Below the pieces are notes generated by a model that worked only from the letters and a program-made list of their open reading frames with translations, did no database searches and was not told the origin of the DNA. A stretch of 41,824 nt of DNA from a virus, in IMG/VR virus record IMGVR_UViG_3300037504_000736, positions 1-41,824 of that record. One strand, given 5' to 3'. Every line of letters starts with the position of its first letter. Positions within the stretch are counted from its first letter, which is position 1. Positions 1 through 41,824 of the stretch are shown here, piece by piece. The position numbers were made by a program, and so were the translations under genes.

Positions 1-83
1 GTCAAAACATGGCGCGGTTTTTTGTTGCGATGGGGCGAAAAGGTGAACGCAACGCGCAACGTCGACTCCGGAGAACGCAACGC
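1..83. other. leader upstream of the terminase genes, with short direct repeats
   Basis: This stretch precedes the small terminase start. It carries two direct copies of GAACGCAACGC at 45-55 and 73-83. Its first ten bases (GTCAAAACAT) recur at 41757-41766 near the right end of the window. In lambda-like phages the cos site lies just upstream of the small terminase gene, so repeats here could belong to a packaging-recognition region; that is inference only. A reading frame can be opened at position 9, but the ribosome-binding site favours the start at 84. Confidence 0.35.
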
Positions 84-824
84 ATGACCACGAACCCGCA
101 ACACCCTCGCGACGATCGCCACACCGTCGGCAGCCTGGCGGCGCTCGGACGCGCGTTGCGTCCGGCCAAGTCCCGCAGCCAGATGTCGCGCTACGCCAGG
201 CGCCCATGGTTCCCCCGCCCTGACGCTGACGGCCGATACGATGTCGCGACGGTCCAGGCGGCCATGGACACTCACGCCCACCAGCAGCAGCGGGCGGACC
301 GCCCGGCGCCCGACGACACCACGACGCCGGCCGAGCTCCCCGCGGACGACCCGTACCTGGCGATCCTCCGCGACCCGGCCAGCACGGACCTGCAGATCGT
401 AACGGCGGAGGTCCGCCTGGCGTCGCGCGTGCTCGCCGACAAGTACCGCCGCGGCCTGGTCAGCGCCCAGGACCGGCAGGCGTGGGCCAAGGTATCCAAC
501 GAGCTCCGCCAGACGAAAGAGAAGGACCTTGCGTTGCGCGAGCAGCGCCGCGAGCTGATTCCGGCCGACCAGGCCTGCACGCTGGTCGCCGACATCATCC
601 GCGACGTGACCAGCATCGAGGACAGCATGGGCGATGCGCTCCCGCGGCAGGTGGTCGCGTGGCTGTCGGATCCCGACTTCACCGCCGCGCCGGCCGAACA
701 GCAGCAGCATCGGGTGCGTCAGTGGTTCCGCCGCCAGCTCACGGGCGCCCGCAAACACGACGCGACCACGATCACGGCCCGCCTGCACGCGCTGCTGGAC
801 GACGAGCAGGAGGCCGAAGCGTGA
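84..824 (+). CDS. putative terminase small subunit (DNA-binding)
   Basis: A 246-residue protein directly upstream of the large terminase, the usual place for the small subunit that recognises packaging-initiation DNA and hands it to the motor. Residues about 14-60 look like a helix-turn-helix region (TVGSLAALGRAL, then a WFPRPDADGRYDV segment as in Nu1-like proteins). The rest is helical and charged, with a long Arg/Glu-rich stretch suited to oligomerisation. I chose ATG 84 because GGAGA lies nine bases upstream; a start at 9 would add 25 basic residues without a clear ribosome-binding site. Its stop overlaps the GTG of the next gene. The assignment rests mainly on position and the HTH-like start, because small terminases diverge strongly. 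Confidence 0.65.
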   Translation: MTTNPQHPRDDRHTVGSLAALGRALRPAKSRSQMSRYARRPWFPRPDADGRYDVATVQAAMDTHAHQQQRADRPAPDDTTTPAELPADDPYLAILRDPASTDLQIVTAEVRLASRVLADKYRRGLVSAQDRQAWAKVSNELRQTKEKDLALREQRRELIPADQACTLVADIIRDVTSIEDSMGDALPRQVVAWLSDPDFTAAPAEQQQHRVRQWFRRQLTGARKHDATTITARLHALLDDEQEAEA

Positions 825-2956
825 TTTTACAGCATCGCGGTTCTACCACGACCACCACCACGGAAAGGAAAGCAAATGGCGGAGCAACCGACCGAAGCGC
901 CCACGACCTCCCCACCATCCGCCGCATGCTCCAGGCCGCGGTCGCCACGCGCCGGCCGCCCGAGCCGCTGACGCCGTCGCAGTTCGCCGAGCGCTACCGC
1001 ATCCTGAAGGCGGGCACGCACATCAAAACCGGCCGCGACGACGTGCGCTGGAGCAACGACGTGTTCCCCATCCTGACCACCTGGATGGACACGATACAGG
1101 AAGCGATCGAGTTCGGCTACAAAGGGTGGGTGGGCATGAAGCCGACGCAGTGCGGCGGATCCGAGGCGGTGATTAACGCGCTGCTGTGGCTGGCCGAACA
1201 CTACCCCGGCCCGCAACTGTACCTGATCAGCACCGACGACCTGGCCAAGCAGTTCGCCGACGATCGTTTCGAGCCCGCGTTGCGGCGCTGCGAACCGCTC
1301 CGCGACAAGTTCCTGACCGGCCGCGGCAGCGGCACCACGAAACACATCAAGCAGCTCTTGACCGGCAAGATCGCCATCTACGGCGGACGTTCGGTCAACA
1401 AGGTCCAAACCATTCCCTACCGCATCGTTGCCGTGGACGAAGGCAGCTCGCTCCCGCAGGAAGTCGGAGATTTCGGCAGCCTGCTCACCATGGCCAAACA
1501 ACGCACCGACGCCTTCGACGCGGAAACGCTCATGATGGCCGTCGAGCACCCGACCACCCGCGAAGCCGGCGCCGGCAAGCTGTATTACAACGAGAGCAAC
1601 CAGCGGCGGGCCTTCGTCACGTGCTGCGGCTGCGGCCGCCGCTTCTGGTTCAGTCCGCAAGGCTTCCGCGCCACGCCGCAGGGCGAGTCGGCCGAACGCG
1701 CGCGGCGCAACCCCGCCCGCTACGCCTACCACGCGCCGTGCTGCGACCGCATCATCACCGACAGCGAACGCTGGCAGCTGGTCTCGGACCTCGACGACCT
1801 GCGTCAGGAGTCGCAGTTGAGGGCGGGCGTGGACGCTGCCGGCCACTACGACCCGGCCGGCGTCGGCCCCGAACCGCGCACGCCGTGGATCGGCGTCCAT
1901 AACAGCCAGTTCTACAACCTCAACCGCAGCGCCCACGAGCTCGCCGAACGCGAAGTCTCCGCCCTCGACGACCCCGCAGAAAAAAAGGTCCTCGTCCAAA
2001 AAACCTACGGCGACTGCTACGAGCACGAAACGAAGGCCACGACCGAGGACGACTGGCGCGCCTGCATCGCCATCCCCCAGTCCCCCAACGACCCCCACGC
2101 CTACCTCCGCGGCCAAATCCCCCCCGGCGTTCAAATGCTCACCGCCGGCCAGGACAGCCGCGCGACCGAACTGCACTGGTCGGTCTGGGGCTGGGGCGTG
2201 GCGCGCTTGCACGGCGGCCAACCGTTGCTGCGCGGGTGGCTCATCGACTACGGCATCGTCCAGCGCGACTACAGCCCGGATCTGCAGCCCGGAGATTTGG
2301 CGGTGTTCGACGGGATCGTTTACGGCCAGAGCTGGCCGCTGACGGCGGGCGACGGGTGTCTGAGCGTCACGCGTGGCTTCCACGACAGCGGTTGGGGCAG
2401 CACGGTGGTGTACGACTATTGCCGCGGCCAACGGTTGGCGACGCCGGTCAAGGGGGACAGCAAAGACGAGCACCACAACAAGACGCCGTTGGCGCCCGTA
2501 GGCGTGCCGCGCGCGATCGAGGAATACCGGTTGCCCAACGGCAAGGTAATCCGCGGCAGCGGCGTGGCGCTGATCACGCTGAACACGTTCGCGCTCAAGG
2601 AAAAGATCTTCAGCATGGTCGGCAAGCGCATCGAGATCGTCGATCCGCAGACTGGGGAACTGCGGGAAGTCAACCAGATCACGCTGCCGCGCGACGTATC
2701 CGACACGTGGATCGCACAGAACGCCAGCGAAGCGCGGGTGGAAAAAAAGGGCAAGGAATACTTTAAGGCCAAGGGCGCGAATCACTTTTTTGATTGCACG
2801 GTTTACGCCTACGCCGCGGCCCGTAACCAGCACCCCGAACAACTGCTGCTGCCTTTTGGCGAGCAGCGGAAACCGAAACCGACGCCGCGCCGGCGCGCGC
2901 CGCGGGACAACGCCTGGATCCGCGACAAGCCGGGTCCATGGATCGCGCAGCGATAA
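821..2956 (+). CDS. phage terminase large subunit, GpA family
   Basis: The 711-residue ATPase-nuclease that translocates and cuts phage DNA at the portal. Features fitting the lambda GpA family are a Walker-A-like segment GMKPTQCGGSE (about residues 105-115), a Walker B VAVDE (203-207), a cysteine cluster CCGCG (268-272) where GpA proteins carry a zinc-ribbon-like insert, and a nuclease-domain opening TAGQDSR (441-447) followed by WSVWGWG. The start is GTG 821, in a GTGA overlap with the upstream stop, with AGGAGG at 808-813 and seven bases of spacing. Opening the frame further upstream would only give out-of-frame low-complexity protein. The C-terminus is basic. The length is usual for the family. 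Confidence 0.92.
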   Translation: MILQHRGSTTTTTTERKANGGATDRSAHDLPTIRRMLQAAVATRRPPEPLTPSQFAERYRILKAGTHIKTGRDDVRWSNDVFPILTTWMDTIQEAIEFGYKGWVGMKPTQCGGSEAVINALLWLAEHYPGPQLYLISTDDLAKQFADDRFEPALRRCEPLRDKFLTGRGSGTTKHIKQLLTGKIAIYGGRSVNKVQTIPYRIVAVDEGSSLPQEVGDFGSLLTMAKQRTDAFDAETLMMAVEHPTTREAGAGKLYYNESNQRRAFVTCCGCGRRFWFSPQGFRATPQGESAERARRNPARYAYHAPCCDRIITDSERWQLVSDLDDLRQESQLRAGVDAAGHYDPAGVGPEPRTPWIGVHNSQFYNLNRSAHELAEREVSALDDPAEKKVLVQKTYGDCYEHETKATTEDDWRACIAIPQSPNDPHAYLRGQIPPGVQMLTAGQDSRATELHWSVWGWGVARLHGGQPLLRGWLIDYGIVQRDYSPDLQPGDLAVFDGIVYGQSWPLTAGDGCLSVTRGFHDSGWGSTVVYDYCRGQRLATPVKGDSKDEHHNKTPLAPVGVPRAIEEYRLPNGKVIRGSGVALITLNTFALKEKIFSMVGKRIEIVDPQTGELREVNQITLPRDVSDTWIAQNASEARVEKKGKEYFKAKGANHFFDCTVYAYAAARNQHPEQLLLPFGEQRKPKPTPRRRAPRDNAWIRDKPGPWIAQR

Positions 2957-3000
2957 AATCAACCATCCGACGGACCAGGTAGTGTCCGGCGGATATCCGC

Positions 3001-3013
3001 AGTAGGGGTTTAG
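3001..3013 (+). repeat. copy 1 of a dispersed AGYAGGGGTTTAG motif
   Basis: The 13-mer AGTAGGGGTTTAG occurs here. AGCAGGGGTTTAG occurs at 23434-23446 (attachment region) and 30961-30973 (upstream of the Gp37-like gene). All three are on the plus strand and outside the main genes, and two lie less than 25 bases before a start codon. The function is unknown. Confidence 0.6.
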
Positions 3014-3035
3014 CCACGAGGAGGCACAGGGACCC

Positions 3036-3383
3036 ATGTCGAAACGAACGAACAGCAGCCGGACGACGCAACGCCAGACCAAAGACGCGACCGCAACGGT
3101 CGAACTGCGCACCGCCGAAGTCGCGGTTGACGGCATCGCCGTCGACCATGTCACCGCGGGCTACGCCCCGGGCGACCAGATCAGCGTCAAGTTCACCCGC
3201 AGCCGGTATTACATCCGCGAGCGCGCGCTGGTGCGCGGGGCGTTGTGCGCGCTGCGCCGCCAGGGGGCCAGGCTGAAAACGGGAAAGCTGGTCAACAGCC
3301 ATGGCGACGTGCTGGTCTATGTCCTCGAGCGCATGGCCGAAGGCTGCCGGCTGCCGCTGGAACTGGACGCCGCCGGCGACTAG
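3036..3383 (+). CDS. hypothetical protein, 115 aa, between terminase and head-joining gene
   Basis: A 115-residue protein with an AGGAGG ribosome-binding site upstream of ATG 3036. The first 20 residues are polar and basic (Ser, Arg, Thr, Gln). The rest looks compact and alpha/beta, with a VKFTRSRYYIRERALVRGA segment. I do not recognise a family. It lies between the large terminase and the portal, where lambda-like phages keep small head-completion proteins, so a minor head role is possible. A copy of the motif AGTAGGGGTTTAG (3001-3013) sits between the terminase stop and this gene's ribosome-binding site. Confidence 0.75.
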   Translation: MSKRTNSSRTTQRQTKDATATVELRTAEVAVDGIAVDHVTAGYAPGDQISVKFTRSRYYIRERALVRGALCALRRQGARLKTGKLVNSHGDVLVYVLERMAEGCRLPLELDAAGD

Positions 3384-3388
3384 CTCCG

Positions 3389-3424
3389 GTACAAGAGTAC
3401 AACAGTACCAAAGTACGATAGTAC
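3389..3424. repeat. five GTAC tetramers at exact 8-bp spacing
   Basis: GTAC begins at 3389, 3397, 3405, 3413 and 3421, so the period is exactly eight bases. The four bases between copies differ (AAGA, AACA, CAAA, GATA) but are A-rich. The array starts six bases after the stop of the 115-aa gene and lies upstream of a terminator-like hairpin. Each GTAC is self-complementary, so the array has many possible protein-binding half-sites and is a dense methylation target. No function can be assigned. Confidence 0.8.
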
Positions 3425-3492
3425 TAACCTTGGGCCCTCGTGCGGGGCCGCGTAAACTCCAAACCAGTTCAGCCCTGTTCCCCCAGCGGCTG

Positions 3493-3524
3493 GCCCGCCC
3501 GGTCCCATGGCTGGGCGGGCTTTA
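3493..3524 (+). terminator. Rho-independent-like hairpin before the portal block
   Basis: GCCCGCCC (3493-3500) and GGGCGGGC (3513-3520) form a perfect 8-bp GC stem around a 12-base loop, followed by TTTAAAA. It lies 27 bases before the ATG at 3552 and could terminate, or partly attenuate, transcription between terminase and portal. Another in-frame ATG at 3507 falls inside the loop, which argues against using that start. Confidence 0.55.
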
Positions 3525-3551
3525 AAACGGTTTGGCAGCAGGCAACCGCGC

Positions 3552-3842
3552 ATGGCCACCTACAGCACATACGCCACCGCCAAGGCTGCTTTTTTCGATA
3601 ACTCGGACTACGACGACGGCGAAGGCAGCATTGCCAAGGCTCGCAACTTCAAGAACGCCATCCGCTCGCTCTTGATCCTGCAGCCCAAGCGCGCCAGCCA
3701 GTCCGGAGCGTCGACCGAGTTTGAAAGCGAGATGCTCAAGGCCGAGTCCGAGCGCGTGACCAACTGGCTCGACGCCCGCGAAACCGCGGGCACGCGCAGC
3801 GAAACGACGTTGGCCGACTTCTCGGACTTCCGCAGAGGGTAA
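3552..3842 (+). CDS. putative small head-tail joining protein (gpW position)
   Basis: A 96-residue protein (MATYSTYATAKAAFFDN...) directly before the portal gene, the position of gpW-type joining or head-completion proteins in lambda-like phages. The sequence is helical and charged with no obvious catalytic motif. ATG 3552 is preferred over ATG 3507 because 3507 lies in the loop of a strong hairpin. The ribosome-binding site is weak (GCAGG). The stop is three bases before the portal start. The function is inferred from position and size only. Confidence 0.65.
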   Translation: MATYSTYATAKAAFFDNSDYDDGEGSIAKARNFKNAIRSLLILQPKRASQSGASTEFESEMLKAESERVTNWLDARETAGTRSETTLADFSDFRRG

Positions 3843-3845
3843 GGC

Positions 3846-5420
3846 GTGGTGAACGGCCTGATCCAGGACAGCATCGTCAAGGACTTCCAGGGCTTGCGGG
3901 CTCACTACGACGCCGCCCGCACCAGCCGCTTTGCCCGCACCAAGACCGGACTCGGCGGCGCTGCCGATGTCCACTACAACCACGCGGACCTGTGGCGACT
4001 GCGCGAATATTCCCGGGAAATGATCCGCAACGGCATGCTCCCCTTCGGCGCCTGGATCGACCAGGCCGCCGCGCAGTGTGTCGGCGACGGCTTCCGCCTC
4101 GAACCCGACACCGGCGACGCGCAACTCAACAGCGACATCAAGCGTCTGTGGAAAGACTGGTCTGAGGACGCGACCCGGTGCGACATGGCCGGTCAGCTGA
4201 CGTTCTGGCAGATGGAGCACCTGCTGGACGTCAGCGAACTGGCCGACGGTGACATCTTCGTCAATCCGCTGGCCAATGGCCGGCTGGAACTGCTCGAAGC
4301 GGACCGCTGCCTGTCGCCCTTCTCGCAAGCCTCCGGTGTGTACCCGGAGCGTCGGCCCGGCATGCATATCGGCGTCCAGAAGAACAAGGACGGACGCCCG
4401 CTGCGCTACTGGTTTGCCGCCTACACGCCCCGGCACGCCGGCAACGTGGACCGCGCCAAAATGAAGCCGATCGAGGCCTGGCGCGACGGCGAAGTCAACC
4501 TGTTCCACGTCTACGATCCGCGCCGCGTCGGTCAAACCCGCGGCATCCCCGTACTGGCCGCCGCGATGATCGCTGCCGGAATGGCCGAAGACCTCACCTT
4601 CGCGCAGCTCGTCAAAAACCAGGTGGCCGCCTGTGTAGCCCTCTTCATCACCCGCGACGCTTCGGCCGTGCAGCTTGGACCCCAGGAAGACGACGAGCTC
4701 GACGGCAGCAACACCGAGACGCTCGAGTCCATGGCGCCGGGCATGATCGTCCGCGCCAAGAACGGGGAAAGAATCGACGGGTTCGCGCCCAACATGCCCA
4801 ACGCCGAATGGGGCGCGTACTGGCAGCAGCTCGTGCGCATCCTCGGCATCCATCTGGGACTGCCGCTCGAGCAAAGCATGTGGGACATGAGCCAGACGAA
4901 CTTCAGCGGCATGCGCATGGCCGTGCAGGAAGCCCACAAGCGCGTCCGCTACCGCCAGCGCAACCGCATTGCCCGCTTCCACCGGCCGGTCTACCGCTGG
5001 TGGCTGCGCCGGCATCTGCCGCAACTGGCGCTCAGCAGCGCCGGCGTGCGCAACCTGCAGGCCATGGGCGAGGACCTGTTTCGCCACAAGTGGATCCTGC
5101 CGCGCCGCGAATACATCGAGCCGACCAAGGACGTCAAGGCGGATCGCGATCGCATGCGCAACGGCCTCGACTCCCCCCGCGACATCGTCGCCGAACGCGG
5201 CATTCAGTGGGACGAACTGGTGCGCGAGACCGTCGAAGACAACGCGCTCGCCATCAGCGCCGCGGCGGAAAAAGCGGACGAGCTCAACGCGCGCTACACC
5301 GGCCTCAACGTCACCTGGCGCGACGTCCTCAACTGGGACACCGCCGACGGCTTGGGCAATCGGGTGGCCGCCCCGCAGACCGCCGCGCCGGCCGCGGGGA
5401 GGCAGGAGGAGACCGACTGA
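3846..5420 (+). CDS. phage portal protein, lambda gpB family
   Basis: A 524-residue portal, the dodecameric ring at the capsid vertex through which DNA is packaged and to which the neck binds. Typical lambda-portal signatures are the REMIRNGMLPFGAWIDQAAAQ region, VGDGFRL, HVYDPRRVGQTRGIPVLA (the most conserved block), QTNFSGMRMA and YIEPTKDVKAD, then the ISDIVAERG-like segment SPRDIVAERGIQWDE near the C-terminus. It starts with GTG (3846, or 3849) four bases after the upstream stop and ends in ATGA overlap with the protease gene, so the two are probably translated together. Confidence 0.93.
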   Translation: MVNGLIQDSIVKDFQGLRAHYDAARTSRFARTKTGLGGAADVHYNHADLWRLREYSREMIRNGMLPFGAWIDQAAAQCVGDGFRLEPDTGDAQLNSDIKRLWKDWSEDATRCDMAGQLTFWQMEHLLDVSELADGDIFVNPLANGRLELLEADRCLSPFSQASGVYPERRPGMHIGVQKNKDGRPLRYWFAAYTPRHAGNVDRAKMKPIEAWRDGEVNLFHVYDPRRVGQTRGIPVLAAAMIAAGMAEDLTFAQLVKNQVAACVALFITRDASAVQLGPQEDDELDGSNTETLESMAPGMIVRAKNGERIDGFAPNMPNAEWGAYWQQLVRILGIHLGLPLEQSMWDMSQTNFSGMRMAVQEAHKRVRYRQRNRIARFHRPVYRWWLRRHLPQLALSSAGVRNLQAMGEDLFRHKWILPRREYIEPTKDVKADRDRMRNGLDSPRDIVAERGIQWDELVRETVEDNALAISAAAEKADELNARYTGLNVTWRDVLNWDTADGLGNRVAAPQTAAPAAGRQEETD

Positions 5421-6745
5421 TGCGCAGCGCCTTGATCCAGCAGCCATGGGCCATGCTTCCCGAACGCCTGCAGCAGCTCGCCGGCGTTGTGGTGGGCGAT
5501 GAAGTGGGTCCGGTGGCCAGGCAGGCCCCGCGCGATAAAGAGCCCGCCCCGGCGGCGCAAACCACCGAAGACGGCGTGGCCGTCATCGCCTTGCGCGGCC
5601 CCATGGTCCGCCGTGCGTCGGAATTTCAAAAGGAAATCGCCGCGTTGTTTGGCGAAGCCATCGCCGAAAGCGACGTGCTCGTCGAGCTCGTGGCCGAAGC
5701 CGCGGGCGACGACGATATCAAGGCCATCGTGCTGGACATCCACAGTCCGGGCGGAACGGTGGCCGGTACCGAGGAGCTGGCCCAGGCGGTGGCCGCCGCG
5801 GCGCGCGCCAAGCCCGTGGTCGCCCAGGTTACCGACATGGCTGCCAGCGGCGCCTACTGGGTCGCCAGCCAGGCGAACGCGATCTACGCCACGCCCAACG
5901 CGCTGGTCGGCAGTGTCGGCGTCTATCGCGCCATCGTCGATCGCAGCAAGCAGGCCGAACAAGCCGGCGTCGAAATCAAGGTGGTCCGCAGCGGCGACCT
6001 TAAGGGTACACCGGTGGGGGAAGCGCTCAGCGAGCAGCAACTGGAGCGGCAGCAGGCGGTGGTCGAAACGATGGCGGCCCGCTTCTTCGCCGACGTGGCC
6101 GCCCGCGAAACCATCAGCGCTGAAGCCATGAGCGAAATCAAGCGCGGCGGGATCTACGCTGCGGAGGAAGCACAGAGACTGGGCCTGATCGATGGCGTTC
6201 AGGCGTTCGATGCGACTGTCGCATATTCTGCCAGGAAAGGAGCCACTGCTATGGCAGCGAGTATCAAAGAGCTGAAGGCGGCGTTCAAGGATGACACCGA
6301 GTTCGTCCTGGAATGCGCCGAGAAGGAACTGAGCCTGAACGAAGCTAAGGCGGCCTACGCGGAACGCCTGCAGGCCAAACTCGACGCCGAAAAGGCGGAC
6401 CACGAAAAGGCGTTGGCCGCAGCGAAGGCCGAGGCGGAGGAAGCCCGCGCCCAAGCCCATGAAGCCGAACAGAAAGCGCAGCAGGCCGCGGCGGCCGGAT
6501 CCGGCAACCAGCCTGTCGGCGGCACGGCCGAAGATGGCAACGTTGGCGGCGATCCGGTGGCGGAGTGGAACAAGCTGGTCGAGCAGGCCACGGCAAACTG
6601 CCACACGCCGTTGCAGCGGCAGCAGGCATTGGGCCGTGTGGTCGCCCGCAACCCGGATCTGCACAAGCAGTATCTGGCCGCCCAGAACGGTGGTCAGGAC
6701 CACTACAGCGACTTTGTCGCGCAATCGCGCCGCGCCGCGCGCTAA
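5420..6745 (+). CDS. prohead protease, S49 (SppA/ClpP-fold) family, with C-terminal scaffold
   Basis: A 441-residue fusion of serine protease and scaffold, like lambda gpC. The ClpP/SppA fold is visible as IVLDIHSPGGTVAGTEELA, the nucleophile in DMAASGAYW (Ser143) and the expected general-base Lys195 in SGDLKGTP. After about residue 275 the protein becomes an Ala/Glu/Lys coiled coil with Gln-rich stretches, typical of scaffold. The start ATG overlaps the portal stop (ATGA), with GGAGGAG upstream. It should mature the procapsid and then be degraded or released. An internal start at 6251 probably makes the scaffold alone. Confidence 0.92.
   Translation: MRSALIQQPWAMLPERLQQLAGVVVGDEVGPVARQAPRDKEPAPAAQTTEDGVAVIALRGPMVRRASEFQKEIAALFGEAIAESDVLVELVAEAAGDDDIKAIVLDIHSPGGTVAGTEELAQAVAAAARAKPVVAQVTDMAASGAYWVASQANAIYATPNALVGSVGVYRAIVDRSKQAEQAGVEIKVVRSGDLKGTPVGEALSEQQLERQQAVVETMAARFFADVAARETISAEAMSEIKRGGIYAAEEAQRLGLIDGVQAFDATVAYSARKGATAMAASIKELKAAFKDDTEFVLECAEKELSLNEAKAAYAERLQAKLDAEKADHEKALAAAKAEAEEARAQAHEAEQKAQQAAAAGSGNQPVGGTAEDGNVGGDPVAEWNKLVEQATANCHTPLQRQQALGRVVARNPDLHKQYLAAQNGGQDHYSDFVAQSRRAAR
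6251..6745 (+). CDS. nested in-frame scaffold protein (Nu3-like)
   Basis: The same reading frame as the protease, re-entered at ATG 6251. A strong ribosome-binding site (AAAGGAG at about 6236-6242) lies eight to nine bases upstream, although the position is deep inside an open gene. The product would be 164 residues beginning MAASIKELKAAFKDD, then a long coiled coil of Ala, Glu, Lys and Gln and a Gly-rich linker. In lambda the scaffold Nu3 is made this way from within gene C. The coding frame is certain; internal initiation is inferred from the ribosome-binding site and the family precedent. Confidence 0.65.
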   Translation: MAASIKELKAAFKDDTEFVLECAEKELSLNEAKAAYAERLQAKLDAEKADHEKALAAAKAEAEEARAQAHEAEQKAQQAAAAGSGNQPVGGTAEDGNVGGDPVAEWNKLVEQATANCHTPLQRQQALGRVVARNPDLHKQYLAAQNGGQDHYSDFVAQSRRAAR

Positions 6746-6799
6746 ACGGCAAGTGTGGGCCGTCAGGCCTGCGCGTGGGTAGTTGGGAAGCAACAGACC

Positions 6800-6949
6800 A
6801 TGAACAGACGGCAACGAGAGCTACTGCAGCAGCACCGCCAGGCGGTGGCCGAGCGCAAGGCGTATCGTGCCGGAATGATCATGGGCGCGCTGGGGGGCGC
6901 GGGCGCAGTTGGTTTGCTGGCACTCACTCTTCTTCTGATCGGAGGTTAA
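6800..6949 (+). CDS. small single-span membrane protein, 49 aa
   Basis: A 49-residue protein with a basic, Gln-rich N-terminus (MNRRQRELLQQHRQAVAERK) and one hydrophobic helix (about 24-48) rich in Gly, Ala and Leu, ending at the stop. ATG 6800 has a modest GGGAAG upstream; an ATG at 6755 in frame is possible but lacks support. It is followed four bases later by the exported decoration-like protein. It could be a small inner-membrane effector or a virion membrane-interacting peptide; no family is recognised. Confidence 0.6.
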   Translation: MNRRQRELLQQHRQAVAERKAYRAGMIMGALGGAGAVGLLALTLLLIGG

Positions 6950-6953
6950 CGCC

Positions 6954-7862
6954 ATGTTCGCATTCTTTCTTCTGTTTGGCATCTGCGGCCTGTGCGCGAT
7001 GTCCCTGCTGGGCTTCGCGTACGCGGAAAGCCCGAAATCGATGGTGGCTGGGGAGGCACTCACCGGCCCGTCTGTCATCCGCATCGGTGACAGCGACAAC
7101 GAGGTCTACTACTGCGATGCGGGAGAGGACTGGGATGGCTTCCTGCCGGTAGGCACGTGGTCTGAAGGTGACACGGTGCCGGTCATCTTTCCGACCGCCG
7201 GCCAGACGGTTGAGCTTGAAGCGGCGGCAGCCATCACCGCGGGTGCCGACGTATTTCCGGCCGACGACGGGGAAATCGACGACGTCGCCATTGGCCGGCG
7301 CATCGGCCGCATGCTTAAGACGAGCGCGGCAGCCGACGGGGATGTAGTGGAAGTGCTGGTGTTGGACGGCGCGCCGTCGGTGCTCAAATCGGCGGTGGCC
7401 GAGTCCAGCGAGGTCGAAAACACCACGGACGAAACCGACTTCGACGAACAGTGCACCATCCAGGCAAACACGCTTAAGCCCGGCGATATCATCCTGTGCA
7501 AGGCGGCGGTCATCGTGAATGACCAGAACAGCACCGATACGTGCCTGATCAAGTTCTATATCGGAAGCACCGCCTACATCACCACCAATGCCGTCGACGT
7601 GGCCGACAACGACATCGCCCTCGTGGACGTACTGATCAAGGTCCGGACGATCGGCGCGACCGGCACCATGGTGGTTTACGGTATCGCCAGCGACACCGAC
7701 GCCGAGGGGGCCGGGTCGGTCCAGATGGGCCACCAGTACGGGGCGATCGCCAGCATCGACACCACGAGCGATATCACCATCAAGCTGTCCGCGACGTGGT
7801 CGGTGGCGCACGCGGACAACGAGGTGGCGCTGGCCGACCTCACCGTCGTCAAGCTGCCGTAA
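6954..7862 (+). CDS. putative capsid decoration-like protein with an N-terminal signal peptide
   Basis: A 302-residue protein directly before the major capsid gene, where decoration (cement) proteins sit. The segment around residues 85-140 (ITAGADVFPADDGEIDD, then IGRMLKTSAAADGDVVEVLV) resembles phage cement proteins of the DUF2190 or gpD type. A second beta-rich domain follows (about 150-300) and is Ser/Thr/Asp-rich. Oddly, the N-terminus is a convincing export signal: a hydrophobic stretch with no early charge, then FAYAES with likely cleavage after residue 24. The start ATG has GGAGG upstream. Either the protein is exported or the helix was captured from the small membrane gene upstream. 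Confidence 0.6.
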   Translation: MFAFFLLFGICGLCAMSLLGFAYAESPKSMVAGEALTGPSVIRIGDSDNEVYYCDAGEDWDGFLPVGTWSEGDTVPVIFPTAGQTVELEAAAAITAGADVFPADDGEIDDVAIGRRIGRMLKTSAAADGDVVEVLVLDGAPSVLKSAVAESSEVENTTDETDFDEQCTIQANTLKPGDIILCKAAVIVNDQNSTDTCLIKFYIGSTAYITTNAVDVADNDIALVDVLIKVRTIGATGTMVVYGIASDTDAEGAGSVQMGHQYGAIASIDTTSDITIKLSATWSVAHADNEVALADLTVVKLP

Positions 7863-7944
7863 CCCGGCTATCGTCCAGCCCGCCGCTCGGGGGGAACAGG
7901 CGCTGGCCGGACGACTGGGGGAAATCAGGGGTCACCAACAACCG

Positions 7945-7960
7945 CCCGGCTGCGGCCGGG
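7945..7960 (+). promoter_or_regulatory. GC hairpin in the leader of the major capsid gene
   Basis: CCCGGC (7945-7950) and GCCGGG (7955-7960) pair around TGCG, 25 bases before the capsid ATG and just upstream of its ribosome-binding site (GAGGAG). There is no T-run, so it is more likely an mRNA-stabilising or translational element than a terminator. Confidence 0.4.
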
Positions 7961-7984
7961 GAGAACCTCTGAGGAGACAGCACA

Positions 7985-8968
7985 ATGGTTAGCCCGACCG
8001 CATCCAGCGCTTTTGCGCGCCCGGATCTCGCCGCGGCCTTCATGGAATTTGAGTTGGAGGCCAACATTCGCGGCATGGCCGCGCTGCAGGTCATGCCGGT
8101 CTTCCCCACGACCCGCTCCAGCGGCCAGTTTGCGAAGATCGAAACGGAGTACCTGTTGAAGCTGGCCGACAGCGTCGCCCGCGCGCCGGGTGGCGGCTAC
8201 AACCGCGGCAACTTCAAGACCACCCCGGTCAACTTCGACTGCAAAGAGTACGGCTGGGAAGAACCGGTCGACGACCGCCAGGCGTCGATCTACGGCACGT
8301 ACTTCGCTGCGGAAATGGTGGCGAACATGCGCGCCTTAAACCAGGTCATGATGGCCCTGGAAAAGCGCGTGCGCGACCTGGTCATCGACACGGGCACGTA
8401 CACCGGCTCCGCGCTCACCACGGGCGTGTCCACCGAGTGGTCCACGCACGCCAGCGCCACGCCCATCGCCGACGTCATCGCGGCGGCGGAAAAGGTGCGG
8501 CAGGGCATCGGCGTCACGGCCAACGCCATGGTCATCAGCCGGAAGGTTTGGAACAACGTCCGCCAGTGTGATGAGGTCGTCGACCTGCTCAAGTACACCG
8601 GCAACCAGGGCAGCGCCGCGCCCGGCAACATCACGCCGCAGGCCGTCGCCGCCATGATGGGTCTCGACATGATCGTCGTGGCCGGCGGTATCTACGACAG
8701 CGGCACCAAGGGCCAGAGCACCACGCTGGCGGATCTGTGGGACGACGAATACGCCTTCGTCTATCGCGCCGCGCGCACCATGGACCTGGCCGAGCCGTGC
8801 CTGGGCCGCGTCTTCCGCTACACCGGTGACGGCATCGGCGACGGGCCGACGGTCGAGTCGTATCGCGACGAGACGAAGCGCAGCAACATCGTCCGCGTCC
8901 GCGACGACACGGACGAAAAGCTGCTGTACACGCAGGCCGGCCACCTGCTGTCCAACGTCACGGCCTAA
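7985..8968 (+). CDS. major capsid protein
   Basis: A 327-residue protein in the capsid position, after the protease, scaffold and decoration genes. It has the look of the gpE-type major capsid family with an HK97-like fold: an N-terminal FARPDLAAAFMEFELEAN helix, VDDRQASIYGTYFAAEMVANMRAL (an E-loop and spine-helix-like stretch), a long helix IADVIAAAEKVRQGIGVTANAMVISRKVWN, and a C-terminal P-domain-like part with TPQAVAAMMGLDMIVVAGGIYD. Ribosome-binding site GAGGAG lies upstream of ATG 7985. It should be the most abundant protein of the virion. The fold is inferred from the pattern of motifs and context. Confidence 0.88.
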   Translation: MVSPTASSAFARPDLAAAFMEFELEANIRGMAALQVMPVFPTTRSSGQFAKIETEYLLKLADSVARAPGGGYNRGNFKTTPVNFDCKEYGWEEPVDDRQASIYGTYFAAEMVANMRALNQVMMALEKRVRDLVIDTGTYTGSALTTGVSTEWSTHASATPIADVIAAAEKVRQGIGVTANAMVISRKVWNNVRQCDEVVDLLKYTGNQGSAAPGNITPQAVAAMMGLDMIVVAGGIYDSGTKGQSTTLADLWDDEYAFVYRAARTMDLAEPCLGRVFRYTGDGIGDGPTVESYRDETKRSNIVRVRDDTDEKLLYTQAGHLLSNVTA

Positions 8969-8988
8969 CCCCGCGCCACGGGACCACC

Positions 8989-9015
8989 GGGCGGGGAGCA
9001 TGACACTCCCCGCCC
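8989..9015 (+). terminator. strong 10-bp hairpin after the capsid gene
   Basis: GGGCGGGGAG (8989-8998) and CTCCCCGCCC (9006-9015) form a perfect 10-bp stem with a 7-base loop, 21 bases after the capsid stop. No long T-run follows. It may stabilise the 3' end of the capsid message or partly terminate transcription, lowering expression of downstream genes. Confidence 0.5.
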
Positions 9016-9030
9016 GCCCCCGCTTACATA

Positions 9031-9051
9031 CCGCCGGCACGCGACCGGCGG
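9031..9051 (+). promoter_or_regulatory. second hairpin before the beta-helix gene
   Basis: CCGCCGG (9031-9037) and CCGGCGG (9045-9051) pair perfectly around CACGCGA. Together with the 8989-9015 hairpin it fills the short gap between capsid and the next gene, suggesting post-transcriptional control at this junction. Confidence 0.35.
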
Positions 9052-9109
9052 ACACCGACAACGGCCAGGCCCACGGATGGGCCCGCAACGCCTTCAACCG
9101 GAGCGCCCC

Positions 9110-11035
9110 ATGCTGCAACTGATCAACGCCGCCGACGCCGCCGGCTCAGCACCGGACGATACCAACAACGTCCCCAGCAACGACCGCAACGCTCTGGGCA
9201 CCGACAGCCCAACCGCTGACGAAGTCCAGATGAACTACGTCACCTGCCGCGACTGGCAAAGAGCCAAGGTCGTCATCAGCCAGTGGGGGAGCTCTGGCAC
9301 CCACACATGCGGAGTGCGTGTCTACTACTACCAGAACGGAATTGGGTGGACCGAAGGTGAGTTGTTGAGCCCCGAGAGCAATACAGAAACGTCGGACAAC
9401 CCGGCAGCCCGAAAGGAATTTGAGCAGGATGTTCGCGGTTCGCAGGCAATTGCATTCGTCGTGGAGGACCTTGGGAGCGGAACAGGTACCAAAGTATCTG
9501 TATGGGCGGAATCAGCGGGAAAATGGAAAGGCCGTGACGTTGCCTCAAAGTTCGACGTTCCTGACGCGGACGGCTCGGCCAATACAACAGTCAGCGAAGT
9601 CGTCGGGAACAAACTAGACGCAGCAGAAGATGTCGCTGGCACGACAGCATCGCTGACCGCCTATATCAAGGGAATTCTGAGCAAGGTATCAGCCGACGTG
9701 GCTGCCTTGGGCAACATCTACTTCGTGAATGCCGAACACGCTAGCGCAGCCGACGACACCGACCACGGCGGCCGGCCGAACTACCCCTTCGCCACGCTCG
9801 ATTATGCCATCGGACAATGCACGGCAAACAACCACGACGTCATCATTTGCGCTCCGGATGCGGAGGAGACGATTACGTCTACGATCACCGTGGATAAGGC
9901 TGGGTTGACCATCCTCTCACCAAGCGCCTCCCCGTATCGGGGGTATCAGATTAAGACCACCACGGACGTTACTACGCTGATGACCGTCTCGGCCACAGAT
10001 GTGACGATTACAGGCTTGCGGTTCGCGGATGCGTCCAGTGGTTTTGCCGCCAATTCCGCCTTCATTCAGGTCGCTGCAAACAGCGATCGCGCGCATGTAT
10101 CAGATTGCGAATTCGATGTGCGGGATTGCACCGCAGGGATTGTCGGCACCGTCGCGGTTTCCTTGATCGCGCCCGTCACGGACATCATGGTCGAGCGGAT
10201 ACTGGCCAAGCAATGCGTGGCGGTGTCCACAACGTCGACGGGCGACGTCGTGGACAATCTGGTGATAAGGGACAGCGAGGCACAAACGGGCGAGTTTGTG
10301 AATTGGGCGATTCAGTGCAGTAACGCAGATTCGCTGACGAACGCTGTGATAGTCAATAACGTCTTTGTCGAAACGGACGCGGATGGCTCCACGGCAACAA
10401 ACGCGTGGGATGGTGATGGTGACTCGGTGGCTTCAGCAGGTCCAATCAATATTTCCGGGGGCGCCGGAGCGATTTTGATCGCAAGGAATATGGCAGTCAG
10501 CGCCAGAGATATCAGATTCCGGGATCTCTGTTTGGACGCGAATGCAGATTCAGAACGGATTCGCTGGATTGACAATAAGTCAACCTTCTATGAACCGTAT
10601 GAGGTCCGTACTGAGACCGGAACAGCGGACATCGACATTAGCGAGGCCGACTACACCGCCGCTCCTGTGGCGCTGTTGACCATTGAACCGACTGCAGGCG
10701 CTCCGCTGCAGGCGCTCCGCATCATGCTGGATCTGGACAAGGACACGACTGGCTTCATCGACACGCACACGACTGAGACGCTGCAGGTAATTATACAGAA
10801 GAAGGTGGACGGTACGAACTGGCGAAACGTGCAAATCGGAACAGCGGCAGCCGCCAACGACAGGGATGGCGGCAACGAAGCCGATGCCGAGGAGTATCTT
10901 GTCGGCGACTTGACCGCAGGTGAAGCTGTCCGCGTTGCGGTGCTCCTGTCGGCCGAGGTCGCGGATGTTGAGATTCCATATCGCCTCAACTATCGCGGTG
11001 CGGCGCCGACAGTCACTGCGGTTGCGGCTGGTTAG
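9110..11035 (+). CDS. large beta-helix-like virion surface protein
   Basis: A 641-residue protein placed between the capsid and neck genes. The middle (about 215-480) reads as a right-handed beta-helix: a leading YFVNAEHASAADDTDHGG, PFATLDYAIGQCTANNHDV, then repeated short strand-turn units (VTITGLRFADASSG, DRAHVSDCEFDVRDC, DNLVIRDSEAQTG). A separate C-terminal domain contains VAVLLSAEVADVEIPYRLNYRG. Such folds occur in tailspikes and head fibres. ATG 9110 has GGAG six bases upstream. Base use is noticeably less GC-rich than in flanking genes, which suggests recent acquisition or fast evolution. The placement next to the capsid suggests a head fibre; a tail role is possible. Confidence 0.65.
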   Translation: MLQLINAADAAGSAPDDTNNVPSNDRNALGTDSPTADEVQMNYVTCRDWQRAKVVISQWGSSGTHTCGVRVYYYQNGIGWTEGELLSPESNTETSDNPAARKEFEQDVRGSQAIAFVVEDLGSGTGTKVSVWAESAGKWKGRDVASKFDVPDADGSANTTVSEVVGNKLDAAEDVAGTTASLTAYIKGILSKVSADVAALGNIYFVNAEHASAADDTDHGGRPNYPFATLDYAIGQCTANNHDVIICAPDAEETITSTITVDKAGLTILSPSASPYRGYQIKTTTDVTTLMTVSATDVTITGLRFADASSGFAANSAFIQVAANSDRAHVSDCEFDVRDCTAGIVGTVAVSLIAPVTDIMVERILAKQCVAVSTTSTGDVVDNLVIRDSEAQTGEFVNWAIQCSNADSLTNAVIVNNVFVETDADGSTATNAWDGDGDSVASAGPINISGGAGAILIARNMAVSARDIRFRDLCLDANADSERIRWIDNKSTFYEPYEVRTETGTADIDISEADYTAAPVALLTIEPTAGAPLQALRIMLDLDKDTTGFIDTHTTETLQVIIQKKVDGTNWRNVQIGTAAAANDRDGGNEADAEEYLVGDLTAGEAVRVAVLLSAEVADVEIPYRLNYRGAAPTVTAVAAG

Positions 11036-11045
11036 GAGTCACGCT

Positions 11046-11468
11046 GTGAGGCACGCGGCCGCCCTACTCCTAATCCTGCTCTCCGCCTGCGCCGGCCGCC
11101 GCGACTACACGTTCTCGTATCACGAGCACAGCCCGCGCGTGACGGTGGCGCACACGGACGGCCAGCCGCGGGGCGAGTGGCGCGACCTGGCTGCCTACAC
11201 CGACCACTGCTGCACCCGCCTGGGCATCGACCACGTGACGCTGTGGCCGGCCTGGCAGCCGGGCCAGGTGGTGTACGCCGGACGCCTCACCACGCACGGC
11301 CGCTACTACGATGGCACCGACAACATTGCCGTGCTGGTCGGCGAGTGGGACATGGGCGCGCTGATCCGCCACGAGCTGACCCATATGCGCACCGGCATGA
11401 TCCGCCACACGCCCGAATTTGAGGCGGCGCAGAAAGAGACTGCGCGGCTCTGCGGGGAGGGGATGTGA
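11046..11468 (+). CDS. predicted lipoprotein with a HELTH zinc-protease-like motif
   Basis: A 140-residue protein starting at GTG 11046 with AGGAG seven bases upstream, overlapping the previous stop. The N-terminus is a short lipoprotein signal (MRHAAALLLILLSACAG) with lipobox LSAC and acylated Cys15. The mature part carries HELTH at residues 109-113, the HExxH zinc-binding signature, followed by a downstream HTPEFEAAQKET that could supply another ligand. An exported metallopeptidase, or a fold derived from one, is the simplest reading. It precedes small membrane proteins and a holin-like gene, so a role in lysis or in altering the envelope is plausible. No known endolysin family is recognised. 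Confidence 0.6.
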   Translation: MRHAAALLLILLSACAGRRDYTFSYHEHSPRVTVAHTDGQPRGEWRDLAAYTDHCCTRLGIDHVTLWPAWQPGQVVYAGRLTTHGRYYDGTDNIAVLVGEWDMGALIRHELTHMRTGMIRHTPEFEAAQKETARLCGEGM

Positions 11469-11677
11469 CCATGGCAACCGCCCGCGCTCTGCATCCGGCG
11501 TGGCAGCCCGGCAAAGCCCGGGTCTGCGAAGACCAGGCCGACGCGCTGTACTGGCACTGCGTCGACCATCCGGATCCGGACGGGGAGCCGCTTGTGGAGG
11601 TCACCACGGTTCACCGCCGATTTCGTGTCACCCGCAAACAGCACGCGGAGTTTGCCGCGGCGCAGGAGGGGCGCTGA
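11465..11677 (+). CDS. hypothetical protein, 70 aa
   Basis: A 70-residue protein beginning at GTG 11465 in GTGA overlap with the lipoprotein gene, or at ATG 11471 (68 residues), which is better spaced from the purine-rich GGGGAGGGG. The sequence HPAWQPGKARVCEDQADALYWHC has two cysteines and a His-Pro-Asp-rich centre, then a basic C-terminus. No family is recognised. It lies in the membrane and lipoprotein cluster between the capsid and neck genes. Confidence 0.6.
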   Translation: MTMATARALHPAWQPGKARVCEDQADALYWHCVDHPDPDGEPLVEVTTVHRRFRVTRKQHAEFAAAQEGR

Positions 11678-11679
11678 GC

Positions 11680-11904
11680 ATGGATCCGCTGACGGTAGGA
11701 CTGATCATTCTGGCACTGCAGACCGTGACCACGATCCTGCTCGGTTTGCTCCGCTCCGCCTTCGGCGACGTGAACAAAAAAATCGACGCCGTGGCCGCCC
11801 GGCTCGATCGCATCGAAGACGAGTTCGTGCACAAAGACACCTGCCGCGCCTGCCAGGCACGGCTGCAATCTGAAATCGACAACCTCAAGAGGGTCCACCA
11901 ATGA
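11680..11904 (+). CDS. small membrane protein with a coiled coil, 74 aa
   Basis: A 74-residue protein with an N-terminal transmembrane helix (about 4-26, LTVGLIILALQTVTTILLGLL) followed by a coiled coil (KKIDAVAARLDRIEDEF) with a C-x2-C pair (CRAC). ATG 11680 has AGGAGG at 11664-11669. The topology resembles inner-membrane spanin-like or holin-accessory proteins, and it directly precedes the holin-like gene, which it overlaps by ATGA. The function is inferred from topology and neighbours only. Confidence 0.65.
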   Translation: MDPLTVGLIILALQTVTTILLGLLRSAFGDVNKKIDAVAARLDRIEDEFVHKDTCRACQARLQSEIDNLKRVHQ

Positions 11905-12446
11905 AACTGCGCAACTTGCTTATCCTGATCGCGACCATCCTCTGCCTCCCCGCCCTCGCCGTCGCCGCCGACGCGGCGCCGGAGCTTTCCCCGGCCGATG
12001 GCTGGGTCTACTGGATCGATAAAATCGTTGCGGCCGCGTTGCCGGTGCTCGGCGCCGTCGCCGTCTACTACCTGCACCGCAAGGCGAAGACCGAGACCCA
12101 GCGCGTGGCCATGACCGAAGTGGTCAATGCGCTGACCGTTGGCGTGCGACAGACGTACCAGGCCTACGTGCGCGAGCGCAAACGGGGGCGCATGGACGGC
12201 AAGCTGACCGACGACGAACGCGCCACCGCGCGAAAGATCGCCTACAACCGCGCGCTGGATGTGCTCAAGGAAATGAAGAGTCCGGGTCTCAAGCTGCTGG
12301 AGAGCATGGCCTGGCCGATGGTGTCCACCTGGATCAGCAAGCTGGTCAACCGGGAGAAAATCGAGGGCAATGCCGCCAAAGGCTCGCTGACCGTCTCCAC
12401 GGTCACCGGCCTGCCCGCGGCGGACCCTCAGACGCCGGCGCAGTAG
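11901..12446 (+). CDS. holin-like membrane protein
   Basis: A 181-residue protein with a cleavable-looking signal (MKLRNLLILIATILCLPALAVAA), one more hydrophobic segment (about 39-58, WIDKIVAAALPVLGAVAVYYL) and a long charged tail containing KLTDDERATARKIAYNRALDVLKEM. The layout of signal, membrane span and helical Lys/Glu tail with a DDExx(A/T)xxxA-type region recalls phage holins of the LLH or 6_1 class. It overlaps the upstream gene by ATGA. Its cluster has no recognisable endolysin, so the assignment is moderate. Confidence 0.55.
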   Translation: MKLRNLLILIATILCLPALAVAADAAPELSPADGWVYWIDKIVAAALPVLGAVAVYYLHRKAKTETQRVAMTEVVNALTVGVRQTYQAYVRERKRGRMDGKLTDDERATARKIAYNRALDVLKEMKSPGLKLLESMAWPMVSTWISKLVNREKIEGNAAKGSLTVSTVTGLPAADPQTPAQ

Positions 12447-12517
12447 GTCGGGCCGCCCCGCAAGCGCTGGCGATCATCGGCGGACTCGCAGACCGCACGG
12501 TCAAAACCGGAGGTCTG

Positions 12518-12745
12518 GTGGCTGACGGCCAGGTGGAGCCGTCCACCGCTGTCGAGCTGCTGACGTCGGATGCGGCTCGCTGGCTGCTCGACGGCTGGTC
12601 CATCGACGCCGTCGCCACCCCGTTCCGCGCCGGCCTCGGCATCGCTAAGGACCTGACCGACCGCATCGACGTGGGAGCCTACGCGACTACACCCTACACC
12701 AAGTGGGCCCCCGCCCTAAGCATCGGCGCCCACTGGAGTTTCTGA
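12518..12745 (+). CDS. small protein with an outer-membrane-like C-terminus, or remnant
   Basis: A 75-residue reading frame from GTG 12518, with GGAGG at 12509-12513 only four bases upstream. The frame stays open upstream into the holin-like gene but no better start is visible. The C-terminal part (RAGLGIAKDLTDRIDVGAYA, then PALSIGAHWSF) alternates polar and hydrophobic residues and ends in a terminal aromatic, like the last strand of an outer-membrane beta-barrel. It could be a short envelope protein or the tail of a degraded gene. Confidence 0.4.
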   Translation: MADGQVEPSTAVELLTSDAARWLLDGWSIDAVATPFRAGLGIAKDLTDRIDVGAYATTPYTKWAPALSIGAHWSF

Positions 12746-12746
12746 C

Positions 12747-13124
12747 ATGTCAACATTCGACGACATGATGAAGGATGGCGGGTGGCCGGCGCTGACGACG
12801 ATTCACGGCGACACCTGCACGGTCAAGGACAGCGCGGGATCCACCGTCGCGTCCGTGACCGCGATCCTGGGCGAAGTGATCCGCAGCCGCGTCGAAGACG
12901 AATCGGTGCGCGGCGGGTTCTACGCCTACCGCGCCGAACTGCAGATCAACAGCGACGACCTAACGTCGGTCGATCCAACGTACACGTTTACGATCGGCGG
13001 CCGGACGTACGACGTGGAACGCCAGGACGGCGACGAGATGGTGCGCAAGGTGGGCGGAATCTGGACCGTCAGTGTGATTTACATGGACCTGGTGGAACGC
13101 CGGGCGGGGGGTTTCCGTGGCTAA
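12747..13124 (+). CDS. putative head-tail connector or neck protein
   Basis: A 125-residue protein between the holin-like cluster and the tail genes. Beta-rich, with GGRTYDVERQDGDEMVRKVGG near the end, a pattern seen in small head-completion and stopper-type proteins of lambda-like phages. ATG 12747 is preceded by GGAG nine bases away. Its stop overlaps the next gene's GTG by a few bases. The assignment comes from gene order (capsid, connector, tail terminator, tail tube) rather than from a decisive motif. Confidence 0.6.
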   Translation: MSTFDDMMKDGGWPALTTIHGDTCTVKDSAGSTVASVTAILGEVIRSRVEDESVRGGFYAYRAELQINSDDLTSVDPTYTFTIGGRTYDVERQDGDEMVRKVGGIWTVSVIYMDLVERRAGGFRG

Positions 13125-13602
13125 CACCCCAACCCGCCAACAACTGCATCTGCGCGACTCCCTGGCCAACTCCAGCAACTTTCAGGCGTGGCTGGGCGTC
13201 GACGGCGACGCGGATCCGGCCGCGTCGGCCGAAGCGAAGATTTTCTTCCAGCAGGACGCCGGCCCCACCCGCCCCTGCGCGATCATCCTCGACGAAGCCG
13301 ACGACCGGTGGCGGCTGCGCGCCACGAGCATGGACAGCAGCCGCGACGACGGCACCCTGACGGTGATGTTCGAGTGGGAGCCCACACCCGGCGACGACGA
13401 CGGCGATACGTACGTCGGCGAGTGGCCGACCATCCAAACGATCTGTCAGGACCTGATGGATCAACGCAACACAGCCGGGCGACTGCGGATCGACGACATC
13501 GAGCGCATCGCTGCGCCGTTTCCGCTGCCGCACAACCAGGAGAGCGGCGACAGCCACACGAACACGCCGTGGTTCTGCAGTGTGCGAATCACCTGGAGCT
13601 AG
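13117..13602 (+). CDS. putative tail completion or terminator protein
   Basis: A 161-residue protein, GTG 13117, overlapping the upstream gene by eight bases with a G-rich stretch as ribosome-binding site. The N-terminus is Gln/Asn/Ala-rich (RQQLHLRDSLANSSNFQAWLGVDGD). The centre is acidic (PTPGDDDGDTYVGEWP) and the C-terminus ends SVRITWS, as in beta-rich tail terminators. It sits just before the tail tube gene, the expected site of gpU/gpZ-type proteins. Confidence 0.55.
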   Translation: MANTPTRQQLHLRDSLANSSNFQAWLGVDGDADPAASAEAKIFFQQDAGPTRPCAIILDEADDRWRLRATSMDSSRDDGTLTVMFEWEPTPGDDDGDTYVGEWPTIQTICQDLMDQRNTAGRLRIDDIERIAAPFPLPHNQESGDSHTNTPWFCSVRITWS

Positions 13603-13614
13603 GAGAGTACTACG

Positions 13615-14529
13615 ATGGGCATCTATCTTCCCAGCCGCCTGCTGATAAACACGACGCCGATTGCGCAGCTCAAGACGCTGCGCGAGATGCGTAACGCGCA
13701 GACGATCAAGCACGCCCACGGCGGCGCCGTCAACCCGCGCCACGCCAGCATCCGCAGCGAGTCGCCGGCGTTCGAGTGGTCCGGTACCGGTTTGAAGATG
13801 GCGCTGGATACCATCGGCCTGGGCGCGTACGACGTGGCGACCGGCGCGGGCTTCAAGACGTGGCTGCAGGAGGGCGACGCGGGCGGCACGCGCCTCGGCG
13901 CGGCCAGTCACGAGCAGCTGGCTGCCAGCAAGGGGCTGGCCATCCTGGGCGACATCGCGGCGGAGGCCAACGACGCGGACCCGGCCACGGTCAGCGGCAT
14001 GATTTACTGCGACAGCAGCGACGGTACGACGGATCCGGTTACGCGCACGGCTGACCAGTCGATCGACGCCACCGCGTTCACCCATAACGTCTACGGAGCC
14101 GGCAAAGTCGTGCTGAACGGGACGGAGCTGGCCGGCCTGCTGGGCCACTCGTTCAGTTTTGGCCACCAGGTCACCCGCACCCGCGACGACGGCGACTATT
14201 ACCCCACGGCGACCACGCTCCTGCGCACCGCCGGCATGACGCTGACCGTCCGCTGCCGGGACATCCCGACCCTGCGCGCGTCACTGGGCGTGTCGGGCAG
14301 CATCTCCTCGCTGGTGTGGTACTACCGCCACATGGCCGAGGGCGGCACATGGACGGCCGACGGCACGGCGTCACACATTAAGATGACCGGGTACGAGGGC
14401 ACCTGGCACCTGTCGGAGCAGAGCGTGGATGACGACGCCGAAGACGGCGAGGGAACGTTTGTCATCGAGCTGGTGGACGACGGCAGCAGCGGGATCCTGG
14501 CCGTCGACACCGCCGTCGCGATCACGTAG
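13615..14529 (+). CDS. major tail (tube) protein
   Basis: A 304-residue protein with AGGAG upstream of ATG 13615. It is beta-rich, with an N-terminal loop (YLPSRLLINTTPIAQLKTLR), a central KVVLNGTELAGLLGHSFSFGHQV and a C-terminal Ig-like-looking extension (GYEGTWHLSEQSVDDDAEDG, then FVIELVDDGSSGI). Long-tailed phages place the tail tube just before the frameshifted chaperone and the tape measure, and exactly that order is seen here. It should polymerise around the tape measure to form the tail tube. Confidence 0.72.
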   Translation: MGIYLPSRLLINTTPIAQLKTLREMRNAQTIKHAHGGAVNPRHASIRSESPAFEWSGTGLKMALDTIGLGAYDVATGAGFKTWLQEGDAGGTRLGAASHEQLAASKGLAILGDIAAEANDADPATVSGMIYCDSSDGTTDPVTRTADQSIDATAFTHNVYGAGKVVLNGTELAGLLGHSFSFGHQVTRTRDDGDYYPTATTLLRTAGMTLTVRCRDIPTLRASLGVSGSISSLVWYYRHMAEGGTWTADGTASHIKMTGYEGTWHLSEQSVDDDAEDGEGTFVIELVDDGSSGILAVDTAVAIT

Positions 14530-14539
14530 GGGGCAGGTC

Positions 14540-15316
14540 GTGGGCGATTTTCTGTACTACGTCGAAGGTTGGAACACGGCGCTGGCGCCGGCGAAGGCGT
14601 GCGAGCTGGGCCTGGGGCACGTGTTCGGCGACGGCGGCGTGTCGATGACGCGGCGCCACGTGATGCGCGGCCCGGACGGGCGTCCGCCGGGCATGTTGCT
14701 GGGCGGTCCCGACGCCGACGTGTCCATGCGCGACAACCTGGTGTGGCAGCAGATGCCGGACAGCCGCGTGTGGGTGGGCATGGATCCGGACGATGTGCCG
14801 CGGCCGGAGGATGTGGCGCGGCGGCAATTGCTCGCCGGCCACGACGCCCGGCTGGGCGACGGCAACATCTGGCACGTGCCGGTCGCTCGCCGCGGAAGCG
14901 AGTGCGCATTCCCGCGCAAGTTGGAACTGCAGCCGGACGGGACCTGGGGGCCGGGCGCGATCGAGGCGCGCTACCGCGACCTGTGGGACGGGTGCTGCGC
15001 GATCTGGGACACGATTTTCGAGCAGCTGCAGGACGGCGAGTCGGCGCTGACGGTGGACGACGAGGTCGGCACCGCCGTCGCGCTGCTGCAACTCAACTAC
15101 CGCATTGGCCTGGTGGAGTCGTCGATGCTGGGGTTGTGGGAAGTGCCGACGGACATCCAGGCCGAAGCCGGTCGGCTGTACGACGCGGTGGCCGCGCAAC
15201 TGCGCGTTTGCCTGGCCGCGCTGGACTGGCCGCGGCTGGAGGAAGCGATAAAAAAAAACGCGGACGAGGAGACGCCCGCGAACTCGAATCCTGCGCCTGG
15301 CGAGAAGGACGATTGA
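14540..15316 (+). CDS. tail assembly chaperone, short (zero-frame) product
   Basis: A 258-residue protein from GTG 14540 between tail tube and tape measure, the position of lambda gpG. Helical and acidic towards the end (LEEAIKKNADEETPANSNP). Near the 3' end is a run of nine adenines that contains the slippery heptamer A AAA AAC in the reading frame (15253-15259). Tail chaperones of long-tailed phages are made in two forms by frameshifting. I do not recognise the body as a defined family; HVMRGPDGRPPGMLLGGPDAD and other segments look globular. Confidence 0.65.
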   Translation: MGDFLYYVEGWNTALAPAKACELGLGHVFGDGGVSMTRRHVMRGPDGRPPGMLLGGPDADVSMRDNLVWQQMPDSRVWVGMDPDDVPRPEDVARRQLLAGHDARLGDGNIWHVPVARRGSECAFPRKLELQPDGTWGPGAIEARYRDLWDGCCAIWDTIFEQLQDGESALTVDDEVGTAVALLQLNYRIGLVESSMLGLWEVPTDIQAEAGRLYDAVAAQLRVCLAALDWPRLEEAIKKNADEETPANSNPAPGEKDD

Positions 15317-15405
15317 AAAACTACGCGCCCAGCCTGGTGGACCTCTGGCTGGTACGTCGCGACGCCGGACCGGAGATCGTGCCGGTCATACCGATGAGGC
15401 GATGA
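14540..15405 (+). CDS. tail assembly chaperone, -1 frameshift (GT-type) product
   Basis: If ribosomes slip back one base on A AAA AAC at 15253-15259, translation continues from CGC 15259 in the -1 frame to the TGA at 15403-15405. That appends about 48 residues (RGRGDARELESCAWREGR..., ending VPVIPMRR) to the first 240, giving about 288 residues. The extension frame is open across the whole overlap and ends two bases before the next start codon. This matches the G/GT arrangement in lambda, where the longer form bridges tape measure and tail tube. Translation evidence is lacking. Confidence 0.55.
15253..15280 (+). promoter_or_regulatory. programmed -1 frameshift signal (slippery A-run plus hairpin)
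   Basis: A AAA AAC in the zero frame is flanked by nine As in all. The next bases form a short GC hairpin, CGCGG (15259-15263) with CCGCG (15276-15280). The stem is close to the slip site and only five base pairs, so it is a weak stimulator. The position, between tail tube and tape measure, is the strongest support. Confidence 0.55.
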
Positions 15406-15406
15406 C

Positions 15407-15886
15407 ATGGCAGTCAAACTACGCAGCGTGATCACATACGTCCCTCCGGAGGACATCGCCAAGACGAAGCTGCGCAAGAGCGTGAAGCGGGGGCTGCAGG
15501 AGGTCGGCGAAAGCTACATCCAGCAGAAGTACCTCGGCCGTCACTTCACGGCGGCCGCGTTCAAGCTGTACGGCTACGAGCGCCGCACCGCGACATACAA
15601 CCGTCGCAAGCAGCGGCAGAAAGGGCATCGCCACCCGTACGCCTGGTCCGGTGAGACCCGGCGCCGGGCGCTGCAGCGGAACACGGTGAAGGCCACGGCG
15701 ACGCGGGTCAAGGTTCAGTTCCCGGGCAGCCAGGCGGCCGGCGTGCTCAAGCGGCAGGGCTACAACGTCAAGCGCGACTTGACGATGGTCAATAAACGGG
15801 AGCTGGCGGAGGTGGCCAAGGCGCACGAGGCGATCACAGAGCGCGAGCTGGCCAATCTGCGGGCGACGAAGAGGGTGAGAGCCTGA
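15407..15886 (+). CDS. basic tail-completion-like protein
   Basis: A 159-residue, very basic protein (many Arg/Lys, KRGLQEVGESYIQQKYLGRHF, RRKQRQKGHRHPYAWSGETRRRAL). The YAWSGETRRRAL segment resembles the 'xxSGxLxxA' turn of phage virion-morphogenesis and tail-completion proteins (gpZ or HK97 gp10-like). It lies between the frameshift gene and the tape measure, one base after the -1 frame stop, with ATG 15407. No ribosome-binding site is obvious. Its stop overlaps the tape-measure ATG. Confidence 0.55.
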   Translation: MAVKLRSVITYVPPEDIAKTKLRKSVKRGLQEVGESYIQQKYLGRHFTAAAFKLYGYERRTATYNRRKQRQKGHRHPYAWSGETRRRALQRNTVKATATRVKVQFPGSQAAGVLKRQGYNVKRDLTMVNKRELAEVAKAHEAITERELANLRATKRVRA

Positions 15887-17367
15887 TGGCCAAGTACAAG
15901 ATTGAGATCGAGGGTGATGCCGACGACGCCGTGCGGGCGTACCAGCAGCTTACGGCCGCGACGAAGCGCCAGACCAGCGCATCGCGGCAGATGGGTCGCG
16001 AGTCGCAGCAGGCGAGCGGCAAGACCACGGCCGGAATGAATCGTGCCGGCTCGGCCACACGCAAGGTGGGCAACGAGGCCAAGGGGACGCAGGGCGCGTT
16101 GCGGGCGATGGGCAGCAGCGGCGCCGCGGCCTTGGGCAGCATGCTGGCGGGCATGGCCTCGTTTACCGCCGCCACGGCGGTGGCGCGGCGTGGCGTGCAG
16201 GAGCTCGTCGCCGAACAGAAACGGGCGTCGGAGGCGAGCCGACAGTCTGAGCGCGGCATTTCGGCGCTGGCCCAGCTTGCCGGCGGCGATAAGAAGCGGT
16301 TGCGCCAGTTGATTGGGGCAAGCGAAAAGACGTTTTCCGAAGGCGGCGCCCGCAGCCTGGATGAAGCAGCGCGGTTGACGTTCTCCCTGGAATCGGCGGG
16401 CGCGCTGGGGCAACGTCAGTTATTCTCGCAGCTCAGCGGCATCGTCGACGACCCCGCGGTGCTAGCGCGTGCGGCGACAACGCTGCAAACATCCGTGGGA
16501 CGGCAGGAGACAGGCGGCATTCGCGCGATCGCGAGCAAGGCGTTTGCCGCGTCGAAGTTTTCACCGGCATCGGCCGAGCAGTTGCTGGAGGCGTCGGCGC
16601 GCGGCGGCAGTGCGGCCGGCATGCTAGGCATGAGCGACGAGGATCTGCTGGCCGCCACGGCGATCATGGCCGAGGCCACGGGATCGGCGGAACGCGGCGG
16701 CACGCAGGTGGCCAGTTTGCTGCGTTCAATGCTCAAACAGGGCGGGTTCAAAGGGCAGTCCCTGCGGCAGGCAATCGGCCAAATCGACAAGATGGGGTTG
16801 GGCGACCAGGAGTTAATCAAGTACCTCGGTCGCGAAGAAGCGTTTTCGGCGTTCTCGATTTTGCGCAACCAGGTGGGGGATTTGGGCACGATCAGCGGGA
16901 AAATATCCGCGGCGCAGCAAGCCGACCTTGCCGGGCAGATCGTGGGCAGTCTGGAGGGGACATCGGCCGCGCAGGCGCGCCGTGCGCGCGCCGCCGAAAA
17001 CCGCAAGGTGTTGCAGGAGCAGCAAGTCCTGGGGGCCAGTCGTCTGGCTGCCGAGGAGGCGGCCGCGCGCGTGACCACGGATGCCGACGACCCGAACGTG
17101 ATGATGCGCGTCGGTCGTGAGGTCACCGCCTCGGGCCTGCTGGCGGCCGGCGCGCCGGCGCCCGTCGTCGCGGTAGGCTCCGAAGCGTTGCCGGGCGCGG
17201 TGCAGGAGGGCGCACTGAACATGGCGCTGCCGTCAGGTATTGGCGGGCTGTACAGCATGGGCCGGCGTCTCGTGGGCGCGGGCGATGAGGCTGTGGCCGT
17301 GCGCGTGGTCGGCGACAACCTGGCGCCGCCGCAGGACCGGGAGACGGGGCGGAGGCAGGGCAACTGA
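15886..17367 (+). CDS. tail tape measure protein
   Basis: A 493-residue protein with a long Ala/Gly/Gln/Ser-rich helical composition, an N-terminal coiled-coil start (MAKYKIEIEGDADDAVRAYQ), a hydrophobic segment AALGSMLAGMASFTAATAVA (about 85-105) and a further Ala/Gly-rich stretch around 405-450. Such proteins set tail length. If tail length follows the commonly used rule of about 1.5 angstrom per residue, the tail would be about 74 nm. The ATG overlaps the upstream stop (TGATGG). No peptidoglycan-hydrolase domain is recognisable within it. Confidence 0.72.
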   Translation: MAKYKIEIEGDADDAVRAYQQLTAATKRQTSASRQMGRESQQASGKTTAGMNRAGSATRKVGNEAKGTQGALRAMGSSGAAALGSMLAGMASFTAATAVARRGVQELVAEQKRASEASRQSERGISALAQLAGGDKKRLRQLIGASEKTFSEGGARSLDEAARLTFSLESAGALGQRQLFSQLSGIVDDPAVLARAATTLQTSVGRQETGGIRAIASKAFAASKFSPASAEQLLEASARGGSAAGMLGMSDEDLLAATAIMAEATGSAERGGTQVASLLRSMLKQGGFKGQSLRQAIGQIDKMGLGDQELIKYLGREEAFSAFSILRNQVGDLGTISGKISAAQQADLAGQIVGSLEGTSAAQARRARAAENRKVLQEQQVLGASRLAAEEAAARVTTDADDPNVMMRVGREVTASGLLAAGAPAPVVAVGSEALPGAVQEGALNMALPSGIGGLYSMGRRLVGAGDEAVAVRVVGDNLAPPQDRETGRRQGN

Positions 17368-17741
17368 TGGCGACGGGGCAGATCTACGGCCGCGACTGCG
17401 AGATTATCCACGGGCAACTGCCTCGCCTGCGCATGGTCGCCGAGGACATCGTGCGGCCGAACATCGACGGGCACGCCGCCAACCTGATCGGCAAGCGCAG
17501 CCAGCCCACCGTGCTGCGCTGCAGGCACTGGGTGGACACGGGGGAGGGGGAGACGTGGCTGGACCGGATCTTCGAGCTGATCCGCACGGGCGTGGGCACT
17601 ATCACGACCAGCCGCGGCGCGTCGGACGCCGCGATCGAGATCCTCGACGTCCAGAATCCGCGGGTGGTCACCTGCTGGAAAGAGGGGCAGTACCAGGACC
17701 AGATCGATTTCGGTTTAATCGTCCAGAAGCCGGTGGAGTAA
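17367..17741 (+). CDS. putative minor tail protein, 124 aa
   Basis: A 124-residue protein overlapping the tape measure stop (TGATGG at 17365). A compact globular protein, beta-strand-rich in the middle (TVLRCRHWVDTGEGETWLDR), ending FGLIVQKPVE. The position after the tape measure and before the hub-like protein corresponds to gpM/gpL-type minor tail proteins in lambda, but the sequence does not identify it. Confidence 0.55.
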   Translation: MATGQIYGRDCEIIHGQLPRLRMVAEDIVRPNIDGHAANLIGKRSQPTVLRCRHWVDTGEGETWLDRIFELIRTGVGTITTSRGASDAAIEILDVQNPRVVTCWKEGQYQDQIDFGLIVQKPVE

Positions 17742-17744
17742 ACC

Positions 17745-19865
17745 GTGCCGACGACTGATTCGAGCAACCAAAACATTGCCGTCGAGGGCGTGGAAGGCAC
17801 CTGGCCGCGCCCGACGGGCACGCTGCTGCTGCAGGTCAAGCCGACGTGGACGGGGAGCTGGCAGGACCGTCCGGACCTGGAGGTGACCGAGGCGCAGATC
17901 CACAGCAGCGCGCAGGCGATCAGCCGCGTGGAATGCTTCCGGCGCTATGGCCCGGCGATCCGCGACCGGTCGCTGGGTGACACGCAGTACCAGGTGGTAG
18001 AGCACGAGGACCTGCGCGACTACTGGGCGCGCCTGCTGGTGGTCGACCCCAGCGGACAGCCGTCCGCGCAGCTGGTCGGGCAGATGCGCCTGGAGGACCG
18101 CGACATCCACGGCGCGGTGTCGGCGCCGCAGGGCGTGCAGCGCTGGCACATCCGCGGACCGGTCGAACATCTGCGCCGCGCGTGGGTGGCGACGCACTGG
18201 ACCGCGGCGGCCGGCACGGGCAGCGAGGTGGAGCTGGATTGGCTGCCGAACCTGAACCGCCGCGGCGACAGCGCCGACCGGGTGGGCAACCGCAGCGCGG
18301 ACGTGGGCACCGACGGCGTGTACGTCTTCGGCAGCGCGGCAACCTGGACGCACAAGCAGTTTATCGAGTACCTCCTGGTCAAGCACCTGAACCGCACCGG
18401 CGGACCCGTCTGGACGCTGCAGGGGCCTCCCTCGCTGCTTTCCTGGCTGGATCAGCAAACCGCGCCGCTGCTGTTCGACAACCGCATGCGCATCGACGAA
18501 ATCCTGGGCATGCTGATCCGCCCGGAGCAGGGCATCGATTACGGGATCCGCCCGACCAGCAACGGGTTTGCGATCGTGCCGTTTGCTTTGACCGACCAGG
18601 CGGTGAGCGTGGGCGGATACAGCTACCCGCGCAATCGCAACACCGCGACATTCGATCTGGGCACGGCGATCGACGTGAATCCGACGATCCAGATCGACCG
18701 CAGCCGGCTGGTCGACCGCATCGAGCTGCGCGGCGAACGCGTGGTGTCTTGCTTCAGCCTCTACGGCAGCCGGGTCGCCGCCGACGCGATCCGCCTGCTG
18801 GAGGCGGGGTGGAGCGACGCCGCCGAATCGTTGTACAGTCAAGGCGCCGCCAGCAGCACGGCCGACGAAAACGACGCGGCTCGCGCCGATCCCGCGCTGC
18901 AGAACGTGTATCAGCGCTTCGTTGCGGCGACGGCGGCGGTGCTGGCGGACATGCAGGCCGCGCCGCAGTTTGACGATGCGGGCACCCTGGTGGACGCGCT
19001 GGGCGCCAGCCAGCTCCACGAACGCAGCACGCTGCCCTGGCTGCCGATGCGCAGCGGCGTGGTCTACGAGGCGTCCGCCGTGGCCGGTAACGGAGGCGCA
19101 CCGCGCGACGACAACCCGGCCGGCACGGATCCGGAATACGAACTGCCGCTGGTGCTGATCCGGTCGCCGCTGCAGGCCTTAAACTGGTATGTCCCGGTCC
19201 ACGAACTGGCGCAGGTGGCGGAGTCGTTGGGCAACCCGTGGATGGACACGTCGGTGTATGTCCTCAACGACGACGTGGGGGTCCAGCTCGACAGCACCCC
19301 CGCGCATCAGTTCGCGCGCAACCACATGGACCTGGACGACGCGACCACCTACACGAGCGACTACGATCCGGACGCCGGTCTGGACTATCGGGATCTGCTG
19401 GTGACGCTGGCGGTGCGGACGGATCAGCGCCTGCGCGTGGCGTACAGCCTGCCGTCCAATCTGGCCAAGGGCGACGGCAGTGCGCTGCCGATCGACGTGC
19501 CGGATGCGGAATACCATTGGCTGGCGCCGTCCACGGTGGTCAGTGTGGATCGCGACCAGGGGCTGGTGGAATACGCGCCGGCCACCGGGTTGGCGATCCG
19601 CGACGACGTGGAGCAGCTGCGGGCACTGCTGCCAGGCTACGTCGCGCGGTACTGCTACGAGCGGGTGCGGGCGGACATCCCGATCCGGAACGTGTTGGAT
19701 GCAAGCGAATTGCTTGGACGCATCGCCACGACGGTGGTGCAGGGCGATGTGGTGACGGAGGTCCATGCGCCGATCACCAGCGTGGTGTATTCGCGCGCGG
19801 GCCAACGGTACATGACGACGATCAGCGCCGGCCATGCGGAGTCGGGCGCGATGCAGCGAGGGTGA
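17745..19865 (+). CDS. putative tail hub or baseplate protein, 706 aa
   Basis: A 706-residue protein starting GTG 17745. The N-terminal third contains WARLLVVDPSGQP and a WHIRGPVEHLRRAWV region. The middle resembles a hub-type domain (FIEYLLVKHLNRTGGPVWTL, RPEQGIDYGIRP), and the C-terminal part includes RDLLVTLAVRTDQRLRVAYS. Large proteins in this place form the ring at the tail tip (gp27- or gpJ-type hub). The assignment is from size and position; I do not see diagnostic residues for a single named family. Confidence 0.5.
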   Translation: MPTTDSSNQNIAVEGVEGTWPRPTGTLLLQVKPTWTGSWQDRPDLEVTEAQIHSSAQAISRVECFRRYGPAIRDRSLGDTQYQVVEHEDLRDYWARLLVVDPSGQPSAQLVGQMRLEDRDIHGAVSAPQGVQRWHIRGPVEHLRRAWVATHWTAAAGTGSEVELDWLPNLNRRGDSADRVGNRSADVGTDGVYVFGSAATWTHKQFIEYLLVKHLNRTGGPVWTLQGPPSLLSWLDQQTAPLLFDNRMRIDEILGMLIRPEQGIDYGIRPTSNGFAIVPFALTDQAVSVGGYSYPRNRNTATFDLGTAIDVNPTIQIDRSRLVDRIELRGERVVSCFSLYGSRVAADAIRLLEAGWSDAAESLYSQGAASSTADENDAARADPALQNVYQRFVAATAAVLADMQAAPQFDDAGTLVDALGASQLHERSTLPWLPMRSGVVYEASAVAGNGGAPRDDNPAGTDPEYELPLVLIRSPLQALNWYVPVHELAQVAESLGNPWMDTSVYVLNDDVGVQLDSTPAHQFARNHMDLDDATTYTSDYDPDAGLDYRDLLVTLAVRTDQRLRVAYSLPSNLAKGDGSALPIDVPDAEYHWLAPSTVVSVDRDQGLVEYAPATGLAIRDDVEQLRALLPGYVARYCYERVRADIPIRNVLDASELLGRIATTVVQGDVVTEVHAPITSVVYSRAGQRYMTTISAGHAESGAMQRG

Positions 19866-19869
19866 GACG

Positions 19870-21165
19870 ATGGCGACGAAATACTGGCGTGGTGGTGCGG
19901 TGGCGGTGCAACAGGATTCACGGGGCACCATCGACGGCGTGGACGCGACGCCGGCCGACAACGATTTCACCGTGACGATCGGCGGCATTGCGGTCAGCGT
20001 GGCGGGTGACACGGACGTGGCGACTACGGCGGCGGCACTGGTCGCTGCAATGGAGGCCAGCACGCACCCGTATTTTGCGGCGGTCACGTGGACTAATCCG
20101 TCCGGCGGGACGATCAAGGGGGTGGCGGACACCGCAGGAATCCCGTTTACCCCGGCGCTGAGCGTGTCCGGCACGGGCAGCGGGTCGGTGACCGACTTCA
20201 GCGACACGACAGCCAACGCGGGCCCAAACGACGTCAGCACGGCGGATAACTACGACGACGGGGCCCTGCCGACCGCCGGCGACACGCTCGTGATTGCGAA
20301 CACGGACCAGAGCCTGCTGTGGGATCTGGACCACTTCACCTCGACCGACATTACATTGATCATCGACAAGTCTTTCACCGGGCGGATCGGCCTGCCGGCG
20401 CAGTTTGTCGAGTCGGTCACGAGTGGCAAGACCGAGACCACGGACACGGACACGTATGCGCAGGAGTACCGCACGCGATACCTGGAGATTGCGCCGGCCG
20501 CGTCGAGCCGGCACGAGATCGGCCGCAATCCGACGGGGCAGAGCCAAACCGGGTCCAATCGGATCTACATTGATTTCGGCTCCAACGCGCAGGAAATCAT
20601 CGTCCACGACACGGCCAGCAGCCCCAACGAAGACTACGCGCTGGCGATTAAGGCGGCGTCGGCCAGCACGGATATTTTCGTCCGCAAGGCGCCCGGCGGT
20701 TTTGGCGTGGCGGTGCTGCGCGGCGACGAGACCAGCACGATCGGGGATCTGACTGTCGAGGATACCAGCAGCAACGCCAAGGTGACGCTGTCGGACGGGG
20801 TGACGTGGACGAATTTTTACCAGTACGGCGGGACGAACAGGATTAACGCAGCGGCCGACGTAACGCTGATTTCCGTGCAGGGCGGTACGCTCACAACGGA
20901 AGGCGACTGGCTGGCCGCGACGATCGAGACCTACAATAGCCCGACGCTATACGCCAACCATATCAAAACTGGAGGCAACGCGGTGACGGCGGCGGACATC
21001 TACGGCGGCACGGTGGACACCACGCAGTCTGCCGAGGCGCGTACGTGGGCGACCGTGACGTTGCGGGAGCCGGACGTGGAATTTAGCAAGCACGAGAACG
21101 TCACCATCACTACGTTGGCATTGCCCAGCGGCCGCAGCATCACGATGAGTACGGAAGCGGCGTAA
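19870..21165 (+). CDS. putative tail-tip or fibre protein with beta-helix-like repeats
   Basis: A 431-residue protein from ATG 19870 with a purine-rich GAGGGTGAG upstream. The first domain has MATKYWRGGAVAVQQ then TIDGVDATPADNDFTVTIGG. The second has NYDDGALPTAGDTLVIANTD and LIIDKSFTGRIGLPAQF, a pattern I associate with phage surface proteins of Planctomycetota-type phages. The later part (VTLSDGVTWTNFYQYGG, then AADVTLISVQGGTLTTEGDW) reads as a parallel beta-helix. Likely an exposed host-recognition or tail-tip component. The start at 19834 would only add shadow residues. Confidence 0.55.
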   Translation: MATKYWRGGAVAVQQDSRGTIDGVDATPADNDFTVTIGGIAVSVAGDTDVATTAAALVAAMEASTHPYFAAVTWTNPSGGTIKGVADTAGIPFTPALSVSGTGSGSVTDFSDTTANAGPNDVSTADNYDDGALPTAGDTLVIANTDQSLLWDLDHFTSTDITLIIDKSFTGRIGLPAQFVESVTSGKTETTDTDTYAQEYRTRYLEIAPAASSRHEIGRNPTGQSQTGSNRIYIDFGSNAQEIIVHDTASSPNEDYALAIKAASASTDIFVRKAPGGFGVAVLRGDETSTIGDLTVEDTSSNAKVTLSDGVTWTNFYQYGGTNRINAAADVTLISVQGGTLTTEGDWLAATIETYNSPTLYANHIKTGGNAVTAADIYGGTVDTTQSAEARTWATVTLREPDVEFSKHENVTITTLALPSGRSITMSTEAA

Positions 21166-21166
21166 G

Positions 21167-21949
21167 ATGGCGAAACTTTTGACTTCACGCCCGACCTGGC
21201 AAGACCGCCGCGGCGCACGGTTGATCCGCCCCGGCGGCGGGCGACCGGCGGCGTCGGCGAGCGTCCCGTGCGTCTATGCCAACCTGGTCGACTCCGACGC
21301 CCCGACCACGGTCGACCTCGACCCCAACGATCCGCCGCGGCTACAATTTGCCAATACCTATGATTACCCGAGGTGCTGGTACTACGGAGGCACCAGCCCC
21401 GCAACTGCAACCTCGTCGCGGTTCATCACTATCTTGCTTAAATTTGAACGCGCGGTGGACCAGATCGGCCAACTGCTGTGGCCGCTGGCCGCAAGCAGCA
21501 CCCAAGGTGTGGGGGCCGGCCTATCCGTAGAACAGGAAGACTGGGCCACGGGCTTTATTGATTGGAACAGCGCATCCGATACATTCACCAAAGCCGGCTT
21601 TGGCACGTACTTTCACGGCATTACCGACGACTACGATGTGAACACAGTGACCTGGAATACAAAACCAACACTGGACGAGACGCAGTATGCATTCATCATC
21701 AGTTGGATGAGGTACATTGATTACCAAAGCAATACGAGCGAGGTCAAGATGGGGCGAGTGGGCACGGCCAATAACATTTTCTGGCCCGTCTACGTTGGGG
21801 CCTACGAGGGCGGACCCTACTACGGATTGCAAATTTCATGTGACGTGCGCGATGGGTTGTGGAGCGGTATTGACGCCGCAATAGCGGCGGCAGACCTATT
21901 TCTGACGAACACGTACGCCTATGTGACCACGGATATCTTGGTCAGATAG
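21167..21949 (+). CDS. putative receptor-binding or fibre protein with a DNRLRE-like domain
   Basis: A 260-residue protein one base after the previous stop (TAAGATGG). The central to C-terminal part is a beta-sandwich with VEQEDWATGFIDWNSASDTF and VNTVTWNTKPTLDETQYA. The last is the TWNxxP signature of DNRLRE/disaggregatase-like domains found on cell-surface and phage adhesion proteins. Base composition drifts lower in GC through the second half. Host recognition is the plausible role; it is the last gene of the rightward structural cluster before the convergent integrase. Confidence 0.5.
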   Translation: MAKLLTSRPTWQDRRGARLIRPGGGRPAASASVPCVYANLVDSDAPTTVDLDPNDPPRLQFANTYDYPRCWYYGGTSPATATSSRFITILLKFERAVDQIGQLLWPLAASSTQGVGAGLSVEQEDWATGFIDWNSASDTFTKAGFGTYFHGITDDYDVNTVTWNTKPTLDETQYAFIISWMRYIDYQSNTSEVKMGRVGTANNIFWPVYVGAYEGGPYYGLQISCDVRDGLWSGIDAAIAAADLFLTNTYAYVTTDILVR

Positions 21950-22006
21950 GACATAATCAGCCGGTCGGCGTCAGCCTGATCCAGGGCGGCGGATCGCAGG
22001 TCACCC

Positions 22007-23401
22007 CTAAAAATCCACGTCGACCTCGCAGCCGACAATGCGGGCGTAGTGCTGGCGTACGACGGCCGCCGTGTTGCCCATGGCCGCGGCGACCTCCTCG
22101 GCCGATCGTCCGGACCGCAGCAGCAGGGATCCAAACGTGCGGCGCAGCGACATCGCGGTCATGCCGTCAGGCAGGCGTCCGGCCTTGGCCGGCTTACGCG
22201 GCGCGGCGTCCCACCCGATGAGCTGCTTGCCCAGGGTGTCCACGCGCCAGTGTTCGCCGTCCACCTGTCGAGATCGCCGGGGGCCTCTACGCGGAAATAC
22301 GTACGTGTCCCCTGCCCCGCCGGCGTCCAGATGCGCCCGCAGCCGCGGCAGCAGGTAGGTGGCGTGGATGCCGACGCTGCGGCGCCGGTGTCCGGTCTTC
22401 AGCGCGTGCGCCGCGTGGGGGGTGATCCACAGTTGGGGGCGGGCGCTGTCGAGGTCCAGGTCATCCAGCCGCAGGAATGCCAGTTCCGCGAGTTGCAGGC
22501 CCGCATAGCCGAGCGTCGCGACCACGGCGCGCCAGTAGGCGTCCGCCTGGGCGTCGACCGCCGCTTCGACGTCGGCCAGCGTGTGCCAGTGGATATCGCT
22601 GCCGCTGCGGGCGATCTGGGTGCCGCGCGGCGCGGCAACCGCGTCCATGACGCACGGGATGCCGTACTGTTGCGCTGACCAGCGCAAGAACCGCCCTAGC
22701 CGGATCCGCATGTTCTTGCGCCGGACGTGTCGTTTGTCGCCGGTCGCCTGCTCGTCCAGCCACTGGCCGACGTGGCCGGCCGTGACCTGCGCGGCCGTGC
22801 GGATGTCCTGGGGCAGCGATGCGAGGAACCGCTGCGCCACGGATACGACATTGCGGGCGTTTAGGTCGCTGGTGGTCGCGCGCATGTGCTCGCTGAATGC
22901 CTGCAGGGATGCGTCCAGCGGAGGGCACTGGGCGGCGGCTTCCGCCGCGCGGCCGATCGCCGACGCGCGCAGGGCCTCGTGCGCCTCACGCTCCGCGGCC
23001 AAATCGGCCTCCAGCCGCGCAATGCGCTCCAGCAGCCCCGACTGGACGTCCAGCAGCTCGGAGCCCTCAAACGCCGCGCCAATGTCCTTTTCCGCTTCTT
23101 TCTCCGGATGACCAGCGGTTTTATCAACCGCTGCGCCTGCGCCAAAGTAGAGTTGGAGCGCGATAGGCGCCCAGCTGACGCCACGCACCTGGCCGCGATA
23201 GCGCGCGCGGGCAATCCACAGCCCGCGCAGCTGCGAGCAGATCGCCTCGGCCGTCGCCAGATCCGACGTGCGCAGCGACCGCGTCACCCGCTCGCCGGTT
23301 GCATCCCGGAACGTCGCGGCGTATACTTTCCGCTTGAGTGTTGGTGTGACCGTGTACGGCCTGCCCGGAGCAGGCCCCAAGCGAGGCGTCCCCATGCGCA
23401 T
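22007..23401 (-). CDS. int: tyrosine recombinase (phage integrase) with atypical catalytic residues
   Basis: A 464-residue site-specific recombinase transcribed toward the tail genes. It has a basic N-terminal arm-binding-like region, a coiled coil (about 110-150), a SAM-like core-binding domain (about 165-245), and a C-terminal catalytic domain with Lys335 (LKTGHRRRS), Arg420 (SLRRTF) and Tyr452 (RQHYARI). Expected Arg I in the box GLRxxEL is Gln303 (GLQLAEL), the His of the HxxR box is Met417, and the GH pair is Gly442-Asn443. Such changes would be expected to impair strand cleavage, unless this lineage compensates. The start is ATG 23401 with a second ATG at 23395. Its upstream region holds the putative attP. 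Confidence 0.85.
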   Translation of the reverse strand: MRMGTPRLGPAPGRPYTVTPTLKRKVYAATFRDATGERVTRSLRTSDLATAEAICSQLRGLWIARARYRGQVRGVSWAPIALQLYFGAGAAVDKTAGHPEKEAEKDIGAAFEGSELLDVQSGLLERIARLEADLAAEREAHEALRASAIGRAAEAAAQCPPLDASLQAFSEHMRATTSDLNARNVVSVAQRFLASLPQDIRTAAQVTAGHVGQWLDEQATGDKRHVRRKNMRIRLGRFLRWSAQQYGIPCVMDAVAAPRGTQIARSGSDIHWHTLADVEAAVDAQADAYWRAVVATLGYAGLQLAELAFLRLDDLDLDSARPQLWITPHAAHALKTGHRRRSVGIHATYLLPRLRAHLDAGGAGDTYVFPRRGPRRSRQVDGEHWRVDTLGKQLIGWDAAPRKPAKAGRLPDGMTAMSLRRTFGSLLLRSGRSAEEVAAAMGNTAAVVRQHYARIVGCEVDVDF

Positions 23402-23433
23402 CCCCCATGAGCAGCTATCGGCTGGCGTAACGC

Positions 23434-23446
23434 AGCAGGGGTTTAG
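23434..23446 (+). repeat. copy 2 of the AGYAGGGGTTTAG motif (attachment region)
   Basis: AGCAGGGGTTTAG here overlaps the start of the second GCGTAACG copy. The motif recurs at 3001 and 30961. Confidence 0.55.
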
Positions 23447-23497
23447 CGTAACGTTTGGGCGTAACGCCGGTCAAGCACCCCCCAGCGAAAATCCTGT

Positions 23498-23600
23498 AAA
23501 CCCTTACCCCACAAGCACTTAGCCACCGTAGCTCAGTCGGCAGAGCAGCGGTTTTGTAAGCGGTATGGCGTAACGGTAAGTGCTTGTGCAGTAAGGGGTT
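23498..23600. repeat. long imperfect inverted repeat flanking the tRNA-like core
   Basis: CACAAGCACTTA (23510-23521) is the exact reverse complement of TAAGTGCTTGTG (23577-23588). The match continues imperfectly outward: AACCCTTACCC on the left against GTAAGGGGTT on the right, with a two-base mismatch and one bulge. The 55 bases between the perfect arms contain the tRNA-Thr 5' half and one GGCGTAACG copy. It may position core and arm DNA in the recombination complex, or form a cruciform. Confidence 0.65.
23522..23559 (+). other. 5' half of a tRNA-Thr(TGU), probable attP core
   Basis: Reading from G23522, the segment has a 7-base acceptor strand (GCCACCG), T8-A9, D-stem GCTC/GAGC with loop AGTCGGCA, base 26 A, anticodon-stem strand GCGGT (23548-23552) and loop TTTGTAA (23553-23559) with anticodon TGT at 23555-23557 (Thr). 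The homology stops exactly after the loop: the next five bases are GCGGT again, not the pairing ACCGC. No T-arm or acceptor 3' strand follows. This is what a phage att core overlapping the anticodon loop of a host tRNA-Thr gene would look like. A complete tRNA gene is not present. Confidence 0.6.
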
Positions 23601-23718
23601 GTGGGATTTGGGGGGCGCGGGTGTGGGGGATTTGGCGTAACGTTTTTGGGGGTTTGGGCGTAACGGTGGCCACGTGTTTTCCTGCCTCAAAAAATATGAC
23701 AAAATGGCGGATTGAGGG

Positions 23719-23748
23719 TTGACCCAATGCGCCAGAATGGCGTATTAT
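23719..23748 (+). promoter_or_regulatory. sigma70-like promoter with an operator palindrome
   Basis: TTGACC (23719-23724) and TATTAT (23743-23748) are separated by 18 bases. Between and over the -10 lies a 9-3-9 palindrome: AATGCGCCA (23726-23734), GAA, TGGCGTATT (23738-23746), with one mismatch. ATGGCGGATT (23704-23713) and ATGGCGTATT (23737-23746) are 9/10 direct repeats. This should drive the rightward small early genes starting at 23794 and may be a repressor or Cro operator. Confidence 0.5.
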
Positions 23749-23793
23749 GTGGGTGTCGGGAATGAGCCCGGCAGAGATACCAGGAGAACGAGC

Positions 23794-24102
23794 ATGATGG
23801 TAGTCACATGGGAGAGTCCGAGCGGAGCACGGATGGATATCTGCCGGGAGTGCGAGCAGCGGCACAGGCACGGTGAAATGGACTGGCCAACTGACGGGCA
23901 CGGCGAGGAATATTGCCGGGTGCATCACGGCGCTCATCCCGGCCAATGCGAGCACCCCGACCACGGCGAGCGCGAGGCGCTCGCCTACGAGTGGGCCAAG
24001 AGCCAGCAGGGGTACACTGGCGGCTATACCGACTGGCTGCGCCTGCCTGCCGACGAGCGCGCCGAGTATGAGGCGGGGGCTGCCGGCAACGGCACCCTCT
24101 AG
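23794..24102 (+). CDS. small Cys/His-rich early protein
   Basis: A 102-residue protein from ATG 23794 with AGGAGA seven bases upstream, behind the promoter at 23719. The middle is rich in Cys and His (CRECEQRHRHGEM, HGEEYCRVHHGAHPGQCEHPDHGE), suggesting metal binding, followed by an acidic, aromatic tail (YTGGYTDWLRLPADERAEYE). No family is recognised. As the first gene of the putative early operon it could act on host transcription or restriction. A longer frame from 23719 overlaps the promoter and lacks its own ribosome-binding site. Confidence 0.6.
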   Translation: MMVVTWESPSGARMDICRECEQRHRHGEMDWPTDGHGEEYCRVHHGAHPGQCEHPDHGEREALAYEWAKSQQGYTGGYTDWLRLPADERAEYEAGAAGNGTL

Positions 24103-24109
24103 GCGTGCG

Positions 24110-24166
24110 GGAGGGGCATCGCCCCTCCGCCGGATAGACTCCGGTACCCGGCAATGTCGCCGGGTA
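24110..24166 (+). promoter_or_regulatory. tandem hairpins between two small early genes
   Basis: GGAGGGGC/GCCCCTCC (24110-24117, 24121-24128) with a 3-base loop, then TACCCGGC/GCCGGGTA (24145-24152, 24159-24166) with a 6-base loop. Two copies of AGGCGTGCG flank the pair (24101-24109 and 24166-24174). The hairpins sit upstream of the next gene's GGGAG and may moderate its translation or terminate the upstream message. Confidence 0.45.
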
Positions 24167-24188
24167 GGCGTGCGAGGGAGACACGAAA

Positions 24189-24428
24189 ATGCGGATTAGG
24201 ACAACATACACCGCTTATTGGCTGGATGAGATCACCGACGACTACCCGCCCGAATGCTTTAAGGAGCGATCGCTGGGCGGATTCGAAACGCTCGAAGAGG
24301 CCCTGCGGTTTGCGCGGGCAAAGGATCTCGACGGAGAGGGGCGGGCAGTTGAGATGGAGGAGCGCCGGGACTGCGCTGGCACTTATTGGATGCCCGTCGA
24401 CTGGTATTACTGCGAAGGCAATAGATGA
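24189..24428 (+). CDS. hypothetical early protein, 79 aa
   Basis: A 79-residue acidic protein from ATG 24189 with GGGAG upstream. It reads MRIRTTYTAYWLDEITDDYPP and ends YWMPVDWYYCEGNR, so it is tyrosine- and tryptophan-rich. No family is recognised. It lies in the early operon between two other small acidic proteins and could be a DNA-mimic or host-interaction protein, but nothing in the sequence shows it. Confidence 0.6.
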   Translation: MRIRTTYTAYWLDEITDDYPPECFKERSLGGFETLEEALRFARAKDLDGEGRAVEMEERRDCAGTYWMPVDWYYCEGNR

Positions 24429-24470
24429 AGTAATTGATGGTGGAGTAGTCAAGGACTGGAGGAGTGGACG

Positions 24471-24767
24471 ATGAGTTGGGAAAGCATAACGCCCGAAGAC
24501 GCGGTTGAGCTTTTGAATGATGCACTGATATGTGACAGAGACGCGATATCACGTCTGGTACAGAAGCGTATATCGTGTACTCATGGGCTGGCAGACCACC
24601 CGACTATCCAGTGCAGGGAGACGCAAGCACGTAGGTTTTCTGTGGGCGTACTAGGGATTATCAATGGTTTGTTCGGGGTGGATAGTCGCGGTTATGCCCC
24701 CATCACTGCTGTCTATGACGATGACGGCGGGCTGGTCGAGTTTAGATTGACGGCGCAGTCGGAGTAG
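24471..24767 (+). CDS. conserved-looking small phage protein, 98 aa
   Basis: A 98-residue protein from ATG 24471 with GGAG upstream. The motifs EDAVELLNDALICDRDAISRL and ADHPTIQC, then GVLGIINGLFGVDSRGYAPI and a DDDGGLVEF tail, resemble a small family I remember from many phage genomes with unknown function. The gene is lower in GC than its neighbours. It precedes the Cro-sized HTH gene by two bases, so it is probably co-transcribed. Confidence 0.65.
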   Translation: MSWESITPEDAVELLNDALICDRDAISRLVQKRISCTHGLADHPTIQCRETQARRFSVGVLGIINGLFGVDSRGYAPITAVYDDDGGLVEFRLTAQSE

Positions 24768-24769
24768 TC

Positions 24770-24955
24770 ATGGACGGGAATTATTTACGCAGACAGCGCA
24801 AACGGCTCGGATGGACGCAGACGGAGATGGCCGACGCGCTCGGCCTCTCCCTGCGATCCATGCAGCGCTACGAGTCGGCGGACGAGGTACCGCGGCATAT
24901 TGCATTGGCGGTGCGGTATATTGTGGAGCAGTCGTTACGGACGCGGGACAGCTGA
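24770..24955 (+). CDS. small HTH (XRE/Cro-like) protein
   Basis: A 61-residue protein that is almost entirely one helix-turn-helix domain: LRRQRKRLGWTQTEMADALG, then LSLRSMQRYESADEVPRHIA. Size and content match Cro-type repressors. It is encoded rightward, facing the leftward repressor operon (24972-27090), so its gene ends where that operon ends. It may bind the same operators as the repressor, for example the palindrome at 23726-23746, but this cannot be shown here. Confidence 0.7.
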   Translation: MDGNYLRRQRKRLGWTQTEMADALGLSLRSMQRYESADEVPRHIALAVRYIVEQSLRTRDS

Positions 24956-24971
24956 GCCATGCCGTGACCGG

Positions 24972-25460
24972 TCAGTCGGCCTCTGATAGCTGGAGTTGGT
25001 TGGCGTATTTGCTGGGTTCGTTGTATTGCCAGAGGCGGGCGTGGCCTTCGGCGATCAGGTGTTTTTGGACGAGCGTGTTGTCGGCCCATAGGTAGGCGAC
25101 CAGGCGGCCGTAGCTGTCGCGAGACTCGACGTGGTGTTCGTATTCGATGGTGAGGTCGCGGCCCTGGCAGATATCCTGCAGGGCGTCTCTGGCCGCCTTC
25201 CAGCCTTCCTGGCCGCGTTCGGCGGCGTTGATCGCCCGCAGGCGCAGTTTCTCTTCTTTGCCGTTTTTGGCGACCACGATGGTGTCGCCGTCGATCACGC
25301 GCAGCAGACGGACCGGGATGCGCTGAGGCTGGTCCCGGCCGGCCGGTTGTTCGTCGTCGGGTGGATTCTTGCGCTCGTCGCGGACAGTGACGTCGGCGGT
25401 CATGCTGCAGGCGGACAGGCATAGCAGCATCAGGGCGAATGGCGTGGCAATGCGGGTCAT
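24972..25460 (-). CDS. staphylococcal-nuclease-like lipoprotein
   Basis: A 162-residue predicted lipoprotein: signal MTRIATPFALMLLCLSACS with lipobox LSAC and acylated Cys18, then a thermonuclease (SNase) domain. Visible SNase features are VIDGDT (Asp57, Asp59), Arg73 in RLRAINAAE, Glu81 and Arg119 in RDSYGRLVAY. The Asp-Thr after the Arg strand, used for calcium binding in staphylococcal nuclease, is Asn78-Ala79, so metal use may differ. It overlaps the upstream membrane gene by four bases (ATGA) and is thus last in the repressor operon. A surface-anchored nuclease made in the lysogen could degrade incoming DNA. Confidence 0.82.
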   Translation of the reverse strand: MTRIATPFALMLLCLSACSMTADVTVRDERKNPPDDEQPAGRDQPQRIPVRLLRVIDGDTIVVAKNGKEEKLRLRAINAAERGQEGWKAARDALQDICQGRDLTIEYEHHVESRDSYGRLVAYLWADNTLVQKHLIAEGHARLWQYNEPSKYANQLQLSEAD

Positions 25461-26068
25461 GGTGTGGTGGCCTTGGTCAAAATGCGAGTGTCGCCGCGGG
25501 CGTCGCGCAGTTCCAAAACACCCGCCTTGTCAGTGCGGATCGAGGCGCTGCCGTTCTGAACGCTGTTGGTGTACGCCATTGGCTGCACGCTGACGTCAGC
25601 CTGGTCGGGATTGGCAGAAAGTATTACCTGGTGGCCGCTGTCGTCCGCGCGCCACCCGCGGATCCAGACGCTGGTGTGATCGCCCTGGATTCCGGTTTTC
25701 AGGATGATGGCGTCCTTGCCGCTTGCGGACCGGACGACGAGTCTTCGGACCGCCAGTTCAGGCCGACGCATGATCGCGTCGGCCACGGCCTGATCGAAGT
25801 CGTTGTCGGCCGCCGCGTTAATAATGTCGGCGTGTTGGTTGATGATGTCGGCCAGTTCGTTGTGCCTGCGGTCCAACTCTCGCTCCAGCCGGTTGAGCTT
25901 GCTTTGTTGGGCGACGACAATCAGCAGCGTGCAAGCAAAGATGGCAACGAGGCCAATCCAAAGTGCGCGCAGCCGGCTGCGTGTTTCCGCGGGCGCGTCT
26001 TGGTCGCGCAGGCCCTCCAGTTCTGCCTCCTGCCGCTTGAGTCGGTTGAGGGCTTCGACGGCGTCCAT
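25457..26068 (-). CDS. membrane-anchored coiled-coil protein in the repressor operon
   Basis: A 203-residue protein from ATG 26068 (overlapping the repressor stop, ATGA). An N-terminal charged helix (1-30) precedes one transmembrane helix (about 35-53, ALWIGLVAIFACTLLIVV), a coiled coil (SKLNRLERELDRRHNELADI, about 57-85) and a C-terminal beta-rich domain with strands GKDAIILKTG, TSVWIRGW and GVLELRDARGD. Probably an inner-membrane protein with a periplasmic or cytoplasmic beta domain. Being tied to the repressor and the nuclease suggests a lysogenic conversion or exclusion role, by inference. Confidence 0.68.
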   Translation of the reverse strand: MDAVEALNRLKRQEAELEGLRDQDAPAETRSRLRALWIGLVAIFACTLLIVVAQQSKLNRLERELDRRHNELADIINQHADIINAAADNDFDQAVADAIMRRPELAVRRLVVRSASGKDAIILKTGIQGDHTSVWIRGWRADDSGHQVILSANPDQADVSVQPMAYTNSVQNGSASIRTDKAGVLELRDARGDTRILTKATTP

Positions 26069-27090
26069 CAGGCGTTCCCGGTGATGTGGGCGACGTGTTT
26101 GGGGTCGTAGATGGTGGCGACGACCTCGTGGTATTTCGCCTGGGACAGGTCGGTGGCGGGGTCGGCGGGCCACTCGGTGCGGTCCGCGATGTTTTCCAGT
26201 TGGTCGGTTTCGTCGCGCCGGCGTTTAAAGTAGGCCGAACCGTCGGGCAGGACGACCAGGACCAGGGCGTTGGCCGGCAGCAGCTCGATACGCGAAACGG
26301 GCGTGTGCCGCGCTTCCACGTACTGCCCCGGCCAGGCGAGGTCGCCGGCGCTGAGGCCGACGATTTGGCAGATGATGGTGGTGCGTCCGTGTGCCGTGCC
26401 GATCACGACCAGTTCCCCCGTATTCACGGCTGAGGCTGCGGCCTTGGCCGCCACAAGCTCGGATCGGTGCCGCACCACCGGTCCGAGCCGAAGTACCTCT
26501 GTCGCATTTTTCGCAACCGGTGTCAAGGGTTTTGCGGGAACGTTGTTTGGGTCGTGTTTGGGGTATGCTGCATGTTGTGGTTCAGCAGCGGGGAGACTGC
26601 CCTTGCTGGTGGTGCTGTGGATTTCGCGCACCTGGAAGTCGGGGCCGGATTTTTCGGCGGATTGTGCTTGCCGGTCGAACACCTCGGCAATGCGCGCGCG
26701 CAGGTCCTGCACGGCTTTCCCGTATCCGTCTTCGTAAGTCCCTACTGTGTCAGGACTTACGGCATCCAACTGGTGCACGGAAACGCGCAGCACCCGCCAT
26801 ATTGCGAGCAGTTGGGAGGCGTTTGGCTGGCGTATCCCTTTCTCCCAGTGGCTGACGGTTTGAGGTTTTTCGCCAATTTGGGATGCAAGCTGCTGTTGCG
26901 TTAAGTCCTTGTCATTTCTGGACTTACGGATCAGGGCGCCCAACTCACGCAGGTCAAGTCTACGCTCCGTAGAAGTTTTGTCTTGCGATTCAACGCTACG
27001 TTGAGTATGGTGCTGAACATCGTCAGCACCTCGTTCCTGGGGAGGTTTCCGTGACTGATCGTCTGCGTTGGGCTTCTTCTTCTTGGCCAC
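26068..27090 (-). CDS. XRE-type transcriptional regulator, probable prophage repressor
   Basis: A 340-residue protein if started at GTG 27090 (VAKKKKPNADDQ...). An HTH domain lies at about 48-101 (LRELGALIRKSRNDKDLTQQ, IGEKPQTVSHWEKGIRQPNA), then a Ser/Pro/His-rich linker, then a C-terminal beta-rich half with SRIELLPANALVLVVLPDGS. The second half has the size of a CI-type dimerisation/autoprotease domain, but I do not see the clear S24 Ser/Lys pair. It may be a non-cleavable repressor or one controlled another way. The start is uncertain; an ATG at 27237 would overlap the divergent gene's start. It is the first gene of the leftward operon. Confidence 0.65.
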   Translation of the reverse strand: MAKKKKPNADDQSRKPPQERGADDVQHHTQRSVESQDKTSTERRLDLRELGALIRKSRNDKDLTQQQLASQIGEKPQTVSHWEKGIRQPNASQLLAIWRVLRVSVHQLDAVSPDTVGTYEDGYGKAVQDLRARIAEVFDRQAQSAEKSGPDFQVREIHSTTSKGSLPAAEPQHAAYPKHDPNNVPAKPLTPVAKNATEVLRLGPVVRHRSELVAAKAAASAVNTGELVVIGTAHGRTTIICQIVGLSAGDLAWPGQYVEARHTPVSRIELLPANALVLVVLPDGSAYFKRRRDETDQLENIADRTEWPADPATDLSQAKYHEVVATIYDPKHVAHITGNA

Positions 27091-27129
27091 GATGCCGACG
27101 TTCTCGCCGAGCCCCTGATCTCTACCGCA

Positions 27130-27184
27130 CAGGAGAGGTGCTGACGACCCTTCTCCTGCCTCCCGGTGAGGTCGGGGGCTTTTT
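27130..27184 (+). terminator. two adjacent hairpins ending in a T-run, in the repressor/early divergent gap
   Basis: CAGGAGA (27130-27136) pairs with TCTCCTG (27152-27158). Immediately after, GCCTCCCG (27158-27165) pairs with CGGGGGC (27173-27179) with one bulged T and a 7-base loop, followed by TTTTT (27180-27184). The second hairpin is terminator-like for rightward transcription. Because no rightward gene lies just upstream, it might end a small RNA or attenuate read-through into the early operon. Confidence 0.45.
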
Positions 27185-27193
27185 ACAGTCCGT

Positions 27194-27208
27194 GCAAGTG
27201 TAGCTTGC
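27194..27208. promoter_or_regulatory. operator-like palindrome GCAAG-5-CTTGC
   Basis: GCAAG (27194-27198), TGTAG, CTTGC (27204-27208), with a further GCAAG at 27222-27226, lies between the divergent repressor and early genes. A small repressor could bind here; no promoter hexamers are convincing. Confidence 0.3.
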
Positions 27209-27235
27209 GCGCATGCCGTTGGCAAGGGGGTCGTC

Positions 27236-28009
27236 ATGGGATCAGCTCCGAATCAGGGAAAGACGCAAGGCGCTGCTGAGGCGCAGCGTGCGGCGGACCA
27301 GGGGGCGCAGGACCCGCGCGAGGGGTCGTATGCGCTGCTGTCGTGGGAGGACTGGCGGGAGGTGGTGACGATGCTGCTGAGCATCCAGTCGCATCTGCCG
27401 GTGTGTCATCCGCGGTGGGACGAACACGGGTTCAGGCTGGCGTACCAGTACAGCCGCGAGGAGCACGAGACGGTCAGCGGGCAGCTGTTCGCGGCGCTGG
27501 AGCGGCTGCGGGTGATTTGGGGCAGCGGGCGCGCGCACTACGCGGATCTGGCGGCGGAGCCGGAACACGTGGTGGTGGAGCGTGGGGATCTGGCGCGGCT
27601 GCGGGAGCAGATGGCGGCGGCCACAGCCGACCTCGAGGAGCAACTGAAGATTGAGAAAGAGGCGCTGGGCCGAGCGATAATAGCGCTGCGGTTTGAAAAA
27701 GATGCGCGGGTCCGAGCGGTGGTTCAGCGCAACGAAGCGTTGGCTGAGCGGGATCGTTTGCGCAAGGAGAAAGCGGAGCTGGAGTCGCTGATGGACTGGT
27801 GGCGCGCCGCAACCAGCGACGCGGTGCTGGAGGATTGTACCGCGGGCGAGGCGGTCACGGCCGGTCAGGTCGTGTACCTCAAGACCAGCGATCAGAAGTA
27901 CTGGCTCGCACAGGCGGATGACGTCGACAACGACACCGTGCGCGGTATTGCCCTACACGATGCAGCGGCGAACCAATCGCTGACCATTCAGCGCGAGAGC
28001 GAGGGCTAA
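27236..28009 (+). CDS. early coiled-coil protein with a virion-type C-terminal domain
   Basis: A 257-residue protein from ATG 27236 with AAGGGGG upstream. An N-terminal region with WEDWREVVTMLLSIQSHLPV and a long coiled coil (about 115-190, LREQMAAATADLEEQLKIEK, then DRLRKEKAELESLMDW) is followed by a 55-residue beta-rich tail (CTAGEAVTAGQVVYLKTS, then VRGIALHDAAANQSLTI). That tail resembles a domain from phage capsid decoration or fibre proteins, which is odd for an early-region gene. Rightward, likely first gene of the early operon; the function is unknown. Confidence 0.6.
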   Translation: MGSAPNQGKTQGAAEAQRAADQGAQDPREGSYALLSWEDWREVVTMLLSIQSHLPVCHPRWDEHGFRLAYQYSREEHETVSGQLFAALERLRVIWGSGRAHYADLAAEPEHVVVERGDLARLREQMAAATADLEEQLKIEKEALGRAIIALRFEKDARVRAVVQRNEALAERDRLRKEKAELESLMDWWRAATSDAVLEDCTAGEAVTAGQVVYLKTSDQKYWLAQADDVDNDTVRGIALHDAAANQSLTIQRESEG

Positions 28010-28012
28010 GCG

Positions 28013-28327
28013 GTGCTGGTGGTCGAATTCTTTGGGTGCGTGTGGGATCCGGAGTCCGGGCGGTGGCGTGATGCCGATGGCCGGGACCTGGGCCCGGTGG
28101 CGCCGGCGCACGCCGGCGAGTCGGAGCTGTGGGTGTTGTGTGTCGCCGACGAGAGTGCGGCGCGCAACCAGGTGCGGCTGACGGCCTGCATTGCGCGCGC
28201 ACGCAAACACCGCGCGGCGGGGCTGGGCGATCCGCAGCAGCGGCGCGCGGCAGCGGGTGATGTGGCGTGGGATCCGGTGGACGAGGCCTGGGTCGAGGTG
28301 GAGTCGTCGGCGGTGTTGGTGGGTTGA
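28013..28327 (+). CDS. hypothetical protein, 104 aa
   Basis: A 104-residue protein starting GTG 28013, three bases after the upstream stop. WDPESGRWRDADGRDLGPV and ARKHRAAGLGDPQQRRAAAG are the most distinctive segments; the C-terminus has AWDPVDEAWVEVESS. No family is recognised. It is a probable member of the early operon. Confidence 0.5.
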   Translation: MLVVEFFGCVWDPESGRWRDADGRDLGPVAPAHAGESELWVLCVADESAARNQVRLTACIARARKHRAAGLGDPQQRRAAAGDVAWDPVDEAWVEVESSAVLVG

Positions 28328-28379
28328 CTGGGGGCGCATCGGTAAGCGGGCTCCGTGGTGGCTGAGTGCAGGATACGAC

Positions 28380-28433
28380 GGATGCAGCGAAGGACGTGCT
28401 GACAAAACACGATTGGGTGCATGCATAGGGATG
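28380..28433 (+). pseudogene. 54-bp copy of the end of the 30663-30941 gene
   Basis: This segment matches 30893-30946 with one mismatch (A/G at 28425). In the corresponding frame it still reads DAAKDVLTKHDWVHA followed by a stop, the exact C-terminus of the downstream gene. No matching body lies upstream, so it is a fragment rather than a gene. It ends twelve bases before the ASCH gene. Confidence 0.75.
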
Positions 28434-28444
28434 GAGGGGTTGGG

Positions 28445-29017
28445 ATGCCGCGGTTGATGTCGTTCGCGTTGACTACTGAGCAGTTTTTGGACGGGTCGAA
28501 GACGGTGACCCGGCGGCTGGGGTGGCGGAATTTGAAGCCCGGCGAATTGCTCGTGGGCGTGCGCAAGGCGATGGGGCTGCGCAAGGGGGAGCGGCCGGAG
28601 GTGCTGGGGTTGATCCGCGTGCGGTCCAACACGTCGGAGTGCCTGAACCAGATTACGGCGGCGGATGTGGAACGCGAGGGATTCCCGGACATGGCGCCGT
28701 TGCACGGACGGCCGTTCGTGGAGCGTGCGGACCGCGGGTTCATTCAGGTGGATGGCCAGGCGTACGCGGCGCAGGTCGAAGCGCGCTGGGTGGGCAACTG
28801 GTGCTGGGACGGGTACCGCATGCCGGAGCTCGAGGCATTCTTTCTGTTGTGTGACGTCGCGCGATCGGGCCATTGGGTGCTGGAATCGGGCACGGAGACG
28901 GCGTGGCGGTTTTGGCAGGCGGCGCAGGGCAAGGGGAGTAGCGATGGCGGAAGAGACGGCGGGGTATTCGGGGCGGCAGGTGGAGACGTGGACGCAGGTC
29001 ATGGCGGGGTTGCGTGA
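28445..29017 (+). CDS. ASCH-domain-like protein
   Basis: A 190-residue protein from ATG 28445 with GGAGGGG upstream. The opening MPRLMSFALTTEQFLDGSKT, with VTRRLGWRNLKPGELLVGVRK and then LGLIRVRSNTSECLNQIT and EREGFPDM, matches phage ASCH/PUA-like proteins thought to bind RNA or modified nucleobases. The last 30 or so residues (SSDGGRDGGVFGAAGGDVD) are read from the 175-bp duplicated segment, so this gene's tail may be a by-product of the duplication. Confidence 0.75.
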   Translation: MPRLMSFALTTEQFLDGSKTVTRRLGWRNLKPGELLVGVRKAMGLRKGERPEVLGLIRVRSNTSECLNQITAADVEREGFPDMAPLHGRPFVERADRGFIQVDGQAYAAQVEARWVGNWCWDGYRMPELEAFFLLCDVARSGHWVLESGTETAWRFWQAAQGKGSSDGGRDGGVFGAAGGDVDAGHGGVA

Positions 29018-29097
29018 CCTGGTGGATCGGGCGCGGGAGGAAGGGCGCCGCGAGGGGGTGCAGCGCGGGTATGCGTTGTGCAAGGCGGATGCGGCGG
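28923..29097 (+). repeat. 175-bp duplication, copy 1
   Basis: Matches 32116-32290 at a constant offset of 3193 with only three mismatches seen by hand. It contains the ribosome-binding site (AAGGGGAG), the start and the first 50 or so codons of a small gene. The two copies continue into unrelated sequence. Recent duplication or gene conversion is likely. Confidence 0.85.
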
Positions 29098-29156
29098 TGG
29101 ACTGCCGGGCGTGCGGCGGGGTGCTGCTGCCGGCGGGGTGGAAACAACAAACATAG
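28944..29156 (+). CDS. duplicated small protein, copy 1 (70 aa)
   Basis: A 70-residue protein, MAEETAGYSGRQVETWTQVM..., helical and charged, with a C-x2-C pair near the end (CRACGGVLLPAGW). Its first 50 or so residues are nearly identical to the protein at 32137; the C-termini differ (zinc-ribbon-like here, longer there). It overlaps the end of the ASCH gene in another frame. Nothing is known of its function; the duplicated N-terminus may be an interaction module. Confidence 0.6.
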   Translation: MAEETAGYSGRQVETWTQVMAGLRDLVDRAREEGRREGVQRGYALCKADAAVDCRACGGVLLPAGWKQQT

Positions 29157-29169
29157 AGGAGCAAAGACA

Positions 29170-29952
29170 ATGCCAGAAACAGTAAGGTTGGAACCGCCGC
29201 AGATGGAAGGCGATGTCAATAAGCTGCACCGGCTCGTGTGCCAGCAAGTCGAGGCCTTGATGGCGGACATGGAGTTTCTACGTGGCCCGCATGTGCGAGT
29301 GAGCTCCCCCGAAGAGTACTGGGGACCTCTGGTGGTTTGTCTGTGTGGGTCCACCCGCTATATCGACGTCCATGCGCTGGTCAAGTGGGAACTGGAAAAG
29401 CGCGGGGTTATCGCACTGATGTGTTCCTATCTGCCCGGCTGGTATGCCGAGGTTGCTGGATTTAGGGGATGCAGCCACTTTGCCGACCAGGCCGGTTTGC
29501 GCCAACGCCATGACGAGCTCCACATGCGCAAGATCGACCTGGCCGACGCCGTTGTGGTGATCAACCACCAGGGATACATCGGCGAATCAACGGCGGCGGA
29601 GATCCAGCACGCCAAGCACCGCAAGCGTCGCGTTTTTTACCTTGAAGACACCCTGATCGAACTGGAACCGCTCACGTACCAGACCGAGCGGCGCGTCTAC
29701 AACGTCACGGACGACGATGTGGAAGCGTGGTACATCGCAGACAGCCGCGAGCAGGCCGCCCAGCGGGCGGACGAGGATAACAACTATTGGGGGCTGCCGG
29801 AGGAGCGGGAAAGCGTGCTGCGAGTCTGCTGCCTGCCTCCCGACAAGATGCTGACCATTACCGACGACGGCGGAGACACAAATCGGCGGGCGCCGGCAGC
29901 GTGGTGGGCGCGTGAGCGTGAATCTGGCCCGCTGGGATATTCGGAGTACTGA
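29170..29952 (+). CDS. nucleoside 2-deoxyribosyltransferase-like protein
   Basis: A 260-residue protein from ATG 29170 with GAGGAG upstream. The core is a deoxyribosyltransferase/DUF4406-type Rossmann-like fold: VVCLCGSTRY (55-64), WELEKRGVIALM, then KIDLADAVVVINHQGYIGES (121-140) with the GES-T motif and EIQHA. Such proteins cleave or transfer the glycosidic bond of nucleosides; phage relatives may alter nucleotide pools or counter host defences. The C-terminal 90 residues are extra and unrecognised (VEAWYIADSREQAAQRADED). Confidence 0.78.
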   Translation: MPETVRLEPPQMEGDVNKLHRLVCQQVEALMADMEFLRGPHVRVSSPEEYWGPLVVCLCGSTRYIDVHALVKWELEKRGVIALMCSYLPGWYAEVAGFRGCSHFADQAGLRQRHDELHMRKIDLADAVVVINHQGYIGESTAAEIQHAKHRKRRVFYLEDTLIELEPLTYQTERRVYNVTDDDVEAWYIADSREQAAQRADEDNNYWGLPEERESVLRVCCLPPDKMLTITDDGGDTNRRAPAAWWARERESGPLGYSEY

Positions 29953-29975
29953 GGCGAGTCGGGGGGGGCTACACG

Positions 29976-30596
29976 ATGGGAAATGCGACGGCGGCGGCAC
30001 AACCTGTGCCGATCGAGGTGACGGCGTGGAAATGCGGTCGGTGCGGCAGAATATTCGGCGGCGATGCGCAGAATGCGTGTCGTTTGGCCCAGCGCTGCTG
30101 CGCGACCTACGACTGCGCAATCTGCGGCACCACGCAGCGGGTGATGGGCATCACCGACGAGCTGTGGCACGAGGGACTCTGCCTCCGCTGCAGCTACGAT
30201 CGTCGCGAGCGGGAGCGGTGGCTCGCTGCGGAAAAGACCACATCGCCTAAGCATGGGTGGATATGCATCGGGGACCAGTTTTACGCGGACATCGACTACG
30301 CTGTCGACGCGATCATTGTCGAGCACGACGGCGACGTGCGGGAGTTGCCGGAGATGGAGTTTTGGGCCTGGGAGTGCGAACCGCGACTCATTGCGTTCGA
30401 CCTGCAGGCAGAGTTGGTGGAGCGGGTCTACGACCAGTGCGAGGACCAGGTGGACCGCATCCCGCCAGCGCCGATTGCGCAGGCACAGACGCTGATAGAC
30501 GAGGCGCTGTCGGATCTGGGGTACTGGGTACCGGGCACGCGGGCAGTGGACGTGCGCGAGGCTCTGCGGGATGCAGTGGAGGGCATGCAGCAGTGA
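29976..30596 (+). CDS. zinc-ribbon protein, 206 aa, hypothetical
   Basis: A 206-residue protein from ATG 29976 with purine-rich GGGGGG upstream. The N-terminal half has several C-x2-C pairs (WKCGRCGRIF, DCAICGTTQR, LCLRCSYDR), so two zinc ribbons are likely. The C-terminal half is acidic with EMEFWAWECEPRLIAFDLQA, and ends with a helical PAPIAQAQTLIDEALSDLG. No enzyme is recognised. It lies in the early operon next to the deoxyribosyltransferase. Confidence 0.65.
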   Translation: MGNATAAAQPVPIEVTAWKCGRCGRIFGGDAQNACRLAQRCCATYDCAICGTTQRVMGITDELWHEGLCLRCSYDRRERERWLAAEKTTSPKHGWICIGDQFYADIDYAVDAIIVEHDGDVRELPEMEFWAWECEPRLIAFDLQAELVERVYDQCEDQVDRIPPAPIAQAQTLIDEALSDLGYWVPGTRAVDVREALRDAVEGMQQ

Positions 30597-30685
30597 GCAA
30601 GCGCTATCGGCGGACGGATCCGGACCTGATCAACCAGCTGGCATTTGCGGCGCTGAGCGACGATGCGCAGCTGCTGTTCTGGTAA
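30593..30685 (+). CDS. micro-protein, 30 aa
   Basis: A 30-residue frame from GTG 30593 in GTGA overlap with the previous stop, with GGAGGG upstream. MSKRYRRTDPDLINQLAFAA has a basic start and a helical C-terminus ending in LLFW. It is too short to classify; the translational coupling makes it plausible. Confidence 0.4.
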   Translation: MSKRYRRTDPDLINQLAFAALSDDAQLLFW

Positions 30686-30941
30686 GTGTGGTCGCATCCG
30701 ATCGCATCGGCAAGAGCATCGCGCCAACCTTCAGGTCCGATGGCGTTCTCAGTGTGCTACGGCGACTGAGTACGAGCGGCTGTACGGCGAGATGCGCAAG
30801 TGGTGGTTGGACGCATGCGAGAAGTTGCGCCATCAGTTGCGTAGAGCGGATCGATGGGAGGCGATTGCGTTGGCGGAGATTAACCACTCGGTGGATGCAG
30901 CGAAGGACGTGCTGACAAAACACGATTGGGTGCATGCGTAG
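30663..30941 (+). CDS. small basic protein, 92 aa, source of the 54-bp duplicated tail
   Basis: A 92-residue frame from ATG 30663, overlapping the micro-protein by 23 bases. The N-terminus (CSGKCGRIRSHRQEH) is basic and Cys-containing. The C-terminus (EYERLYGEMRKWWLDACEKL, then HSVDAAKDVLTKHDWVHA) looks like a true helical domain. No ribosome-binding site is obvious before 30663, so the true start may be within the frame or the gene may have a frameshift from 30593. Its 3' end is duplicated at 28380-28433. Confidence 0.45.
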   Translation: MRSCCSGKCGRIRSHRQEHRANLQVRWRSQCATATEYERLYGEMRKWWLDACEKLRHQLRRADRWEAIALAEINHSVDAAKDVLTKHDWVHA

Positions 30942-30946
30942 GGATG
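30893..30946 (+). repeat. 54-bp duplication, copy 2 (in gene)
   Basis: This matches 28380-28433 with one mismatch, at offset 2513. It encodes the last residues of the 92-aa gene plus the stop and a few following bases, and lies 15 bases before the AGCAGGGGTTTAG motif. Confidence 0.75.
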
Positions 30947-30960
30947 CCAACGGCGCGACG

Positions 30961-30973
30961 AGCAGGGGTTTAG
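30961..30973 (+). repeat. copy 3 of the AGYAGGGGTTTAG motif
   Basis: AGCAGGGGTTTAG lies 15 bases before the ATG of the Gp37-like gene. See copies at 3001 and 23434. Confidence 0.55.
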
Positions 30974-30988
30974 TACACGGAGAAGAGC

Positions 30989-31876
30989 ATGGGCCAGGAC
31001 TCGCGAATTGAGTGGACGGATCACACGTTCAATCCGTGGATTGGGTGCAGCATGGGCTGTGGGTATTGCTACGCGGAGCGGATGAACCGGTGGCGCAAGT
31101 TCGTGCCGGACTGGCGGTCGCCTCGGCTGACCAGCGCATCGATTTGGGATCGCGTCCGTCGCTGGGATTTGGCGGCTCGCGCGGGTTGGCCGGCGCGCGT
31201 GTTCTGCGGGTCGCTGTGCGACTTTTTCGACCCGGAAGTGCCGGACGTTTGGCGACTGCAGGTGCTGCGGGTGATGGCCGAGACGCCGCATCTGCGGTGG
31301 TTGGTGTTGACCAAGCGGCCGGAGTACATGAACTCGCAGTACGGGTCGATCGATGTCGCGTGGCCTTTGCCGAACGTATGGCTGGGGGTGTCGATCACGA
31401 ACCAGGCCGACGCGGGTGCGCGGATCCCGGAGTTGCTGCAGACGCCGGCGACGGGGCGGTTTGTGTCGTGTGAGCCGTTGGTGGGTGCGGTGGATTTGAC
31501 TCGTCTTGGTGGCGATGAATTTGGGTGGGGTCGTCTGGATTCGTTGCTGGGTCTGCGCTACACGCGCGCGAATGCCACCGATACCGGTTGCGAATGGGAA
31601 ACCGAAAAAGCGCGTGGCAGTGTCGACTGGGTCATTGCCGGCGGCATGACGGGGCCCGATGCGACACCGCTGCATCCGGACTGGGTGCGGTCGCTGCGGG
31701 ATCAGTGCCAGGTGGCTGGTGTGCCGTTTTTCTTCAAGCAGTGGGGGGATGTGGTGTATGTCGGCAACGCCAACGCCTCGGGATACCATCTAAAGAGAAT
31801 TGGCAATAAGGCGGCGGGGCGCGGGCTGGACGGGCAGCTCTGGGACCAGGTGCCCGAAGCGCTGGAGGGCCGGTGA
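30989..31876 (+). CDS. phage Gp37/Gp68 family (DUF5131) protein
   Basis: A 295-residue protein from ATG 30989 with GGAGAAGAG upstream. MGQDSRIEWTDHTFNPWIGC then SMGCGYCYAE gives a C20-x3-C24-x2-C27 motif like radical-SAM proteins. RWLVLTKRPEYM, LPNVWLGVSITNQADA and FVSCEPLVG, then SVDWVIAGGMTGPDATPLHP and GVPFFFKQWG, follow the DUF5131 layout closely. Members are common in phages and thought to act on an unknown substrate by radical chemistry. A full-length, intact-looking gene. Confidence 0.88.
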   Translation: MGQDSRIEWTDHTFNPWIGCSMGCGYCYAERMNRWRKFVPDWRSPRLTSASIWDRVRRWDLAARAGWPARVFCGSLCDFFDPEVPDVWRLQVLRVMAETPHLRWLVLTKRPEYMNSQYGSIDVAWPLPNVWLGVSITNQADAGARIPELLQTPATGRFVSCEPLVGAVDLTRLGGDEFGWGRLDSLLGLRYTRANATDTGCEWETEKARGSVDWVIAGGMTGPDATPLHPDWVRSLRDQCQVAGVPFFFKQWGDVVYVGNANASGYHLKRIGNKAAGRGLDGQLWDQVPEALEGR

Positions 31877-32136
31877 TGTGGCCGCGGCCAACGACGACAC
31901 GGGGGAGTGAGGCGCCGCAACGAATTGATGGGCGCAGGGGCCAAACGTCCACCGTCCCCCCATCAGCCACACGGGCAGCGCGCTGCAAAGTCCGAGTGGT
32001 GTGCGAAGGGTAAACCCAGCGGGCGTGACAGCCGGGAGAGACCGGCGCAAATTAGATGGAAGAGAGTAATGGGGCGGGTGATTCGGGCCGAGGCCGATCA
32101 GCAGGACGACTATGACGCAGGGCAAGGGGAGTAGCG
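31877..32136 (+). other. gap between the Gp37-like gene and duplication copy 2
   Basis: No convincing gene. A 75-residue frame at 31907-32134 starts MRRRNELMGAGAKR and is low-complexity. A shorter frame from ATG 32069 would give a 21-residue peptide with TAG at 32132-32134. The region ends in the CGCAGGGCAAGGGGAGTAG that opens the 175-bp repeat. I see no promoter or terminator with confidence. Confidence 0.4.
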
Positions 32137-32290
32137 ATGCCGGAAGAGACGGCGGGGTATTCGGGGCGGCAGGTGGAGACGTGGACGCAGGTCATGGCGG
32201 GGTTGCGTGACCTGGTGGATCGGGCGCGGGAGGAAGGGCGGCGCGAGGGGGTGCGGCGCGGGTATGCGTTGTGCAAGGCGGATGCGGCGG
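32116..32290 (+). repeat. 175-bp duplication, copy 2
   Basis: Matches 28923-29097 with three mismatches. It begins with the same CGCAGGGCAAGGGGAG and continues through the first 50 or so codons of the 100-aa gene at 32137. Confidence 0.85.
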
Positions 32291-32439
32291 CGGCGGTGAA
32301 GCGAGTCTTTGGGACGTCGTCGACGGTGGGTGGCGTCCGGAAAGAGCCCGTAGCCACGACGTCGCGGTTTTTGGATGTGATCGATGGGCTGGTGTGCGGG
32401 GAATGCGAAGGGGGCGTGGAGGATGCCGATGGTCAGTGA
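32137..32439 (+). CDS. duplicated small protein, copy 2 (100 aa)
   Basis: A 100-residue protein (MPEETAGYSGRQVETWTQVM...) sharing the N-terminal module with the 28944 gene. After the repeat it reads KADAAAAVKRVFGTSSTVGG, then FLDVIDGLVCGECEGGVE, with a C-x2-C pair. The ribosome-binding site (AAGGGGAG) is inside the duplicated segment. It overlaps the HD-domain gene start by about ten bases. The function is unknown. Confidence 0.65.
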   Translation: MPEETAGYSGRQVETWTQVMAGLRDLVDRAREEGRREGVRRGYALCKADAAAAVKRVFGTSSTVGGVRKEPVATTSRFLDVIDGLVCGECEGGVEDADGQ

Positions 32440-33142
32440 GACGGCGCGGGACGCGTCCGTGCGTGATTGTGAGTGTGGGCGGACGAAGCGGGAGGTGCCG
32501 CAGCGCGACGGCGGTGCGGTGGAGTATTTCGACTGTGCGTGTGTGTCGGGAGACTGGTGCCAGACGTGGAGCGGCGGGCAGGCGCATCCGCTGGCGCTGT
32601 TGCCGCGGGAGGTGCGGCTGGAGGACATTGCCAACGCGCTGGCCAATCAGTGCCGGTTTGCCGGCCACTGCCGCCGGCCGTATTCGGTCGCGCAGCATTC
32701 GCTGTGGGTCGCCGCGCGCGTGGCCGCGCTCACCGACGACGTGGACACGATCCTGTGGGGACTCATGCACGACGCCGGCGAAGCGTACCTGCCGGATCTG
32801 CCTCGCCCTATCAAACACGCGGTGCGGATCCACACGCCCTATGGCGGCAAGCTGACCTGGTCGGAAGCCGAGGACCTGGTGTTGGCCGCCGTGGCCGAGG
32901 CGCTGGGGCTGGTGTGGCCGCGGCCGGCGTCGATGTGCGCGATCGTAAAGCAGGCGGACAACGAGGCGTTGGTGTACGAGGCGCGCGACGTGATGGCGCC
33001 GCCGGAGGTCGCTTGGGTATCGGGCGAGGTGTCTGCCACGGGTCCGGAGCTGCGGGAGATGGGGCGCGAGGAAGTGGTGCGGGCGTTTTTGCGGGAGTAC
33101 GGCCGGTTGTGGTCGCAGCAGTGGTCTGAAAGGAGCGCGTGA
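32429..33142 (+). CDS. HD-superfamily hydrolase
   Basis: A 237-residue protein. ATG 32429 is preferred over 32423 because GGAGG (32418-32422) is then six bases upstream. After a 55-residue Cys-containing N-terminus, ANALANQCRFAGHC and RPYSVAQHSLWVA (His90) are followed by the LWGLMHDAGEAYLPDLPRPI block with His114-Asp115, typical of HD phosphohydrolases. Later QADNEALVYEARDVMA may supply the last Asp. Phage members commonly act on nucleotides (dNMP or dNTP pools) or (p)ppGpp-like substrates; the exact one is unknown. Confidence 0.8.
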   Translation: MVSETARDASVRDCECGRTKREVPQRDGGAVEYFDCACVSGDWCQTWSGGQAHPLALLPREVRLEDIANALANQCRFAGHCRRPYSVAQHSLWVAARVAALTDDVDTILWGLMHDAGEAYLPDLPRPIKHAVRIHTPYGGKLTWSEAEDLVLAAVAEALGLVWPRPASMCAIVKQADNEALVYEARDVMAPPEVAWVSGEVSATGPELREMGREEVVRAFLREYGRLWSQQWSERSA

Positions 33143-33585
33143 TGGGCAAGGTAACGGTGATTTACTTGGAGTGTGAGGGGCCGGATGCGTTGGGGGAGGT
33201 CCGCCAGACGCTCGACGCGATGCTGCGGCGGGAGGATCGGCCGGTTGCGGTGGCGGCCGGGCGGGCGGAGCCGGCGCGGACGGTCAGCGTGGCGTCGGAC
33301 GTGGTTGGCGAGTTGCCGGCGACTGACGACGCGGGCGGCGACGATGCGGACACGGCGGGGCCGTACACGGTGGAGCGGCCGGCTGCGGGGCTGGGGGCGC
33401 GCATCCGCGCGGGGCGCAGCGAGGAGAAACTGAGCGTGGCGGAGCTGGCCGACGCGGTCGGGGTGTCGACGGCGACGATCTACAGCTGGCAGGCGGAACG
33501 CACGCAGCCGGGTAACCATCACCTGGACGCGCTGGCCACGGCACTGGACTGCTCGCTGACGTGGCTAATCGGGGCAGATTCATGA
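33142..33585 (+). CDS. HTH (XRE-type) regulatory protein
   Basis: A 147-residue protein from ATG 33142 with AAAGGAG seven bases upstream, overlapping the HD gene's stop. The C-terminal part (about 83-143) is a helix-turn-helix: GLGARIRAGRSEEKLSVAEL, DAVGVSTATIYSWQAERT, then a HLDALATALDCSLTWLIG helix as in Cro/CI-type proteins. The N-terminus (VTVIYLECEGPDALGEV) is a separate small domain joined by an acidic linker. Probably controls an early or middle promoter. Confidence 0.72.
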   Translation: MGKVTVIYLECEGPDALGEVRQTLDAMLRREDRPVAVAAGRAEPARTVSVASDVVGELPATDDAGGDDADTAGPYTVERPAAGLGARIRAGRSEEKLSVAELADAVGVSTATIYSWQAERTQPGNHHLDALATALDCSLTWLIGADS

Positions 33586-33755
33586 CCCGGTGTCGGCATT
33601 GCGGGGCGTCGGCGTGGGACCGGCTGGCGAGGCTGCCGCGGGTGGCGGTGTATCGGTGTCGGTCTTGCGGCCGGACACGCTCGGAGGGGCGGCGGCCGCT
33701 GGTGGCGGTGGCGGGTGCGGCGTTGGGGACGCGGTTTAAGAAGGTGCAGGGGTAG
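33582..33755 (+). CDS. small zinc-ribbon protein, 57 aa
   Basis: A 57-residue protein from ATG 33582, overlapping the HTH gene's stop (ATGA). It has two C-x2-C pairs (RCRHCGAS, YRCRSCGRTRSE) spaced like a zinc ribbon, and a basic C-terminus (GTRFKKVQG). It could be a transcription or DNA-binding adaptor; no family is recognised. Confidence 0.6.
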   Translation: MTRCRHCGASAWDRLARLPRVAVYRCRSCGRTRSEGRRPLVAVAGAALGTRFKKVQG

Positions 33756-33760
33756 GGGAG

Positions 33761-34060
33761 ATGGCAGACATGTCACTGCAAGGCAGTAAATACCCGACGG
33801 TGATGCAGATGCTGTTGTCGCTGGAAGACAGCGAGGATTTGCAGCCGGAGGACACGATTCAGGGCGCAGTCAAGCGGTACCTGGAGCTGGCGGAGTATGA
33901 GGGCCTGTGGTGTCCGGACGTGCCGTGCGGCTGCCGGCTGGATGGTCTGATGCCGTGCGGTGAGGTGTCGGACGAGTGCCAGGCGGGGTATGTGCTGTCC
34001 TGCGACGGCATGTGTGACAGCGGGAACTGCGCGTGGCATATCGGTAAGCGGGAGGTGTAG
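33761..34060 (+). CDS. small Cys-rich acidic protein, 99 aa
   Basis: A 99-residue protein, MADMSLQGSKYPTVMQMLLS..., with a Cys-rich second half (WCPDVPCGCRLDGLMPC, then ECQAGYVLSCDGMCDSGNC). It starts at ATG 33761 (or 33770) with a purine-rich GGGGAG upstream. Metal or disulfide binding is likely. No family is recognised. Confidence 0.6.
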   Translation: MADMSLQGSKYPTVMQMLLSLEDSEDLQPEDTIQGAVKRYLELAEYEGLWCPDVPCGCRLDGLMPCGEVSDECQAGYVLSCDGMCDSGNCAWHIGKREV

Positions 34061-34062
34061 GG

Positions 34063-34308
34063 ATGGCGATGGTGGGGATTGTGTATGTGTGTCTGGGGGT
34101 GATGGCGGCGGTGATTGCCGTTCGTATGACCGAGCCGCAGCGCAGCGGCGGGTGGTTGGGCGTGGTGCTGGTGGTCGCGGTCGCGCTGGCGGCCTGGTGG
34201 GTGGTGTTGTTGGTGTGCCTGGGCATGTGGTGGGAGGCGGCGCGGCGGCGCCGGCGGGAGGAGTTGCGGGGGAGTCGGTCGCGGGTGTTTCGGGCGGTGC
34301 GGAGGTAG
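34063..34308 (+). CDS. small membrane protein, 81 aa
   Basis: An 81-residue protein with two hydrophobic stretches (about 2-21, and 31-56 rich in Val/Ala/Trp) and a very basic, Arg-rich C-terminus (AARRRRREELRGS). ATG 34063 follows the previous stop closely. It might be an inner-membrane host-takeover or exclusion protein. No family is recognised. Confidence 0.6.
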   Translation: MAMVGIVYVCLGVMAAVIAVRMTEPQRSGGWLGVVLVVAVALAAWWVVLLVCLGMWWEAARRRRREELRGSRSRVFRAVRR

Positions 34309-34312
34309 GGCT

Positions 34313-35545
34313 GTGGCGTTGAAGGCTCCATTCCCCTGGTTTGGCGGTAAGTCGCGGGTCGCTCGGTTGGTCTGGGAGCGGTTTGGGGCGGACGTGCGGA
34401 ATTACGTGGAGCCGTTTTTCGGGAGCGGTGCCGTGCTGTTGCGGCGGCCGGGCTTTGATGCGCAGCGGGCGCCGATTGAGACGATCAACGATTTGGATTG
34501 CCTCGTGGGGAATTTCTGGCGGGCGGTGCAGGTGGATCCGGAGGCGGTGGCGTACTGGGCGGATTCGCCGGTGAACGAGGCGGATCTGCATGCGCGGCAT
34601 CGGTGGCTGCATCGGGCGGTGCGGGAGGCCTGGGCGGAGATGGGGGGGATTGCGGCGTGGCGCGAGCGGCTGACGCATGACCCGGAGTTTTGCGACGTGC
34701 GGATCGCGGGCTGGTGGTGCTGGGGGTTGAGCTGCTGGATCGGTGACAACTGGTGTCGGATCGAGGAAGGCGCGGCGGCGGGGCGGGGCGTGCACTCGGC
34801 GGCGGGTGGTCAGAGTGGGCGGGGTATGGAGCGGATGCCGGAGTTGAAGCGGGACCGTGGATTGCATCAGGCGGCGGAGGACTACAGGACCGATGCCAAG
34901 CGACCAGTTTTGGCCTACAACGTCGGGCGGGGCGTGCATTCGGACGCGGTGCCAAGCAAGACGTTGTTGGGTGGCGGCCGCATCGGCAAGGGTGTTCACA
35001 GCGGCGGACTGGCCAAAGATGGCACGCAGACCGAGGTGTACTCGCGTGATCGACCGGCGGACGTGTGTTGGGAGCAGAAGCCATCGCTGAGCAAGGGCGG
35101 CGAGGGAATCCATCGGCCGCGCCTGGAAATCTTCACCTGGTTGCAGGCGCTGAGTACTCGGCTGCGGCGGGTGCGGGTGTGCTGCGGGGACTGGTCGCGG
35201 ATCTGCGGTCCGTCGCCGACGTTCAAGATCGGCATGACGGCGGTGTTTTTGGATCCGCCGTATGGCGCGAGCGATCGCGACAAGGTGTACAGCACCGACA
35301 GCCTGGCGGTGGCGTCGGAGGTGCGGGCGTGGTGCCTGTCAAACGGCGCCAACCCGAAGCTGCGCATTGCGCTGTGCGGCTATGCGGGTGAGGGGCACGA
35401 GGTTTTGGAGGACCAGGGCTGGTCGGTGGTCCACTGGAAGGCGGCCGGCGGGTACGCCGCGCGCAACAAGACGAATCAGAATGCGGGCCGGGAGCGGATC
35501 TGGTTTTCGCCGGCGTGTCTGGACCCGCGGCCGACGTTGTTTTGA
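34313..35545 (+). CDS. D12-class N6-adenine DNA methyltransferase
   Basis: A 410-residue protein, GTG 34313 with GGAGG upstream. N-terminal FPWFGGKSRV and NYVEPFFGSGAVLL form the SAM-binding part, and DPPYGASD (314-321) the catalytic motif IV of D12 (Dam-like) enzymes. The C-terminus has the phage-typical VLEDQGWSVVHWKAAGGY and RERIWFSP. Between them is a long Gly-rich insert with near-repeats GRGVHSAAGG, GRGVHSDAVP and GKGVHSGGLA, presumed target recognition or linker. It methylates adenine in an unknown site, perhaps protecting phage DNA. Confidence 0.88.
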   Translation: MALKAPFPWFGGKSRVARLVWERFGADVRNYVEPFFGSGAVLLRRPGFDAQRAPIETINDLDCLVGNFWRAVQVDPEAVAYWADSPVNEADLHARHRWLHRAVREAWAEMGGIAAWRERLTHDPEFCDVRIAGWWCWGLSCWIGDNWCRIEEGAAAGRGVHSAAGGQSGRGMERMPELKRDRGLHQAAEDYRTDAKRPVLAYNVGRGVHSDAVPSKTLLGGGRIGKGVHSGGLAKDGTQTEVYSRDRPADVCWEQKPSLSKGGEGIHRPRLEIFTWLQALSTRLRRVRVCCGDWSRICGPSPTFKIGMTAVFLDPPYGASDRDKVYSTDSLAVASEVRAWCLSNGANPKLRIALCGYAGEGHEVLEDQGWSVVHWKAAGGYAARNKTNQNAGRERIWFSPACLDPRPTLF

Positions 35546-35556
35546 GGGGGAGCGTG

Positions 35557-35946
35557 ATGGCGTACACACCGCGGCAGTTGGAGGTGTTGGGGTTGATTCG
35601 GGAGTGGCTGGATCAGCGGGGGTATGCGCCGACGTATGCGGAGCTGGGGGAGCGGCTGGGGGTGACGGCGGTGTGTGTGCTGGAGCATGTCCAGGCGTTG
35701 ATCAAGAAGGGGGCGCTGCGGCGGGAGAAGTTCAAGGCGCGGTCGCTGGAGCTGGTGGACTGGGATTTTGACCGGCCGCGGGAGCGCGCGCGGGAGCGGG
35801 AGCATGCGGAGCTGCTGGATCAGATCGGGCGCGACCGCGCGGCGATCCGGGATCTGGAGGCGACGTTGCGGGAGGTGCTGGTGCTGCTGCAGATGGGCCA
35901 GGCAGACGCGGCGCGAACGCGGTGTGCGGTGGCGATGGGGGTGTGA
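35557..35946 (+). CDS. LexA-type winged-helix DNA-binding protein without protease
   Basis: A 129-residue protein from ATG 35557 with GAGGGGGAG upstream. The first 60 residues, MAYTPRQLEVLGLIREWLDQ, GYAPTYAELGERLGVTAVCV then LEHVQALIKKGALRREK, match the winged-helix DNA-binding part of LexA. The rest is a coiled coil (RERAREREHAELLDQIGRDR) ending in a short helix. No Ser/Lys protease domain follows. It could compete for LexA-like operators or regulate phage genes. Confidence 0.7.
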   Translation: MAYTPRQLEVLGLIREWLDQRGYAPTYAELGERLGVTAVCVLEHVQALIKKGALRREKFKARSLELVDWDFDRPRERAREREHAELLDQIGRDRAAIRDLEATLREVLVLLQMGQADAARTRCAVAMGV

Positions 35947-35948
35947 TA

Positions 35949-36902
35949 GTGAAAGACAGGCAACCGTTTGACCGTGAACGCCCCTGCGTCGTCTCCTTTT
36001 CGGGCGGCAAAGACAGCGTTGCCACGTGGCTGTACCTGACCCGGGAGTTGTGTCTGCCGAACATCGTCTGTGTGTTTGCGGACACCGGACACGAGGCAGA
36101 GCAGACCTACGCTTACCTCGATCTGCTGGAACGGGAACACGGGCTTTCGCTGGTGCGTGTGCAGGGCCAGATATCACAGCTGATGAAGACGAAAAAGCCT
36201 GAATGGGTTCCGCAATCGTGGCTCGATGATGACCTGCCGCTGACCATGGAGCGGCTGTGCGTGTGGAAGCGGCGCTTCCCATCGGCCACACACCGGTTCT
36301 GCACCACCGAACTCAAGCTGGTGCCTCTGCGGAGATACGTGGAGCAGTACCCGGACTGCGTGATGGTCTCGGGCGTGCGCGCGGAGGAGTCCCCGAGGCG
36401 CGCCAACCTTGCCACGTGGGCCTATGACGACTTCATGAGTCGAGACCGCTGGTTGCCGATCCACGGCTGGTCGCATCGACAGGTGTTTGGCATTCACAAC
36501 TGGAACGGCGTTCCGGTAAACCCGCTGTATCTGCAGGGATGCAGCCGCGTGGGGTGCTGGCCCTGTATCCATGCACGCAAGTCGGAGTTGGCATCTATCG
36601 CGCTGCGCCACCCGGAATGTTTTGAGCGCCTGACTGCCATGGAGCGACACGCTGCGCAACTGTGTGGCAAACCCATCATGACGTTTTTCTCACGCGACAA
36701 AACGGCGTTGGAATACCGTTCACATGTCGATGCTGCAACTGGTCTGCGTGTGGCAGACGCAGAGGACGTGCTGCGTTGGGCGCTTGGTGCGGCGTCTCAA
36801 TACCCACAGGACTCCATGTTTGCAAACGTCGCGGTTCCATTGGACGAAGGCGAGGACCTGGAAGCCGAGGCGTGTTCGAGCGCCTATGGGCTGTGTGAAT
36901 GA
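35949..36902 (+). CDS. PAPS-reductase-like / PP-loop sulfurtransferase-type protein
   Basis: A 317-residue protein from GTG 35949 (GTG 35943 also possible). Motifs are SFSGGKDSVAT (PP-loop SGGKDS at 18-23), VCVFADTGHEAEQT, the late CTTELK, GVRAEES, and a C198-x4-C203-x2-C206 motif (GCSRVGCWPCIHARK) like the cysteines of DndC and related proteins. It may activate sulfur or bind an Fe-S cluster. Together with the two methyltransferases this could be part of a DNA or tRNA modification set, but no phosphorothioation operon is seen. Confidence 0.8.
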   Translation: MKDRQPFDRERPCVVSFSGGKDSVATWLYLTRELCLPNIVCVFADTGHEAEQTYAYLDLLEREHGLSLVRVQGQISQLMKTKKPEWVPQSWLDDDLPLTMERLCVWKRRFPSATHRFCTTELKLVPLRRYVEQYPDCVMVSGVRAEESPRRANLATWAYDDFMSRDRWLPIHGWSHRQVFGIHNWNGVPVNPLYLQGCSRVGCWPCIHARKSELASIALRHPECFERLTAMERHAAQLCGKPIMTFFSRDKTALEYRSHVDAATGLRVADAEDVLRWALGAASQYPQDSMFANVAVPLDEGEDLEAEACSSAYGLCE

Positions 36903-36973
36903 GCCGCCGTGCGGCGAGGCGGTGTTTGCGACTCAGGGGGTAGGGTAAACGAGCAAACAGGGGGTTTGAGAGT

Positions 36974-37195
36974 GTGAACAAGCAAACGCTCTACAAAGCC
37001 GAACGAGAACAGGCCGAGGTGCGCCTCTTGCTGAGACAGACCGAGGACGCGGAATACCAGGCATGGTGCAAGCGATATCGAGAGGTCCAGACCATCAAGA
37101 CCGACAAGGGACTGCGCGAACGTGTCGAGCTACTGGAAGACGAACTGGAATGGATGCGTGGACGGAGGTCTCAGGATGATCCTCTACAACGATAG
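36974..37195 (+). CDS. small coiled-coil protein, 73 aa
   Basis: A 73-residue protein starting GTG 36974. Highly charged and helical, MNKQTLYKAEREQAEVRLLL then LRERVELLEDELEWMRGRRS, so a coiled coil is likely. It overlaps the methyltransferase start by 20 bases. The ribosome-binding site is weak. It is separated from the PAPS-like gene by 71 bases in which I see nothing notable. The function is unknown. Confidence 0.55.
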   Translation: MNKQTLYKAEREQAEVRLLLRQTEDAEYQAWCKRYREVQTIKTDKGLRERVELLEDELEWMRGRRSQDDPLQR

Positions 37196-38273
37196 CGACC
37201 GCAAAGTCTGCGCTTGGATCACCGAGATTATAAGGGCAGGACACCTGCCGGAAGGACTGGTTGATGAGCGACCAATCGAGGAACTCAGCCCGGACGACTG
37301 CGAAGGCACATCGCATTTTTTCTGCGGCGTCGGAGGCTGGCCGCTCGCCTTGGCGCTTGCCGGATGGCCAGACAGTATTCCCGTTTGGACGGGATCTTGT
37401 CCCTGTCAGCCGTTCAGCGTCGCCGGGAAACGCAAGGGCACAAAAGACGTGCGACACGTCTGGCCAATCTGGCGCGAACTTATTGAGCACTGCACACCTC
37501 CAATCATCTTTGGAGAGCAGGTTGCGTCAAAGGATGGGCGCGCTTGGCTCTGCGGAGTACGTGATGACTTGGAAGCATTGGGATATGCAGTCGGGGCCGC
37601 CGATCTGTGCGCTGCGGGCGCGGGCGAGGAAGCCGAAGGACGGATTGTGCGTGGCAATCAGATTACTTACGAGCGAATCATCTGCGGAGCGCCACACATC
37701 CGACAACGGCTGTACTGGATGGCCTACGCCGGATGCGAATGCGATGAACGACGGAGAGACGCTGACAAGCTGGCAGGATCGGGCCAAGCAACTGAAGAAG
37801 AAGCACGGCAACGGCAACGGCGCCGGGATGCCAATTGCGATAGCTGCGCAGTTGGCGGGATGGCCTACGACGAACGCGAGGGGAGACGACTGGAGCCCCA
37901 ACGCAAGCAAGAAGAGCATGAGCGGCCACATGCTGGGTGCTGTAGCATGCTTGGCGGGGTGGGTGACGTGCTCGGCGAGGGACCACAAAGACAGCGCTGG
38001 AATGGCGACAGAAGCGACCAACCCAGACGGCAGCCGTCGCAAGCGCATCGACCAGCTACCTCGCCAAGCGCGCTTGGCCAATGGTCCGACTTCGACATCA
38101 TCCCCTGTCGAGACGACAAAGCCCGGCGCGTTGAATCCGGCACATTCCCGCTGGCTCATGGGGTTCCCGCCCGAGTGGTGCGACTGCGCGGTTACGGCAA
38201 TGCAATCGTTCCCCCGCTCGCAGTCGAATTTATCAAAGCGTCCCTTGAGGCATTGCGTGAGGCTGGGGGGTAG
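37176..38273 (+). CDS. C5-cytosine DNA methyltransferase (frame A of a dual-coding region)
   Basis: A 365-residue protein from ATG 37176 with GGAGG seven bases upstream. [18 protein letters not shown] is motif [16 protein letters not shown] holds the catalytic Cys77 in motif IV (Pro-Cys-Gln). IIFGEQVAS and [17 protein letters not shown] continue the family. [20 protein letters not shown] and [13 protein letters not shown] close it. The middle (about 200-290) is a charged, low-complexity spacer. From 37264 to its end the DNA is also open and family-like in frame +1. It methylates cytosine in an unknown target, for protection or regulation. Confidence 0.88.
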
Positions 38274-38277
38274 CTGA
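37264..38277 (+). CDS. overlapping methyltransferase-associated protein (frame B of a dual-coding region)
   Basis: A 337-residue open frame, +1 relative to the methyltransferase and lying almost entirely inside it. ATG 37264 has its own Shine-Dalgarno (GGAAGGA at 37250-37256, seven bases away). The protein is not noise-like. [20 protein letters not shown] and [14 protein letters not shown], then repeated GW(P/V)T units, [30 protein letters not shown] and [18 protein letters not shown] resemble a family I recall from phage genomes, annotated as methyltransferase or hypothetical. Its stop overlaps the next ATG. Its function may be to modulate or target the methyltransferase; that is inference. 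Confidence 0.65.
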
Positions 38278-38375
38278 TGGCAGACCACGGACTATTCGGA
38301 CAATCAGATGCGCCTGCAGTGGCTCAGATGGAGCCACTGACGAACTGCATGACTACTAGACAGGCGCGCCGATGA
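38277..38375 (+). CDS. micro-protein, 32 aa, before the primase
   Basis: A 32-residue frame, ATG 38277 with GGGGGG six bases upstream. It overlaps the frame B stop (TGATG) and the primase start (ATGA). [20 protein letters not shown] then TNCMTTRQARR. The tight coupling at both ends supports translation. It could simply carry ribosomes into the primase gene, which has no strong ribosome-binding site of its own. Confidence 0.45.
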   Translation: MADHGLFGQSDAPAVAQMEPLTNCMTTRQARR

Positions 38376-41300
38376 ACTTTGAGGAACTGAAGGCCCGGCT
38401 GGATATCGTCGACGTGGTTGCGCAGGACTATGAGCTGAAGCGCAGCGGTCGTCAGTTCGAGGCGCGCGAGCACGACTCCCTGAAGGTCGACCCGGAGCGG
38501 CAGCGGTTCACCTGGTATTCCCGCGATATACGCGGCGATGTGCTGGACTGGCTAAGCCTGCGCCGCTTTGGCCGTTTGTGCGAGCCGGGGGCCGGTGAGG
38601 AGTTTCACCAGGTCCTGCGGGATGCGTGCGAGCTGGCCGGCGTCGACTATGAGCAGACGTTCGGCGGGTCGGCTGATGCGCGTGAGAAGGCCGACGACCG
38701 GCGCCGGCGCTATGACGTGCTGGCGCAGTGGCATCAGGTCGCCGTGAAGCATACCACTGGCGAGAAGCGGCTGCAGGCGCAGGGGCGCAAGCCGATCTTG
38801 ACGCCGGAGGTCCAGCGACGGTGGGGCATCGTCGATGCGTTGAGCATGGCCACGATGCAAGCGGCCGGGCTGGACCTGGATGAACTGAAGTTGGCCGGTC
38901 TGGTGTCAGAGGGGCAGAACGGGGATTACCCGCTGTTTCGTGATGCCTTTATCGTGCCGTTTTATGAGCGGGGCAGCATTCGCTATTTCACGTCCCGCCG
39001 CTACCGCGATGACAACATGTTCGACAATCAGCCGTTGCGTGGCCCGAAGTCGCTACACCTACCCGGGCCGCGCAAAGCGGGTGACGTATGGCGCGGCGTG
39101 CCGAAACCCGATGCGTTCAACCGGGACGCGATCCACAGCCCCGAAGCGCGCGAGCATGGCCTGCTGATTGTTGAAGGCCCGCTCGATGCGATCGCTTGCT
39201 GTGAGCGCGGGCATCCGGCTATCGCCCTATTGGGAAAAACCGTTAGCGAGGGCCTGCAGAAACGGCTGCGGCGCGCTTCCGAGGTGACGCCCTATCTGGC
39301 GCTTGACGGTACCGACGATGTCAATGCAGCCGAGCGCGTACGCGTTGCGGCCGCGATTGGCTACCTGTGCATGGTTATCACGCTGCCTCCGGGCAAGGAC
39401 CCGGACGACATGGAAGGCGAGGAACTGCGCACGCTGAAAGCTGATGCCGTACCCGTGCTGAAGCTGGCGTTGGAGCTGGTGGACGCCGAAGAGGACACAA
39501 GCCGACGCCTGCGGCTGTTGCAGATGCTGGCCAAGATCGCTGCCAAATGGCTCACAGAGACGCCGGCCATCGCGGGTGAGGTGCGTCAGCAGGTGTGCGA
39601 GGTCCTGGGTTTCATGCCGACCGAGTACGACCGGTGGCTGCGATCTGAGGGGGCGTCCGTTCCTCAGGATGACCCGGCGGCCGTCGACTTCTTCTTCAAC
39701 GGGCAACCGCCGGCATTGCCGTTCGGTTGGGATTCTGTCGAGGACCCGGCGAAGCGGCCCCAGCTGAAGAACCTGGTCTTTCAGGAGCGCACCAAGAAGG
39801 TGCGGCGTGATGACCCGAACACGGGTAAGCAGATCGAGGTTGAGGAAGTGCAGAACGTTCCGATCGCTACGACGCCGCAGGATGTCGTGCAGCAGGTTCA
39901 ACAGCGGATGGACGGTGCGCTGTGCCGGTTGGCTGGGGAGGGCAGTCGCAGCACGACGCTGTTCCTGGAAACGCTGAAGCAGGTACCGGATACGCCGGAC
40001 CTGCCTGCATATCCGCGTCCGGTCGACGATGACGCGTTGGCCGCGCAAGATCAGTTCGCAGTGTCCAAGCTGCTGTGGCTTGAGGGTGCGCAACCGCTGA
40101 ACACGCTGCTGCATCGGGGCTTCCGGCAGCAGTTTCGGCGCGGCACTGACTTTGAGGGCACAAACTTCCTGGCCGTGGCTGACTTGTTCCATGCGCTGGG
40201 CACGTTGCCTGACGTTCCCGAGTACAAGGCCGTAGAGGTCCGCCCTCATTGGCCGGTGATTCCCGAGCACTACTACATGCAAAGCAGTCGCGGCCCTGAC
40301 GGCTATACCGCTACAGGGGAATACCTGCTGCGGCTGCTGCAGTTCTTCCAGAACTTCGAGACGGATGTGGACCGGCTGCTGGCGTTGACGGCTTTCCTGA
40401 CGCCGGGATGGGGCGGGACCGGTGCGCTGCGCTATGGTTGCCGGCCTATGTTCGTGTTCAATGCGGCCGACCAGGGATCCGGCAAGACGACGCTGGCCCA
40501 GGCGATTGGTGACCTGTGGGGCGGCTATCTGCCCCTGGAGTTGACGAGGCGTGGCGAAGAAGAGTTCACGCAGCGCGCGCTTTCACCGGGCGGGCAGCTG
40601 ACCCGCGTCGTGCTGATCGACAACGTTCGCACCACACTGGCGTCGGCCTACATGGAGGCGCTGTTGACGGCTCGGGTTATCCGCGGCAAGCAGCTCTACC
40701 GAGGTGATGCGAGCCGGCCCAATGATCTAGTAACGTTAGTCACGTTGAACAACGCCCGATGCTCGCGCGATATGTCAGAGCGCGCGATGTTCATCCATAT
40801 GGAGAAGCCGGTCAAAACGGCGACCTGGGCTAAGGAAGTAGCGGCGTATACCAGCGCCTATGGGCGGTTCATCGTGGCCGATCTGATTTCTATTCTCCAG
40901 CAACCCAAGCCTGCCGGCGCGCATGAACTACAGGACCGCTGGCCAGTGTGGGCTGAAGAGGTCCTGTCGCGCGCGTGCGCTTCGCCTGCGGCGCAGCAGC
41001 TATTCGGGCGGGCGTTGGACCCGCGCGAGGTCCTGGCGCTCAATCAGGAGCGCAGAGACGCCACGGATCAGGATCAGGAGCAGGCTGCGGAGTTCTGGGA
41101 CGGCGTGCTGGACCGTTGCTGCAGGAAATGGACGTTTGATGCGGATGGCGAGGGGTTGGTGCAGGACTTCCGGTGGGAGCTGGTACCCGATCCGATTCAC
41201 GTGCCGAGTGAGGACCATAAATCACGTTCGAACCCATTCGGTATGGCGCAGTGGGCGCAGGAAATCTTCAACAGGCGTGAGTTGAATTCGGCCTGGGTGA

Positions 41301-41467
41301 AGCAGTTCATCGAAGGCCACCACAACGCCGGCCGACTGCCACACATCTCTTACACGAAGCGTCCGCAGCGAGGTTACCGGGTGTCGGCGGCACCGGTGGT
41401 GGCGGAACTGAAGCGCCGCGCGAAGGCTCAGGAAGAATCGGAGGCATCACAATATGCAGCCGATTAG
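38372..41467 (+). CDS. primase-helicase with a degenerate zinc-binding domain
   Basis: A 1031-residue replication protein. The N-terminus has a CHC2-like shape (DIVDVVAQDYELKRSGRQFE, then FTWYSRDIRGDVLDWL) but lacks the zinc cysteines and has AREHDSL in their place. A Toprim domain follows: LLIVEGPLDAIA (Glu268), IALLGKTVSEGLQKRL and LALDGTDD (Asp312). After a long linker, FNAADQGSGKTTLAQAI gives Walker A (GSGKTT 702-707), RVVLIDNVRT gives Walker B (Asp750), and VTLVTLNNARCSRDMSERA resembles the sensor regions of AAA-type or D5-like phage helicases. It probably primes and unwinds at the phage origin. Confidence 0.85.
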   Translation: MNFEELKARLDIVDVVAQDYELKRSGRQFEAREHDSLKVDPERQRFTWYSRDIRGDVLDWLSLRRFGRLCEPGAGEEFHQVLRDACELAGVDYEQTFGGSADAREKADDRRRRYDVLAQWHQVAVKHTTGEKRLQAQGRKPILTPEVQRRWGIVDALSMATMQAAGLDLDELKLAGLVSEGQNGDYPLFRDAFIVPFYERGSIRYFTSRRYRDDNMFDNQPLRGPKSLHLPGPRKAGDVWRGVPKPDAFNRDAIHSPEAREHGLLIVEGPLDAIACCERGHPAIALLGKTVSEGLQKRLRRASEVTPYLALDGTDDVNAAERVRVAAAIGYLCMVITLPPGKDPDDMEGEELRTLKADAVPVLKLALELVDAEEDTSRRLRLLQMLAKIAAKWLTETPAIAGEVRQQVCEVLGFMPTEYDRWLRSEGASVPQDDPAAVDFFFNGQPPALPFGWDSVEDPAKRPQLKNLVFQERTKKVRRDDPNTGKQIEVEEVQNVPIATTPQDVVQQVQQRMDGALCRLAGEGSRSTTLFLETLKQVPDTPDLPAYPRPVDDDALAAQDQFAVSKLLWLEGAQPLNTLLHRGFRQQFRRGTDFEGTNFLAVADLFHALGTLPDVPEYKAVEVRPHWPVIPEHYYMQSSRGPDGYTATGEYLLRLLQFFQNFETDVDRLLALTAFLTPGWGGTGALRYGCRPMFVFNAADQGSGKTTLAQAIGDLWGGYLPLELTRRGEEEFTQRALSPGGQLTRVVLIDNVRTTLASAYMEALLTARVIRGKQLYRGDASRPNDLVTLVTLNNARCSRDMSERAMFIHMEKPVKTATWAKEVAAYTSAYGRFIVADLISILQQPKPAGAHELQDRWPVWAEEVLSRACASPAAQQLFGRALDPREVLALNQERRDATDQDQEQAAEFWDGVLDRCCRKWTFDADGEGLVQDFRWELVPDPIHVPSEDHKSRSNPFGMAQWAQEIFNRRELNSAWVKQFIEGHHNAGRLPHISYTKRPQRGYRVSAAPVVAELKRRAKAQEESEASQYAAD

Positions 41468-41819
41468 CAAGCGCATCATTGTTAAGGCAGTGCGAAATGC
41501 AACAGTTGGTTGCACGATTGTTTATAACGTGGGGCGGCTGGGGCGGCACTGGGGCGGCCCTGCCGCCCCGCTTAAGTCCTTGTCTGATGGGGACTTACAT
41601 GCATGGGGCGGCTGGGGCGGCACTTTGGCAAAGTCTTTCTCACGCGCGCGCGCGGGAGAAGACTTTTCCCAGACCCCCGCTTTTGCCGCCCCGGGTGCCC
41701 CGCTTGGTGGCCATGGGGTCTGCGCGGGTCCTTCCGAGGGGCCGGCGGGCTCTGAGGTCAAAACATCGCGCACGTTTTACTTGAGAGGGGGCGGAATTGG
41801 CAATGCAACATGCAACTGA
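41454..41819 (+). CDS. doubtful reading frame in the hairpin-rich right end
   Basis: A 121-residue frame from ATG 41454 with GGAGG upstream. The protein is Gly/Trp/Arg/Ala-rich (VGRLGRHWGGPAAPLKSLSD, then AWGGWGGTLAKSFSRARAGE) with no recognisable domain. It is built from DNA that contains two 20-bp repeats and several hairpins. A second frame is open from 41479. I lean to non-coding regulatory DNA for most of it, but a short start from ATG 41454 cannot be excluded. Confidence 0.25.
   Translation: MQPISKRIIVKAVRNATVGCTIVYNVGRLGRHWGGPAAPLKSLSDGDLHAWGGWGGTLAKSFSRARAGEDFSQTPAFAAPGAPLGGHGVCAGPSEGPAGSEVKTSRTFYLRGGGIGNATCN
41531..41624 (+). repeat. two 20-bp direct repeats GGGGCGGCTGGGGCGGCACT
   Basis: Copies at 41531-41550 and 41605-41624 are exact and 74 bases apart. 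The first is followed by GGGGCGGC-CCT-GCCGCCCC (41551-41569), an 8-bp hairpin with a 3-base loop. The repeats lie between the primase and the window end. Confidence 0.75.
41573..41597 (+). other. hairpin TAAGTCC/GGACTTA in the right-end region
   Basis: TAAGTCC (41573-41579) and GGACTTA (41591-41597) pair perfectly around an 11-base loop. Between the repeats; no T-run. Confidence 0.5.
41630..41666 (+). other. long hairpin with an alternating CG loop in the right-end region
   Basis: AAAGTCTT (41630-41637), one bulged T, then CTC (41639-41641) pair with GAG (41656-41658) and AAGACTTT (41659-41666). The loop (41642-41655) is mostly alternating CG, a Z-DNA-prone tract. It looks like a structured regulatory or packaging-end element rather than a gene. 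Confidence 0.55.
41757..41766 (+). repeat. GTCAAAACAT, also at positions 1-10
   Basis: GTCAAAACAT recurs at the left end of the window, and both copies continue with partly similar bases (CGCGCACGTTTTA here, GGCGCGGTTTTTT there). If the molecule is circular, the copies are 68 bases apart just upstream of the small terminase gene. Confidence 0.5.
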
Positions 41820-41824
41820 GGATG

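Follow-up and report, generated by a model that had tools for sequence, protein, structure and literature searches.

The C5-cytosine methyltransferases of the Bacillus phages SPR, phi3T and rho11s are multispecific, single-chain enzymes that carry several short recognition modules in tandem. In the two-polypeptide enzyme M.EcoHK31I (YGGCCR), the coding sequence of the beta subunit lies inside the alpha gene, in a different frame. The division of the conserved motifs between two chains has been described for this enzyme, in which the large subunit contains motifs I–VIII and X along with a predicted target-recognition domain (TRD) and the small subunit only motif IX, and also for the two-subunit enzyme M.AquI (CYCGRG), in which motifs IX–X are found in the small subunit (PMC3404938). 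A passage of PMC12707154 cites Trautner 1996 on the multispecific C5-methyltransferases of Bacillus phages.

Here we examined two overlapping reading frames in a window of 41,824 nucleotides of viral DNA (IMG/VR virus record IMGVR_UViG_3300037504_000736, positions 1 to 41,824). The two frames very probably encode the subunits of one C5-cytosine methyltransferase, alpha being the catalytic subunit and beta contributing target recognition and motif IX. Tandem exchangeable modules are shared with SPR, phi3T and rho11s, but those enzymes carry other modules in a single chain and frame, whereas here the modules are located in the second, overlapping frame. Judged by motif layout and by the nested frame, the pair is best read as an M.EcoHK31I-type split enzyme, with motifs I–VIII and X in the large chain and motif IX confined to the small chain. 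It differs from M.EcoHK31I in that the phage beta bears exchangeable modules, up to several of them in an array, and in that recognition is assigned to beta and not, as predicted for M.EcoHK31I, to the large subunit (PMC3404938). M.AquI is likewise split after motif VIII, with the recognition region and motif IX in the second chain, but its motif X lies in the small subunit (PMC3404938) and not in alpha as observed here.

The first-pass annotation of this DNA had proposed the two frames, a Shine-Dalgarno sequence for the second and an opening of 337 codons, all of which were confirmed on the sequence:

37176..38273, plus strand: alpha (frame A), putative catalytic subunit of the C5-cytosine methyltransferase, 365 aa, stop codon TAG
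37264..38277, plus strand: beta (frame B), nested and in +1 relative to alpha, 337 aa, stop codon TGA
37250..37256, plus strand: candidate Shine-Dalgarno sequence of beta, GGAAGGA, 7 bases 5' of the ATG at 37264

The end of beta was also found to overlap the next start, as had been reported, since its TGA runs into the ATG at 38277 that opens a 32-aa ORF (38277-38375). This small ORF starts within the beta stop (TGATG) and ends within the start of a primase gene (CGATGA), and the two overlaps suggest translational coupling. Immediately 5' of alpha and overlapping its start is a 73-aa ORF (36974-37195) without a PHROG match. Elsewhere in the window, a gene for a D12-class adenine methyltransferase (34313-35545) contains repeated GVHS-like stretches in the middle of the protein, and its match to PF02086 is limited to the N-terminal part.

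In the window sequence, the +1 frame of alpha contains 0 stops and the +2 frame 14. The +1 frame was equally free of stops in 1344 of 20000 synonymous shuffles (6.7%; shuffle mean of 2.1 stops) and in 92 of 20000 codon permutations (permutation mean of 4.4 stops). An open beta frame in a single sequence is by itself moderate evidence of coding and too weak as proof; with 6.7% of synonymous shuffles also open, the openness of frame B was dropped as a stand-alone argument, although the codon permutations and the 14 stops in +2 do favour coding.

Alpha matched PF00145 in Pfam (2e-8, 34.4 bits against a cut-off of 22) and family 363 in PHROG (2e-56), and carries the C5-methyltransferase motifs I, IV (PCQ), VIII and X and a putative motif VI, which bears out the earlier assignment of frame A to this class of enzymes. 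The conserved positions, compared over 66 alphas, were located as follows:

37314..37340, plus strand: alpha motif with F49, G51, G53 and W55 invariant in 66 alphas
37392..37418, plus strand: alpha motif with the catalytic Cys; P76, C77 and Q78 invariant in 66 alphas
37509..37529, plus strand: putative alpha motif VI, FGEQVAS; G113, E114, Q115 and V116 invariant in 66 alphas
37695..37718, plus strand: alpha motif with P173, H174, R176 and R178 invariant in 66 alphas
38187..38216, plus strand: alpha motif with G341, N342, A343 and I344 at least 90% conserved in 66 alphas

Motif VI reads EQV instead of ENV in 66 of 66 alphas, with the Glu retained and the Asn replaced by Gln. The C-terminal motif (38187..38216) was in the alpha frame in 163 of 169 loci; motif IX was not detected within the alpha chain and is encoded in +1, that is in beta, in 163 of the 169. 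The AF2 model of alpha resembled M.HaeIII and M.HhaI by fold comparison. Its confidence was high for most of the N-terminal catalytic part and for the C-terminal helix, but pLDDT fell below 50 at residues 220-300, a region covering most of the module stretch. One alpha, that of EBPR siphovirus 2 (L195, 1492-3315), has an intein-like interruption inside motif IV (SCPC...CQPF), past which the beta frame picks up again intact.

Beta matched PHROG family 1008 (2e-25), which is labelled 'DNA methyltransferase', and tblastn detected it in 191 phage records, in agreement with the earlier statement that motifs of frame B recur in phage proteins. A Pfam search returned no family for beta and sequence searches no relative in the PDB. 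The AF2 model was weak (mean pLDDT of 63.6), apart from the core block, which reached 74-89 over most of its length. Fold evidence for beta as a TRD was sought by comparing this model with PDB folds, which gave no significant match, and by comparing the beta profile with solved structures, which gave none either, so that a TRD fold is unsupported by structure. The parts of beta were delimited as follows:

37486..37629, plus strand: beta core block, beta 75-122 = alpha 105-152, apparently dual-coding
37717..37857, plus strand: candidate TRD module 1, ending in AQLA; module family present in 7 loci
37858..37956, plus strand: candidate TRD module 2, ending in VACLA; no close relative among the sampled modules (family of 1)
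37957..38079, plus strand: candidate TRD module 3, ending in QARLA; commonest family, 32 loci
38131..38187, plus strand: beta motif IX; L290, P292, L298 and W305 invariant in 74 betas

At the C-terminus of beta is a stretch that, judged by eye, looks like motif IX of C5-methyltransferases. A profile built from 74 betas was aligned with one built from the C-terminal halves of enzymes of the single-chain and M.AquI types (hhalign, 97%, E 1e-10), the match spanning both the modules and motif IX; pairwise BLAST recovered only the motif IX stretch of the same relation (E 0.001). Beta is therefore best read, at the level of profiles, as the displaced half of a methyltransferase, comprising the TRD and motif IX. 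The other way to view a protein that sits nested in +1 and has no Pfam hit and no PDB match by sequence or fold is as a de novo overprinted product of the methyltransferase gene, be it a regulator, an inhibitor or a separate anti-restriction factor. We consider this very improbable, because the beta profile matches the TRD-IX half of single-chain methyltransferases; motif IX is also undetectable in alpha, and several alpha groups that are deeply separated in the tree include the nested form. The first-pass annotation had left open whether frame B was a partner or a regulator of the methyltransferase; it is probably a partner, and the profile match speaks against a regulator or an unrelated protein.

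Between the beta core and motif IX are located mostly 1-4 modules per beta, with a median of 36 aa, each of which opens with GW-x-TP ("GWPTP" modules). The 460 modules collected fell into 173 families, and a given family was found at various positions of the array with varying neighbours. Module 1 of the window recurs in L002, L003, L015, L024 and L026. In 26 pairs of betas, the N-terminal halves were at least 85% identical yet the arrays differed. On the strength of the profile match to the TRD-IX part of single-chain enzymes, the GW-x-TP pieces are interpreted as putative recognition modules, each presumably with its own target. In L026 (910-1807), the catalytic motifs are followed in the same frame by a module and then a stop; this locus is probably a frameshifted relative of L191.

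Searches of 50,697 phage records gave 191 tblastn positives for beta and 274 for alpha, and few plasmid records (13) carried beta. The loci were collected through similarity searches and do not sample phages at random. In all 180 loci carrying both parts, the conserved beta block was in +1 of alpha. Loci with frame A kept and frame B lost, which the first-pass annotation had named as evidence against its proposal, were not seen: the +1 beta block was present in 79 of 79 loci newly fetched through alpha motifs IV/VI only, a sample not selected on beta. Both frames were open through motif IX in 169 of the 180. The remainder mostly reflect contig ends, frameshifts or single stops, as in the apparent exceptions L035, L038, L053 and L076 (which run off contig ends), L013/L014 and L037 (frameshift) and L052/L068/L172 (stop in alpha); L087 has a divergent motif IX that is still in +1. 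Motif IX was in +1 and motif X in the frame of alpha in 163 of 169 loci, and 8 of the 13 phage records inspected showed this arrangement as well. The nested form extends to phages of Firmicutes, Proteobacteria and Actinobacteria with quite different alphas. Across so many sequences, chance openness would not suffice as an explanation. In Acidovorax phage Alfacinha3 (L191, 1409-2575) it is the beta frame that is annotated as a cytosine-specific methyltransferase, and the catalytic alpha frame is unannotated.

The effect of the overlap on selection was followed along the gene. Synonymous codons of alpha were conserved at ~1.0-1.2 times expectation over residues 1-82 and at 1.6-2.5 times over residues 99-154, the beta core, which is the reduced synonymous change that had been suggested as a check. 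Mismatches were then counted by alpha codon position 1/2/3 in ~57-81 disjoint pairs (6 in the short tail). The rates were.176/.129/.518 at the non-overlapping alpha start,.154/.140/.454 in the beta N-terminus,.227/.155/.307 in the beta core,.393/.159/.125 in the modules and.197/.132/.233 in the motif IX stretch. Position 1 of alpha is position 3 of beta, and therefore the module stretch is under selection as beta almost alone, with alpha as a passenger, a view with which the low AF2 confidence of alpha residues 220-300 agrees. By the same measure, the first part of the gene is selected almost only as alpha, and the block between motifs VI and VIII and the end as both. The earlier proposal that both frames are selected thus stands, but not along the whole kilobase. 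These patterns also bear on whether alpha might be the sole protein product, its +1 frame being kept open through GC content or the composition of alpha, by chance or mutational bias. For the window alone such openness arises in the 6.7% of shuffles mentioned above; against it, substitutions in the module stretch track beta codons in 98% of independent pairs, synonymous sites of alpha are conserved in the beta core and the +2 frame is closed by its 14 stops, and we regard this possibility as extremely improbable.

A start codon for beta between the last stop and the core was present in 169 of the 169 loci open in both frames, while 36% of the synonymous shuffles of those loci had none before the core. 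The best Shine-Dalgarno match upstream of beta starts averaged 4.6 nt against 1.9 nt in the shuffles. As a longer open stretch itself yields more starts, these comparisons are supportive and not an independent proof. The best pairs of Shine-Dalgarno sequence and start were mostly at alpha residues 28-38 (interquartile range across loci), and the ATG at 37264 with its GGAAGGA, plausible as the start, agrees with this zone. The earlier choice of 37264 is upheld to that extent, but the exact codon is not conserved: a start triplet occupies the equivalent position in 65 of 171 loci and GAT is not enriched there, and a fixed, conserved start at alpha Asp30 was accordingly rejected. The first ~70 residues of beta are under little constraint, and for this reason its exact start is uncertain. 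The existence of single-chain relatives and the overlap of the frames over most of the gene could also be accommodated if alpha and beta formed one polypeptide through a programmed +1 shift. This is very unlikely, given that beta start codons and Shine-Dalgarno matches exceed those of synonymous shuffles over 169 loci and that a second shift would be needed to reach motif X, which is located in the alpha frame.

Two chains remain our reading, and their likely history can be considered from relatives of other architectures. The actinophage proteins ShiLan gp70 and MelBins gp5 resemble beta in having PTP modules followed by the same kind of motif IX, but they are single chains in which motifs IX and X are in frame with motifs I-VIII and the recognition part is fused with motif X, which here are split. 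In a set of 80 loci drawn by the ShiLan C-terminus, 33 were single-chain and 38 encoded both motif IX and motif X in +1, as in the M.AquI form, relatives of the latter type including Anthony and GordDuk1. One chain, the M.AquI-type split and the nested split make up a natural series. On the alpha tree, a quick tree of modest support, the nested form requires 2 changes, and 7 are needed for all three forms taken together. Because all three architectures exist today, the most likely origin would be from a one-chain gene via two frameshifts, one 5' of the TRD and the other separating motif IX from motif X, an order of events that we infer and that comes close to the frame-slip fixed in both forms suggested by the first-pass annotation. 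The loci of ShiLan (L197, 1321-2490) and MelBins (L189, 1525-3012) contain beta-like text and PTP modules in +1, 5' of the modules that are in frame, which looks like the re-fusion of a split ancestor. Since this text is retained, changes in the reverse direction probably occurred too. The HNH insertion of ShiLan (PMC11855218) was considered as a parallel, since there too a phage methylase contains a protein out of frame, but was set aside as an inserted homing endonuclease.

We propose that alpha binds S-adenosylmethionine and catalyses the transfer with motifs I to VIII and X. Beta, presumably translated from a start inside the alpha gene in +1, would form a physical complex with alpha and provide the part of the small domain that alpha lacks, namely the modules and then motif IX. 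Alpha would read the module stretch as an unstructured linker from motif VIII to motif X. Most likely, the modules would specify the sites at which the pair methylates the phage DNA, and this methylation would shield the DNA from host restriction enzymes. We also lean, if only slightly, towards a broader picture of a widespread phage anti-restriction enzyme with multispecific methylation, whose second frame is an array of swappable cassettes gained, lost and shuffled against an indifferent linker in alpha, and whose three forms interconvert by frameshifts.

The principle of the split enzyme was already known, and the same nested pair is present in E. coli phage K1ind2, where ORF29 (C-specific methylase) and ORF28 (Mte8-like protein) are both annotated in GenBank, the record giving no explanation for the second ORF. 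The broad distribution among phages and the shuffling of recognition modules in the second frame appear to be new. Our literature search found no description of either, and older or closed papers may contain one; among the literature naming EcoHK31I, none had a phage topic by title.

The proposed enzyme would account for a large set of phage ORFs that overlap one another; the annotation is mostly that of a single methylase or of a hypothetical protein, and at times the wrong frame has been chosen. The enzyme would also provide a clear case of overlapping genes that are two halves of one enzyme and not an old gene with a new one, with selection handed from frame to frame along the gene. The three architectures would offer a natural series for testing gene splitting by frameshift and the modules, should they prove to be separable units of target recognition, would constitute a natural collection of parts with which to study phage evasion of restriction.
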